Below, piece by piece: positions 1 to 44,217 of a stretch of 44,217 nt of DNA. Origin of the DNA: an uncultured Bacilli bacterium (GTDB taxonomy: Bacteria > Bacillota_I > Bacilli_A > RF39 > UBA660); NCBI GenBank assembly GCA_944350285.1, contig CALVOL010000004.1, forward strand, positions 1 through 44,217, given 5' to 3'. Both the position numbers and the translations under genes were made by a program. Position 1 is the stretch's first letter. Each line of letters starts with the position of its first letter. The notes under the pieces are model-generated. The model saw only the letters and a list, made by a program, of their open reading frames with translations. It ran no database searches and was not told the DNA's origin.

Positions 1-523
1 AGAACAGAAGGCATTAAAAAATGGAGTGTTCTTATTACTCCGTAATTGCAACTTTTATTTTTGGAAAGTCCCTATATATGTTCAGTGAAAAAATATTTTG
101 CTTTTTATATATTTTTTCATTTAACTGAAAAAACTTTAGTTTTCGATGAGATTAATTTATTATTCCAGATATTTAATCATATTAGATTATGATACTAATG
201 ATTTTGATGGTATAAAGCAAATAATCGCTATTGATTTTTTAACCGGTTATAAATACTAAATGCTTATATTTCAATTTACAATACTCTCTTATTGAATAAA
301 AATAATTCGTTTATCTAAAAATTGGTATGTCTTTATTGCATATAATAAAATAATTAAATGACTTAAAAAATATATGTGATATAGATAGTTGTAAAAATCA
401 AGAAAAAATGTTATTTTAATAATGTCTTTAAAGGCATTAGGTTTACAAAGAGAACGAATTGTTTGAAATACAAGAAAATAAGAAAAATCAAAAAAATTTT
501 GAATATATTATAAGAGGAAAATA
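1..523. other. AT-rich stretch without a convincing gene
   Basis: No open frame with a start and ribosome binding site is seen. One frame is open from the window edge to a TAA at 43-45 and could be the last codons of an upstream gene. A small GGAGT/ACTCC hairpin lies at about 23-41, but no T-run follows it. The rest is very AT-rich and probably holds the promoter of the gene at 524, which I cannot place with confidence. Confidence 0.5.
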
Positions 524-1219
524 ATGAAGAAAAAAATTAGATTTGTTGAAGTGATGCTAATTATTTTAGTATTATTAGTTGCTATGGTAGCAGTTTATTT
601 GTGCTTTGATTCTTTTCATAACCATTCTTTTCATGAGGAGAATTTTGAACAAGATAATGTTTATAATGATATGGGTACTGAAGTAGAAAATATTCCAGAT
701 GAAACTCAAGAGGATGTTATTTCTATTACACCACAGTTATGCTATGGTCATGAACCTAATTTAGAGTATTTAACTGAGGCTGCTGATCTTATTGTTTCTG
801 GAATTGTTGATACATCTTCTTTTAATTATAACGTCCAAAATACATTTATATATACGAATATGAATATTCAGGTAACTAAAGTTTTAAAAAATAATACCGA
901 AAGTACTCTATCAGGTTCTTTAAATGTTCAAATTATGGGTGGAAAGTTAAGTGCTAAAGATTATATTAGTTCTTTAGATGATAGTTACAAATCCAATTAT
1001 TCTTTGAGTGAAGAGGAATTAGAGAAATATAGCTTTTCTTTAGATACTTCTAATGGAAAATTAAATCTTCAAGAGGAAAATGTTGAGTATCTTTTCTTTT
1101 TAAATAATATGGAGGGTAGTTGGGGTCCAAATTCTAATCATTATGGTATTCGAAAGATAGATGGTAATAAAGTATATGATTATGAAACTGATACCTATAT
1201 TGAAACAGATTTGTTATAA
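524..1219 (+). CDS. membrane-anchored or exported hypothetical protein, 231 aa
   Basis: I do not recognise a named family. The protein begins with a short basic stretch and one hydrophobic segment (about residues 7-27), which fits a signal anchor with the rest outside the cell. It has no clear lipobox. After an acidic linker (about 35-65), the block from about residue 85 (ADLIVSGIVD, then alternating beta-like stretches and KVLKNN) resembles the 'ADxIVxGxV ... VxxVLKG' domain common in exported Firmicute proteins. That domain has no known activity. The start follows AGAGGAAAA with good spacing. The gene stands alone ahead of the next one, separated by about 90 bp. Confidence 0.7.
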   Translation: MKKKIRFVEVMLIILVLLVAMVAVYLCFDSFHNHSFHEENFEQDNVYNDMGTEVENIPDETQEDVISITPQLCYGHEPNLEYLTEAADLIVSGIVDTSSFNYNVQNTFIYTNMNIQVTKVLKNNTESTLSGSLNVQIMGGKLSAKDYISSLDDSYKSNYSLSEEELEKYSFSLDTSNGKLNLQEENVEYLFFLNNMEGSWGPNSNHYGIRKIDGNKVYDYETDTYIETDLL

Positions 1220-1307
1220 ATTTATGAAATAACTGAAATTGTTTTATTTTCTTGTTGAGTTTTATTTATTTATTCAGTAGAATAGGGTTATGAAGGGTGG
1301 TTATTCT

Positions 1308-2258
1308 ATGGATAAAATTAATCGATTAAGTCGAGAGATAAGGCAATTAGAAAAAAGAAAAAAAGAATTAGAAGAGTTATTGAAGCATTCAGAAAAACAG
1401 CAGGAAGTAGATAGGAAAGAAATTGCTAAAGCTTATGAAGATTTTTATAATAATAAGACAAATACTGAGTTTGTTTTGTATGATAGGTATCCTAGTATAG
1501 AGGCTTTGGAGTTATATTTGCAGTATATTTCTGATCGACTTCCGTTATATGGTTTTGGAAAATTAAATGTGAAAGAACTTGCAGAAATTGTGAAGCATAT
1601 TTATCAATTTAAAACAGGAAAAGAATTTGATATTGTAACTGTTGGAACTGTAGAGTCTCATGGCATGCCTGTTTATGGAGGACAAACTTTTTCTATGAAA
1701 CCGCATTTACATTTTATCGTTGGTAATGATAAAACATTAGAACCTTTTAGAGAGTATCAAGGTTTGTTTGTAAATTCTGATAAATTATATACAACTATTG
1801 ATTTATGTGCCAAAGGAAAAGATTTAGTAAATATTGAGGTGAATCAAGACCATCGTACACCTTTAGGTATAGAATGTCTTACAGGAAGTCTGTGGGATGA
1901 AAAAGGTACGATTAATTATTCCGATGATTGTGGATCTTATTATGAGACGTTTGATGCTAGTTTGTATAAACAGATTTTTTTGAGTCATATTAGTTCTAAC
2001 TGGGGCTTTTATAGTAAGCAAAAAGGCATTAAAGATGTTATGAGTTTTCCATTGCATCCATATGACAGCGATATTGCTAAGATTTTAATCAGTATTGTTA
2101 TTTATAAAAGAAATAATCAAATTAAGAATTTAACCGAGGAAGATTATAACCATATTTTTGATGTGTTATATAAAGAAAAAGTAGATATTATTGGTGCTAG
2201 TGAAAGAGATATTCCACGAACATTAACTTATGTGCCTAATAAGAAGAGTGGCAGGTAA
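1308..2258 (+). CDS. hypothetical protein with N-terminal coiled coil, 316 aa
   Basis: Not recognised. The first 40 or so residues are a highly charged helix rich in Lys and Glu, likely a coiled coil. The remainder looks like a soluble globular domain, with no membrane segment or signal peptide. Two in-frame ATGs exist at 1290 and 1308. The second is preferred because AAGGGTGG (1293-1300) sits 7 bp ahead of it. It is followed after 14 bp by the pyrophosphohydrolase gene and may be cotranscribed with it and rsgA. The histidine-rich stretch PHLHF near residue 143 is notable but proves no activity. Confidence 0.65.
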   Translation: MDKINRLSREIRQLEKRKKELEELLKHSEKQQEVDRKEIAKAYEDFYNNKTNTEFVLYDRYPSIEALELYLQYISDRLPLYGFGKLNVKELAEIVKHIYQFKTGKEFDIVTVGTVESHGMPVYGGQTFSMKPHLHFIVGNDKTLEPFREYQGLFVNSDKLYTTIDLCAKGKDLVNIEVNQDHRTPLGIECLTGSLWDEKGTINYSDDCGSYYETFDASLYKQIFLSHISSNWGFYSKQKGIKDVMSFPLHPYDSDIAKILISIVIYKRNNQIKNLTEEDYNHIFDVLYKEKVDIIGASERDIPRTLTYVPNKKSGR

Positions 2259-2272
2259 TATAGGGTACTATT

Positions 2273-2602
2273 ATGGAACAAGTTTATGATAAGTTAGTTC
2301 GGGATAAAATTCCAGAGATTATAGAGGCAAATGGAGAAAAGCCAGTTACTCGTGTTTTAGATGATGCAGAATATTGGGAATATTTACTTAAGAAAGATCA
2401 AGAAGAGCTAGAGGAAGTAAGAGAAGCTACCTCAATATTAGAAAGAAAAAAAGAATTGGCTGATAAACTAGAATTGATTCGCGCTATGGCTATTTATAAT
2501 GGCTTTTCTTTAGAGGATATCCTAGAGGAGGCTAATCAAAAAGAACAAAAAAATGGTGGATTTTCTAAAAGAATTTTGTTAGAAAAAGTAATTGAAAAAT
2601 AA
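2273..2602 (+). CDS. MazG-like all-alpha nucleotide pyrophosphohydrolase (PRA-PH-like)
   Basis: The small protein (109 aa) opens with YDKLVRDKIPEII, the hallmark of the phosphoribosyl-ATP pyrophosphohydrolase-like group within the MazG/all-alpha NTP-PPase superfamily. Acidic helices follow (EELEEVREA, then KKELADKLELIRA) that would supply the metal-binding Glu/Asp residues. Members hydrolyse nucleoside triphosphates to monophosphate and pyrophosphate and are thought to clean up non-canonical nucleotides. The substrate here is not known. No histidine-biosynthesis genes are nearby, so a role in that pathway is unlikely. It lies 6 bp upstream of rsgA, which suggests a shared transcript. Confidence 0.85.
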   Translation: MEQVYDKLVRDKIPEIIEANGEKPVTRVLDDAEYWEYLLKKDQEELEEVREATSILERKKELADKLELIRAMAIYNGFSLEDILEEANQKEQKNGGFSKRILLEKVIEK

Positions 2603-2608
2603 TTTGGG

Positions 2609-3697
2609 ATGGTGAGGAATATTACACATTATAAATCTTATGATAGTTTTAAAACTAAGAAAAGTATAGAGCAAAAGCAAAGAGCTAAAGATAGAACACT
2701 TTATAAAAGTAAACATTTAAAAGATGATTTTATTATTCCAGAAGCATCTTTGTTTGGCGTTGTAATAGAAGTTAGGTATAATGATTGTTATGTAATGTAT
2801 CAAGACAAAGTTGTTTTAGCATGTCTTTCTAAAGAAATAAATGGTGTATGTAATCAAATTTTGTTTCCTGGAGATAAAGTTGTTTTGCTATTTCAATCTG
2901 GAAAGTATTATATTAAGAACTTGGTAAGGAGAACTTCTTTACTTTCTAGGACTAAAAAGGATAGTACTAAATTAGATGATTTAGGAACAACAAAACATAT
3001 CGCTGCTAATATTGATTTAGCTGTAATAGTGGTCGCGGCGAAAGAGCCTCCTATGCATTCTAAATTTATTGATAGGTATTTGCTTGTTTTACAAAATAGT
3101 AATATTCCTGTTCTTTTATGTTTTAATAAGTGTGATATGAAGACTCTAGAAGATGAAAAAGTCTTAGATATTTATCGAAAAATTGGAATTGCTGTGGTTG
3201 AAACTTCTACTGTACAAAATATTGGTATAGATGAGTTAAAGCGTTATTTGTATCATAAACAAGCTATTTTTGTTGGGAATAGTGGAGTAGGCAAATCTTC
3301 TTTAACGAATGCAATTATGAATACTGAGGAAACTAAAACAAGTCATGTTAGCGAAAAAAGTAAAAGAGGAAGACATACTACAACGACATCGAAGTATTAT
3401 GTGTGGAATGATAGTTCGTCTATTATTGATACTCCTGGTATTCGTAGTTTAGATGTTACTTCTTTTGAACCTATTGAAATTCAAAATTATTTTTCTGAAT
3501 TTCAAGGTTATCGTTGTAAATATAATGATTGTTGTCATTACAATGAACCTTATGAAAGCTGTGATGTGAAACAAGCAGTTGTAAATGGGCTAATCAGTAT
3601 GGAACGATTTGAAAGTTATGTAAAAATCATGGGAGACGTATTAGATGATAATAATTTTGATTTGATTATTCAAGATTTGCAATCTAGAAAACAATAG
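2609..3697 (+). CDS. rsgA: ribosome small-subunit-dependent GTPase A
   Basis: RsgA (YjeQ/YloQ) is a circularly permuted GTPase that helps late maturation of the 30S subunit. The permuted motif order is visible: an N-terminal OB-fold region (about 45-105), then G4 NKCD (173-176), G1 GNSGVGKSS (223-231), the switch RGRHTTT (253-259) and G3 DTPG (274-277). The C-terminal zinc knuckle starts at about 302 with C-x4-C-x-H. Its last spacer is two residues longer than in the usual form (H-x7-C). The extra basic N-terminus (about 40 residues) is longer than in many homologues. The ATG at 2609 has only a weak GGG upstream, so the exact start is uncertain. Confidence 0.95.
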   Translation: MVRNITHYKSYDSFKTKKSIEQKQRAKDRTLYKSKHLKDDFIIPEASLFGVVIEVRYNDCYVMYQDKVVLACLSKEINGVCNQILFPGDKVVLLFQSGKYYIKNLVRRTSLLSRTKKDSTKLDDLGTTKHIAANIDLAVIVVAAKEPPMHSKFIDRYLLVLQNSNIPVLLCFNKCDMKTLEDEKVLDIYRKIGIAVVETSTVQNIGIDELKRYLYHKQAIFVGNSGVGKSSLTNAIMNTEETKTSHVSEKSKRGRHTTTTSKYYVWNDSSSIIDTPGIRSLDVTSFEPIEIQNYFSEFQGYRCKYNDCCHYNEPYESCDVKQAVVNGLISMERFESYVKIMGDVLDDNNFDLIIQDLQSRKQ

Positions 3698-3736
3698 AGA
3701 TTTTTTATTAATAATGATAAAAGATCTTTTTTGTTG
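3698..3736 (+). terminator. probable intrinsic terminator after rsgA
   Basis: A hairpin of AGATTTTTTAT with ATAAAAGATCT (one G-T pair) is followed by a run of T. It closes the 1308-3697 gene group. Confidence 0.6.
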
Positions 3737-3797
3737 GTTGTTTTATAAAATACTGTTATACTATTTTTAGAGAAAAAATGTAAGGAGATGTTTTTAT

Positions 3798-4334
3798 ATG
3801 GATTATATTTCTGTTCAATTCGAAAAAGAAATGGATTCTGCTTTTCATTTTGTTTCAAGTTGTTTAGAAGAAAGTGGTCATAATACTAAGCCAGTGTTAT
3901 TTCATTCTTTTAAAGTAGCAATGTCTTTGTATTCTTCTGGTTATTCTCGAGATATTGTTATAGCCTCTATTTTACATGATTTGCTTGAAGATACGAGTGT
4001 TACGTATGATGATTTGGTTATGCAGTATGGTACCCCTGTTGCAGATATTGTAAAAGCTGTCACTTTTGAGTCTAAAATTAACGATAAGTTAGAACAGGCA
4101 AAAGATATGTTTCAAAACTGTTTGATATTTGGTTATGAGGCTCTTATTGTTAAGTGTGCTGATTTGTTAGATAATATTCATTATGTTTCATGTGTTGCCG
4201 ATAAAAAAGAGAGAACAAAACTTCTTTCAAAATATGAATTGTTTTTAAATATGGCAGAAGATGCTTTAAAACATGAAACAATTTATCATAAATTAAAAGA
4301 ACTTTATTTTACATATAAGCAAAATGCACAATAG
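3798..4334 (+). CDS. HD-domain hydrolase of the RelA/SpoT hydrolase (MESH1-like) type
   Basis: The 178-aa protein matches the metal-dependent HD domain found in the hydrolase half of Rel/SpoT and in small alarmone hydrolases. It has H36, the pair H60-D61 in LHDLLEDT, the following E64-D65, and D122/N126 in CADLLDN. There is no synthetase, TGS or ACT domain, so this is a stand-alone hydrolase. By family it may cleave (p)ppGpp or a related nucleotide, but I cannot tell the substrate from sequence. The start follows TAAGGAGATG with ideal spacing. The Nudix gene follows 15 bp later, so the two probably form a small nucleotide-hydrolase operon. Confidence 0.8.
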   Translation: MDYISVQFEKEMDSAFHFVSSCLEESGHNTKPVLFHSFKVAMSLYSSGYSRDIVIASILHDLLEDTSVTYDDLVMQYGTPVADIVKAVTFESKINDKLEQAKDMFQNCLIFGYEALIVKCADLLDNIHYVSCVADKKERTKLLSKYELFLNMAEDALKHETIYHKLKELYFTYKQNAQ

Positions 4335-4349
4335 ATTGGAGTAGTATTT

Positions 4350-4763
4350 ATGAATAAACGTGTAAGTTCTAGAGCAATTATTTTTGATCATGATGAAGTG
4401 TATTTGATGTTTCGAAGAAAAGTTTGTGATGATGGTTCTATTAGTGAATATTATGTGGTTCCTGGTGGAGGAGTTCAAGAAGGAGAAAGTTTAGAAGAAA
4501 ATTTACAGAGAGAACTTCAAGAAGAGTTATCAGTAAATGTTTCAGTTGTTAAGTATCTCGGTATAGATGAAGGAAGTAATACTGTTGCTCATTTTTTTCT
4601 TTGTAAAATAGTATCAGGAATTCCTGAGTTAGGTGGGGAAGAATTAGATAAATGTTGTGAAAATAACTTTTATGAAATTCGAAAAGTTAAAGTTCATGAT
4701 TTAGATAGTATAGATGTTCTAGCTAAAGATATCATTAAACAAGCCTATAATATGTATTCATAG
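4350..4763 (+). CDS. Nudix hydrolase
   Basis: The Nudix box GX5EX7REUXEE is complete (GGVQEGESLEENLQRELQEE); only the terminal Gly of the consensus is replaced (by Leu). The fold therefore should bind Mg and hydrolyse a nucleoside diphosphate linked to another moiety. The 137-aa length is typical of a single-domain enzyme. Substrate cannot be assigned. The ribosome binding site TTGGAG sits 8-10 bp upstream of the ATG. It is the last gene before a strong terminator. Confidence 0.88.
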   Translation: MNKRVSSRAIIFDHDEVYLMFRRKVCDDGSISEYYVVPGGGVQEGESLEENLQRELQEELSVNVSVVKYLGIDEGSNTVAHFFLCKIVSGIPELGGEELDKCCENNFYEIRKVKVHDLDSIDVLAKDIIKQAYNMYS

Positions 4764-4850
4764 TTGTTTTTTTTGTTTTGAGTATATAAATTTGTTATTT
4801 TAATGAAGAATTTGGTATTAATATTACTGAAGAAGATGTTTTTATGTGTC

Positions 4851-4890
4851 GAAGATGTGATGGAGATATGTAAAATATCTTCTTTTTTTT
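4851..4890 (+). terminator. intrinsic terminator after the HD/Nudix genes
   Basis: GAAGATGT (4851-4858) pairs with ATATCTTC (4875-4882, one G-T) and is followed by eight T (4883-4890). It isolates the next promoter. Confidence 0.8.
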
Positions 4891-4899
4891 AAAATGTTC

Positions 4900-4930
4900 T
4901 TGACCGTGTGTTACTCCCGAGGTGTATAGT
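4900..4930 (+). promoter_or_regulatory. MerR-type promoter (site A), 19-bp spacer
   Basis: TTGACC (4900-4905) and TATAGT (4925-4930) are separated by 19 bp, the over-long spacer typical of promoters activated by MerR-family proteins. A near-palindrome GTGT-T-ACTC lies inside the spacer. Near-copies occur at 14961 and 19305. Binding by the MerR protein at 18869-19279 is inferred. Confidence 0.75.
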
Positions 4931-4961
4931 GTACTTGTAAAGAGAAAGGAAGGATTGATTT

Positions 4962-5855
4962 ATGGAGTATGTAACATTAAATAATGGTGTTAAGATGCCT
5001 ATTTTAGGATTTGGTGTATATCAAATTCCAAAAGAAGACACGAAAAGGTGTGTGTTAGATGCATTAAGTGTTGGATATCGTGCAATTGATACAGCACAAA
5101 GTTATTTTAATGAAAGAGAAGTTGGAGAAGCAATTAAAGAAAGTGGTATTCCAAGAGAAGAGATTTTTATTACATCTAAAGTATGGATTGATAATTATGG
5201 ATATGATAAATGTAAGGCTTCTGTTTTGGAATCTTTAGAAAAATTAGGAGTAGATTATATTGATTTAATGCTTTTACATCAACCTTTTAGTGATTATTAT
5301 GGAGCATATCGTGCATTGGAAGACTTATATGAAGAAGGAAAAATTCGAGCAATTGGTGTTAGTAATTTTTATCCAGACCGATTAGCTGATATGTGTTTGT
5401 TTGAACGAAAGGTTGTGCCTGCTGTTAATCAAGTTGAAACAAATCCTATGAACCAGCAATTAAAGGCTCAAGAAGTTATGGATAAGTACGGTGTACGAAT
5501 TGAGGCTTGGGCGCCATTTGGTGAAGGTAAAAATGGAATGTTTGAAAATGAAACATTAAAGAAAATTGGTGAAAAATATCATAAGAGTGTTGCTCAAGTT
5601 ATTCTTAGATGGCTTATCCAAAGAGGAGTTATTATTGCTTGTAAATCTACACATAAAGATAGAATGGAAGAAAATTTTGATATCTTTGATTTTGAATTAA
5701 CAAAGGAAGACATGGAGACAATTAAAAAGTTAGATTCTGAAGACAGCTTATTCTTTAATCATCAAGATCCAACTATGGTAGAATGGTTTGATAAGATGGT
5801 TGTTGAAAGAAGAAAGAATGATGATTGTCGTAAGGAAAAGAAGAATTGGGAGTAA
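4962..5855 (+). CDS. aldo/keto reductase
   Basis: A 297-aa NAD(P)H-dependent aldo/keto reductase of the AKR5-like bacterial type (2,5-diketogluconate or methylglyoxal reductase-like). The catalytic tetrad is present as D43 (AIDTAQSY), Y48, K73 (TSKVW) and H106 (LLHQP). The family motif GVSNF and the cofactor block ACKSTHKDRMEEN are also seen. It reduces aldehydes or ketones to alcohols; the physiological substrate is unknown. It is the first gene behind MerR-type promoter site A and is followed 3 bp later by a flavodoxin. AKR genes are frequent targets of NmlR/AdhR-type MerR regulators, which fits a role in carbonyl detoxification or redox balance. Confidence 0.93.
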   Translation: MEYVTLNNGVKMPILGFGVYQIPKEDTKRCVLDALSVGYRAIDTAQSYFNEREVGEAIKESGIPREEIFITSKVWIDNYGYDKCKASVLESLEKLGVDYIDLMLLHQPFSDYYGAYRALEDLYEEGKIRAIGVSNFYPDRLADMCLFERKVVPAVNQVETNPMNQQLKAQEVMDKYGVRIEAWAPFGEGKNGMFENETLKKIGEKYHKSVAQVILRWLIQRGVIIACKSTHKDRMEENFDIFDFELTKEDMETIKKLDSEDSLFFNHQDPTMVEWFDKMVVERRKNDDCRKEKKNWE

Positions 5856-5858
5856 TAT

Positions 5859-6536
5859 ATGAATAAAAAGATTGTTATAGGAATTATTGTTGTTTTAGTT
5901 TTATGTGCTATTGGAGGATTAATTCTCTATTTTACAAGTAGAGATACATTAGATAGTAATACTAATACAGATAATTCTGTGAATGAAAGTGTACCAACAC
6001 CTCCAGAAAATACAGGGTCAAATAATACTGATAATAATGATAATCCTGCTACTTCTGGTAGAACATTAATTGTTTATTTTTCTGCTCAAGGACATACAGA
6101 AGAGGTTGCTAATCAAATGGCAGAAAATTTAAACGCTGATATTTTTGAGATTGAACCGGTTGATGCTTATACTAGTGCCGATTTGAATTATACTGATGAT
6201 AGTTCTAGAGTAAGTCGTGAACATGCAGATGAGTCTTTAAGAGATGTCGAACTCGTAAGTACTACAGTTCCTAATTGGGAAGAGTATGATACGGTATTAA
6301 TTGGTTATCCGATTTGGTGGGGAGTTGCAGCTTGGCCAGTGGATACATTTGTAGATAATAATGACTTTACTGGAAAAACAGTTATTCCATTCTGTACTTC
6401 TGCTTCTTCTTCACTTGGACAAAGTGGCGAGTTGCTAGCAGAAGAGGCTGGTACAGGAAACTGGTTAGAAGGACATCGTTTTAGTTCTAATTCTTCTGAG
6501 GCTGATATTCTAGAATTTACTGATAGTTTAAGTTAA
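5859..6536 (+). CDS. membrane-anchored flavodoxin-domain protein
   Basis: Residues 1-28 contain a hydrophobic anchor (VIGIIVVLVLCAIGGLILYF). A 40-residue Asn/Ser/Thr/Pro-rich linker follows, then a flavodoxin fold from about residue 68: the FMN phosphate loop YFSAQGHTEEVA, the WWG block in IGYPIWWGVAAWP, and FCTSASSS near the isoalloxazine site. By topology the FMN domain should lie outside the membrane. The Cys in the anchor is not in a canonical lipobox (LVLC). It is cotranscribed with the aldo/keto reductase and followed by a terminator. It probably carries electrons at the cell surface or reduces a small molecule there; partner unknown. Confidence 0.85.
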   Translation: MNKKIVIGIIVVLVLCAIGGLILYFTSRDTLDSNTNTDNSVNESVPTPPENTGSNNTDNNDNPATSGRTLIVYFSAQGHTEEVANQMAENLNADIFEIEPVDAYTSADLNYTDDSSRVSREHADESLRDVELVSTTVPNWEEYDTVLIGYPIWWGVAAWPVDTFVDNNDFTGKTVIPFCTSASSSLGQSGELLAEEAGTGNWLEGHRFSSNSSEADILEFTDSLS

Positions 6537-6541
6537 TTTCT

Positions 6542-6570
6542 AAACGGAAGAATATTTTTCTTCTGTTTTT
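6542..6570 (+). terminator. intrinsic terminator after the flavodoxin gene
   Basis: AAACGGAAGAA (6542-6552) pairs with TTCTTCTGTTT (6558-6568, one G-T) around a 5-nt loop and runs into T. Confidence 0.8.
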
Positions 6571-6614
6571 CTTTGCTGTGCTATAATAGATGTAATTTAT
6601 AAGGCGGTGATGTG

Positions 6615-7949
6615 ATGAAGCAATCCTCTTTATTTGAAAATGAGAATATTCCTTTGGCTAGTCGTATTCGACCTAGAACATTAGAAGAGTTTGTAGGGCA
6701 ATCTCATTTACTTGGTGAAGGAAAAATTTTAAAAAAATTGATATTGCAAGATCAAATTCCTTCTATGATTTTTTGGGGACCTCCTGGAGTTGGTAAAACA
6801 ACTCTTGCAACGATTATTGCAAGACAAACTAATGCTAATTTTATTAATTTTAGTGCTGTGACAAGTGGAATTAAGGAAATTAGAAATGTTATGGAACAAG
6901 CAGAGGAAAGTAGACTTGCGGGAACTAAGACTATTTTGTTTGTTGATGAAATTCATAGATTTAATAAAGCTCAGCAAGATGCCTTTTTACCATTTGTAGA
7001 AAAAGGAAGTATTATTTTGATTGGGGCAACGACAGAAAATCCATCTTTTGAAATTAATTCGGCGTTACTTTCACGATGTAAGGTTTTTGTGCTTCAAGCT
7101 CTTTCTGTAGAAGACATTTGTGTTCTTTTAAATCGTGCTATAAAAGATGAACGCGGGTTTGGTAGACAAAATGTTTTTATAGATACTTCTCTTATTCGGG
7201 CAATCGCAGTATATGCAAATGGGGATGCTCGTTGTGCTTTAAATATGCTTGAAATGATTGTTTTAAATAGTGAAGAAAAAGATGGTAGTATTCTTGTAAC
7301 GGAACAAATTGTGAAACAATGTTTAAATAAAAAGTCTTTGATGTATGATAAAAGTGGGGAAGAACATTATAACTTGATTTCCGCTTTACATAAATCAATG
7401 CGTAATAGTGATGTTCAAGCTTCTATTTATTGGCTTGTACGGATGCTTGAAGGAGGAGAAGACCCATTATATATTGCACGTAGGCTTATTCGCTTTGCTA
7501 GTGAGGATATTGGTCTTGCTGATCCATCTGCTTTAACGCTTGCAGTTTCTTGTTATCAAGCTTGTCATTTTATTGGAATGCCTGAGTGTAATGTTAATCT
7601 TACTGAGTTGGTTACGTATTTAGCTGTGGCTCCTAAATCGAATGCACTTTATGTTGCGTATGAGGCTGCACGTAAGGATGCAACGGAGCAAATTGCGGAA
7701 CCTGTATCTCTTCATTTAAGAAATGCACCTACTAAGTTAATGAAAGAACTTCATTATGGAGAAGGATATCAATATGCACATGATACGAAAGAGAAGATTA
7801 CAACAATGTCTTGTTTACCAGAGACTTTAGCTAATCGTGTTTATTATATCCCGACTGTTCAAGGAAAAGAATTAAGGGTAAAAGAACGGTTAGAAAAGAT
7901 TGAAAATTGGAAGAAAACACATAAAAAAAGTGAAGAAAAGCATCACTAA
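6615..7949 (+). CDS. rarA: replication-associated recombination protein A (RarA/MgsA)
   Basis: AAA+ ATPase of the clamp-loader-like RarA/WRNIP1 family, which acts at stalled replication forks. Features: entry motif PLASRIRPRTLEEFVGQ, Walker A GPPGVGKTT (55-63), Walker B FVDEIHRF, sensor-1 GATTENPSFE, and the arginine-finger region SALLSRC. The C-terminal tetramerisation part contains EDIGLADP and the late block YLPETLANRVYY-like (here CLPETLANRVYY). At 444 aa it is full length. A GTG at 6612 is also in frame, but ATG 6615 sits better behind AAGGCGG (6601-6607). It stands alone between two terminators. Confidence 0.97.
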   Translation: MKQSSLFENENIPLASRIRPRTLEEFVGQSHLLGEGKILKKLILQDQIPSMIFWGPPGVGKTTLATIIARQTNANFINFSAVTSGIKEIRNVMEQAEESRLAGTKTILFVDEIHRFNKAQQDAFLPFVEKGSIILIGATTENPSFEINSALLSRCKVFVLQALSVEDICVLLNRAIKDERGFGRQNVFIDTSLIRAIAVYANGDARCALNMLEMIVLNSEEKDGSILVTEQIVKQCLNKKSLMYDKSGEEHYNLISALHKSMRNSDVQASIYWLVRMLEGGEDPLYIARRLIRFASEDIGLADPSALTLAVSCYQACHFIGMPECNVNLTELVTYLAVAPKSNALYVAYEAARKDATEQIAEPVSLHLRNAPTKLMKELHYGEGYQYAHDTKEKITTMSCLPETLANRVYYIPTVQGKELRVKERLEKIENWKKTHKKSEEKHH

Positions 7950-7968
7950 AATTGTTGTTGTATATAAA

Positions 7969-8001
7969 AAGAATCGATGTTTAAGTAGTCGATTCTTTTT
8001 T
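7969..8001. terminator. bidirectional terminator between rarA and the relic at 7981-8207
   Basis: A perfect 9-bp stem, AAGAATCGA (7969-7977) with TCGATTCTT (7989-7997), is flanked by A on the left and T on the right. It can end transcription from both strands. Confidence 0.85.
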
Positions 8002-8207
8002 CGTTTTTGTCATCCAATATATTACTTGTGTTTGAATTAACGTAAAGATAATGCCATAGATGACTGAGAGAATTCCAAAGGTAATAATTCCCGCTAGGAG
8101 AACAAAAATCCCAATGACTCTTAGAATAATAGCTGTGTTACGGTTAGAAAAGCATACGCTCCTGTTAATAATACATTTCCGATTAGTATTTTTAAATAAC
8201 TTTTCAT
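7981..8207 (-). pseudogene. small membrane protein gene broken by a one-base shift
   Basis: On the minus strand an ATG at 8207 behind AAGGGGAT starts a frame reading MKSYLKILIGNVLLTGAYAF, which soon stops. In the frame reached by adding one base at the TTTT near 8150 it continues through a long hydrophobic stretch (AIILRVIGIFVLLAGIITFG) and a second one (VIYGIIFTLI) to a basic tail and TAA at 7981-7983. Restored, it would be a protein of about 75 residues with two or three membrane segments. The start of the frame faintly recalls YitT-type membrane proteins, but I would not assign it. A sequencing error is equally possible. Confidence 0.55.
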
Positions 8208-8312
8208 TTTATCCCCTTCTATAGTTGTATATACTATTTTAGCAAAGATTTTTTAAAATGGTAGAAAAGTGTCAAGAAATGGTGTAAATATTTTATGTTT
8301 CTATTGTTTCTA

Positions 8313-8321
8313 TGATATACT
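8313..8321 (+). promoter_or_regulatory. extended -10 promoter for the Ppx/GppA-like gene
   Basis: TGATATACT gives a TG-extended -10 (TATACT, 8316-8321) 25 bp before the ATG. No good -35 is seen. Confidence 0.4.
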
Positions 8322-8345
8322 TTTGCTAAAGAAAGTAGGTTTTTT

Positions 8346-9248
8346 ATGGAGAAACAATTAGCGATTATTGAGATAGGAAGTAATAATACAAAAGTACATA
8401 TTTATGAAAATAAAAAATTGGTGTTTGATAGTACTACTACAATTGAATTTAAAAGAAATTATCAGTTGAATAAGCAAATTCTACAGCAAGATTTAGAAAA
8501 GTTGTATCAAGTAATTGAAGAGACACTTAAAAAAACTAAAAATATTTATATTTTTGGATGTAGTATTTTCAGGAAAATTTCACAAGAAGAATTGAATGAG
8601 ATTAATCAGTATTTATTAGAACATTATGAGTTACAAATACAGGTAGTTTCACAAAGTGATGAAGCTTTTTATACAGTATATGGATGTTATGCAGATATTG
8701 ATTATGATAAAGAGATTTGTATTTTTATTGGTGGTGGAGGTTCTATAGAGCTTTTGTTTGTTAAGAATAAAGAAGTGGTAGAACAAAAATATTATGATTT
8801 TGGTGTTGTTGATGTTACCAATCAATTTCCTTCTTTAAAAGAAGATTATAATACTTGTAGTTTTGATGAAGTATCGGATTATGTTTCTTCGTTAATTGGA
8901 GACTTACCGTATACTTGTGATGTATTAATTTTAGCTGGTGGTGATCACTTGTATTGGTATAACAATGCACGTTATGAATTAAGAGAGAATACGTTATATC
9001 ATAGTGAGAAGCAAAAATGTATGATTAGTATTACTCAAAGTGATAATTATGATCATGATGCTTTAAAAACATCTTTGAATCGTATTCGTGAAAACAGTGA
9101 TAATCCGTTATGGTTTGATGGTTCTAGAGCTATGAAAGTAATTACAAATACTATTTCTCATAAAATAGATGCGAAGTATATTGTTCCTACTAAAATTAAT
9201 ATGGAAGATGGTTTGCTGGAAAAAATTATGGAAGAACGAAACGATTAG
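8346..9248 (+). CDS. Ppx/GppA phosphatase-family protein
   Basis: ASKHA-fold protein related to exopolyphosphatase / guanosine pentaphosphatase. The phosphate-1 loop is IIEIGSNNTKVHIY (7-20). The catalytic-Glu region appears as SQSDEAFYTVYG (102-113), and the second phosphate loop is IFIGGGGSIE (126-135). At 300 aa it corresponds to the two N-terminal domains and lacks the C-terminal HD-like domain of long Ppx proteins. By family it would hydrolyse polyphosphate or pppGpp; which one cannot be told here. No polyphosphate kinase is adjacent. The start follows a GTAGG site. Confidence 0.8.
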   Translation: MEKQLAIIEIGSNNTKVHIYENKKLVFDSTTTIEFKRNYQLNKQILQQDLEKLYQVIEETLKKTKNIYIFGCSIFRKISQEELNEINQYLLEHYELQIQVVSQSDEAFYTVYGCYADIDYDKEICIFIGGGGSIELLFVKNKEVVEQKYYDFGVVDVTNQFPSLKEDYNTCSFDEVSDYVSSLIGDLPYTCDVLILAGGDHLYWYNNARYELRENTLYHSEKQKCMISITQSDNYDHDALKTSLNRIRENSDNPLWFDGSRAMKVITNTISHKIDAKYIVPTKINMEDGLLEKIMEERND

Positions 9249-9331
9249 TTGTCAATTTTGAGTCAATTGGTAAGTTTAGCATGTTTAAGAAGTTTATTTT
9301 CTGTTACTATAAATATAAGGAGTGATGGATA

Positions 9332-10360
9332 ATGAAATGTGTAATGTTGAAAGGAAAAAGAGAATTTGAAGTTGGAGATATTCCTGAACCTAAGAGTGTA
9401 GAAGGCAGTGTTGTTATTGATGTAAAAAAAGCTGGAATATGTGGTTCTGATATACATTATTGGGATATGGGAGAGCCTAAAGGTTTAGTAATGGGTCATG
9501 AATTTTGTGGAGTTGTTACTGATACAGGAAATCGTGATGATTTGAAAGTTGGAGATCGTGTTACTGGGCTTCCTATTTCACCATGTGGTCATTGTTCAGC
9601 ATGTTTGACAGGTAATCCTCAATATTGTCGAGAGACATGGACTTACGCAACGGGACTTTCTTTAACCAATCCTGGGGCATTGGCACCTAAAATGGCCATT
9701 CGTTCTGATATGGTACTTAAAGTTCCAGATAATGTTACAGATGAAGAAATGGCGATGGTGGAACCGACAGCTGTTGGACTTCACGCAATTCATTTAGCTG
9801 ATATCAAAGTTGGTCAAAAAGTTCTTGTAATAGGTGGTGGAATTATTGGTTTAGTTTCTGCTATGTTTGCAAAAAAAGAAGGGGCTAGTTTTGTTGCGGT
9901 GAGTGAAACAAATTTAAAACGTGGAGAAAAGTCTGTTAGTCTTGGAGTTGCGGATAAGTATTATGATGCAACTAGTGAAGATTTTATGAAATCTATTATG
10001 GAAGATACACAAGGAAATGGATTTGACGTTGTCATTGAATGTTGTGGTAATGATAAGGCCGTTAGTAGTGCGCTTTTGACTTGTCGTCCTGGAGGAATGA
10101 TTGTTTTAGTTGGAGTGGCTCTTGGTGCTATTAATATCCCAACTGTAGTGGGTGTTATGAGTGAGCTCACTATGAAAGGCGCTATTGCATATACCAAAGA
10201 AGAGTTTCAAACATGTATTGATTTGATTTCAAGTAAACAAATTGATGTTATGAAGTTTGTTGATGATATTGTTTCTTTAGAGGAAGTGCAACATGCATAT
10301 GAAAGACTTACTAGTGGTGATGATCCAGCTGTTAAAATTTTAGTGGATCCTAATAAATAG
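9332..10360 (+). CDS. zinc-dependent medium-chain dehydrogenase (threonine/butanediol/sorbitol dehydrogenase type)
   Basis: Medium-chain dehydrogenase/reductase of 342 aa. The catalytic zinc ligands are in CGSD (C37) and GHEFCG (H55, E56). The structural zinc is held by four Cys in CGHCSACLTGNPQYC (C85, C88, C91, C99). A Rossmann loop VLVIGGGIIGLVSA lies in the middle. It would oxidise a secondary alcohol or polyol, or reduce the ketone, with NAD(P). The exact substrate is not evident. The ATG at 9332 sits behind AAGGAGTGATGG. It appears monocistronic, and a weak A/T-rich hairpin follows it at about 10360-10388. Confidence 0.9.
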   Translation: MKCVMLKGKREFEVGDIPEPKSVEGSVVIDVKKAGICGSDIHYWDMGEPKGLVMGHEFCGVVTDTGNRDDLKVGDRVTGLPISPCGHCSACLTGNPQYCRETWTYATGLSLTNPGALAPKMAIRSDMVLKVPDNVTDEEMAMVEPTAVGLHAIHLADIKVGQKVLVIGGGIIGLVSAMFAKKEGASFVAVSETNLKRGEKSVSLGVADKYYDATSEDFMKSIMEDTQGNGFDVVIECCGNDKAVSSALLTCRPGGMIVLVGVALGAINIPTVVGVMSELTMKGAIAYTKEEFQTCIDLISSKQIDVMKFVDDIVSLEEVQHAYERLTSGDDPAVKILVDPNK

Positions 10361-10403
10361 AAAGTATAGAAATATATTTTCTGTTTTTCGTTAGAGGTTT
10401 ATC

Positions 10404-11236
10404 ATGGATAAGATTGATTATATTAATAAAGCTGAGAAGCTCGTAGAGAATAAAAATTCTAGAATTATTTTACTAAACAAATCGAACGCTATTATAGTGT
10501 GTGTGATTGTCCAGTATGTAAACATGACTACAAAGTGGGGGATGCTGTTTTTCTACAAAAAGGAACATTTCTTCATGGAACATATAAGAACATGGAAGGA
10601 TTAAGAGAAATAGTTCGTCATGGGCTCATTGCTGGAGCTTTTGTTGGCGGCAGAAACTCTAAATATCCTTTTTCTGTGGGAGTGTGGAATTTAAAACGGG
10701 ATTGTTTTTTAAAAGATTATATTGATTTTTATAGTGGTGGCACTATTGGATATATGGATGGAGAAATAGGAGTGTTTAAGACAGAGGTTATTCCTTATTC
10801 TCAGATGAATACAGTGTTAGAGCATATTTTAGTAAATAATTTGTATCGTTGGGGAATGGAACAAACTAAGGAAGCACGATTTATGCCTAGTCTTGTACAG
10901 GAGAAAGTAGAGATTGGCATTATTTTTCGGAGTGCTAATTCTCCTTTAAAGCAGTTATTAAAAGGAGATATTCTTACTAATGCTATTTCTGATGAAGATG
11001 TAAAACCTTTTATTCATAAAGGATATTATAGTAAGTTTCTTTTAGATAGACAAAAGAAAGATGATTTTTTTACAAACCGAGAAAGTGCTATTTTATTTGG
11101 AATACCTACTAATTTTATTGAAGGAATTTTAGTTGGTAGAAAGATTGAAAAAGATAGAAGCATTTTACAAGAAATAAAAGTATTATTACCGTGGGTTTAT
11201 ATTTGTAATCTAGATGGACAAGTTATAGATATGTAG
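10404..11236 (+). pseudogene. frameshifted gene, possibly ADP-ribosyltransferase-like fold
   Basis: The ATG at 10404 (behind AGAGG) opens a frame that is left near 10478-10482. The protein continues in the next frame as IERYYSVCDCPVCKHDY and runs to 11236. Adding one A to the AAA run there restores about 278 residues. The body has a CDCPVC knuckle (possible metal site) and GTYKNMEGLREIVRHGLIAG, whose 'xxNLxxIxxxGL' shape recalls ADP-ribosyltransferase-like folds. Near the C-terminus the ESAILFGIPTNFIEGILVG region is also of that type. This is a structural guess only. The loss of a single base in a homopolymer could be an assembly error. Confidence 0.55.
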
Positions 11237-11308
11237 TCTAATAATTAGTGTATTCATTGCTTTAAGATGTTTTGTATAGTACATTTGATTTGTTTTATGG
11301 AGGGTTTT

Positions 11309-11937
11309 ATGGAGGCTAATTTTTATGAAAATGCAAGTCAATTTTTAGCAAAAGATGGAATGTATATAACGGATACTTCTGTTTATATTGTTTCTAATAA
11401 TGAGAGTGATAAGAATGTATCTATAATTAAAAAAACGGAAAAAATTTATATACATATAAACCAGTGTATTTATTTTCGACAGGAAGTAATAATTATTTTT
11501 TGTATGGTTATGGTTCAATACGTTCCTCAGCAATTCAGAAATATGTTGAGCGAATTTCTAAAAACATGCTTTTTTCTGGAATGCGTGCAATTGCGTTGGT
11601 TTTAATGAATAAAGGATATATTTTAGATACTTACAAAAATTATATTGCACAACTGTTGGATGGTCACATTAAAGATTTACCAGAAGTTGTGAATTTTTTC
11701 TATATTCCTCAATGTGATACTTATCGAGTTTATAATCGTTCTCAATATAGTAATATGTCTTTGTATTTAGAAGCAGCGAAGGAAATGGGAGATACGGCTT
11801 ATGATGCTTTTACTGATAATTATTTAATAAAACATATATTATATGATATGAGCTTTAATCATAATGGATTAGCTAAAGAAGTCAAACGAAAAGCATTAGA
11901 ATACAATTTAAATTTGGGAGTACAAGGACGTAAGTAA
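11309..11937 (+). pseudogene. frameshifted gene of unknown function
   Basis: ATG 11309 behind GGAGGG begins MEANFYENASQFL. The reading frame shifts inside the run of six A at 11439-11444. With seven A it would continue as TEKNLYTYKPVYLFSTGSNN and on to the TAA at 11937, about 209 residues. No membrane segment or known motif is seen. The downstream part is mixed helical and beta, with a Lys/Arg-rich end. It lies directly before the GNAT gene and was probably cotranscribed with it. Whether it is truly broken depends on checking one base. Confidence 0.55.
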
Positions 11938-11940
11938 TTG

Positions 11941-12390
11941 ATGATAAAAATAATAAACGGTTTAAAAGTTAGTTTACAAAGTGTAAAAGAAGAAGATATT
12001 CCGTTATTAGAAAAGTGGAAACTTCAGACTGTTTTTGATTATGCTGGTAAGTTGTCTATAGAGGAACAAGAAAAAATTAGAAATTATGTGCATAATGAAG
12101 TTTTAGAATATTTACACTTTTTTGAATTAATAGAGGTTTCTAGTAGTATAGTTGGTTGTGTGCTAGTTAGACCTTATCAAGATGGGTATTTACTAGATGA
12201 GATTTATTTAGAAAAAGAATATCGAAATTTAGGAATTGGTTCTAGTATTTTGAAGAATAAAACTATGCAATTTTCTCCACTGTATTTATGGGTATATAAA
12301 GATAATAAAAAAGCTATTTCATTATATAAAAGAATTGAATTTTTTGTAAAAGAAGAAACTGCAACTCGTTATTTTATGGAATTTGTGTAA
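11941..12390 (+). CDS. GNAT-family N-acetyltransferase
   Basis: A 149-aa protein with the GNAT fold. The central beta strand LLDEIYLEKEYRNLGIGSSIL carries the acetyl-CoA pyrophosphate loop (R-N-x-G-I-G, motif A). After it, LWVYKDNKKAISLYKRIEFF is the usual motif B region. It would transfer an acetyl group to an unknown amine. A TTG at 11938 is in frame, but ATG 11941 is the more likely start. It lies 3 bp after the upstream gene, so translation may be coupled. Confidence 0.8.
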   Translation: MIKIINGLKVSLQSVKEEDIPLLEKWKLQTVFDYAGKLSIEEQEKIRNYVHNEVLEYLHFFELIEVSSSIVGCVLVRPYQDGYLLDEIYLEKEYRNLGIGSSILKNKTMQFSPLYLWVYKDNKKAISLYKRIEFFVKEETATRYFMEFV

Positions 12391-12445
12391 TAGAATATAT
12401 TATTTTTGAAAATAAAATTAGATGTCGTTATGATATTATTTGAAT

Positions 12446-12478
12446 GATAACAAGAAACTTTAACAGTTCCTTGTTATC
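12446..12478. repeat. strong inverted repeat at a convergent junction
   Basis: GATAACAAGAAACT (12446-12459) pairs with AGTTCCTTGTTATC (12465-12478) at 13 of 14 positions around a TTAAC loop. It lies between the GNAT gene (+) and the minus-strand membrane protein. Neither strand has a clear T-run after it, so it is an atypical terminator or an RNA 3'-end stabiliser. Confidence 0.65.
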
Positions 12479-12537
12479 ATGGCTATTTATTATTTACATA
12501 TTTGTTACAAAATTTTTTTGAGTTCGATACTTTTTTA

Positions 12538-13761
12538 TTATTCTTTATCGTTTGGGTTAGTATACGTTCTTTTTCTTACTAATACTGCTTCTTTTTCTTC
12601 ATAAGGTAATGGATCGTTGAAATTTTTTTCGATTGTAAATAATTGTGAAAAGTCTTTAAATGAAATATCTTTTTGCTCTTTTGATTTATTTTTGCTTTCC
12701 AGATGCATTTCTGAGTCCTTTTTTGAATCCATACTGTTAAATATTTGTTGTTCTTCCTTTAATTGAATTACAGTTAAACTAATATTTCTTATTTGTTTTT
12801 CAGTTAATGTTTTAATTTTTTCTTGTTCTTTATAAACACTATCATACTTTTCATATTTTTCTGGTAAAGCATTTTCACCTAATTGTGCATTAAAATTATC
12901 AAATATTTTCTTGTGGTCTTTATTTCTTTTTATCATATATCCACAGGCACCAATGATTCCAACAATAAATGGTGTAAAGGTAGTAGTTATGAATGAAAGT
13001 GTTGAACTATATGTTACTGCTTCATTTATCACCATAAGTGGTAATTCGGTAAAAAACATTGTAAACATACCAATTAATGTGGCTGTTACAAACGTATCTG
13101 TTATTATCTGAATTTTGGATCTTATTCGCCAAAATCTATTGTGTAAAACTTTTTGAGTTGAAAGTATATCTAATTTATTATATTGTTCTTTTACAAGAAT
13201 GGATAATTCTTCAATTCTTTTTCTAATATCTTCTTCCTTTTTTGAAGCACTTTTATCATTTATCTCATATTTACTTGATATTTCTCTTAACATTGCTTCG
13301 GTGGAATTTACTTGGTTTATAGTTTGATTTATAACTAGATTTCTATTGATAGCTTTTTCTAATTCTATTTGATAATGTAGCTGTTCTTTTAATTTTTCGG
13401 TTTGTGTTTTTGCGGTAGAAAAAACTTTCAATCTTTTTTTTGTTTGAAATTTTTTATTTATTAGATTGTTAATTAAAGTTCCAATTCCTAAAGAACCTCC
13501 AACTACTATTGCGGGATAACTTAGTGCGGGGATAATATTTGTAAAAGTGATAATTCCTAAATTTTTGATTAAAACTAATGATATAAGAAAAATTACTAAA
13601 TAGCTAATCATTGAAAAAGCTAAAGTATTTCCTGCTTTATATTCAAATGTATTTACTTTTGATATTCTTGCTTTTTCGTCATATAATATGATTTTTTTTT
13701 CGTTATTTTGTTTTTCTTGTTCTAAATCTTCTTTTATTTTGTCAAAACTCCCTAATTTCAT
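12538..13761 (-). CDS. coiled-coil membrane protein of unknown function, 407 aa
   Basis: Not recognised. It has four predicted membrane segments in two pairs, at about 46-67, 70-98, 224-246 and 254-277. The pairs are separated by a charged helical region (about 108-210) that looks like a coiled coil. The N-terminal 40 and C-terminal 125 residues are charged and probably cytoplasmic. There is no signal peptide or catalytic motif. It is transcribed alone, convergent with the GNAT gene. The pattern suggests a structural or scaffolding membrane protein, but no function can be claimed. Confidence 0.7.
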   Translation of the reverse strand: MKLGSFDKIKEDLEQEKQNNEKKIILYDEKARISKVNTFEYKAGNTLAFSMISYLVIFLISLVLIKNLGIITFTNIIPALSYPAIVVGGSLGIGTLINNLINKKFQTKKRLKVFSTAKTQTEKLKEQLHYQIELEKAINRNLVINQTINQVNSTEAMLREISSKYEINDKSASKKEEDIRKRIEELSILVKEQYNKLDILSTQKVLHNRFWRIRSKIQIITDTFVTATLIGMFTMFFTELPLMVINEAVTYSSTLSFITTTFTPFIVGIIGACGYMIKRNKDHKKIFDNFNAQLGENALPEKYEKYDSVYKEQEKIKTLTEKQIRNISLTVIQLKEEQQIFNSMDSKKDSEMHLESKNKSKEQKDISFKDFSQLFTIEKNFNDPLPYEEKEAVLVRKRTYTNPNDKE

Positions 13762-13921
13762 AAAATCTAATTCTCCTAACTATCTTAATTATTGTATTAT
13801 TAAATGCGTTAACATAATAATTTTTACATATATATTTTATTGCTTTTTTTTGTAGCTAATAATATTATAGGTCAGCGTGAAAATATAAGCAATATTTTTT
13901 GTATTTGAACTAACTTATTTC

Positions 13922-14085
13922 TTGTAAAAAATAATAATTTTTGTTATCATGTCTATGGATGAAGGAAACTTCATAAAATAAAAAAGGATATATCTGAAGT
14001 GGTGATCAGATGCATCCCTAAATGTTGGTTTGACACCTGATTCAACTAATGATGAAGTTGATTCAGGTGTCTTAATTTTTAAATT
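13922..14085 (+). ncRNA. candidate small structured RNA with own promoter and terminator
   Basis: A good promoter, TTGTAA (13922-13927), 17 bp, TATCAT (13945-13950), is followed by three successive hairpins. The first is ATGAAG-GAAA-CTTCAT (13959-13974, GNRA tetraloop). The second is an 11-bp stem, GGATATATCTG with CAGATGCATCC (13986-13996 with 14007-14017, one mismatch and one G-T pair). The third is a 16-bp stem starting GACACCTGATT (14032-14047 with 14056-14071, one mismatch), then a T-rich tail. I cannot match it to a known riboswitch. A nine-codon leader peptide reading frame from the ATG at 13950 is possible. No good protein is encoded here. Confidence 0.55.
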
Positions 14086-14147
14086 ACTATTCATAATAGG
14101 TAGATTACACAAAAAAAGTTGATTTCTATTTTTCGCATAATTACCAC

Positions 14148-14178
14148 CCCTTTCTAATTCTTTGTTGATAAGAAAGGG
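14148..14178. repeat. hairpin upstream of a promoter
   Basis: CCCTTTCT (14148-14155) and AGAAAGGG (14171-14178) form a perfect 8-bp inverted repeat just upstream of the promoter at 14186. Its role is unknown. The stretch 13762-14360 otherwise holds only this, the candidate RNA and regulatory sequence. Confidence 0.5.
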
Positions 14179-14185
14179 AAGATGG

Positions 14186-14215
14186 TTGACATTCAGATAT
14201 AACGAATATTATTAT
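14186..14215 (+). promoter_or_regulatory. promoter-like sequence in the leader of the XRE regulator gene
   Basis: TTGACA (14186-14191) and TATTAT (14210-14215) are 18 bp apart, close to the sigma-A consensus. It would give a leader of about 140 nt for the gene at 14361. Confidence 0.45.
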
Positions 14216-14289
14216 GGAAAGCATCTTTTTTTAGAACAAGTTAAGATTTTAAAATGTTGTAAATATTTCAATGTTAATTTTCTTTGCGT

Positions 14290-14337
14290 AGTTTCCAAAG
14301 ATTTTTGGTAGAAACTTTCTTTGTATTTTACTATAAT
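14290..14337 (+). promoter_or_regulatory. dyad and -10 box before the XRE regulator gene
   Basis: AGTTTC-N15-GAAACT (14290-14316) covers the expected -35 region of TATAAT at 14332-14337. It is a plausible autoregulatory operator for the HTH protein encoded just downstream; binding is inferred. Confidence 0.45.
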
Positions 14338-14360
14338 GGTGGAGATGAAAGGAGAAGTTT

Positions 14361-14924
14361 ATGAAACTCGGAGAAAAGATTTTAAAGTATAGAAAGGAAC
14401 AGCATTTATCTCAGGAAGATCTAGCTTTTAAGGTGGATGTTACAAGGCAGACCATCTCTAACTGGGAACTTAATGAAACAATGCCTAATCCAGAACAATT
14501 AAAGAAATTATCACAAGTTTTTCAAGTGAGTATTGATGAATTACTTGATAATGATGTTCATGGAATATTAGAAAGTAAAATTTCGAATACCGAAAAGTTA
14601 GCGGGAATTATTATTAAAATATTGAAAGTTTTGGGAGTCTTATTTATTTTATATATTATTTTTATAGTGATTGCTATAGTTATGTTTACATTGGTTCCAA
14701 ATGAACCTTCTGTTGATTCTATTTCTTCTACTAGTATGACATGTTCTATTAAAGATGACGTTTATCATATAACAATTGGTGAACAAGATTATTTTCAGTG
14801 TGATAATTGTAGTGCTAGTATGCAAGTTTATTTAAAAGATTTAACTGATTGGGCTAATTTGGATAGTAGTATTACTAATATTGAAAATTATTTTATAGAA
14901 AATGGTGGAAGCTGTAGTTTTTAG
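14361..14924 (+). CDS. membrane-tethered XRE-family regulator
   Basis: Residues 1-62 are a typical XRE helix-turn-helix (LSQEDLAFKVDVTRQTISNW). A linker is followed by one strong membrane segment (about 82-112) and a C-terminal region of about 75 residues that should lie outside. The outer part has several Cys (C128, C147, C150, C185) that could form disulfides or bind a ligand. Such one-component proteins can link an external cue to DNA binding. RBS GAAAGGAGAAG precedes the ATG. An AGTTTC/GAAACT dyad lies about 45-70 bp upstream. It is followed by a terminator and then by the MerR-type promoter of the redox operon. Confidence 0.8.
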   Translation: MKLGEKILKYRKEQHLSQEDLAFKVDVTRQTISNWELNETMPNPEQLKKLSQVFQVSIDELLDNDVHGILESKISNTEKLAGIIIKILKVLGVLFILYIIFIVIAIVMFTLVPNEPSVDSISSTSMTCSIKDDVYHITIGEQDYFQCDNCSASMQVYLKDLTDWANLDSSITNIENYFIENGGSCSF

Positions 14925-14950
14925 GAGTAATGAAAGTTACTTCTTTTTTT
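14923..14950 (+). terminator. intrinsic terminator after the XRE regulator
   Basis: AGGAGTAA (14923-14930) pairs with TTACTTCT (14937-14944, one G-T pair) and runs into seven further T. The stem begins at the stop codon. Confidence 0.75.
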
Positions 14951-14960
14951 TAAATTTTTA

Positions 14961-14991
14961 TTGACATGAGAGTTACTCACGGGTGTATTAT
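14961..14991 (+). promoter_or_regulatory. MerR-type promoter (site B), 19-bp spacer
   Basis: TTGACA (14961-14966) and TATTAT (14986-14991) are 19 bp apart. The spacer holds the perfect palindrome GAGT-T-ACTC. The core GTTACTC and the GGTGTAT before the -10 match site A at 4900. It drives the FMN reductase / hydrogenase operon. Confidence 0.75.
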
Positions 14992-15013
14992 GATATTAGA
15001 AAGGTGGAAAGTT

Positions 15014-15475
15014 ATGAAAAAGATTTTATTTTTAAATTGTAGTCCAAATGAAAGTGGAAATACTTATACTATTGGGGAAAAGTTGTTAGAAAGTAAAGAA
15101 CATGAAGTGTTACAAATGGTAGATTATCATGTATGTCAGTATGGACAAGTGACAGAGGAAGATGAGATTTCAAAAATTTTTTCTAAAATAGATGAAGCAG
15201 ATGTGTTGGTTTTTGGGGCTCCTGTTTATTGGTATACTGTAGGTGGTCTTTTGAAAACGTTTATTGATAGATTGTATATGTTACCTGAGGCAGAGAAGTT
15301 ACAAGGAAAAGAAATGTATTTGTTTGCACAAGGAAGTGCGCCAGATGAGGCTACAAAAGAATCGATTACTTTTTTAGCAAATCGTGTTGCTTCTTTGATG
15401 GGAATGGATTTAAAAAGTGTTGTTGTGGATAATTCTAGTGGAAGTCGTATTTTAAAAGAAATGACAATTGAATAG
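15014..15475 (+). CDS. NAD(P)H-dependent FMN reductase / flavodoxin-like oxidoreductase
   Basis: A 153-aa flavoprotein. It starts with the FMN-binding loop ILFLNCSPNESGNTYTIG and has the second flavin motif VFGAPVYWYTVGGLLKTFIDR, typical of the NADPH-dependent FMN reductase / flavodoxin_2 group. It would pass electrons from NAD(P)H to a flavin or small acceptor. Upstream in-frame codons back to 14966 exist, but they overlap the promoter. ATG 15014 behind AAGGTGG (15001-15007) is the likely start. First gene of the operon with the hydrogenase-like and GltD-like genes. Confidence 0.85.
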   Translation: MKKILFLNCSPNESGNTYTIGEKLLESKEHEVLQMVDYHVCQYGQVTEEDEISKIFSKIDEADVLVFGAPVYWYTVGGLLKTFIDRLYMLPEAEKLQGKEMYLFAQGSAPDEATKESITFLANRVASLMGMDLKSVVVDNSSGSRILKEMTIE

Positions 15476-15483
15476 GTTTGGTT

Positions 15484-16839
15484 ATGAAGGAAACAGATGT
15501 AGAGATTATTTATTCTAGTGATAATGATGCGATTGTAAAAGATCGTGATAAATGTGTTTCTTGTGGATATTGTGTGAAGACTTGTAGGGATGAAGTGACT
15601 GTGGCACGAATGTATGAAATCGATAAAAGTATTGAACCTATTTGTATTAACTGTGGGCAATGTACTATTTATTGTCCTACTGAAAGTATTCATGAGAAGT
15701 TTGATTATTTGAAAGTGAAGCATATTTTACAGGATAAAAGTAAGGTGAAAGTAGTTAGTATTGCACCGGCAGTACGAGTAGCGATTGGTGAAGAATTTTC
15801 TTTTTATCAAGGTGAAAATTTAGCTAATAAGCTTGTTACTGCATTAAAACGTCTTGGTTTTGATTATGTGTTTGATATTACTTTTGGAGCAGATTTGACG
15901 ATTATGGAGGAAGCTAGTGAGTTAGTTTGGCGGATAGAACATCAAGGAGTTTTACCAATGTTTACTTCTTGTTGTCCGGCTTGGGTAAAGTACGCAGAGA
16001 TATTTTATCCAGAGTATCTTCCGCATTTGTCAACGTGTAAAAGTCCAATTACTATGCAATCTACGATGATTAAAACTTATTTTGCAAGACAGAAAGAAAT
16101 TTCTCCGGAAGATATTTGTCATGTTGTAATTGCCCCTTGTACTGCTAAGAAAAGTGAGATAAAACGTCCAGAAGTTAATCGGGCAGGTGAAGGATTTGTT
16201 GATACTGATTTTGTCTTAACTACAAGAGAGTTAGCTAGGTTGCTAAAAGAGGAAAATATAGATTTACAAAATATGCCTGAAACTTCTTTTGACTCACCTT
16301 TAGGACTTGGGTCTTCTGCTGGTCTTATTTTTGGTAATTCTGGTGGTGTTTGTGAGGCAGCACTTCGTACGGCTTATTATTTTATGATGCATGAAAATTT
16401 AGAGAAGGATGCTTTGAAATTTCAAGAGGTTCGAGGGTTTCAAGGAGTGAAAGAAGCTAGTGTTTTGGTTGGTGATGAAGAAGTTCATGTGGCAGTTGTC
16501 AATGGTATGAAAAATATGAAATATTTCTTTGATAAGATGAAAGATGGAACGAAGAAGTACCATTTTGTAGAGGTCATGAACTGTTTAGGTGGATGTATTG
16601 CTGGGGGAGGTCAACCTAAAACAACCCTTCTTCAAATGCAAGATATGAAAAAGATTAGAATGCGTGGTATTTACGAAGAAGATGAGAGGTCTGTGTTGCG
16701 TCTTTGTCATGAAAATCCAGAGATTAAGGAAATTTATTCTAAGTTTTTGGAATTTCCTAATAGCGAGGTCGCACATCAGTATTTACATACTTCTTATGAG
16801 GATAAATCCTATTTGTTAGGAGGAGAAAAACATGAATAG
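15484..16839 (+). CDS. [FeFe]-hydrogenase-like protein with two [4Fe-4S] ferredoxin clusters
   Basis: A 451-aa protein. The N-terminal ferredoxin part has CVSCGYCVKTC (24-34) and CINCGQCTIYC (54-64). The H-cluster domain then shows L1 TSCCPAW (161-167), L2 APCTAKKSE (217-225) and L3 EVMNCLGGCIAGGGQP. All four H-cluster cysteines (C164, C219, C367, C371), the proton-relay Cys (C163) and the L2 Lys (K222) are kept. However, the Met that begins canonical L2 (MPC) is Ala, and the L3 MAC is MNC. LIFGNSGGVCEAALR is also typical. Association with a GltD-like subunit recalls group A2 'glutamate-synthase-linked' enzymes. Maturation genes hydEFG are not in the window, so H2 activity is unproven. Start ATG 15484 is preferred over TTG 15478. 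Confidence 0.88.
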   Translation: MKETDVEIIYSSDNDAIVKDRDKCVSCGYCVKTCRDEVTVARMYEIDKSIEPICINCGQCTIYCPTESIHEKFDYLKVKHILQDKSKVKVVSIAPAVRVAIGEEFSFYQGENLANKLVTALKRLGFDYVFDITFGADLTIMEEASELVWRIEHQGVLPMFTSCCPAWVKYAEIFYPEYLPHLSTCKSPITMQSTMIKTYFARQKEISPEDICHVVIAPCTAKKSEIKRPEVNRAGEGFVDTDFVLTTRELARLLKEENIDLQNMPETSFDSPLGLGSSAGLIFGNSGGVCEAALRTAYYFMMHENLEKDALKFQEVRGFQGVKEASVLVGDEEVHVAVVNGMKNMKYFFDKMKDGTKKYHFVEVMNCLGGCIAGGGQPKTTLLQMQDMKKIRMRGIYEEDERSVLRLCHENPEIKEIYSKFLEFPNSEVAHQYLHTSYEDKSYLLGGEKHE

Positions 16840-18088
16840 AGAAGATTATGTGAGTATGCTTGCAAAGCAGTGTGTTCATTGTGTTACGAAGCCTTGTCAA
16901 GTTGGGTGTCCTTTAAATAATGATACGACTGGCTTTATTGCGTTAGCACGTGAGGGTAAATTTCGTGAAGCTTATGAACTTCTTTCTAAAACAACGGTTT
17001 TATCTTCTGTTTGCGGTCGAATTTGTCCGCATGAGAAACAGTGTCAAGGAATGTGTGTGAAACGTGTTAGTTATGAAGAGGTTTCTATTGGGGAGATTGA
17101 AGCGTTTATTGGTGATAAGGCATTAGAAAATCATTGGCAAGAAAAGCTTAATCTTCCTAATAAGAAAAAACGAGTTGCAGTTGTTGGAGGTGGGCCTTCG
17201 GGTCTTACATGTGCTGCTTTTTTGAGAAGAAAGGGATATCCTGTTACTATTTATGAAAGTCATGATTATTTAGGAGGATTACTTTATCATGGTATTCCTG
17301 ATTTTCGACTACCGAAGGATTTGCTTAAAAAAGTTATTGATAGTATTTTAGAGCTCGGAATAGAAGTGAAATATCAAGAAACGTTAGGAAAAACTTTTAC
17401 TTTACAGGATTTAGAAAGAGAGTATGATGCGATTTTCTTAGGGATTGGTGCGAATATATCTAATAAGATGAATATTCCTGGTGAAGATCTTGTTGGAGTA
17501 TATGGGGGTAATGAGCTTTTAGAAACACAAGGACATCCAGATTATACTGATAAAGTTGTAGTTGTTTCTGGTGGTGGAAATGTAGCGATGGATGTATCAC
17601 GAACCATTCAGAGAATGGGAGCTAAAAAAGTGTATGTTGTGTATCGACGTAGTGAGAAGGAAGCACCTGCTGAGGCAAAAGAAATTGAAGATGCAAGAAA
17701 AGAGGGAATTGAATTTTTGTTTCAAAATAATATCGTACGTGTTGTTGGTACTGATGTTGTTAGTGGGGTAGAACTGGTTCGAACAAAGTTAGTTTCTAAG
17801 GAAAATAGTAGTCGTCTTGTACCGGTGAATATCGAAGACTCAAATTATATACTTTCTTGTGATTATGTTATTATGGCGGTTGGTTCTAAACCTGATGAAA
17901 GTATTGTTTCGTCTTTGGGAGTTGCTTGTGACTCGAACGGTAAGATTATTATTGATGAGTCTGGACATACCTCTTTCGAGAAAGTATTTGCTGGTGGTGA
18001 TGTTGCAGGAGTAAAAGGAACGGTTGCCTTTGCGGCTAGATCTGGTAGAAACGCTTCCTATGCTATAGAGGAATATTTAAATTCATGA
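16832..18088 (+). CDS. GltD-like NAD(P)H/FAD oxidoreductase with Fe-S cysteines
   Basis: A 418-aa protein of the glutamate synthase small-subunit (GltD) type. The N-terminal region holds the Cys motifs CVHCVTKPCQVGCP and CGRICPHEKQCQGMC for two [4Fe-4S] clusters. It is followed by the FAD loop VVGGGPSGLTCA, the GGLLYHGIPDFRLPK block and the NAD(P) loop VSGGGNVAMD. The C-terminal FAD motif is VFAGGDVAG. It lacks the glutamate synthase large subunit and probably moves electrons between NAD(P)H and the hydrogenase-like partner. Its start overlaps the upstream stop by 8 bp, with TAGGAGGAG as ribosome binding site. Its TGA overlaps the next ATG. Confidence 0.92.
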   Translation: MNREDYVSMLAKQCVHCVTKPCQVGCPLNNDTTGFIALAREGKFREAYELLSKTTVLSSVCGRICPHEKQCQGMCVKRVSYEEVSIGEIEAFIGDKALENHWQEKLNLPNKKKRVAVVGGGPSGLTCAAFLRRKGYPVTIYESHDYLGGLLYHGIPDFRLPKDLLKKVIDSILELGIEVKYQETLGKTFTLQDLEREYDAIFLGIGANISNKMNIPGEDLVGVYGGNELLETQGHPDYTDKVVVVSGGGNVAMDVSRTIQRMGAKKVYVVYRRSEKEAPAEAKEIEDARKEGIEFLFQNNIVRVVGTDVVSGVELVRTKLVSKENSSRLVPVNIEDSNYILSCDYVIMAVGSKPDESIVSSLGVACDSNGKIIIDESGHTSFEKVFAGGDVAGVKGTVAFAARSGRNASYAIEEYLNS

Positions 18089-18856
18089 AAAAAAGCATAG
18101 TTATTTTTGTTCTTTTGGTGGGGGTGATTATCGTGGTTTTATTTTCTTTTTCTTCTTTTCAAAATCATGAAGAAAATCAAATTGCAGAATTTACAAAGGA
18201 AACTACTGTTGGGCAAGTAATTCATAATTCTTCTTTTGCTGATTTTGGTGAATTTCTATTTCCTTTGGATATTTCTATTCCAGAAAGTGCTACTTTGGAT
18301 GAATTAGAAGATTATTATACATGGTATCGTTATATGAATACAGATAAGACTGTAGAAATTTTAAATACTATGAAAAAGCAGGTGGATGCTGGTAATCAAA
18401 TTTTTTATCCTATTTATACGGAAGAAGAGATGAGAAAAGAACCAGATAAGAGAAATACAGGATTATTCTTTTTTCGAGGTAATTCAGGTTCTAAATTTGC
18501 TATTCTTAATGCTGGTGGAGGGTTTATGTATGTCGCCGCAATGCAAGATAGTTTTCCACATGCTTTAGAAATTAGTAAGCAAGGATATAATGCCTTTTGC
18601 TCTTATTTATCGCTCGGGTGCTGATACAGCTATGGAGGATTTGGCACAAGCAGTAAAGTTTATTTTTGACCATCAAGATGAACTTCAAGTAGATGTGAGT
18701 GGATACTCTGTGTGGGGAGGAAGTGCTGATGGTATTCCATTTGAAAGATTTGGAACTCCAGAAGAAGTTAGTAATGTTGCTTTGTTTTTGGTAAGTGATG
18801 AGGCTAGTTATGTCAGGGGTTCTATTTATGGCGTGGATGGAGGAGCCGGTGCATAA
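18085..18856 (+). pseudogene. chimeric relic: alpha/beta hydrolase N-part joined to an SDR C-terminal tail
   Basis: From ATG 18085 (overlapping the GltD-like stop) the sequence reads as an anchored alpha/beta hydrolase: hydrophobic segment 4-24, then FAILNAGGGF (oxyanion region). An extra T in the TTTT run near 18595 shifts the frame. In the next frame it goes on as [20 protein letters not shown] to WGGSAD, the nucleophile elbow. Immediately after that it turns into [20 protein letters not shown] plus SDEASYVRG and VDGG, which is the C-terminus of short-chain dehydrogenases. The catalytic Asp and His of the hydrolase are missing. It therefore appears to result from a deletion that fused two genes, and it is almost certainly not functional as either enzyme. 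Confidence 0.75.
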
Positions 18857-18857
18857 A

Positions 18858-18885
18858 AAAATGATGGCTTAGTTGTCATCATTTT
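18858..18885. terminator. bidirectional terminator between the redox operon and merR
   Basis: AAAATGATG (18858-18866) and CATCATTTT (18877-18885) form a perfect 9-bp stem. It overlaps the 3' end of the minus-strand regulator gene. Confidence 0.7.
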
Positions 18886-19279
18886 CTAATGGTAGTAAGT
18901 TACTGTAGTATTCTTTTTTGCCACTTAATACATCATCGTAGAATTCTTGTTTCCAATGAATGTAATGAATACAGCTTTCTATTTCTTTGATTTTATTTTC
19001 TAATTCTTTTAATTTAATATCTAAAACTTTTTTTCTTTCAGGAATAGAAGCTTTTCCTTGTAAACAAAGTTCTACATATTCTTTCATTTCCATGATGCTC
19101 ATGCCACAGTTTTTTAAACAAGAAAGACTTTTTATCCATTCGATGTCACGGTCACTGAAAACGCGGTAGTTGTTTTTGTCTCTTTTTACGTTTGGAACGA
19201 GTCCTTCATTGCAATAAAATTTTAAAGTATCATAAGTAAGACCTGATGCTTCACAGGCTTGTTTCATCGTATATAACAT
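18869..19279 (-). CDS. MerR-family regulator, NmlR/AdhR-like
   Basis: A 136-aa MerR-type activator. The N-terminal winged helix-turn-helix has MKQACEASGLTYDTLKFYCNEGLVP and NNYRVFSDRDIEWIKSLSCLKN (residues 1-60). A long dimerisation helix follows (about 80-110). C54 lies in the position of the reactive Cys of NmlR/AdhR-type aldehyde sensors (S-C-L-K-N-x-G-M), with C58 nearby. By family it twists 19-bp-spacer promoters into an active form upon thiol or electrophile stress. A 19-bp-spacer site lies 26 bp upstream of its start and two more precede the reductase and hydrogenase operons. RBS GAAAGGAAG precedes the ATG. Confidence 0.88.
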   Translation of the reverse strand: MLYTMKQACEASGLTYDTLKFYCNEGLVPNVKRDKNNYRVFSDRDIEWIKSLSCLKNCGMSIMEMKEYVELCLQGKASIPERKKVLDIKLKELENKIKEIESCIHYIHWKQEFYDDVLSGKKEYYSNLLPLENDDN

Positions 19280-19304
19280 TTTTTTACTTCCTTTCGAAAA
19301 TCGC

Positions 19305-19335
19305 TTGACCGGGAGTTATTCCCTTGTTGTGCACT
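19305..19335 (+). promoter_or_regulatory. MerR-type operator (site C) between merR and the divergent hydrolase gene
   Basis: TTGACC (19305-19310) is followed by 19 bp and TGCACT (19330-19335). It matches site A at 22 of 31 positions without gaps and has GGGA-N5-TCCC in the spacer. The -10 is poor, so it may be an operator for merR autoregulation, a strictly activated promoter, or decayed along with the broken gene downstream. Confidence 0.6.
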
Positions 19336-19439
19336 CACATTGTACTAGATAAAGTGAAATTAGTCAATGAAAGGAGTTGGAATTTGTAGTTAGTATTTTA
19401 TAGACTGGATAATTTAAGTGAAATTAAAGGGTGGTGTTT

Positions 19440-20350
19440 ATGAAAATTTCTTATGTTCTTCTGTTTCTTGTAGTAGTGTTTCTTGTGGCTTTTGTTATTT
19501 TGTTTCATCGTTCTTTGGAAAATGATGTCAATGTTTATGATTACTATTCTGGAGGACAAAGAGAAAATGTAGAAAGTAGTCAAATTATTCCTTTATGGGA
19601 CGAAGACAATATTCCTACTGAGACTATTTATACAGAGAATACTGGTAATTATTTTGATGACCCAGGATTTGTTCCATATACGACACATTATGAGGCAGAA
19701 GGAGATGCGAAGGGGCTGTATTGATTAATCCAGGAGGAGATGTTCAATTTCGTTCGGAAACTACGGAAGGACAAGAAGTCGCTCAAAAGCTTAGCAGTTT
19801 AGGATATGTTACTTTTGTGGTTCATTACCGTGTGCGTCCTTATACTATGCAAGAAGGGGCTCTTGATTTAGCACGGGCGGTTCGATATGTCAGAAGTCAT
19901 GCTGATGATTATCAGATTGATGAAGAGGATATTGCTATTATTGGTTTTTCAGCAGGCGGTATCTTGTGCGGTGAAGAAGTTTTGCATTATGACGGGTTTG
20001 TAAATGGAACTTCTTTGGACGCTTCTTATGTTCCAGATGAACTTGATGAAGTTTCGGCTGATGTTAGTGCGGTGGGAATGATTTATGCTTTTTATGGTAG
20101 ACTTTCTGTTGCAAGTCGTGATGTCGAAATGCTTCGAAATGCAAATTTGCCACCGACATTTTATGTTTATGGAACGGAAGATCCATTTTATGATGAGATG
20201 AATGCATCTGTAGCTACTTTACAGGAGGCTCAAGTTTCCGTTGATGTTCATGTGTTAGAAAATATGCCTCATGGGTTTGGAATTGGTCGTGAAGACTCTC
20301 AATGGATTATTCCTTTTGATGAGTGGTTGTCAAATATTTTTGAAAATTAG
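19440..20350 (+). pseudogene. membrane-anchored alpha/beta hydrolase, broken by a one-base shift
   Basis: ATG 19440 behind AAAGGGTGG starts a protein with an N-terminal hydrophobic anchor (about 4-23). The frame is lost at the GGGG run at about 19710-19713. With one more G it would read KGAVLINPGGD and continue unbroken to 20350, giving about 303 residues. The second part has all parts of an esterase-like catalytic triad: the oxyanion region INPGGD, the nucleophile elbow GFSAGG, Asp in YGTEDPF, and His in MPHGFG. It resembles the relic at 18085-18856 and is probably its paralogue. If the base loss is an error, this is a normal exported esterase/lipase. Confidence 0.7.
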
Positions 20351-20404
20351 TTTTTAAAATTAGAAAAGCTGTGAATGATAAGGAATATTAAAAAAAGTTA
20401 AATT

Positions 20405-20451
20405 AAAAATCAAGGGCGAACGAATCAAGTTCATCTTTACCCTTGATTTTT
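20405..20451. terminator. bidirectional terminator, 12-bp stem
   Basis: AAAAATCAAGGG (20405-20416) and CCCTTGATTTTT (20440-20451) pair perfectly. A small GAAC/GTTC stem sits inside the 23-nt loop. It separates the hydrolase relic from the convergent ATPase gene. Confidence 0.85.
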
Positions 20452-20489
20452 ATTGTGTAATTATAGTAGTTATTAAATAAAGTTTGTCT

Positions 20490-21794
20490 TTATTTTTTAA
20501 TACAAAATGTTGCATATAATGGTATAGATTTTATGTTATTTTCAAAGCCAAAATTTTTTGTGGAAATTCTTATGGCATATTTTGGTTTATATTTATTCAT
20601 ATAAATATTTAGGCTTTTGCTTCCTATTCGATCGTTTGCTTTTACTTCAATAGGGATGATACCATCATCATTGTATAAAATAAAATCAATTTCTGCAAGA
20701 TTACCTGACTCCCAGTATATTAATGGGATATTATTTGCCACTAATTGGGTTGCTACATAGTTTTCTGTAATAATTCCTTTATACTGCGTGAGATTATCTA
20801 AAATAACATCATTGTATTTTATTTGTAGCATGCTGAGTAATATGCCTGTATCACTTAAATATAATTTAAAATAGTCATCATCTATAAATCCTAATGGGGG
20901 GATTTCTGGTTTTTTTAACAGACAACATTTGTGTACCATTGTGCTAGAAAGTAGCCAATTTAATGCAGTTTCATAATCTCTTTTCCGAGCAACTGATGAT
21001 ATTTTTCCATACTGAAATTTATTGCTTACGTTTCCTAATTGAGATGGAATAGATTTGTAGATAGCTTCGATTTTGCTTGCTTCAAATTTATTTAGAACAT
21101 ACTTATTCATATCATTTAAATAAGAAATAAAAATGTCTTCAATAATGGTTTTATCAAATTTTAAGATATCTTTTTCATTTTTTAACCAATTTTGTATTGC
21201 TTCTGGCATGCCACCTATACACAAATAGATACGATATAAATTCAAAGCTTTTTCATGTAAATAAATATCCATGGCTTTATTTTGGCTATAACATTTTTTG
21301 ATTTCTTCTATTAAGGCATTGCTTCCATTTGCGGTCAAAAATTCTTCAAAATCCATTGGATACATAGTAAGCATTTTAACTTTTCCTACTGGGAAAGATG
21401 AATGTAATCTTTTTAATTTTACGCCTAATAAACTGCCAGCACAAATTATTTTAAATGGTTTTTCATTTTCGTTAAAGTATTTTAAGGCACTTATTAGTTC
21501 TTCACTTTCTTGTATTTCGTCAAAAAAGATAATTGTATTTTCTAAGTCAATATCTTTATCTAAATATATTTTCATTCGATTAAATTTTTCTTCTATATTT
21601 ATATTTTCTTTAAAGATGTTAATAATTTCTGGTTGCTCTAAAAGATTAATATAAATATATTTTTTAAATTCGTTTTTACAAAATTCGTTAATAATATATG
21701 TCTTTCCAATTTGTCTTGCACCTATTATTATTAATGGTTTTTCTAAATTTGTATTTTTCCAGTTTATAAGTTCTTGATATATTTTTCTTTGCAT
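20490..21794 (-). CDS. AAA ATPase with DUF4143 / PD-(D/E)XK-like C-terminus (copy 1)
   Basis: A 434-aa ATP-binding protein of the AAA_14-DUF4143 type. It has Walker A GARQIGKT (25-32), Walker B IIFFDEIQE, and sensor ICAGSLLG. The C-terminal domain has AEIDFILYNDDGIIPIEVKA, a PD-(D/E)XK-like core (D, then E-x-K). Such proteins are widespread and often occur in several divergent copies; no function is established. The gene stands alone. Its promoter (-35 TTGCAT, 17 bp, -10 TATAAT on the minus strand) is directly preceded by three 20-bp direct repeats at a 33-bp period, suggesting dedicated, possibly self-made control. Confidence 0.9.
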   Translation of the reverse strand: MQRKIYQELINWKNTNLEKPLIIIGARQIGKTYIINEFCKNEFKKYIYINLLEQPEIINIFKENINIEEKFNRMKIYLDKDIDLENTIIFFDEIQESEELISALKYFNENEKPFKIICAGSLLGVKLKRLHSSFPVGKVKMLTMYPMDFEEFLTANGSNALIEEIKKCYSQNKAMDIYLHEKALNLYRIYLCIGGMPEAIQNWLKNEKDILKFDKTIIEDIFISYLNDMNKYVLNKFEASKIEAIYKSIPSQLGNVSNKFQYGKISSVARKRDYETALNWLLSSTMVHKCCLLKKPEIPPLGFIDDDYFKLYLSDTGILLSMLQIKYNDVILDNLTQYKGIITENYVATQLVANNIPLIYWESGNLAEIDFILYNDDGIIPIEVKANDRIGSKSLNIYMNKYKPKYAIRISTKNFGFENNIKSIPLYATFCIKK

Positions 21795-21814
21795 CAGTTA
21801 ATCACCTTACTTGC

Positions 21815-21843
21815 ATTATACATTAAATTTATATAAAATGCAA
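21815..21843 (-). promoter_or_regulatory. promoter of DUF4143 ATPase copy 1
   Basis: Reading the minus strand, TTGCAT (21843-21838) and TATAAT (21820-21815) are 17 bp apart. AAGGTGATT precedes the ATG at 21794. The repeat array begins 5 bp beyond the -35. Confidence 0.75.
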
Positions 21844-21848
21844 TTACA

Positions 21849-21934
21849 TTTCACGTTTTTGGCACATATTTTTGCTTTGGGTTTCACATTTTTGGCACAT
21901 AATGCTGTATCAACTTTCACGTTTTTGGCACATA
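21849..21934 (-). repeat. three 20-bp direct repeats, exact 33-bp period (iteron-like)
   Basis: Units lie at 21849-21868, 21882-21901 and 21915-21934. On the minus strand the unit reads TATGTGCCAAAAACGTGAAA; the middle copy differs by one base (T for C). The spacers are 13 bp and differ from one another, so selection acts on the unit and on the period. The 33-bp step is close to three helical turns, placing all units on one face of the DNA. The array lies just upstream of the -35 of the DUF4143 ATPase gene. Confidence 0.92.
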
Positions 21935-22013
21935 GTGTTAGTTTTTCTATAAGTTTTTTGTTAAATTTTTTTAAGATAGTGCTTTTTCTGATTATAGTTT
22001 TGGGGTGTTACTC

Positions 22014-22056
22014 TTGCAAAATTGTAACATTTTTTGCTTTTTTTTCGTGCTATAAT
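22014..22056 (+). promoter_or_regulatory. BceR-type operator and -10 box of two-component module 1
   Basis: TTGCA-AAAT-TGTAA (22014-22027) matches the Bce-type operator consensus TNACA-N4-TGTAA except for one base. TATAAT (22051-22056) follows after exactly 23 bp, with no good -35. The same element and spacing recur at 29127-29169. Confidence 0.65.
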
Positions 22057-22078
22057 AAAAGGAAAGGAGTGAACTCTA

Positions 22079-22741
22079 ATGAAAAAAATTATGATTGTAG
22101 AAGATGATAAAGTTATTTGTCAAGAACTAGAGGAAATGCTTAATCATGCTGGATATGAAGCGGTTGTTTTACAAGATTTTTCGAAAGCTACTGAAGAAAT
22201 CTTGGCTTCTTCTGTTGATTTAGTGTTACTTGATATTAATATTCCTGTTATTAATGGAGAAGTTTTACTTAAAAGTATTCGAGAGAAGTCAGAGGTTCCT
22301 ATTATTATGGTAACCAGTCGTAATAATGAAACAGATGAAGTATTATCGATGAGTTTTGGAGCAGATGATTATATTACAAAGCCTTATAATCCAAATATTT
22401 TGCTTCTTCGGATTGGGGCTGTACTAAAAAGAGCCGGAAAGAATAATGATGTTACAACTTATAGAAATTTAAATGTAAATGCGAAGAAAGGTGTTTTGAG
22501 TGATGGTGAAAGAGAACTTTGGTTAACGAAGAATGAAATGATAATTTTTCAATTTTTGCTTAATCATCAAGGAAGTATTGTTAGTCGTGATGATTTAATG
22601 ACTGACTTGTGGAATAATGATGAATATATTAATGATAATGCTCTTACAGTAAATATTAGTCGACTTAGAGCAAAGCTTACTGAGTTTGGAATAGAGAATG
22701 CGATTGAAACAAGAAAGGGACAAGGGTATATTTTATTATGA
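22079..22741 (+). CDS. OmpR/PhoB-family response regulator, BceR-like
   Basis: A 220-aa regulator. The receiver domain has the acidic pair ED (8-9), phospho-acceptor D52 (VLLDINIP), Thr in MVTSR and Lys in ITKPY. The winged-helix output domain follows from about 125 (LTKNEMIIFQFLLNH, then NDNALTVNISRLRAKL, RKGQGYIL). It is paired with the intramembrane-sensing kinase downstream through an ATGA start/stop overlap. By analogy with BceRS-type systems it should activate the adjacent ABC transporter when a cell-wall-active peptide is sensed. The ATG is preceded by AAAGGAGTG. Confidence 0.9.
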   Translation: MKKIMIVEDDKVICQELEEMLNHAGYEAVVLQDFSKATEEILASSVDLVLLDINIPVINGEVLLKSIREKSEVPIIMVTSRNNETDEVLSMSFGADDYITKPYNPNILLLRIGAVLKRAGKNNDVTTYRNLNVNAKKGVLSDGERELWLTKNEMIIFQFLLNHQGSIVSRDDLMTDLWNNDEYINDNALTVNISRLRAKLTEFGIENAIETRKGQGYILL

Positions 22742-23754
22742 AGTTTTCATTGTTTTTAAAAGATAAATTTGTTTTTATTCTGTTATTTTTTCTTTTTTTC
22801 TTTTTGTTAATTTTATTGTTTTTTGCATTTAAAGTTCCTGTAGTTCTTTCCAATGTTGTTCTTTTTTCGATGCTTATTTTTGGAGTATTGGCTCTTTTTC
22901 TTGATTATTTTCGTAAGAAGTCTTTTTATAATACTTTTCTTTTAAATTTAGAACATTTGGACAAAAAGTATTTAGTATTAGAAACATTAGAAAGACCACG
23001 TTTTTATGAAGGACAACTTTTTTATGATGCTTTTTATGAAATTAATAAGGCTATGAATGAATATATTAAAAATTATGAATTTCAAATGAATGATTTTAAA
23101 GAATATATTGAAATGTGGATTCATGAAGTAAAAATTCCAATTGCTAGTTTGATTTTAATGCATCATAATCATGGAAATATGCCAAAAGAATATATTGGTC
23201 AGGTAAAAAAGTTGGATAATTATATTGATCAAATTCTTTATTATGTAAGAAGTGAGAATTTTGAACATGATTTTGTTATCAGTGAAGTACCTTTAGATAA
23301 AGTTCTTAAAAATGTGAATTTAAAAAATAAAGATGATTATTTAGAGAATGATATTCATTTAAGTGTTTCTAATGTTCGACATTCTGTTTTTAGTGATGCG
23401 AAATGGTTAGAGTTTATTATCAATCAACTTATTAACAATAGTATTAAGTATCAAAGAAATCATGTAGAAAGAGAGATACGAATTACTGGGGAAGATTATC
23501 CGGATTTTTTTGTTCTTTCGATTTATGATAATGGTATTGGAATACCACCTAGAGATATTGCAAGAGTTTTTGAGAAATCTTTTACTGGAGAAAATGGACG
23601 GACACATAGTAAGTCTACCGGTATGGGACTTTATATTGCTAAAAAGCTTTGTACTAAGTTAGGTCATAAAATAGAAATTTTTTCTGAAGTGAATGACCAT
23701 ACTATTGTAAAAATATCATTTGCTAAAAATCATTTCTATCAAATTGACGATTAA
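22738..23754 (+). CDS. intramembrane-sensing histidine kinase, BceS-like
   Basis: A 338-aa kinase with two N-terminal membrane helices (about 11-32 and 36-55) and almost no extracellular loop, the form typical of BceS kinases. These rely on the partner ABC permease for sensing. The phospho-acceptor is H129 in WIHEVKIPI. The ATPase domain shows an N box (NQLINNSIKY), DNGIGIPPRDI, the FEKSFTG box and STGMGLYIA. The start overlaps the regulator's stop (ATGA). An ABC ATPase gene begins 90 bp downstream. Confidence 0.92.
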   Translation: MKFSLFLKDKFVFILLFFLFFFLLILLFFAFKVPVVLSNVVLFSMLIFGVLALFLDYFRKKSFYNTFLLNLEHLDKKYLVLETLERPRFYEGQLFYDAFYEINKAMNEYIKNYEFQMNDFKEYIEMWIHEVKIPIASLILMHHNHGNMPKEYIGQVKKLDNYIDQILYYVRSENFEHDFVISEVPLDKVLKNVNLKNKDDYLENDIHLSVSNVRHSVFSDAKWLEFIINQLINNSIKYQRNHVEREIRITGEDYPDFFVLSIYDNGIGIPPRDIARVFEKSFTGENGRTHSKSTGMGLYIAKKLCTKLGHKIEIFSEVNDHTIVKISFAKNHFYQIDD

Positions 23755-23844
23755 TATTAAGATTTTGTAATGTTTGGTAATATTAAAGTAGCGACAAAAT
23801 TCTTTTTGTTTCGTAAAATGGGGTAGTAAACAAGGAGGAATAGT

Positions 23845-24612
23845 ATGGAAACAATTTTAAAAGTTGATAAAATTGAAAAGTATTATGGAAGTAGGTCTAG
23901 TCTTACAAAAGCTATTGATAATATTTCTTTTGAAGTAGAAAAGGGAGAATTTGTAGCTATTATGGGAGCAAGTGGCTCTGGTAAGACAACTTTACTAAAT
24001 TGTATTTCAACCATTGATAAAGTGACTAGTGGTCATATTTTTGTAGGTGGTATGGATATTACGAAATTAAAAGGTAATTCTTTAAATAAGTTTCGAAGAG
24101 AAGAATTAGGGTTTATTTTTCAAGATTTTAATTTGCTTGATACCTTAACGGCTTATGAAAATATTGCGCTTGCTTTATCTATTCAAAATACAAAAGTGAG
24201 TGAAATGGATACACGAATTAAGAAAGTGGCTCGAGAGTTAGATATTACAGATGTTTTAAAAAAATATCCTTATCAAATGAGTGGTGGACAAAAACAAAGA
24301 GTAGCAAGTGCGAGAGCTATTATTACAAATCCGAAGTTAGTTTTGGCAGATGAGCCGACTGGAGCACTAGACTCAAAGTCTGCTAAGATGCTTTTGGAGA
24401 GATTTCAATATTTAAATCAAGAGCTTTTAGCAACAATTTTAATGGTTACTCATGATGCATTTACAGCAAGTTATGCCACACGTGTTATCTTTATTAAAGA
24501 TGGTAAGATTTTTTCAGAACTTCGTAGAGGAGAGGATACCCGTAAAGAATTTTTTGACCGTATCATAGATGTGGTTACTTTACTTGGGGGTGACTTAAAT
24601 GATGCTTTGTAA
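23845..24612 (+). CDS. ABC transporter ATPase, BceA-like
   Basis: A 255-aa nucleotide-binding subunit of the MacB/BceA group. It has Walker A GASGSGKTT (41-49), Q-loop GFIFQDFNLLDTLTAYEN, signature MSGGQKQR, Walker B LVLADEPTGALDSKS and the switch His in MVTHD. It powers the FtsX-type permease that follows. The coding end overlaps the permease start by 11 nt. A weak TAAAAT lies 25 bp upstream, but no copy of the Bce-type operator with the 23-bp spacing was found before this gene, so it probably also relies on read-through from the kinase gene. Confidence 0.94.
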   Translation: METILKVDKIEKYYGSRSSLTKAIDNISFEVEKGEFVAIMGASGSGKTTLLNCISTIDKVTSGHIFVGGMDITKLKGNSLNKFRREELGFIFQDFNLLDTLTAYENIALALSIQNTKVSEMDTRIKKVARELDITDVLKKYPYQMSGGQKQRVASARAIITNPKLVLADEPTGALDSKSAKMLLERFQYLNQELLATILMVTHDAFTASYATRVIFIKDGKIFSELRRGEDTRKEFFDRIIDVVTLLGGDLNDAL

Positions 24613-26650
24613 GTTATCTTTTAAAAATATCCGGAAAAGTTTTAAAGATTACGCTATTTACTTTTTTACATTAATTTTAGGGGTAGCGATTTTCTATGTA
24701 TTTAACGCGATAGATAGTCAAACGGTTATGATTAATGTTTCCTCTTCTACAAAAGAGATTATTCAACTAATGAACCAAATGTTATCTGGTGTTAGTGTCT
24801 TTGTTTCTTTTATTCTAGGATTTTTGATTATTTATGCAAGTCGTTTCTTGATTAGGAGAAGAAATCGAGAGTTTGGTATTTATCTAACACTTGGTATGAG
24901 TAAGCGTAAGATTTCAGCAATTTTGCTTATTGAAACATTGTTGATTGGTGTTTTATCATTAGTGGTTGGACTTGGATTAGGAGTCGTTTTATCGCAGTTT
25001 ATGAGTTTGCTTGTTGCGAATATGTTTGAAGCAGACCTTACGAATTTTCAGTTTGTTTTCTCTAGTAGTGCTTGTATTAAAACTTTAGGCTATTTTAGTA
25101 TTATGTATTTGGTTGTTATGATTTTTAATACGGTTAATATTAGTCGTTGTAAATTGATTGATTTAATTCAAGCCAATCGTAAGAGTGAAAAAGTAAAAAT
25201 GAAAAATCCTTATGTTTGTATTGTTGTCTTTATTATTTCGGCAATTTTTCTTGGTTATGCGTATTGGCGGGTGACTGGAGATGTCGAGTCCATGGCTTAT
25301 GCTGGTGAGATTTTAGTTATCATGGCTATTGGAGCGATTAGTACTTTCTTCATTTTTTGGTCTTTGTCTGGTCTTTTACTACGGATTGTTCAGTCTAATA
25401 AGAAGTTTTATTATAAGGGACTTAATAGTTTTATCTTAAGACAGATTAGTAGTAAGATAAATACAACTGTATTTTCTATGACAACGATTTGTTTGATGTT
25501 ATTTATTACGATTTGTGTGTTATCGTCTGCTTTGTCTATTAAGAATTCTATGACAGCAAATTTGACGACACTTGCTCCTGCTGATATTGAGATTGATAAG
25601 AATTTGGACTTGGTACCTAACAATCGTGTAACAGAGGCACAGGCAGAGGATTCGCATCTTAGCGTTCGAGAGACTTTAGAACGGATGGATTTTGATGTTG
25701 ATGCATATTTTAAAGACATTGTAGATTTTAATGTTTATGCGACCAATAATCTTACTATTCGTGATACGTTGGGAAGTTCTTTTGAGAAAATAAAAAATCA
25801 ATTTCCTAATTTGATGTATGACTCTGCAGAAGCTATTGTTCGGGAAAGTGATTATAATCAGGTTGCTTCATTGTTTCATTTAGAACCTGTTCATTTAGAG
25901 GATGATGAGTATGTTGTTATAGCTGATTTTGATTCGTGGGTTATGATTCGTGATGAGGCTTTAAAAATGGGTGAATCTATCACTTTAAATGGCAATGTTT
26001 ATTATCCAAAATACGAGGAATGTATCGATGGATTTTTAGAAATGAGTAGTAATCATATTAATACAGGGTTCTTTGTAGTTCCTGATGATGCGGTTGATGA
26101 AAGTATTCGGGCTCAAAATATTATGATTGCAAATTATAAAGCGGAGACTGATGAGGAGAAACAAGAAATTGAAGATAAAATTGTTCAATTGGATAATCAT
26201 CCTTATGCATCTTCTACGACTATTTCAGCGTCTTCTAAGATTGCAATTTATGAAGGTAGTGTTGGACTTGGTGCTTGTGTGACCTTTATTGGACTTTATT
26301 TAGGTATTATTTTCTTGATTTCTTGTGCTGCTATTTTGGCTTTGAAAGAACTTAGTGAAAGTAGTGATAACCGTGAACGTTATACTATGCTTAGAAAAAT
26401 AGGAACAGATGAAAAGATGATTAAACGTGCTTTGTTTAGACAGATTGCAATTTTCTTCTTATTTCCTCTTGTTCTAGCAATTATTCATTCTATTTTTGGA
26501 ATTATGTTCTGTAATTTTATTTTAGAAACATTTGGAAATAAACAATTACTTTATTCTATTATTATGACTGCTATTTTTATTGTTGTTATTTATGGTGGAT
26601 ATTTCTTAGTGACATATTTCTGTAGTAAAAATATTATTCGAGCACATTAA
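24602..26650 (+). CDS. FtsX-domain ABC permease, BceB-like
   Basis: About 682 aa. It has an N-terminal membrane helix after the conserved opening LCKLSFKNIRKSFKDYAIYF, FtsX-type helices (about 55-170, including RNREFGIYLTLGMSKRKI), further helices, and then a large outer domain of about 220 residues (roughly 320-545). Four more helices close the protein. This 10-helix plan with the outer domain between helices 7 and 8 is that of BceB-type bacitracin/lantibiotic resistance and sensing permeases. Of the two neighbouring ATGs (24599, 24602) the second aligns with the starts of the paralogues at 29948 and 31935. Confidence 0.92.
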   Translation: MLCKLSFKNIRKSFKDYAIYFFTLILGVAIFYVFNAIDSQTVMINVSSSTKEIIQLMNQMLSGVSVFVSFILGFLIIYASRFLIRRRNREFGIYLTLGMSKRKISAILLIETLLIGVLSLVVGLGLGVVLSQFMSLLVANMFEADLTNFQFVFSSSACIKTLGYFSIMYLVVMIFNTVNISRCKLIDLIQANRKSEKVKMKNPYVCIVVFIISAIFLGYAYWRVTGDVESMAYAGEILVIMAIGAISTFFIFWSLSGLLLRIVQSNKKFYYKGLNSFILRQISSKINTTVFSMTTICLMLFITICVLSSALSIKNSMTANLTTLAPADIEIDKNLDLVPNNRVTEAQAEDSHLSVRETLERMDFDVDAYFKDIVDFNVYATNNLTIRDTLGSSFEKIKNQFPNLMYDSAEAIVRESDYNQVASLFHLEPVHLEDDEYVVIADFDSWVMIRDEALKMGESITLNGNVYYPKYEECIDGFLEMSSNHINTGFFVVPDDAVDESIRAQNIMIANYKAETDEEKQEIEDKIVQLDNHPYASSTTISASSKIAIYEGSVGLGACVTFIGLYLGIIFLISCAAILALKELSESSDNRERYTMLRKIGTDEKMIKRALFRQIAIFFLFPLVLAIIHSIFGIMFCNFILETFGNKQLLYSIIMTAIFIVVIYGGYFLVTYFCSKNIIRAH

Positions 26651-26676
26651 AAAGCAAAAAGAAGGGAAGGGATATT

Positions 26677-27759
26677 ATGGGTTATGGTGAAGCGATTAAA
26701 ACTGCAATCTTTCTTTTCCCTTTTATTGCTCTTTTTTTTACGGTTCCGTTTATGTTACATCAGTATCATAAATATGGGTCAATCGATAAATGGCGCGTTG
26801 TGATTATTTATTCTTTTATTTTGTATTTGTTAGTGATTTATTTTTTAGTTATTTTACCTTTACCTAAAAGGGAAGATGTTTTAAATAATACGAATATGAT
26901 ACGATTGCAACCGTTTGCGTTTGTAGTTGATTTTATGAAGGAAAGTTCTTTTGTTTGGAATGATGTTAGTACATATTTAAAAGCAATGACTGAGTCGTGC
27001 TTTTATGTGCCAGCGTTTAATATTTTGATGACTATTCCTTTTGGTATTTATTTACGTTATTATTTTCAGTGTAGTTTTAAGAAAACACTTCTTTATAGTT
27101 TTTGTTTATCTTTGTTTTTTGAGATTACACAAGTTACTGGACTTTATTTTATTTATCCAAAACCTTATCGGTTGTTTGATTTAGATGACTTGTTTTTGAA
27201 TACTTTAGGAGGAGTTCTTGGATATTTTATTGCGGCCTTTTTTCTTAAGGTATTACCAAGTCGTGAGGAAATTGATGAGCGGTCACTTAAGGAAGGAAAA
27301 ACTGTTTCTGGACTTAGAAGAATTACTTTATTTTTCTTAGATTTGTTTTTATACACTTTTTTAGGAGGACTAACGAAACCTTTTATACCTATTCCATTTT
27401 ATTTTCTTATCTTTTTTATTCTTTATTATGTAGTCTATCCAACACTCACTAGGGGATATACGTTGGGAGGAAAATTTCTTCATGTACGGGTGCAGTTTCC
27501 TAATTATACATTTTTAAGACAGGCAGTGCGAATTGTGTTTTTATTCTTTTATTATTTTGGATTGCCAATTTTATTCTTGTATGGAGCTGGTATTCTTCAT
27601 TATTTTCTATCCTTTTCTGTTGTCGAGGCTCTTTGGTATTGGCTTATTGTGGGAAGTTTATTCTTAGGGTTTTATTTTATTCATTTTGTAAAGTTATTAA
27701 AGAAGAAGACTTTGTTTTATGATAGATGGTTTCATGTTTTGTATGAGAGTACGATTTGA
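26677..27759 (+). CDS. VanZ-RDD fusion membrane protein
   Basis: A 360-aa polytopic protein. The N-terminal half is VanZ-like: LPLPKR, NMIRLQPFAF, NILMTIPFGIYL, FEITQVTGL and DLDDLFLNTLGGVLGY are all visible. The C-terminal half (from about 215) is an RDD-type domain with LYTFLGGL and YTLGGKFLHVRV. VanZ homologues are linked to lipid II-binding antibiotic tolerance (teicoplanin in Enterococcus), but most chromosomal copies have no proven role. It follows the Bce-like permease by 26 bp behind AGAAGGGAAGGG, so it is probably part of the same operon and adds to envelope defence. Confidence 0.85.
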   Translation: MGYGEAIKTAIFLFPFIALFFTVPFMLHQYHKYGSIDKWRVVIIYSFILYLLVIYFLVILPLPKREDVLNNTNMIRLQPFAFVVDFMKESSFVWNDVSTYLKAMTESCFYVPAFNILMTIPFGIYLRYYFQCSFKKTLLYSFCLSLFFEITQVTGLYFIYPKPYRLFDLDDLFLNTLGGVLGYFIAAFFLKVLPSREEIDERSLKEGKTVSGLRRITLFFLDLFLYTFLGGLTKPFIPIPFYFLIFFILYYVVYPTLTRGYTLGGKFLHVRVQFPNYTFLRQAVRIVFLFFYYFGLPILFLYGAGILHYFLSFSVVEALWYWLIVGSLFLGFYFIHFVKLLKKKTLFYDRWFHVLYESTI

Positions 27760-27818
27760 TTTTTAATATTTTGGGTTTTTCTAAAAATGTGATAGAATTA
27801 TTCTATGTGGTGAGTTGT

Positions 27819-29105
27819 ATGAAAAGAAGTTTAAAAACTTGGCATTTTGGTATCGATAATGATATGTTGATAAGGTTAGTGTTAGCCGGTAAGAAAACTG
27901 CTACGACTTCGTTATATGATGAAAATGATTTCCCTGTTTTGGAAGAAGAGTCTATATTGCTTTTTGATAATGAAAAAGAAGCGTGTATTACGAAAACTAA
28001 AAAATTCATTGTTACCGAATTTAAAAATATAAATGAAGAGTTAGCAATGCTTGAAGGAGAAGGGACTTTTGATTATTGGAAACAGTCACATATAGAATAT
28101 TTTAAAAGTGTAGATCCTGATTTTAATGAGGATACAATAGTTGTATTTGAAATTTTTGAAATGGTAGAGAATTTAGTAGAGAAACGACTTCTTCTTGCTA
28201 GAAAGATTGCAGACAATAATGAGGATATTTTTGGAAATATTTTAAGTGTTGAGGAGATAAATGCAGGATTTAATAATAGCATTTTCTGTGTAAACGATGA
28301 ATTTATTATTAAAGTTTGTGGAAATGAGAGTAAAGAAGATTTATTTGATGTAGAAGCTCAATTTTATCTTTCTAATCAAGATAATCAACATATTCCAAAA
28401 TTTTATAGATATGATAAATCTAAAAATGTTGTGCCTTATGTGTATGAAATTATAGAGAAAATTCAGGGGAAATCTGTTTACTATTTTTGGTATAAAATGA
28501 GTGAACAGGAGCGTGAAAAGTTTATTCAAGAATTAGTTCCAATATTAAAAGATATTCATTTTAAAGAATATCCTGCTTATGATTGGGCAAATTTTATTAA
28601 AGAAAATGTTTTATCTTATTTTCATCAGTCTATTGATATGTTTGGTGATGAAGAAAAGGATCTTATTTCAAAGTCTTTGAAATTATATGATAAAGTATTA
28701 TCTGATAATCGCTTTTGTCTAATTCATAATGATTTGCATTTTGATAATGTTTTGCTTGATGATAATCATCAAATTACCCTTATTGATTTTAATGATTCTT
28801 TTGTAGCACCATTTGATTTTGACTTAAGATTGTTATATATGAGTGTATTTATGCCATGGAAGTGGGCTAATAGTGAGATGGATCCACTTCAAAAAATAGA
28901 GGATTATAAAAATCTATTTGTATATTTAAAAAAATATTATAAAGAACTTAATCAAGTAAAATATTTAGATGAACGAATGCTAATATATTGGATTTATAGC
29001 GACTTTAGATTATTACCAAGATTTAGAACTGCGGAACTAAAAGAAAGTGTTTTAGTAAATAGTAAAAAGTTAGTAAATAATTTTTATGGAAAGGCTAGTT
29101 TATAG
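27819..29105 (+). CDS. ASCH domain fused to an aminoglycoside-phosphotransferase-like kinase
   Basis: About 428 aa in two parts. Residues 1-120 form an ASCH (PUA-like) domain: LVLAGKKTATTSLYDENDFP, then KFIVTEFKNINEELAMLEGEG and DYWKQSH. From about 135 there is an APH/choline-kinase fold: a nucleotide loop GFNNSIFCVNDEFIIKVCG, a hinge YEIIEKIQGK, the catalytic loop CLIHNDLHFDNVLL, and the metal-binding LIDFNDS. The first would bind RNA or a nucleotide, the second phosphorylates a small molecule; substrates are unknown. ATG 27819 behind GTGGTGAG is preferred over the in-frame upstream start. A terminator overlaps the end. Confidence 0.85.
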   Translation: MKRSLKTWHFGIDNDMLIRLVLAGKKTATTSLYDENDFPVLEEESILLFDNEKEACITKTKKFIVTEFKNINEELAMLEGEGTFDYWKQSHIEYFKSVDPDFNEDTIVVFEIFEMVENLVEKRLLLARKIADNNEDIFGNILSVEEINAGFNNSIFCVNDEFIIKVCGNESKEDLFDVEAQFYLSNQDNQHIPKFYRYDKSKNVVPYVYEIIEKIQGKSVYYFWYKMSEQEREKFIQELVPILKDIHFKEYPAYDWANFIKENVLSYFHQSIDMFGDEEKDLISKSLKLYDKVLSDNRFCLIHNDLHFDNVLLDDNHQITLIDFNDSFVAPFDFDLRLLYMSVFMPWKWANSEMDPLQKIEDYKNLFVYLKKYYKELNQVKYLDERMLIYWIYSDFRLLPRFRTAELKESVLVNSKKLVNNFYGKASL

Positions 29106-29114
29106 TCTTTTTTT
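29092..29114 (+). terminator. intrinsic terminator at the end of the ASCH-kinase gene
   Basis: AAGGCTA (29092-29098) pairs with TAGTCTT (29103-29109, one G-T), followed by five T. The stop codon lies in the stem. Confidence 0.7.
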
Positions 29115-29126
29115 GTTGTATTTTGT

Positions 29127-29169
29127 TAACAAAATTGTAATATTTCTTTTGCTCTTTCGTTGGTATAAT
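29127..29169 (+). promoter_or_regulatory. BceR-type operator and -10 box of ABC module 2
   Basis: TAACA-AAAT-TGTAA (29127-29140) matches TNACA-N4-TGTAA fully, and TATAAT (29164-29169) begins exactly 23 bp later. The layout equals that at 22014-22056, while the surrounding sequence differs. Confidence 0.7.
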
Positions 29170-29193
29170 GTAGTAGAAAGAGAGGAAATTATC

Positions 29194-29958
29194 ATGAGTG
29201 TATTAAAATTAGAAAATGTTAAAAAGTATTATGGAGTTAAAAATAATATTACTAAAGCCGTTGATGGGATATCTTTTCAAGTAGATGAAGGAGAGTTTGT
29301 GGCAATTATGGGAGCGAGTGGTTCAGGGAAAACTACTTTATTAAATTGCATATCGACAATTGATAATGTTACTTCAGGACATATCTATGTTGGTAGAGAG
29401 GATATTACAGAAATTAAAGAAGATGATATGGCGGATTTTAGAAGAGAGAATTTAGGGTTTATTTTTCAAGACTTTAATTTGTTAGATACTTTAAGTATTG
29501 AAGAGAATATTTCTTTGTCTTTAATTATTAATCATACTGATGTGAATGAAATGGATAAAAGAGTTTTAGATATTGCTTCTAAATTAGGAATTTCTGATGT
29601 TTTGAAAAAGTTTCCTTATGAAGTAAGTGGTGGTCAAAAACAAAGATGTGCTTGTGCAAGAGCTTTAATAACGCATCCTAAATTAATTTTGGCAGATGAA
29701 CCGACCGGAGCATTGGATTCGAAATCTTCTAGAATGTTATTAGAGACTATGAGAGATATGAATGAACATTTAGGGGCGACTATTTTAATGGTAACGCATG
29801 ACACTTTTAGTGCTAGTTTTTGTAAGAGGGTGTTGTTTTTAAAAGATGGAAAAATCTTTAATGAGATTTTACGAGGAGATAAATCACGGAAGGAGTTCTT
29901 TGATGAGATTATTGATGTTTTAACACTTCTTGGAGGAGATACAGAAAATGTTAGGTAA
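29194..29958 (+). CDS. ABC transporter ATPase, BceA-like (module 2)
   Basis: A 254-aa paralogue of the ATPase at 23845. It has Walker A GASGSGKTT (40-48), FIFQDFNLLDTL (Q-loop), VSGGQKQR (signature), LILADEPTGALDSKS and MVTHD. In-frame codons reach back to 29086, but ATG 29194 behind AGAGAGGAAATT is the true start. It heads a five-gene unit: ATPase, two permeases, response regulator, kinase. It overlaps the first permease by 11 nt. It is preceded by a fully matching Bce-type operator. Confidence 0.94.
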   Translation: MSVLKLENVKKYYGVKNNITKAVDGISFQVDEGEFVAIMGASGSGKTTLLNCISTIDNVTSGHIYVGREDITEIKEDDMADFRRENLGFIFQDFNLLDTLSIEENISLSLIINHTDVNEMDKRVLDIASKLGISDVLKKFPYEVSGGQKQRCACARALITHPKLILADEPTGALDSKSSRMLLETMRDMNEHLGATILMVTHDTFSASFCKRVLFLKDGKIFNEILRGDKSRKEFFDEIIDVLTLLGGDTENVR

Positions 29959-31945
29959 GTTGGCTGTCAGGAATGTAAAAAGAAGTGCTAAAGATTATGT
30001 CATTTATTTTATTACGGTTGTTCTAGCTTTTTCTTTTCTGTTTGCCTTTAATTTGCTTGGTAGTTCTTCTGAGGTTCTAGAACTAAGCGATGTAATGAAT
30101 AACTTTGCTATTGTTATGCATGTTGTAAATATTTTTATTTTATTTGTTGTTTGTTTTTTGATTAATTATACGATTAAATTTATGTTTAGTAAAAGGAGTC
30201 TAGAGTTTGGTACCTATCTTCTTTTAGGAATTAAGAAAAAACAAATTTCTAATTTGTTTACTTTAGAAAATGTTCTTTTAGGACTTCTGACTCTTCCTCT
30301 GGCTATTTTTGTTGGTTATATTCTTAGTTTATTAATGTCTTTTATTATAACAGGGTTATTTGAATTAGAGTCTATTGTTCATATTACGTTTTCTATAGAA
30401 GCTGTTTTGTTGTTATTCGTTTATTTTGCTTTTATCTATGTATTTGTACTGTTTTTGGCAAGAAGAAGAATTCGAAAAGTGAAAATATATGATTTACTTT
30501 ATTTAGAAAAGAAGAATGAGGAAAAACAATTTCGGAAAAATAAAGTGCGTAATGTATCGTTTTTTGTTTCTCTTGGTTTAGGAATTCTTGCGATGGCTTT
30601 GTTTTTTCAAGAGTTTCATCGACTTGGTGTTGATCCTTCGATGGCAACAGTTTTGTTTTGTATTGTTCTTATTATTTTTAGTATCTATGGTGTCGTTATT
30701 ACGTTAGCTGATTTTCTATTGAAGGTAGTTTTAAAAAATAAAAAGTTAAAGTATCAGAAAGATTATTTGTTTTTGGCGAGAACTTTTTCTTCTAAAGTGA
30801 AGACAATGAGTTTTACTTTAGGAACGATTTCTGTACTTATTACTTTTACTTTAATAGCATTAAACTTGTCTAGTTTGTTTAAAGCTATGTTTGATTATCA
30901 GTTAGAGCTATCGGCTCCTTATGATATTAGTGTTACGGAGATAGATGAAAATGAAATTCCTTTGTATCTTGATTTTATCAAGGAGCATTATACGATAGAG
31001 GAGGAGTTTGTTTATCATGGATATACGGAGTCTAATCGTAATGTTAGTAAGGTATTGGGAGAGCTTGGTGGATGGAGAGAGTATGATCAGGTTGTAAAGT
31101 TAAGTGATTATAATAAGTTGTTAGAGTTAAAAGGGGATAAGCCTTTACAGTTGGAGCAAGATGAATATCTTATTCATGCGACACGGGAGTTTGAAGATAT
31201 TTTGACGAATACTTCTTCTATTCAGGAAATTATTTTGCCTAATGATGAGGTGTTAAAGTTAAAAGATGTTGTTACAGATGGCTATACTTATGCTTGGGGA
31301 ACAGGTTATGGTTTTCTTTTAGTTGTGCCAGATGATGCCGTAGAAGGACTAGCGGTAGAGTCTACCAATCTTATCGTGGATACGAAAGAGGAAACAACGG
31401 AGGAGTTTGCTAAAGTGTTTGAAAGACTTCTTGTCCCAGATATTTGTGAAGAAGAGGATGATGGATATACAGTTTGTTATTCCCTTGCTAATGTTACGGT
31501 TCGGGGAAATGTCGAGGCTACTAATAATGGATTTATTACTATTGTTTCCTTTGTTTGTTTCTATATTGCATTTATTTTTATTTCTGTTGTTGGAACAATT
31601 TTAGCTATTCAAGGGTTGAGTGACTCTTCAAAATATAAATATCGTTATCAAGTTTTAAGTAAACTTGGAGTAAAAGAGAGTGAACTTGATAAAACAATTT
31701 TTAGGCAATTGTTTGTGTTCTTTTTGTTCCCAGTTATCTATCCAATCATTATTAGCTTTTTTACAGTTTTTTCGTTAAATCATCTTTTCCAGTTTGTTTT
31801 AACTACGGACACTGTGTATATTTTATATTATTTCATTAATCTGTTTGTCTTTTTACTAATCTATATTATTTATTTTTTGACTACTTATTTTGGGTTTAAA
31901 AGAAATATAGGGGATAGTCAAGGAGGTGGTTTCTTTGCTCGGTAA
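29948..31945 (+). CDS. FtsX-domain ABC permease, BceB-like (first of tandem pair)
   Basis: About 665 aa. It starts MLGKLAVRNVKRSAKDYVIY, the same opening as the next gene. The membrane plan has a single first helix, FtsX helices with RSLEFGTYLLLGIKKKQI, further helices, a large outer domain of about 220 residues, and four closing helices ending in YFLTTYFGFKRNIG. ATG 29948 lies behind GGAGGAGAT and overlaps the ATPase stop by 11 nt. It is a full-length permease, so the operon holds two complete BceB-like subunits for one ATPase, not two halves of one. Confidence 0.92.
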   Translation: MLGKLAVRNVKRSAKDYVIYFITVVLAFSFLFAFNLLGSSSEVLELSDVMNNFAIVMHVVNIFILFVVCFLINYTIKFMFSKRSLEFGTYLLLGIKKKQISNLFTLENVLLGLLTLPLAIFVGYILSLLMSFIITGLFELESIVHITFSIEAVLLLFVYFAFIYVFVLFLARRRIRKVKIYDLLYLEKKNEEKQFRKNKVRNVSFFVSLGLGILAMALFFQEFHRLGVDPSMATVLFCIVLIIFSIYGVVITLADFLLKVVLKNKKLKYQKDYLFLARTFSSKVKTMSFTLGTISVLITFTLIALNLSSLFKAMFDYQLELSAPYDISVTEIDENEIPLYLDFIKEHYTIEEEFVYHGYTESNRNVSKVLGELGGWREYDQVVKLSDYNKLLELKGDKPLQLEQDEYLIHATREFEDILTNTSSIQEIILPNDEVLKLKDVVTDGYTYAWGTGYGFLLVVPDDAVEGLAVESTNLIVDTKEETTEEFAKVFERLLVPDICEEEDDGYTVCYSLANVTVRGNVEATNNGFITIVSFVCFYIAFIFISVVGTILAIQGLSDSSKYKYRYQVLSKLGVKESELDKTIFRQLFVFFLFPVIYPIIISFFTVFSLNHLFQFVLTTDTVYILYYFINLFVFLLIYIIYFLTTYFGFKRNIGDSQGGGFFAR

Positions 31946-33908
31946 GTTGGCTTTTAGAAATGTAATGCGAAGTAGTAAAGATTATCTTATTTATTTTATT
32001 ACGATTACTATGCTTTTTTCGCTTATGTTTGCATTAAACTTGGTTTCGTGGTCAGATGAGGTTGTGTTTCTTTCGGAAAATATGGATACTTTTAAAAGTA
32101 CGATTGTTTTTGTAAATGTGATTGTTGTGGTTGTTATTTCTTTTTTAATTAATTATACGACAAGGTTTATGTTTGAAAAGAGGAGCAAAGAATTTGGAAT
32201 GTATTTGCTTCTTGGTATTTCGAAGAAAAAAGTTTCTAGAATGTTTCTTTTAGAAAATGTGTTGTTTGGTTTTGTAGCGCTTATTCTTGCTATTCCAATT
32301 GGTTTTGTTTTTAGTCAGTTTATTTCTCTTTTTATTGTTCAAGTGTTAGAATTACCACAGATTATTTTTATTAAATTTCATGTTATGGCATTTCTTTTAT
32401 TGTTTATTTATTTTGTTTTTATATATATTATCGTGTTATTCTTGGCATATCGGAGAATGAAGAGAATTAATATTTATCAGTTGCTTTATTTGGAAAAGCA
32501 AAATGAAGAAAAAGCTATTCGCAAAGGAAAACATCGTATGCTTTTGTTTGTTTTCAGTCTTTTGTTAGGAGTTTTTGCTTTTCTTGTTTGGAATTCACAG
32601 TTTCAATTAGATTTGGTACAAGATAGTTCCGTATTGACTTATTTGATTTTTGGACTTTGTTTATTTATTCTTAGTATTTATGGCGTGATGTTTAGTGTTT
32701 CTGATTTTTTCTTATCTTTGGTGTTAAGGAAGAAAGAAATTAAGTATCGGAAGGATTATTTGTTTTTGGTTAGAACTTATGCATCGAAAGCACGGACGAT
32801 GGGATTTACGATGGGGACACTGGGTGTATTGATATTGTTTACTTTCTTGTTTTTAAATTTTTCTAGTTTAAATAAAGGGCTTTATGACTCTATTATCGAG
32901 ACTACTGCGCCTTTTGATGTCTCAGTTCATTTAGAAAATCGGGAATATTTAGAAGATGTTCTTGCTGTTGTTTCTGAAGATTATACTATTTCTGATTATG
33001 TGATGTATGATATTTATTTGGATACAAATTCTAATATTGAAAAGTTATTGCCAGCTTATTCTTATAAAAGTGAACCTTATGATAGGCTTATGAAGGTTAG
33101 TGATTATAATCGGTTGCTTGAAATGAAAGGAAAGGAACCTACTTCTCTTGATAATGATGAATATTTGTTGGTTGTAGAAACTGCCGGGCTGGAATTTGTT
33201 AAGGATAGTTCTATAAAAACGATTTTGTTATCTAATGGAGTAGAATTACATCAAAAAGATATTACGACGGAAATGTTCTTTTACGGCCTTTCTAATGAAA
33301 GTTATGTTGTGGTAGTACCGGATGAGGCTTTAAAAGGTCTTGATGTTTTTGAGACGTTTCTTTCTATCGATACTCGTGAGGAAACAACGAGTGCTTTAGA
33401 AGAAAAGCTAGAAATAGAACTTAGAGATGTTTTGTGTGGATTTATGGAAGACGGGACTTCTCATTGTGAGAATTACCGGATTACTGTGCAGGGAACGATT
33501 GTGGAAGAATCGAATGTTATGACTGCTTTGGTTACTTCTATTTGTGTATATATGGCATTTATTTTTGCGGCGATTGTCGGGACTATTTTGGCAATTCAAT
33601 CGCTTAGTGATAGTGCGAAATATCGTTATCGTTATACAGTATTAAAACGATTGGGTGTTCGAGATGAGGTGTTATATAAAACAATACGAAAACAACTTTA
33701 TATTTTGTTTGGTGTTCCAGTTATTTATCCTTTTATTATCAGTTTTGGAACTGTATATCTTCTTAACCAGATTTATCAAACTTTACTTCCTAGTCCAACG
33801 GCTTATTTGGGATATTTCTTTCTAAGTACAGTGATTTTTCTGGTTATTTATGTGATTTATTTTCTTGCTACTTATTTTGGCTTTAAGAGAAATATTAATC
33901 AGAATTAG
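31935..33908 (+). CDS. FtsX-domain ABC permease, BceB-like (second of tandem pair)
   Basis: About 657 aa, paralogous along its whole length to the gene before it (LGKLAFRNVMRSSKDYLIYF; KEFGMYLLLGISKKKV; end YFLATYFGFKRNI). The outer domain differs most, in line with a separate ligand. The start is probably TTG 31935, which follows AAGGAGGTGG (31920-31929) at proper spacing and aligns with the ATG of the upstream paralogue; a GTG at 31926 is inside the ribosome binding site. The overlap with the upstream stop is again 11 nt. Confidence 0.9.
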   Translation: MLGKLAFRNVMRSSKDYLIYFITITMLFSLMFALNLVSWSDEVVFLSENMDTFKSTIVFVNVIVVVVISFLINYTTRFMFEKRSKEFGMYLLLGISKKKVSRMFLLENVLFGFVALILAIPIGFVFSQFISLFIVQVLELPQIIFIKFHVMAFLLLFIYFVFIYIIVLFLAYRRMKRINIYQLLYLEKQNEEKAIRKGKHRMLLFVFSLLLGVFAFLVWNSQFQLDLVQDSSVLTYLIFGLCLFILSIYGVMFSVSDFFLSLVLRKKEIKYRKDYLFLVRTYASKARTMGFTMGTLGVLILFTFLFLNFSSLNKGLYDSIIETTAPFDVSVHLENREYLEDVLAVVSEDYTISDYVMYDIYLDTNSNIEKLLPAYSYKSEPYDRLMKVSDYNRLLEMKGKEPTSLDNDEYLLVVETAGLEFVKDSSIKTILLSNGVELHQKDITTEMFFYGLSNESYVVVVPDEALKGLDVFETFLSIDTREETTSALEEKLEIELRDVLCGFMEDGTSHCENYRITVQGTIVEESNVMTALVTSICVYMAFIFAAIVGTILAIQSLSDSAKYRYRYTVLKRLGVRDEVLYKTIRKQLYILFGVPVIYPFIISFGTVYLLNQIYQTLLPSPTAYLGYFFLSTVIFLVIYVIYFLATYFGFKRNINQN

Positions 33909-33918
33909 ATAGTTATAG

Positions 33919-33924
33919 TATAAT
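33919..33924 (+). promoter_or_regulatory. possible internal -10 box before response regulator 2
   Basis: TATAAT at 33919-33924 lies 21 bp before the ATG at 33945, in the short gap after the permease gene. No convincing -35 and no Bce-type operator are seen, so it may give only basal expression of the two-component pair. Confidence 0.35.
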
Positions 33925-33944
33925 AACAAATATGGGGTGATGTT

Positions 33945-34604
33945 ATGAATATTACAATCGTAGAAGATGAACCAATTATTCGAAGTGAACTTGATAAAAC
34001 CCTTAGAGAGGCTGGATATGAAACAACGTTAGTTGATGATTTTAGGAATGTTTATGATAGTTTATTAAAAGAAAATACCGATTTGATTTTGTTAGATGTA
34101 AATTTGCCTTATATGGACGGTTTTGAATTGTGCAAGAAAATAAAAAATCATAAGAATGTTCCGGTTATTTTTTTGACAAGTCGCAGTGCAACGGAAGATG
34201 AGTTAAAAAGTATTCAAGTAGGAGGATTTGATTATATTACGAAGCCTTATCATAAAGTGGTTTTACTCGAGAAGATAAAGCGTGCCTTAAAGTTAAACGA
34301 TCCGATATTGTACCGAGAGATTACTAAAAATGGTATTACATTGGATTTGCATTTATCGATGTTAAAATATCAAGGAGAAGAAGTAGAACTTACACGGAAT
34401 GAATTTCGTATTCTTTATTATTTTTTTACAAATCCTAATCGTATTATTGGGAAAGATGAGTTGTTAGAACAACTTTGGAATGATAAATATTACTTAGATG
34501 ATACGGTGTTACTTGTAAATATCAATCGGTTAAGAAAGAAAGCACAAGAAATTGGTATTTCTAATTTTCTTATTAATGTGAGAGGAAAGGGGTACCGGTT
34601 ATGA
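33945..34604 (+). CDS. OmpR/PhoB-family response regulator, BceR-like (module 2)
   Basis: A 219-aa receiver plus winged-helix protein. It has ED at 7-8, phospho-acceptor D51 (LILLDVNLP), Thr in FLTSR and Lys in ITKPYH. The output domain from about 125 contains LTRNEFRILYYFF and DDTVLLVNINRLRKKA, ending in RGKGYRL. It is similar to the regulator at 22079. Unlike module 1, it lies downstream of the transporter genes. It has its own GGGGTGATG ribosome binding site, and its stop overlaps the kinase start (ATGA). Confidence 0.9.
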   Translation: MNITIVEDEPIIRSELDKTLREAGYETTLVDDFRNVYDSLLKENTDLILLDVNLPYMDGFELCKKIKNHKNVPVIFLTSRSATEDELKSIQVGGFDYITKPYHKVVLLEKIKRALKLNDPILYREITKNGITLDLHLSMLKYQGEEVELTRNEFRILYYFFTNPNRIIGKDELLEQLWNDKYYLDDTVLLVNINRLRKKAQEIGISNFLINVRGKGYRL

Positions 34605-35605
34605 AGTTTGTTCTTTATTTGGAAAATAAAATTTTTTATATTTTGTTTCAAGCTACGACGATTGTTTTTCTATTGTTGATACTTAGTATGGCTGGAATTC
34701 CGTTTTTTTATATTTTTTTGATTATTCTTATTTTGATCGGATTGTTATTTTTGTATTTAGTTGTTGACTTTATGATACAAAAGAAAAAGTATTTGCAAGT
34801 TATTCGTTTGGTAGATCAGTTGGATGAGAAGTATTATATTTCGGAGATGATACCAAAATCTAGTAATTTAGAAAATCAAGCTTATATTTATGCTTTAAAA
34901 AAAGCATGTAAAGCTATGAATGATAAGATTAGTTCTTTGGAACAAGAAAGTCTTGATTACCGAGAATATACGTTAAGTTTTGTTCATGAGATAAAAACGC
35001 CTTTGTGTGCTTTGTCGATGTTGTTTGATTATCATAAAAATAAAACAGTTCGAAAAGAGTTAGATAAGATTGATAGCTGTGTGGAGCAAATGCTTTATTA
35101 TGCACGGAGTGGAAATCCAGAAAAAGATTATTTTATTAAGGAATTTGTTTTTTCTGATTTGCTTCATAGGGTATTATTAGATTATAAGCCTTATTTGTTA
35201 GAGGAAGGTGTGCATATTCTTGTTTATGATGCAGATACTACGGTGTTTAGTGATGAGAAATGGTTACATTTTATTCTATCGCAGATTGTTCAAAATTCTT
35301 TGAAGTATTTTGATAAAAAGGAGAAGACTTTGGAATTCTTTTGTGAGTCGAAAGAACATAGTGTTTTAGTTCATATTAAGGATAATGGTTGTGGTATTCA
35401 AGCTTCTGATTTGCCGCGTGTTTTTGAAAAAGGATTTACTGGGTCTTTAAGACAAAAAAAGCACTCCACAGGAATGGGGCTTTATTTGGCACTAGAACTT
35501 TGTTTGAAATTAGGATTGTCTATTGAAATTTTCTCTAAAGAAGGAGAATACACTGAAGTTATTATTACTCTTCCTTTGAATACTCATGAATTTAAGCGGG
35601 GATAA
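34601..35605 (+). CDS. intramembrane-sensing histidine kinase, BceS-like (module 2)
   Basis: A 334-aa kinase with two N-terminal helices (about 11-31 and 35-56) and a minimal loop, as in module 1. Phospho-acceptor H129 lies in FVHEIKTPL. The N box is SQIVQNSLKYF, followed by DNGCGIQASDL, FEKGFTG and STGMGLYLA. The start overlaps the regulator's stop by 4 nt. The gene converges with DUF4143 ATPase copy 2 with only a 6-bp gap, and I see no terminator between them, so antisense read-through is possible. Confidence 0.92.
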   Translation: MKFVLYLENKIFYILFQATTIVFLLLILSMAGIPFFYIFLIILILIGLLFLYLVVDFMIQKKKYLQVIRLVDQLDEKYYISEMIPKSSNLENQAYIYALKKACKAMNDKISSLEQESLDYREYTLSFVHEIKTPLCALSMLFDYHKNKTVRKELDKIDSCVEQMLYYARSGNPEKDYFIKEFVFSDLLHRVLLDYKPYLLEEGVHILVYDADTTVFSDEKWLHFILSQIVQNSLKYFDKKEKTLEFFCESKEHSVLVHIKDNGCGIQASDLPRVFEKGFTGSLRQKKHSTGMGLYLALELCLKLGLSIEIFSKEGEYTEVIITLPLNTHEFKRG

Positions 35606-35611
35606 TTTATT

Positions 35612-36871
35612 TTAATCTTTTAATGTTCCAATAGATACGACGTATACTCCATCATTACGTTTGTATGAATAATTTGCTCCCGTTAATACTAATAAGAATG
35701 CAGGTTCTCCACATTTTTTCGTATCTACGTGTTCTTTAAATTTTAAAAGATTTTGAGCTGCTTGATCTATAAATCCGGCTCCAAGCTTAATTTCTATTGC
35801 ACCCCAGGTTCCGTTACTGGTTCTTAAAATTGCATCTACTTCAAAATCTTTTTCGTCGCGATAGAAAGTAATACTACCGCCATAACTTCCAGTGTATATT
35901 TTTAAATCACGCATACAAAGGGACTCAAATAGTAAGCCGAAGGTTTTTAAATCATTTATTAAATCATTTGGTTGTATGTCAAGAATTGCAGTAGCAATAG
36001 AAGGGTCTACGAAATATTTTTTTGGCTTTGTTCTAATAGCATATTTACTTCTTAAATTTAGATTTGTGGCTTTTACTTCTTCGATGACAAATAGTTTTTC
36101 TAATGTATTTAAATAATCTATTAGTGTTGGTCTAGAGATGTCATCTTCAAAACTTTTTTTGATATCTTCTTGTAGGGTAGAATTCGATACTTGTGTAGAT
36201 ATGTTTCTAGCAAGGCTTCTTAATACACTTTCCATTTTTTCTGGATTTCTTTCTGTACCGTCTATTTTTTTTACTTCTTCATGTATTAAAGATTTTACAT
36301 ATTCTTTGGCTATTCTAAATTTTCTGTTGGTTGTTATGTTGATAGCTGCTGGCCATCCTCCTCTTACAATAATATTTGCTAAATCTTCTAATGATAATTT
36401 TGATTCTCCAGATATATCTTTTCCGGCTAATATATCTTTAAAAGAGACTTCTCCAGTCGATTCTTTTGACTCATAAAGACTCATCGGACGCATTAAAACT
36501 CTGGCAATTCTTCCAGTTCCACTGTGCATGACTTCGCCTTCTTGGGGTTTGGCTGAACCCGTGAGTAAGTATTGTCCTTTTCGTCCTGTATGGTCTACAT
36601 CTGTTCTGATAGAGTCCCAAACAACAGGGTACATTTGCCATTCATCGAACATTCTAGGCTTTTCACCATTTAAAAATAATGATGGCTTTGTGTTTTTGAT
36701 TTCTTCAAATTCTTCTTTTTGGTCAGGGTTTTGAAATTCTATAACACTTTTTGCATGATGTGCACCAGTGGTTGATTTTCCACACCATTTACATCCTTCA
36801 ATTAGGATTGCACCCATTATTTCCATAAGTTCTTCAATTTCCCTGTCTACAACTCGAGGTAAATATTCCAT
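35612..36871 (-). CDS. AAA ATPase with DUF4143 (copy 2)
   Basis: A 419-aa protein of the AAA_14-DUF4143 type but only distantly like copy 1. It has Walker A GCKWCGKST, Walker B region PRMFDEWQ, sensor LTGSAKP, and RMRPMSLYE-like text (here VLMRPMSLYE). The C-terminal PD-(D/E)XK-like core is FEVDAILRTSNGTWGAIEIK. A biochemical function is not established for the family. The ATG has GGAG upstream. Its promoter on the minus strand (TTGTAA, 17 bp, TATAGA) has its -35 inside the first unit of a 4 x 23-bp repeat array. Confidence 0.9.
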   Translation of the reverse strand: MEYLPRVVDREIEELMEIMGAILIEGCKWCGKSTTGAHHAKSVIEFQNPDQKEEFEEIKNTKPSLFLNGEKPRMFDEWQMYPVVWDSIRTDVDHTGRKGQYLLTGSAKPQEGEVMHSGTGRIARVLMRPMSLYESKESTGEVSFKDILAGKDISGESKLSLEDLANIIVRGGWPAAINITTNRKFRIAKEYVKSLIHEEVKKIDGTERNPEKMESVLRSLARNISTQVSNSTLQEDIKKSFEDDISRPTLIDYLNTLEKLFVIEEVKATNLNLRSKYAIRTKPKKYFVDPSIATAILDIQPNDLINDLKTFGLLFESLCMRDLKIYTGSYGGSITFYRDEKDFEVDAILRTSNGTWGAIEIKLGAGFIDQAAQNLLKFKEHVDTKKCGEPAFLLVLTGANYSYKRNDGVYVVSIGTLKD

Positions 36872-36886
36872 AGTATTGTCTCCATT

Positions 36887-36915
36887 TCTATATTCATATT
36901 AGCACCATTTTACAA
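36887..36915 (-). promoter_or_regulatory. promoter of DUF4143 ATPase copy 2, -35 within a repeat
   Basis: On the minus strand TTGTAA (36915-36910) and TATAGA (36892-36887) are 17 bp apart. The -35 hexamer is part of the promoter-proximal repeat unit, so a protein bound to the array would block or recruit polymerase here. Confidence 0.6.
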
Positions 36916-36990
36916 AAAAAGCAAATTTTATTTTACATTTTGAGCAAATTTTACTTTACAAAAAAAGTAAAAATTGTTTTACAAAAAAAG
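36908..36990. repeat. four direct repeats, exact 23-bp period (iteron-like)
   Basis: Units begin at 36908, 36931, 36954 and 36977, each 23 bp apart. The first reads TTTTACAAAAAAAGCAAA; the second has TTTTG in the A-run; the third has GTAAA at the end; the fourth is cut to 14 bp where it meets the addA terminator. A partial unit (AGCA then ATTTTAC) precedes the first. The A-tract core recalls the repeats of copy 1, but the sequence and period differ. Confidence 0.88.
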
Positions 36991-37014
36991 ATTGAGTTTT
37001 TGTTACTCAATCTT
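36988..37014 (-). terminator. intrinsic terminator of the addBA operon
   Basis: AAGATTGAGT (36988-36997) and ACTCAATCTT (37005-37014) form a perfect 10-bp stem with a 7-nt loop. On the minus strand seven T follow the stem. It overlaps the stop codon of addA and the last repeat unit. Confidence 0.85.
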
Positions 37015-40000
37015 ATAATGCAGTCATAGTACCAGAAAGTAAACTGAATAAATATGTGTTTACTTTTTTTTCGGTATGGTTTTCTATATAAATTTTATAG
37101 CCATTTAATTGGCTTATGTATGCTTCATCTGTGACATTGTCTAATTTGTAATCAATGATATCAATATGATTATCATATACTAACATTAAGTCTATTTTTC
37201 CATGATATTCTGTACCGTCTTTTTCTTCGATAAATTCGTATTCTTGGTATATTTCTGCATCTTTTCTATTTTGTAAAAGAGGGGTTGTTAATAGTTTTTC
37301 TATGATACTTTTCATAAATGGGTCTTTTATTAGTTCTAGATTTGGATTTTTTAAGTCTATGTGTTCTAATAGTTCGTGCATGGTATTACCAAACTCTATG
37401 TTTCTTTTTGTGGATAAGTCAATTAATTTGTTCATTTTTTTAGAAAAGGTTTGTTGTTTTATTTCTATATCTTCTATATTTAGTTCGGTGATATTTAAAG
37501 GGGCTATGGTTTCTTTGATGCTTTCTTTTTCTTTTGGTATCATGTAGTCTTTGGTAAGTCCTAATGTATTTAAATCCAAATATTCTCTATAAATTTTTAA
37601 GACGCTTGGAATAGAATAGAGAATGCTAGCTAGGCTAGAGTATTTATAACGAATAGTTTTTAAAATAACTCCGTCACTTGTTTTTCTTTCTTCTAGAAGT
37701 TCTTTGTTTGGAAGGAATAAAATCATTTTTTCTTTGGCTCTTGTTAGTGCGACATAGAAGAGTCTAATTTTTTCTGAAATATCTTCTTTTGTCATTTTGT
37801 CTTTCATAAGTAGTTTTAAAATAGTTTCATAAACGCCTTCTTTCCAAATTGGAATGTATATAGGCATGTCAGGTACATAGATGATGTCTCCTTTTAAATC
37901 TTGTTTACTGAAAGATTTATAAAGGCCGGCAAAGTAGCAAATAGGAAACTCTAATCCTTTTGATTTATGGATGTTCATGATGCGCACAGCGTTGGAAGAA
38001 GAGGAGCCTACGTTGAATTTAATGAGTTCGTTTTTGTTTAGGAGTTCTTCTAGATAATTTTTAAATTCATAAATGTCTAAGTTACTTGTACTTGCGAGTT
38101 CAATGATTTTTTCCATTTTTAAAATGCTTTCTTTGATATTACCGGTTGTGATTAATTTTTCGTAATAATTGGTTTTGTCTATGATGTTCATTAGGATTTC
38201 TCTTGGAGATAAGTCATCTAATCTTTGGCTAATTGGGGATAAGTCTTTTACTATTTTGCTTTGTAATTCGATATTTTCTTTTATCATGGTTAGTATTTCT
38301 TCGTCTGGTATTTGATAGAGAAAGCTTCTTGCAATACTTACTAGTGAGTAACGGAATTCTTGGTTAAAGTTTCTTTCTTTTAAGTGGATAAGTAAGTTTA
38401 GTATGTTTTTTATGATGTAGATATCATAGCCGTTATTGAGTTCTTCATCTTTATATAAAGAAAGAGGGATACTTAAGAATTCAAAGATTTTTTTGGTAAG
38501 GTCAAAGGTGCTATTGCGGTCCATGATGATACAGAAGTCTTTGTATGTTACAGGTCTTAAAGTATTAGTATTTTTATCTAGAACTGGGTAATTGTATTCT
38601 ATTTTTTCTTGGATATCTTTGGCAATTGCAAATATCTCTATTTCTTCTTTGCTGTATTCTTTGGAGTCTGTATTGTAAGTATAAATTACCATGTTGTTAT
38701 CATGCTCTGTTTTGCCTTCTTCGATATAAGTTGTATTTCCAAAGACCATTTGATGAGAACTTGTGTAATCAGCATTTCCTATTTCGTCGTCCATTACTTT
38801 ATTAAAGATAATATTAATATTATCTAGGACTTCGCTCCTGGAACGAAAGTTTTTTAGTAAATCGATTTTCATTCCATCTAGACCATTTTTGTATTTATCA
38901 TATTTTTCTTTGAATATATAAGGGTTTGCATTTCTAAATCGGTAGATACTTTGTTTAATGTCTCCTACCATGTAGACGTTGTGGTTGGAAATAAGTGAGA
39001 TAAATTCTTCTTGAATATCTGAGGTATCTTGGTATTCGTCGACCATGATTTCTTTGAATGTTTCTTTTAGTTCTTCTTTAATACTTGTATTTTCTTTGAT
39101 AAGTTTTAAAGAGAGTTTGGCTATGTCTGTAAAATCAAAAATATAATTTTCTTGTTTGTATTTTTCTAATGCTTGGAAGTAGTCTGTAAGTATTTCTAGA
39201 AGGGCGGTGATAAGAGGTTTAGTGTTGTTGTAATCTTCTAGGATTTCAGACACACTCCCATAACTACAGTAAGCTTTGCATTCTTTTAGTTTGGCATTTA
39301 TTTTTTCGCGTGCTTCTTTTGTTTCTTCTTCACTGCCACGAGGGGAAGCAGGAATTTTTAAGGCTTTTATGATAGCTATTTTTTCATCTAGAGACGTATT
39401 TAATCTTAATGGAGTAAGAGACGATCGCACTTTGGACTCATATTCTGTATCAAAGTAGTTTTTATTGTCTTCTAGTTCGATGAAGATTTCTTCTATTTTG
39501 TTTTCTAGAATTTTCGTATAACTTTGAAGGATTTGATGTTCTATTTCTTCGTTATAATATGTGGATAAGTAGTTTTTTAAATAATCTTCTAAATCGGTTT
39601 TCATGTTTAGTTTGTCTGCTAAGGCTAAAATATTTTTTTGTAATTCTTCATCGTCTTTGACACATAGGGTATCTATTAGGGTACAGAAATGAGATTTTTT
39701 TTCTTGATAGAAACGTTCTAGAATGTCCGCTAATATTTTCTTTTTTTGTAGGGTAATGATAGAAGCATCTGTGATGGTAATGTTTTTGGGAATGTTTAGT
39801 AAGTAATGATATTTTTTTACTAAGGATAAAGCAAAAGAGTCAAAGGTTGTAATATAGGATGCGTCTATCAATTCTAGTTCATCACTTAAGTTTTCTTTTT
39901 CGATGTTTTTTTTAATTCGTTCTTTCATTTCGGCTGCGGCAGCATTCGTGAATGTTAAAATAAGTAATTCATTTATATGAATGCCATGTTTTAGTTTTTC

Positions 40001-40111
40001 AAGAACTCTTGTTGTTAAGACCGCGGTTTTTCCTGAACCTGCTCCAGCTGAAACGATGATGTTGGTACCACTTTCTTGAATTGCTTTTAATTGGTCAGGT
40101 GTCCATGCCAT
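37013..40111 (-). CDS. addA: ATP-dependent helicase/nuclease subunit A (AddA/RexA)
   Basis: A 1032-aa UvrD-type helicase with C-terminal nuclease. It has Walker A SAGAGSGKTAVL (about 21-32), motif Ia LTFTNAAAAEMKERI, motif II VDEYQDTS, motif III GDIKQSIYRFRNA, motif V MNIHKSKGLEFP and motif VI FYVALTRAKEKM. The C-terminal PD-(D/E)XK nuclease shows GKIDLMLVY and IIDYKLD. With AddB it forms the Chi-recognising double-strand-break resection enzyme of Firmicutes. It is shorter than the approximately 1230 aa of B. subtilis AddA. It starts 12 bp after addB behind GGAGGGATACT. Confidence 0.95.
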   Translation of the reverse strand: MAWTPDQLKAIQESGTNIIVSAGAGSGKTAVLTTRVLEKLKHGIHINELLILTFTNAAAAEMKERIKKNIEKENLSDELELIDASYITTFDSFALSLVKKYHYLLNIPKNITITDASIITLQKKKILADILERFYQEKKSHFCTLIDTLCVKDDEELQKNILALADKLNMKTDLEDYLKNYLSTYYNEEIEHQILQSYTKILENKIEEIFIELEDNKNYFDTEYESKVRSSLTPLRLNTSLDEKIAIIKALKIPASPRGSEEETKEAREKINAKLKECKAYCSYGSVSEILEDYNNTKPLITALLEILTDYFQALEKYKQENYIFDFTDIAKLSLKLIKENTSIKEELKETFKEIMVDEYQDTSDIQEEFISLISNHNVYMVGDIKQSIYRFRNANPYIFKEKYDKYKNGLDGMKIDLLKNFRSRSEVLDNINIIFNKVMDDEIGNADYTSSHQMVFGNTTYIEEGKTEHDNNMVIYTYNTDSKEYSKEEIEIFAIAKDIQEKIEYNYPVLDKNTNTLRPVTYKDFCIIMDRNSTFDLTKKIFEFLSIPLSLYKDEELNNGYDIYIIKNILNLLIHLKERNFNQEFRYSLVSIARSFLYQIPDEEILTMIKENIELQSKIVKDLSPISQRLDDLSPREILMNIIDKTNYYEKLITTGNIKESILKMEKIIELASTSNLDIYEFKNYLEELLNKNELIKFNVGSSSSNAVRIMNIHKSKGLEFPICYFAGLYKSFSKQDLKGDIIYVPDMPIYIPIWKEGVYETILKLLMKDKMTKEDISEKIRLFYVALTRAKEKMILFLPNKELLEERKTSDGVILKTIRYKYSSLASILYSIPSVLKIYREYLDLNTLGLTKDYMIPKEKESIKETIAPLNITELNIEDIEIKQQTFSKKMNKLIDLSTKRNIEFGNTMHELLEHIDLKNPNLELIKDPFMKSIIEKLLTTPLLQNRKDAEIYQEYEFIEEKDGTEYHGKIDLMLVYDNHIDIIDYKLDNVTDEAYISQLNGYKIYIENHTEKKVNTYLFSLLSGTMTAL

Positions 40112-40123
40112 AGTATCCCTCCT

Positions 40124-42439
40124 TTATTGTTTTGTTTCTTCTTTTTTCAAGAAGTTTTTGTCACTTGTTAAATATACATTTTGTTTGTTTGTATGATAGC
40201 AAATGTCTTTTAATTTGCAATATTCACAACTGATGTTTGTTTTATTATCAATGATTTTAGAAGTCATAGGAAATTCCCCATTTTGGATTTCTAAAGCATC
40301 TTTTTCTATAAAGTTTTTAGCAACACTCGTTAATGTATCCATATCGCTTTCGTCTAGTACTTTTGCATATTGATAGAATTCTCCATCACTTTTTGTTTTT
40401 AAACCATTAATGATTTTGGAGTCGTTATAGTTTTTGTCGACATATTGTAGTATTTTTTGATTTCTATTGCTGTATCCTTGTAATTTTAAAGCATCTTTTT
40501 TTTGCGTTTCGTACGTTTTTTTATCATTTCTATTTATTCTATTTGGTAAGATGTTTTGAAAATAAATTCCTCCAACGCATGCATCTTTAAATTGTTCTGT
40601 ATGTTTTATTAAATATAAATAAAGAGGAAGTTGTAGGCTAAATCCTAAGGGGATTAATTCTTTTAAAATCTTGGTAGACCCCGTTTTATAATCTATTAGA
40701 CATACAATGGTGTTTTCTTTTGTTTTTTGATATTTGATTTTGTCAATTCTACCTTCAAAAGTAGATGGGATGGGACTAGGAACTTCACTATAAAGTTCTG
40801 TTTCAAACGTTTCATATGGTAAGTCCATTTCACTTTCTTGTGTGTTTATGGTATCTAGTATGTTTTTTAGTTCGGGTTTTAATTTTTCTAAAAAATACTT
40901 TTCTTTCCAGTTTGCTTCAAAGTCTGTGGATAACTCGTCATATAAGGACTCCCAGTTTTCTGTATCTTTGTGTTCTAAAATTTTATGAAAGAGATTTCCG
41001 ATAAATAATGAGAAAGTACTTTCGTAAGGAATGATTTTTAGAATGTAGGTTATGAAGTAACGGAAAGGACACTTATTATAAATATCAATTGAGGTATAGG
41101 AAAGCTTTAGTTCTTTTAAATAAGTGTGTAAAGTATTAGTAGGTATTTTACTATAGTTATTATCGTAAGTTCGATAAGGAATTTGGTAATGGGTTTTTAG
41201 AAATTCTAGATTTTTTGAAGTGGTATTGTATTTTACATATTCATCGGTTTCTATTCCTAAATAAATTTGATTTAATAAGTGAGATGTGTTCCATTTTAGT
41301 TCTGGGTGTGAAGGTTCTTCTAAATATTTTAAAAGTGGAGAAGGGTAGCACTCGGAACCATTTTTTGTTCGTTTGTATGTAATAGTCATGTGTTGACAAC
41401 TTTTTATTTTTTCTAAAGCAATTGTTTTAGATAGTTTGTTTTTTTCAGTAGTTGTGTCTTCGTTGATGCTTCTTAGTACTTTATCTGGTAAGTAGTTTTC
41501 ATCTTTATAAATAGTTGGAAAGTCGTTGTTGCAGCCTAAGAGAAAAATATAGGTATCCTTTTCTGGTTCTAATTCATCAAATTGTACTTCTTCTATAGCG
41601 TTTTTATTTTTTTGTTTTTTTCTTTTTGTTGTGGATAACTCGTTTGTTATAAACATGCTCGCATTTTTTAGATGGATATATTTATTTGCTATTTCGATGA
41701 TTTGATTGTAGATAGTTATTGTATCTTCTGTGGTTAATAATGGCTCCAGTTCTATTAAAGCTTCTTTTGGAGACATCGTTTTTAAGTTGTTTAGAAACGT
41801 ACTTCCGATATGCGTTTGGTTTAAAGTTGGATCATTTGAAAGATTTACTGGAATGTGCTGTAATTTAAATATTCTTTCTATTGCAGGATAGTAATCACTT
41901 TTTAAGTTTGTAAGTTTTATTTGTTCTGGTAAAATATGATTAGTTAATAATTCGTGAATTTGTTCACTTACAAAGAGAACTTCATCTTCTAGAGTTTCTA
42001 ATTCGTATATTTTTGAAGAGTAGTTTTCCGTTGTAGACTTTTCAAATTTTATAGAGAATGGTTCTAACCAATTTTCTAAATGTTTGGTTTTAGGAAGGTA
42101 AATTAGAATTTCTTTCTTTTTTAATTCTTCTTTTAGTAGTTCGTTTGGTTCTAGGAGATTTTGATTTATTAATTCTTTTTTTAATTTGGTTAAAAATTCG
42201 CCTTTTTCTCCGGTTATTTTTTCTACAGGATATTTGATGATTTGTTCTAGGTATATTTTAGCAATATCAAGTAGAACATGATAGTTTGTAATGATGTAGT
42301 CAAGTGTTTTTTCTGTATATTTATAAGGATAGATTGCTTCTAGTTCCTTTAATGTCATTATTTTTATATTGTCAAAAGGATTTTTTTCTTTTAATTGTTT
42401 TTTCTTTTTTTCTTTTGTTGTTATTATTATTTTTTGCAT
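40124..42439 (-). CDS. addB: ATP-dependent nuclease subunit B (AddB/RexB), short form
   Basis: A 771-aa protein, well below the roughly 1100-1170 aa of usual AddB/RexB. No Walker A is visible at the N-terminus. The C-terminal nuclease is intact: GRIDKIKYQ with CLIDYKTGS. The Fe-S staple is also present: one Cys in NKCPFRYF and three in CEYCKLKDIC. The middle keeps parts of the inactive helicase scaffold (for example KSCQHMTITYKRTKNG and SPLLKYLE). Part of the N-terminal Chi-scanning region may therefore be reduced. The ATG follows GGTGGTT. A TG-extended TATAAT (minus strand, about 42460) is its likely promoter. Confidence 0.85.
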   Translation of the reverse strand: MQKIIITTKEKKKKQLKEKNPFDNIKIMTLKELEAIYPYKYTEKTLDYIITNYHVLLDIAKIYLEQIIKYPVEKITGEKGEFLTKLKKELINQNLLEPNELLKEELKKKEILIYLPKTKHLENWLEPFSIKFEKSTTENYSSKIYELETLEDEVLFVSEQIHELLTNHILPEQIKLTNLKSDYYPAIERIFKLQHIPVNLSNDPTLNQTHIGSTFLNNLKTMSPKEALIELEPLLTTEDTITIYNQIIEIANKYIHLKNASMFITNELSTTKRKKQKNKNAIEEVQFDELEPEKDTYIFLLGCNNDFPTIYKDENYLPDKVLRSINEDTTTEKNKLSKTIALEKIKSCQHMTITYKRTKNGSECYPSPLLKYLEEPSHPELKWNTSHLLNQIYLGIETDEYVKYNTTSKNLEFLKTHYQIPYRTYDNNYSKIPTNTLHTYLKELKLSYTSIDIYNKCPFRYFITYILKIIPYESTFSLFIGNLFHKILEHKDTENWESLYDELSTDFEANWKEKYFLEKLKPELKNILDTINTQESEMDLPYETFETELYSEVPSPIPSTFEGRIDKIKYQKTKENTIVCLIDYKTGSTKILKELIPLGFSLQLPLYLYLIKHTEQFKDACVGGIYFQNILPNRINRNDKKTYETQKKDALKLQGYSNRNQKILQYVDKNYNDSKIINGLKTKSDGEFYQYAKVLDESDMDTLTSVAKNFIEKDALEIQNGEFPMTSKIIDNKTNISCEYCKLKDICYHTNKQNVYLTSDKNFLKKEETKQ

Positions 42440-42474
42440 AGAACCACCAAAGTTATTATAACATGTTTTCTGGT

Positions 42475-42711
42475 TTATTTTTTATTCATAATGCTTTTTT
42501 TATAAGGTCTTCTTTCATCTGTTCTTCCTATTAAGTAATCAATACTTGTGTTATAAAAATCTGCTAACATATTTAATCTGTCAATTGGGATAAGCTGAAC
42601 TCCTAGTTCGTATTTTGAATATTGTTGTTGTGTGGTATTTAGAAGTTCTGCGATTTCTTGTTGGTTTATATCTCTATCTTCTCTAATTTCTTTTAAACGA
42701 TTTATATTCAT
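42475..42711 (-). CDS. small XRE-family repressor
   Basis: About 78 aa, a single helix-turn-helix of the Cro/CI type: LKEIREDRDINQQEIAELLNTTQQQYSKYELG, then LNMLADFYNTSIDYLIGRTDER, the usual dimer segment. A GTG at 42720 is in frame, but ATG 42711 behind AGGTG is the better start. It is divergent from the surface protein gene. The 90-bp gap between them holds three copies of its probable half-site AGATGTAT, two overlapping the surface-gene promoter, so it very likely represses that gene and perhaps itself. Confidence 0.82.
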   Translation of the reverse strand: MNINRLKEIREDRDINQQEIAELLNTTQQQYSKYELGVQLIPIDRLNMLADFYNTSIDYLIGRTDERRPYKKSIMNKK

Positions 42712-42736
42712 AGATTTCACCTATAGGTATTGTTTC

Positions 42737-42784
42737 ATACATCTTTTTAGATGTATTGACTTTACACCTTATAAGATGTATATT
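42737..42784 (+). promoter_or_regulatory. promoter of the surface protein gene covered by three operator half-sites
   Basis: The dyad ATACATCT-TTTT-AGATGTAT (42737-42756) ends at the -35 TTGACT (42756-42761). A third AGATGTAT (42774-42781) overlaps the -10 TATATT (42779-42784); the promoter spacer is 17 bp. The divergent XRE protein is the likely ligand. Confidence 0.75.
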
Positions 42785-42803
42785 TATTGTAGGAGTGTGG
42801 ACT

Positions 42804-44153
42804 ATGAAGCTGGAGAAATTTAAAGTGAAAAATACTAAGAAAAAGTTTATTATTATATTTACTGTTTGTTGTATTTTGTTGCTTGCTGGAGTCATTTTAT
42901 ATAATAGTTTTGCCGTATTTACAGAAGAAAAAGAGTTTAATGTAATTAATGGGCAATATCAAGACCCAGGAGATATTTATTTTGCTTATTATGTAGATGG
43001 TGTAATTACAAGAGACCTTCCAAAACAAAATACAGGTTATATTTTTGATGAAGAACAAAGTAATTGTACCAACGGAGTAGTACCTACATTTGATAATTCT
43101 AGTTGGAAGTTTATAGCAGATTATTCTGGTTATAATGCAACAGATTATACAAGAACGAAGTGTAATTTATATTTTAAAACCGGAACAAAAACAGTAAGTA
43201 CAGCATTAGGAGATTTAAGTGTCTATACATATACACCAGATTTTACCAAATCAGCCTGTGATGATGCGACTTGTGAATCTCACGAAAAGGGAATATTTGA
43301 AACAACCGATGAGGATGGAGCAACATATTACTATCGCGGTAGTGTAGAAAATAACTATGTATCTTTTGCTGGATATTATTGGAGAATTATTAGAATTAAT
43401 GGAAATGGAAGTATCCGTATGATATATGATGGCACAAGACCTCATGCAAATGGTGAGGCTAGTGAAGATAGACAGGTAGGAACTAGTGCTTTTAATTCAT
43501 CTTATAGCGATAATATGTATGTGGGATATATGTATACTAGTGGAGATGCCCATGGAACTGGGACTTCATCTATAATTAAAACAGCAAATGACAATTTTTA
43601 TACTGCTTATTTATCAAGTTTTTCTTTTTATATCGATACCAATGCCGGATTCTGTGGTGATAGAAGTTCTTTGGATTTACAAAGTGAAAGTGGAACAGGA
43701 ACTGTAACTACATATAATAAAGGATACTTAAGAGTAATGATGAGTATACCTACTTTAAATTGCGAAAACACCAGAGATTTATACACAGTAATATCATCAA
43801 CTAAAGGAAATAAAGCTTTAAGTTATCCAATCGGTTTAATAACAGCAGATGAAGTGATGTTATCTGGTAGTAGTGGCGGAGTCTTTTCTGGTAGTTATAA
43901 TTACGTAAAGGTTTCTTTAAATAGCTATATCACTACTGGGAATACTTTTTGGACAATGACTCCAGCAGGAGGATATGTTCCGTTTGATTATACAAACTGG
44001 TTTTCATATATGTTTTGTGTGAATCTTTATGGTGCTTTTGATGATAATGGTGCGTTTCTTGCTTACGGATTAAGACCTGTCATTAATATTCGAAGCGATG
44101 TTAAAGTATCAGGTGATGGAACTATGCAAAATCCTTATCTTTTTGCATTATGA
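42804..44153 (+). CDS. exported surface protein with SipW/TasA-like N-terminus
   Basis: About 449 aa. After a basic start come a hydrophobic helix (about 14-33) and the motif SFAVFTEEKEFNVINGQ, resembling the end of TasA/camelysin-type signals (A-x-F-T-[DE] followed by N-x-x-x-[GN]). The mature part is beta-rich and carries several Cys. The blocks YYRGSVENNYVSFAGYYWRI and RMIYDG, and the end block FWTMTP ... YGLRPVINI, are of a type common in gut Firmicute surface proteins (DUF6273-like ends). Function unknown; adhesion or matrix is a guess. ATG 42804 follows GTAGGAGTG. Expression is probably controlled by the divergent XRE protein. Confidence 0.75.
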   Translation: MKLEKFKVKNTKKKFIIIFTVCCILLLAGVILYNSFAVFTEEKEFNVINGQYQDPGDIYFAYYVDGVITRDLPKQNTGYIFDEEQSNCTNGVVPTFDNSSWKFIADYSGYNATDYTRTKCNLYFKTGTKTVSTALGDLSVYTYTPDFTKSACDDATCESHEKGIFETTDEDGATYYYRGSVENNYVSFAGYYWRIIRINGNGSIRMIYDGTRPHANGEASEDRQVGTSAFNSSYSDNMYVGYMYTSGDAHGTGTSSIIKTANDNFYTAYLSSFSFYIDTNAGFCGDRSSLDLQSESGTGTVTTYNKGYLRVMMSIPTLNCENTRDLYTVISSTKGNKALSYPIGLITADEVMLSGSSGGVFSGSYNYVKVSLNSYITTGNTFWTMTPAGGYVPFDYTNWFSYMFCVNLYGAFDDNGAFLAYGLRPVINIRSDVKVSGDGTMQNPYLFAL

Positions 44154-44179
44154 TTTTAATTAATATTCTTTTAATAAAA

Positions 44180-44210
44180 AGCCAGCCTAATTTATAAGCT
44201 GGTGTTTTTT
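44180..44210 (+). terminator. intrinsic terminator after the surface protein gene
   Basis: CCAGC (44182-44186) and GCTGG (44198-44202) form the stem, A-rich before it and T-rich (TTTTTT) after it. Confidence 0.75.
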
Positions 44211-44217
44211 AATCTTT

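Follow-up and report, generated by a model that had tools for sequence, protein, structure and literature searches.

The gene for Orc1/Cdc6 lies near the protein's own binding sites, which are origins, and the protein has no nuclease domain. Iteron plasmid initiators are encoded beside direct repeats of about 22-23 bp to which they bind, and in autoregulated helix-turn-helix pairs, namely toxin-antitoxin systems and the C proteins of restriction-modification, a protein and its private operator diverge together.

Among the described systems closest to the locus studied here is PDC-S01, a candidate single-gene phage defence of PADLOC and an ATPase fused to a PD-(D/E)XK domain, which the available passages of the source rank as the fourth most common prokaryotic defence; according to the same passages, experimental validation is still pending for most such defence candidates (PMC12988326). 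Two DUF4143 genes of the window, by which we mean the whole stretch of 44,217 nucleotides analysed, encode proteins that match PADLOC models of PDC-S01 (best E-values 2e-61 and 3e-152). The first of these genes (35612-36871, minus strand) encodes a 419-aa AAA_14/DUF4143 protein, and its upstream region is occupied by a direct-repeat array. TRF reported this repeat at 36907-36990 with a period of 23, 3.7 copies and a score of 98, the maximum in the window. The original prediction of four 23-bp units is borne out for the period, except that the fourth unit is incomplete (about 3.7 units in all), and only 36907-36990 of the predicted span 36887-36990 is array, the remainder (36887-36906) being promoter instead. 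The features of this region are as follows.

36909..36931, minus strand: array unit 1, gene-proximal (sequence and TRF)
36932..36954, minus strand: array unit 2 (sequence and TRF)
36955..36977, minus strand: array unit 3 (sequence and TRF)
36978..36990, minus strand: array unit 4, partial (sequence and TRF)
36919..36924, minus strand: −35-like TTGCTT within the proximal unit (read from the sequence; weak consensus match)
36896..36901, minus strand: −10-like TAATAT, 17 bp from the −35-like TTGCTT (read from the sequence; weak consensus match)

The partial fourth unit reaches into the terminator of the adjoining helicase gene. A −35 element had been placed within the proximal unit, and TTGCTT (36924-36919, minus strand) does lie there, the −35 and −10 calls being consensus matches only; a −35-like site is likewise found within the array in the orthologues L018, L020 and L021. 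The self-offset score of the array was 29, as compared with a maximum of 15 among 60 dinucleotide shuffles (z about 10). When the genome (a 1.34-Mb assembly of 109 contigs, estimated to be 84% complete) was searched with the two-unit pattern of the array, allowing up to two mismatches, the sole site was this array itself (three overlapping matches), and the reversed-letter control yielded no matches.

The protein encoded downstream of the array has the following features.

35612..36871, minus strand: AAA_14-DUF4143 protein, 419 aa (Pfam, AlphaFold2 and fold matches)
36773..36796, minus strand: Walker A GCKWCGKS, residues 26-33 (G26, K28, G31 and K32 invariant in 66 homologues)
36113..36136, minus strand: residues 246-253, SRPTLIDY, the N-terminal portion of the recognition helix (covariation and model)
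35786..35836, minus strand: PD-(D/E)XK-like motif D346 ... E360-x-K362 (all three residues invariant in 66 homologues)

Both Pfam domains scored well above their cut-offs (PF13173, AAA_14, 46.5 bits against 27; PF13635, DUF4143, 113.8 bits against 28.1), and the AlphaFold2 model (pLDDT 92.4) consists of a STAND-like ATPase (residues about 1-200), a winged helix (210-266) and a putative PD-(D/E)XK-like nuclease domain (about 300-419). Residues D76, E77 and W78 are also invariant, and the protein has the Walker A and B ATPase core of STAND NTPases. The modelled winged helix comprises three helices (210-222, 230-240 and 247-259) and a strand (263-266). The top structural matches of the model were PAB2304 (Z 14.4 over 249 residues) and SSO1545 (Z 13.3), followed by plant NLRs, CED-4 and Apaf-1, and the ATPase plus winged-helix (NOD) arrangement of STAND NTPases is present in the predicted model. 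Foldseek placed Orc1/Cdc6 on origin DNA (2qby) second and had DnaA among its matches. As regards the nuclease fold of the C-terminal domain, modelled within the whole protein, Card1 and Cdn1 are among the Foldseek matches, but the VIA rows mostly span residues 1-331. A sequence search of solved structures with the protein gave no match. The protein aligns to the PDC-S01 model PDLC04790 over residues 1-416 (E 1.9e-61). This very common family of predicted anti-phage ATPase-nucleases is classified by PADLOC as the candidate PDC-S01.

The second DUF4143 gene of the window belongs to a different subfamily and has an array of its own.

20490..21794, minus strand: second DUF4143 gene of the window, a member of the 33-bp subfamily (Pfam)
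21848..21973, minus strand: array of that gene, period 33, TATGTGCCAAAAACGTGAAA plus 13-bp spacers (self-offset score)

The gene at 22079-22741, which is divergent from this second gene, shares the intervening 33-bp array and might be under its control.

The genome contains 14 DUF4143 matches. A direct array was scored at six of these (L002-L007, with L005 weak), at least two other paralogues have an inverted repeat instead (L001, score 15, and L009, score 16, against shuffle maxima of 10), and part of the 14 are truncated or broken. One clade of the 33-bp subfamily (L010, L104, L105 and L122-L128) is without a direct array and has, by eye, an apparent single inverted repeat before the promoter, which in most of its members is ATAACTC...GAGTTAT. 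The expectation that the DUF4143 copies in this genome carry direct arrays holds for six of the 14, and the statement that there is a direct array at every paralogue is too strong, because inverted repeats replace arrays in some.

Using both window proteins as queries against 59 related genomes, we obtained two well-sampled subfamilies, and the upstream regions of their members were taken; a good number of the genomes analysed are incomplete assemblies. An array (score at least 18) was found upstream of 47 of the 49 non-redundant members of the 23-bp subfamily, the period being exactly 23 bp in all 47; one of the two members without an array call showed a weak match, also with a period of 23. 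At the same threshold an array was found in 53 of 72 members of the other subfamily, with a period of 33 bp in 40 of them and of 32 bp in 13. A second survey, in which contigs of named genomes were scanned with the subfamily alignment, favours the 23-bp subfamily because the best 80 matches, corresponding to 80 loci, were retained. These loci span Bacilli, Clostridia, Bacteroidota, Spirochaetes, Fibrobacter, Actinobacteria, one CPR bacterium and several archaeal groups, and among the 79 homologues from these best matches with enough upstream sequence the best period was 23 bp in 77, of which 65 score at least 18; the exceptions are L172, with a period of 24, and L219, in which the period alternates. 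A DUF4143 gene on a Bacteroides ovatus plasmid has three identical 23-bp units. The units diverge strongly between clades and are conserved among orthologues. The period is a property of the subfamily, and the unit sequence is a property of the paralogue. Each paralogue had originally been credited with a period of its own, which is true of the two window genes (23 and 33) but gives way to a period fixed per subfamily (23 or 33/32). At one locus, L046 (G009:C92), three DUF4143 genes of two subfamilies lie within 5 kb, and their arrays differ in both unit and period.

One could ask whether such repeats have arisen by neutral tandem duplication in AT-rich promoters. The window is indeed AT-rich, and the number of units varies between near-identical orthologues: L048 and L049, and likewise L050 and L029, are one whole unit apart, which points to fast gain and loss of array units. 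Only three of 216 control genes from the same genome, however, reached a score of 18, one of them being the divergent neighbour of the other DUF4143 gene, which sees that gene's array. Together with a single exact period in two domains of life and the covariation with the protein described below, this leaves neutral duplication with a negligible probability.

A more serious question is whether the arrays are the sites of a separate host transcription factor that controls the DUF4143 genes, since promoter-proximal direct repeats often serve as sites of an unrelated regulator. The unit varies between paralogues of one genome, yet is kept among orthologues. Furthermore, in the genomes tested the units are essentially confined to their own gene. 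With one mismatch allowed, all 17 matches of one unit in six genomes were inside the array of its own gene (the reversed-letter controls gave 2), and a second unit gave three exact matches in its own array and one two-mismatch match elsewhere; the three units tested were found essentially only at their own gene. This privacy disfavours both a wider regulon and an unrelated regulator. In addition, as shown next, the unit varies along with the DUF4143 protein's own recognition helix, a pattern that a separate regulator could produce only by diversifying in parallel. We consider the involvement of such a host factor to be improbable.

Unit similarity correlates with protein identity in the two subfamilies (r 0.62 and 0.64; none of 2000 permutations reached these values), which bears out the proposed covariation of unit and protein. 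To locate its source, each 8-residue window of the protein was scanned against unit similarity with overall identity removed and with clusters collapsed below 70% identity; the permutations deal with overall identity and near copies by this collapsing and use no explicit tree model. In the 23-bp family (20 clusters) the top window was 246-253 (0 of 1000 max-statistic permutations). The 33-bp unit was treated in halves: the top window was 266-273 for the right one (1 of 1000), and no window of the protein was a significant partner of the left one. In the named set (48 clusters) windows between 241 and 255 took all of the top eight ranks (0 of 1000 permutations). When the cluster threshold was set at 60% (15 and 14 clusters), the same windows still ranked first, at a weaker level (48 and 19 of 1000). 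The covarying segment (residues 243-256), which starts the third helix (247-259) of the modelled winged helix, corresponds to the recognition helix of this domain, which lies between the ATPase and the putative nuclease; the covariation maps to a putative DNA-reading element of the protein itself.

Within this helix, residue 248 follows short words of the unit. Lys occurs with GGA in 13 of 15 cases (6 of 48 for other residues), Asp with CCGAA in five of nine (2 of 54), Pro with TAAA[AG][TC] in six of nine (3 of 54) and Asn with CACA in 6 of 14 (4 of 49); the corresponding p-values are descriptive only, because the word classes were picked after inspection. Residue 248 occurs with the bases that ordinary chemistry predicts, in what is a simple putative code. 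The arrays at nearly all members of the 23-bp subfamily and at most members of the 33-bp subfamily, combined with the covariation, lend support to the idea that each paralogue has a cognate address with which it co-evolves.

We now turn to the function of the arrays. Our preferred interpretation is that the array is probably a private operator, in that each ATPase would bind its own array via the winged helix and regulate its own promoter. According to this hypothesis, each protomer of the DUF4143 protein would use its recognition helix to bind one unit, and adjacent protomers would align at a pitch fixed by the geometry of the protein, 23 bp here and 33 bp in the other subfamily; the period would be invariant while the unit drifts because protein geometry sets the spacing of the protomers. 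The bound assembly, located on or just upstream of the −35 box, would then set the expression of its own gene. The median distance from the end of the array to the start codon is 48 bp, and the −35 position falls inside the array in about 70%, which makes autoregulation likely. There are other members in which array and −35 box directly adjoin, and either repression or activation could therefore result. Because the proteins are predicted defence ATPases, we also propose that the assembly would change in response to nucleotide or to infection, and that this change would alter the expression level or release the protein. The arrays, their fixed periods, the privacy of the units and the covariation with one helix were computed, and from this point on we infer: binding, autoregulation and its sign, and the coupling to ATP and to the nuclease.

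Certain observations count against the operator interpretation. In STAND ATPases of known structure, the winged helix usually packs on the ATPase core and not on DNA. In some subfamilies an inverted repeat, or no recognisable repeat at all, takes the place of the array, and the scan with the left half of the 33-bp unit was empty.

Two-unit arrays were also encountered in phages. When viral contigs were scanned with one unit, a second unit was present 23 bp away in most matches. With a skeleton pattern that left the cores free, 74 stretches were picked up in viral contigs, as compared with none for the reversed pattern. They reduce to 54 distinct stretches, all of which lack a flanking DUF4143 gene and 36 of which have two different cores. 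The following loci were retained.

L285-L321, L323, L324, L335, L339, L343-L346, L350-L355, L367, L368: gene-free two-unit phage arrays (viral contigs; a few may be chance)

A few matches, such as L322, L336 and L363, were rejected as arrays because they are apparently fortuitous (L336 is a repeated gene start, and L322 and L363 are palindromic runs). Several of the array-bearing contigs are identified as phages by terminase, portal, DNA polymerase and thymidylate synthase genes, and the arrays are either intergenic or lie within the first part of a coding sequence. PF13635 was absent from the 50 viral records checked, many of which are fragments. At one site, sampled irrespective of the array, an in-frame two-unit insertion directly after the stop of a 117-aa upstream gene is present in 22 of 80 homologous phages and absent in 58 (L435-L514); the tree requires at least seven gains or losses, a number that recombination could inflate. 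A second specificity class accounts for two further gene-free arrays in viral contigs. In L285 and L294, around a 19-mer match, the arrays are composite: units of the TGCACA type come first, those of the CTCGGA type come after them, and the 23-bp phase seems to be kept between the two. The strict two-unit TGCACA pattern and the unit of the 36907-36990 array had no viral matches, and neither GenBank phages nor PLSDB plasmids contained a full match to the phage-type two-unit array. The 66 viral matches of a 17-mer of the 33-bp family were rejected, since they appear to be fortuitous matches in coding sequence and no second unit follows at a distance of 33 bp.

The reading that we favour is that the phage arrays may be decoys. 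Decoys fit self-activation or sequestration better, because a decoy would raise the level of a simple autorepressor. A broader hypothesis, which we put forward tentatively and consider somewhat doubtful as a whole, is that PDC-S01 is a self-addressed defence in which the winged helix would read a private array by an amino-acid code, and that phages would counter it with gene-free two-unit decoys, often bearing two addresses, which are gained and lost in an arms race over the operator sequence.

The phage copies also bear on another scenario, in which the array is mainly a platform for assembly or storage: the ATPase-nuclease would be held inactive on the array and freed upon infection, any effect on transcription being secondary. 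Short gene-free arrays make sense for a phage if the bound protein is inactive, the three to eight strictly spaced units per array exceed the needs of simple repression, and the fold is that of oligomerising STAND ATPases. The location of the arrays, however, at or beside the −35 box and with a median of 48 bp left to the start codon, is where a regulator is expected. This scenario is compatible with the operator explanation; as the main role of the arrays we regard it as unlikely, though less so than the other alternatives.

If the private-operator interpretation is correct, a private DNA site for each copy would give PDC-S01 a ligand, a binding assay and a testable specificity code, and if a single residue follows the base that is read, it would provide a handle for studies of DNA recognition. 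That the pitch of 23 bp (or 33 bp) is invariant across bacteria and archaea suggests that the way in which the protein assembles on DNA is conserved, and the gene-free phage arrays suggest that the interaction matters to phages, which would make them a natural experiment on defence and counter-defence.

A final alternative arises from the resemblance to replication and mobile elements: the arrays might be iteron- or origin-like sites, or transposition ends, of a selfish element made up of gene and array. An AAA+/winged-helix gene with direct repeats of 22-23 bp next to it does recall an iteron arrangement, the fold matches include DnaA and Orc1/Cdc6 bound to origin DNA, and the genes are multicopy and occur on plasmids as well. 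Against this, one small genome has many different arrays scattered through it, always at the gene's own promoter, and no boundary repeat or partner gene was identified. A comparison through the neighbouring helicase gene provided no usable empty site, the locus being common to G016 only. We judge this alternative to be very improbable, marginally more so than a host factor.

How, then, does the putative private operator compare with known systems? The proteins of the window match the PDC-S01 models, and the available passages of the literature on this system describe no promoter arrays, winged-helix DNA recognition or phage array copies (PMC12988326). Our literature search, outside which fall most subscription journals and bioRxiv, found nothing relevant on promoter repeats or DNA decoys. 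The archaeal STAND ATPases SSO1545 (2fna) and PAB2304 (2qen) are like the DUF4143 protein over the ATPase and the winged helix, and their alignments stop near residue 298, before its putative nuclease domain. Orc1/Cdc6 on origin recognition boxes likewise places an AAA+ domain and a winged helix on repeated sites (2qby), but here there are many paralogues, each with its own unit. The iteron-like trait, 23-bp direct repeats beside the gene of the putative binding protein, is present here; unlike iteron initiators, the DUF4143 proteins occur as many paralogues per genome, again each with its own unit. Finally, in contrast to the autoregulated helix-turn-helix pairs, the binder in the case of DUF4143 would be an ATPase-nuclease, acting on long arrays whose period is fixed by the subfamily.
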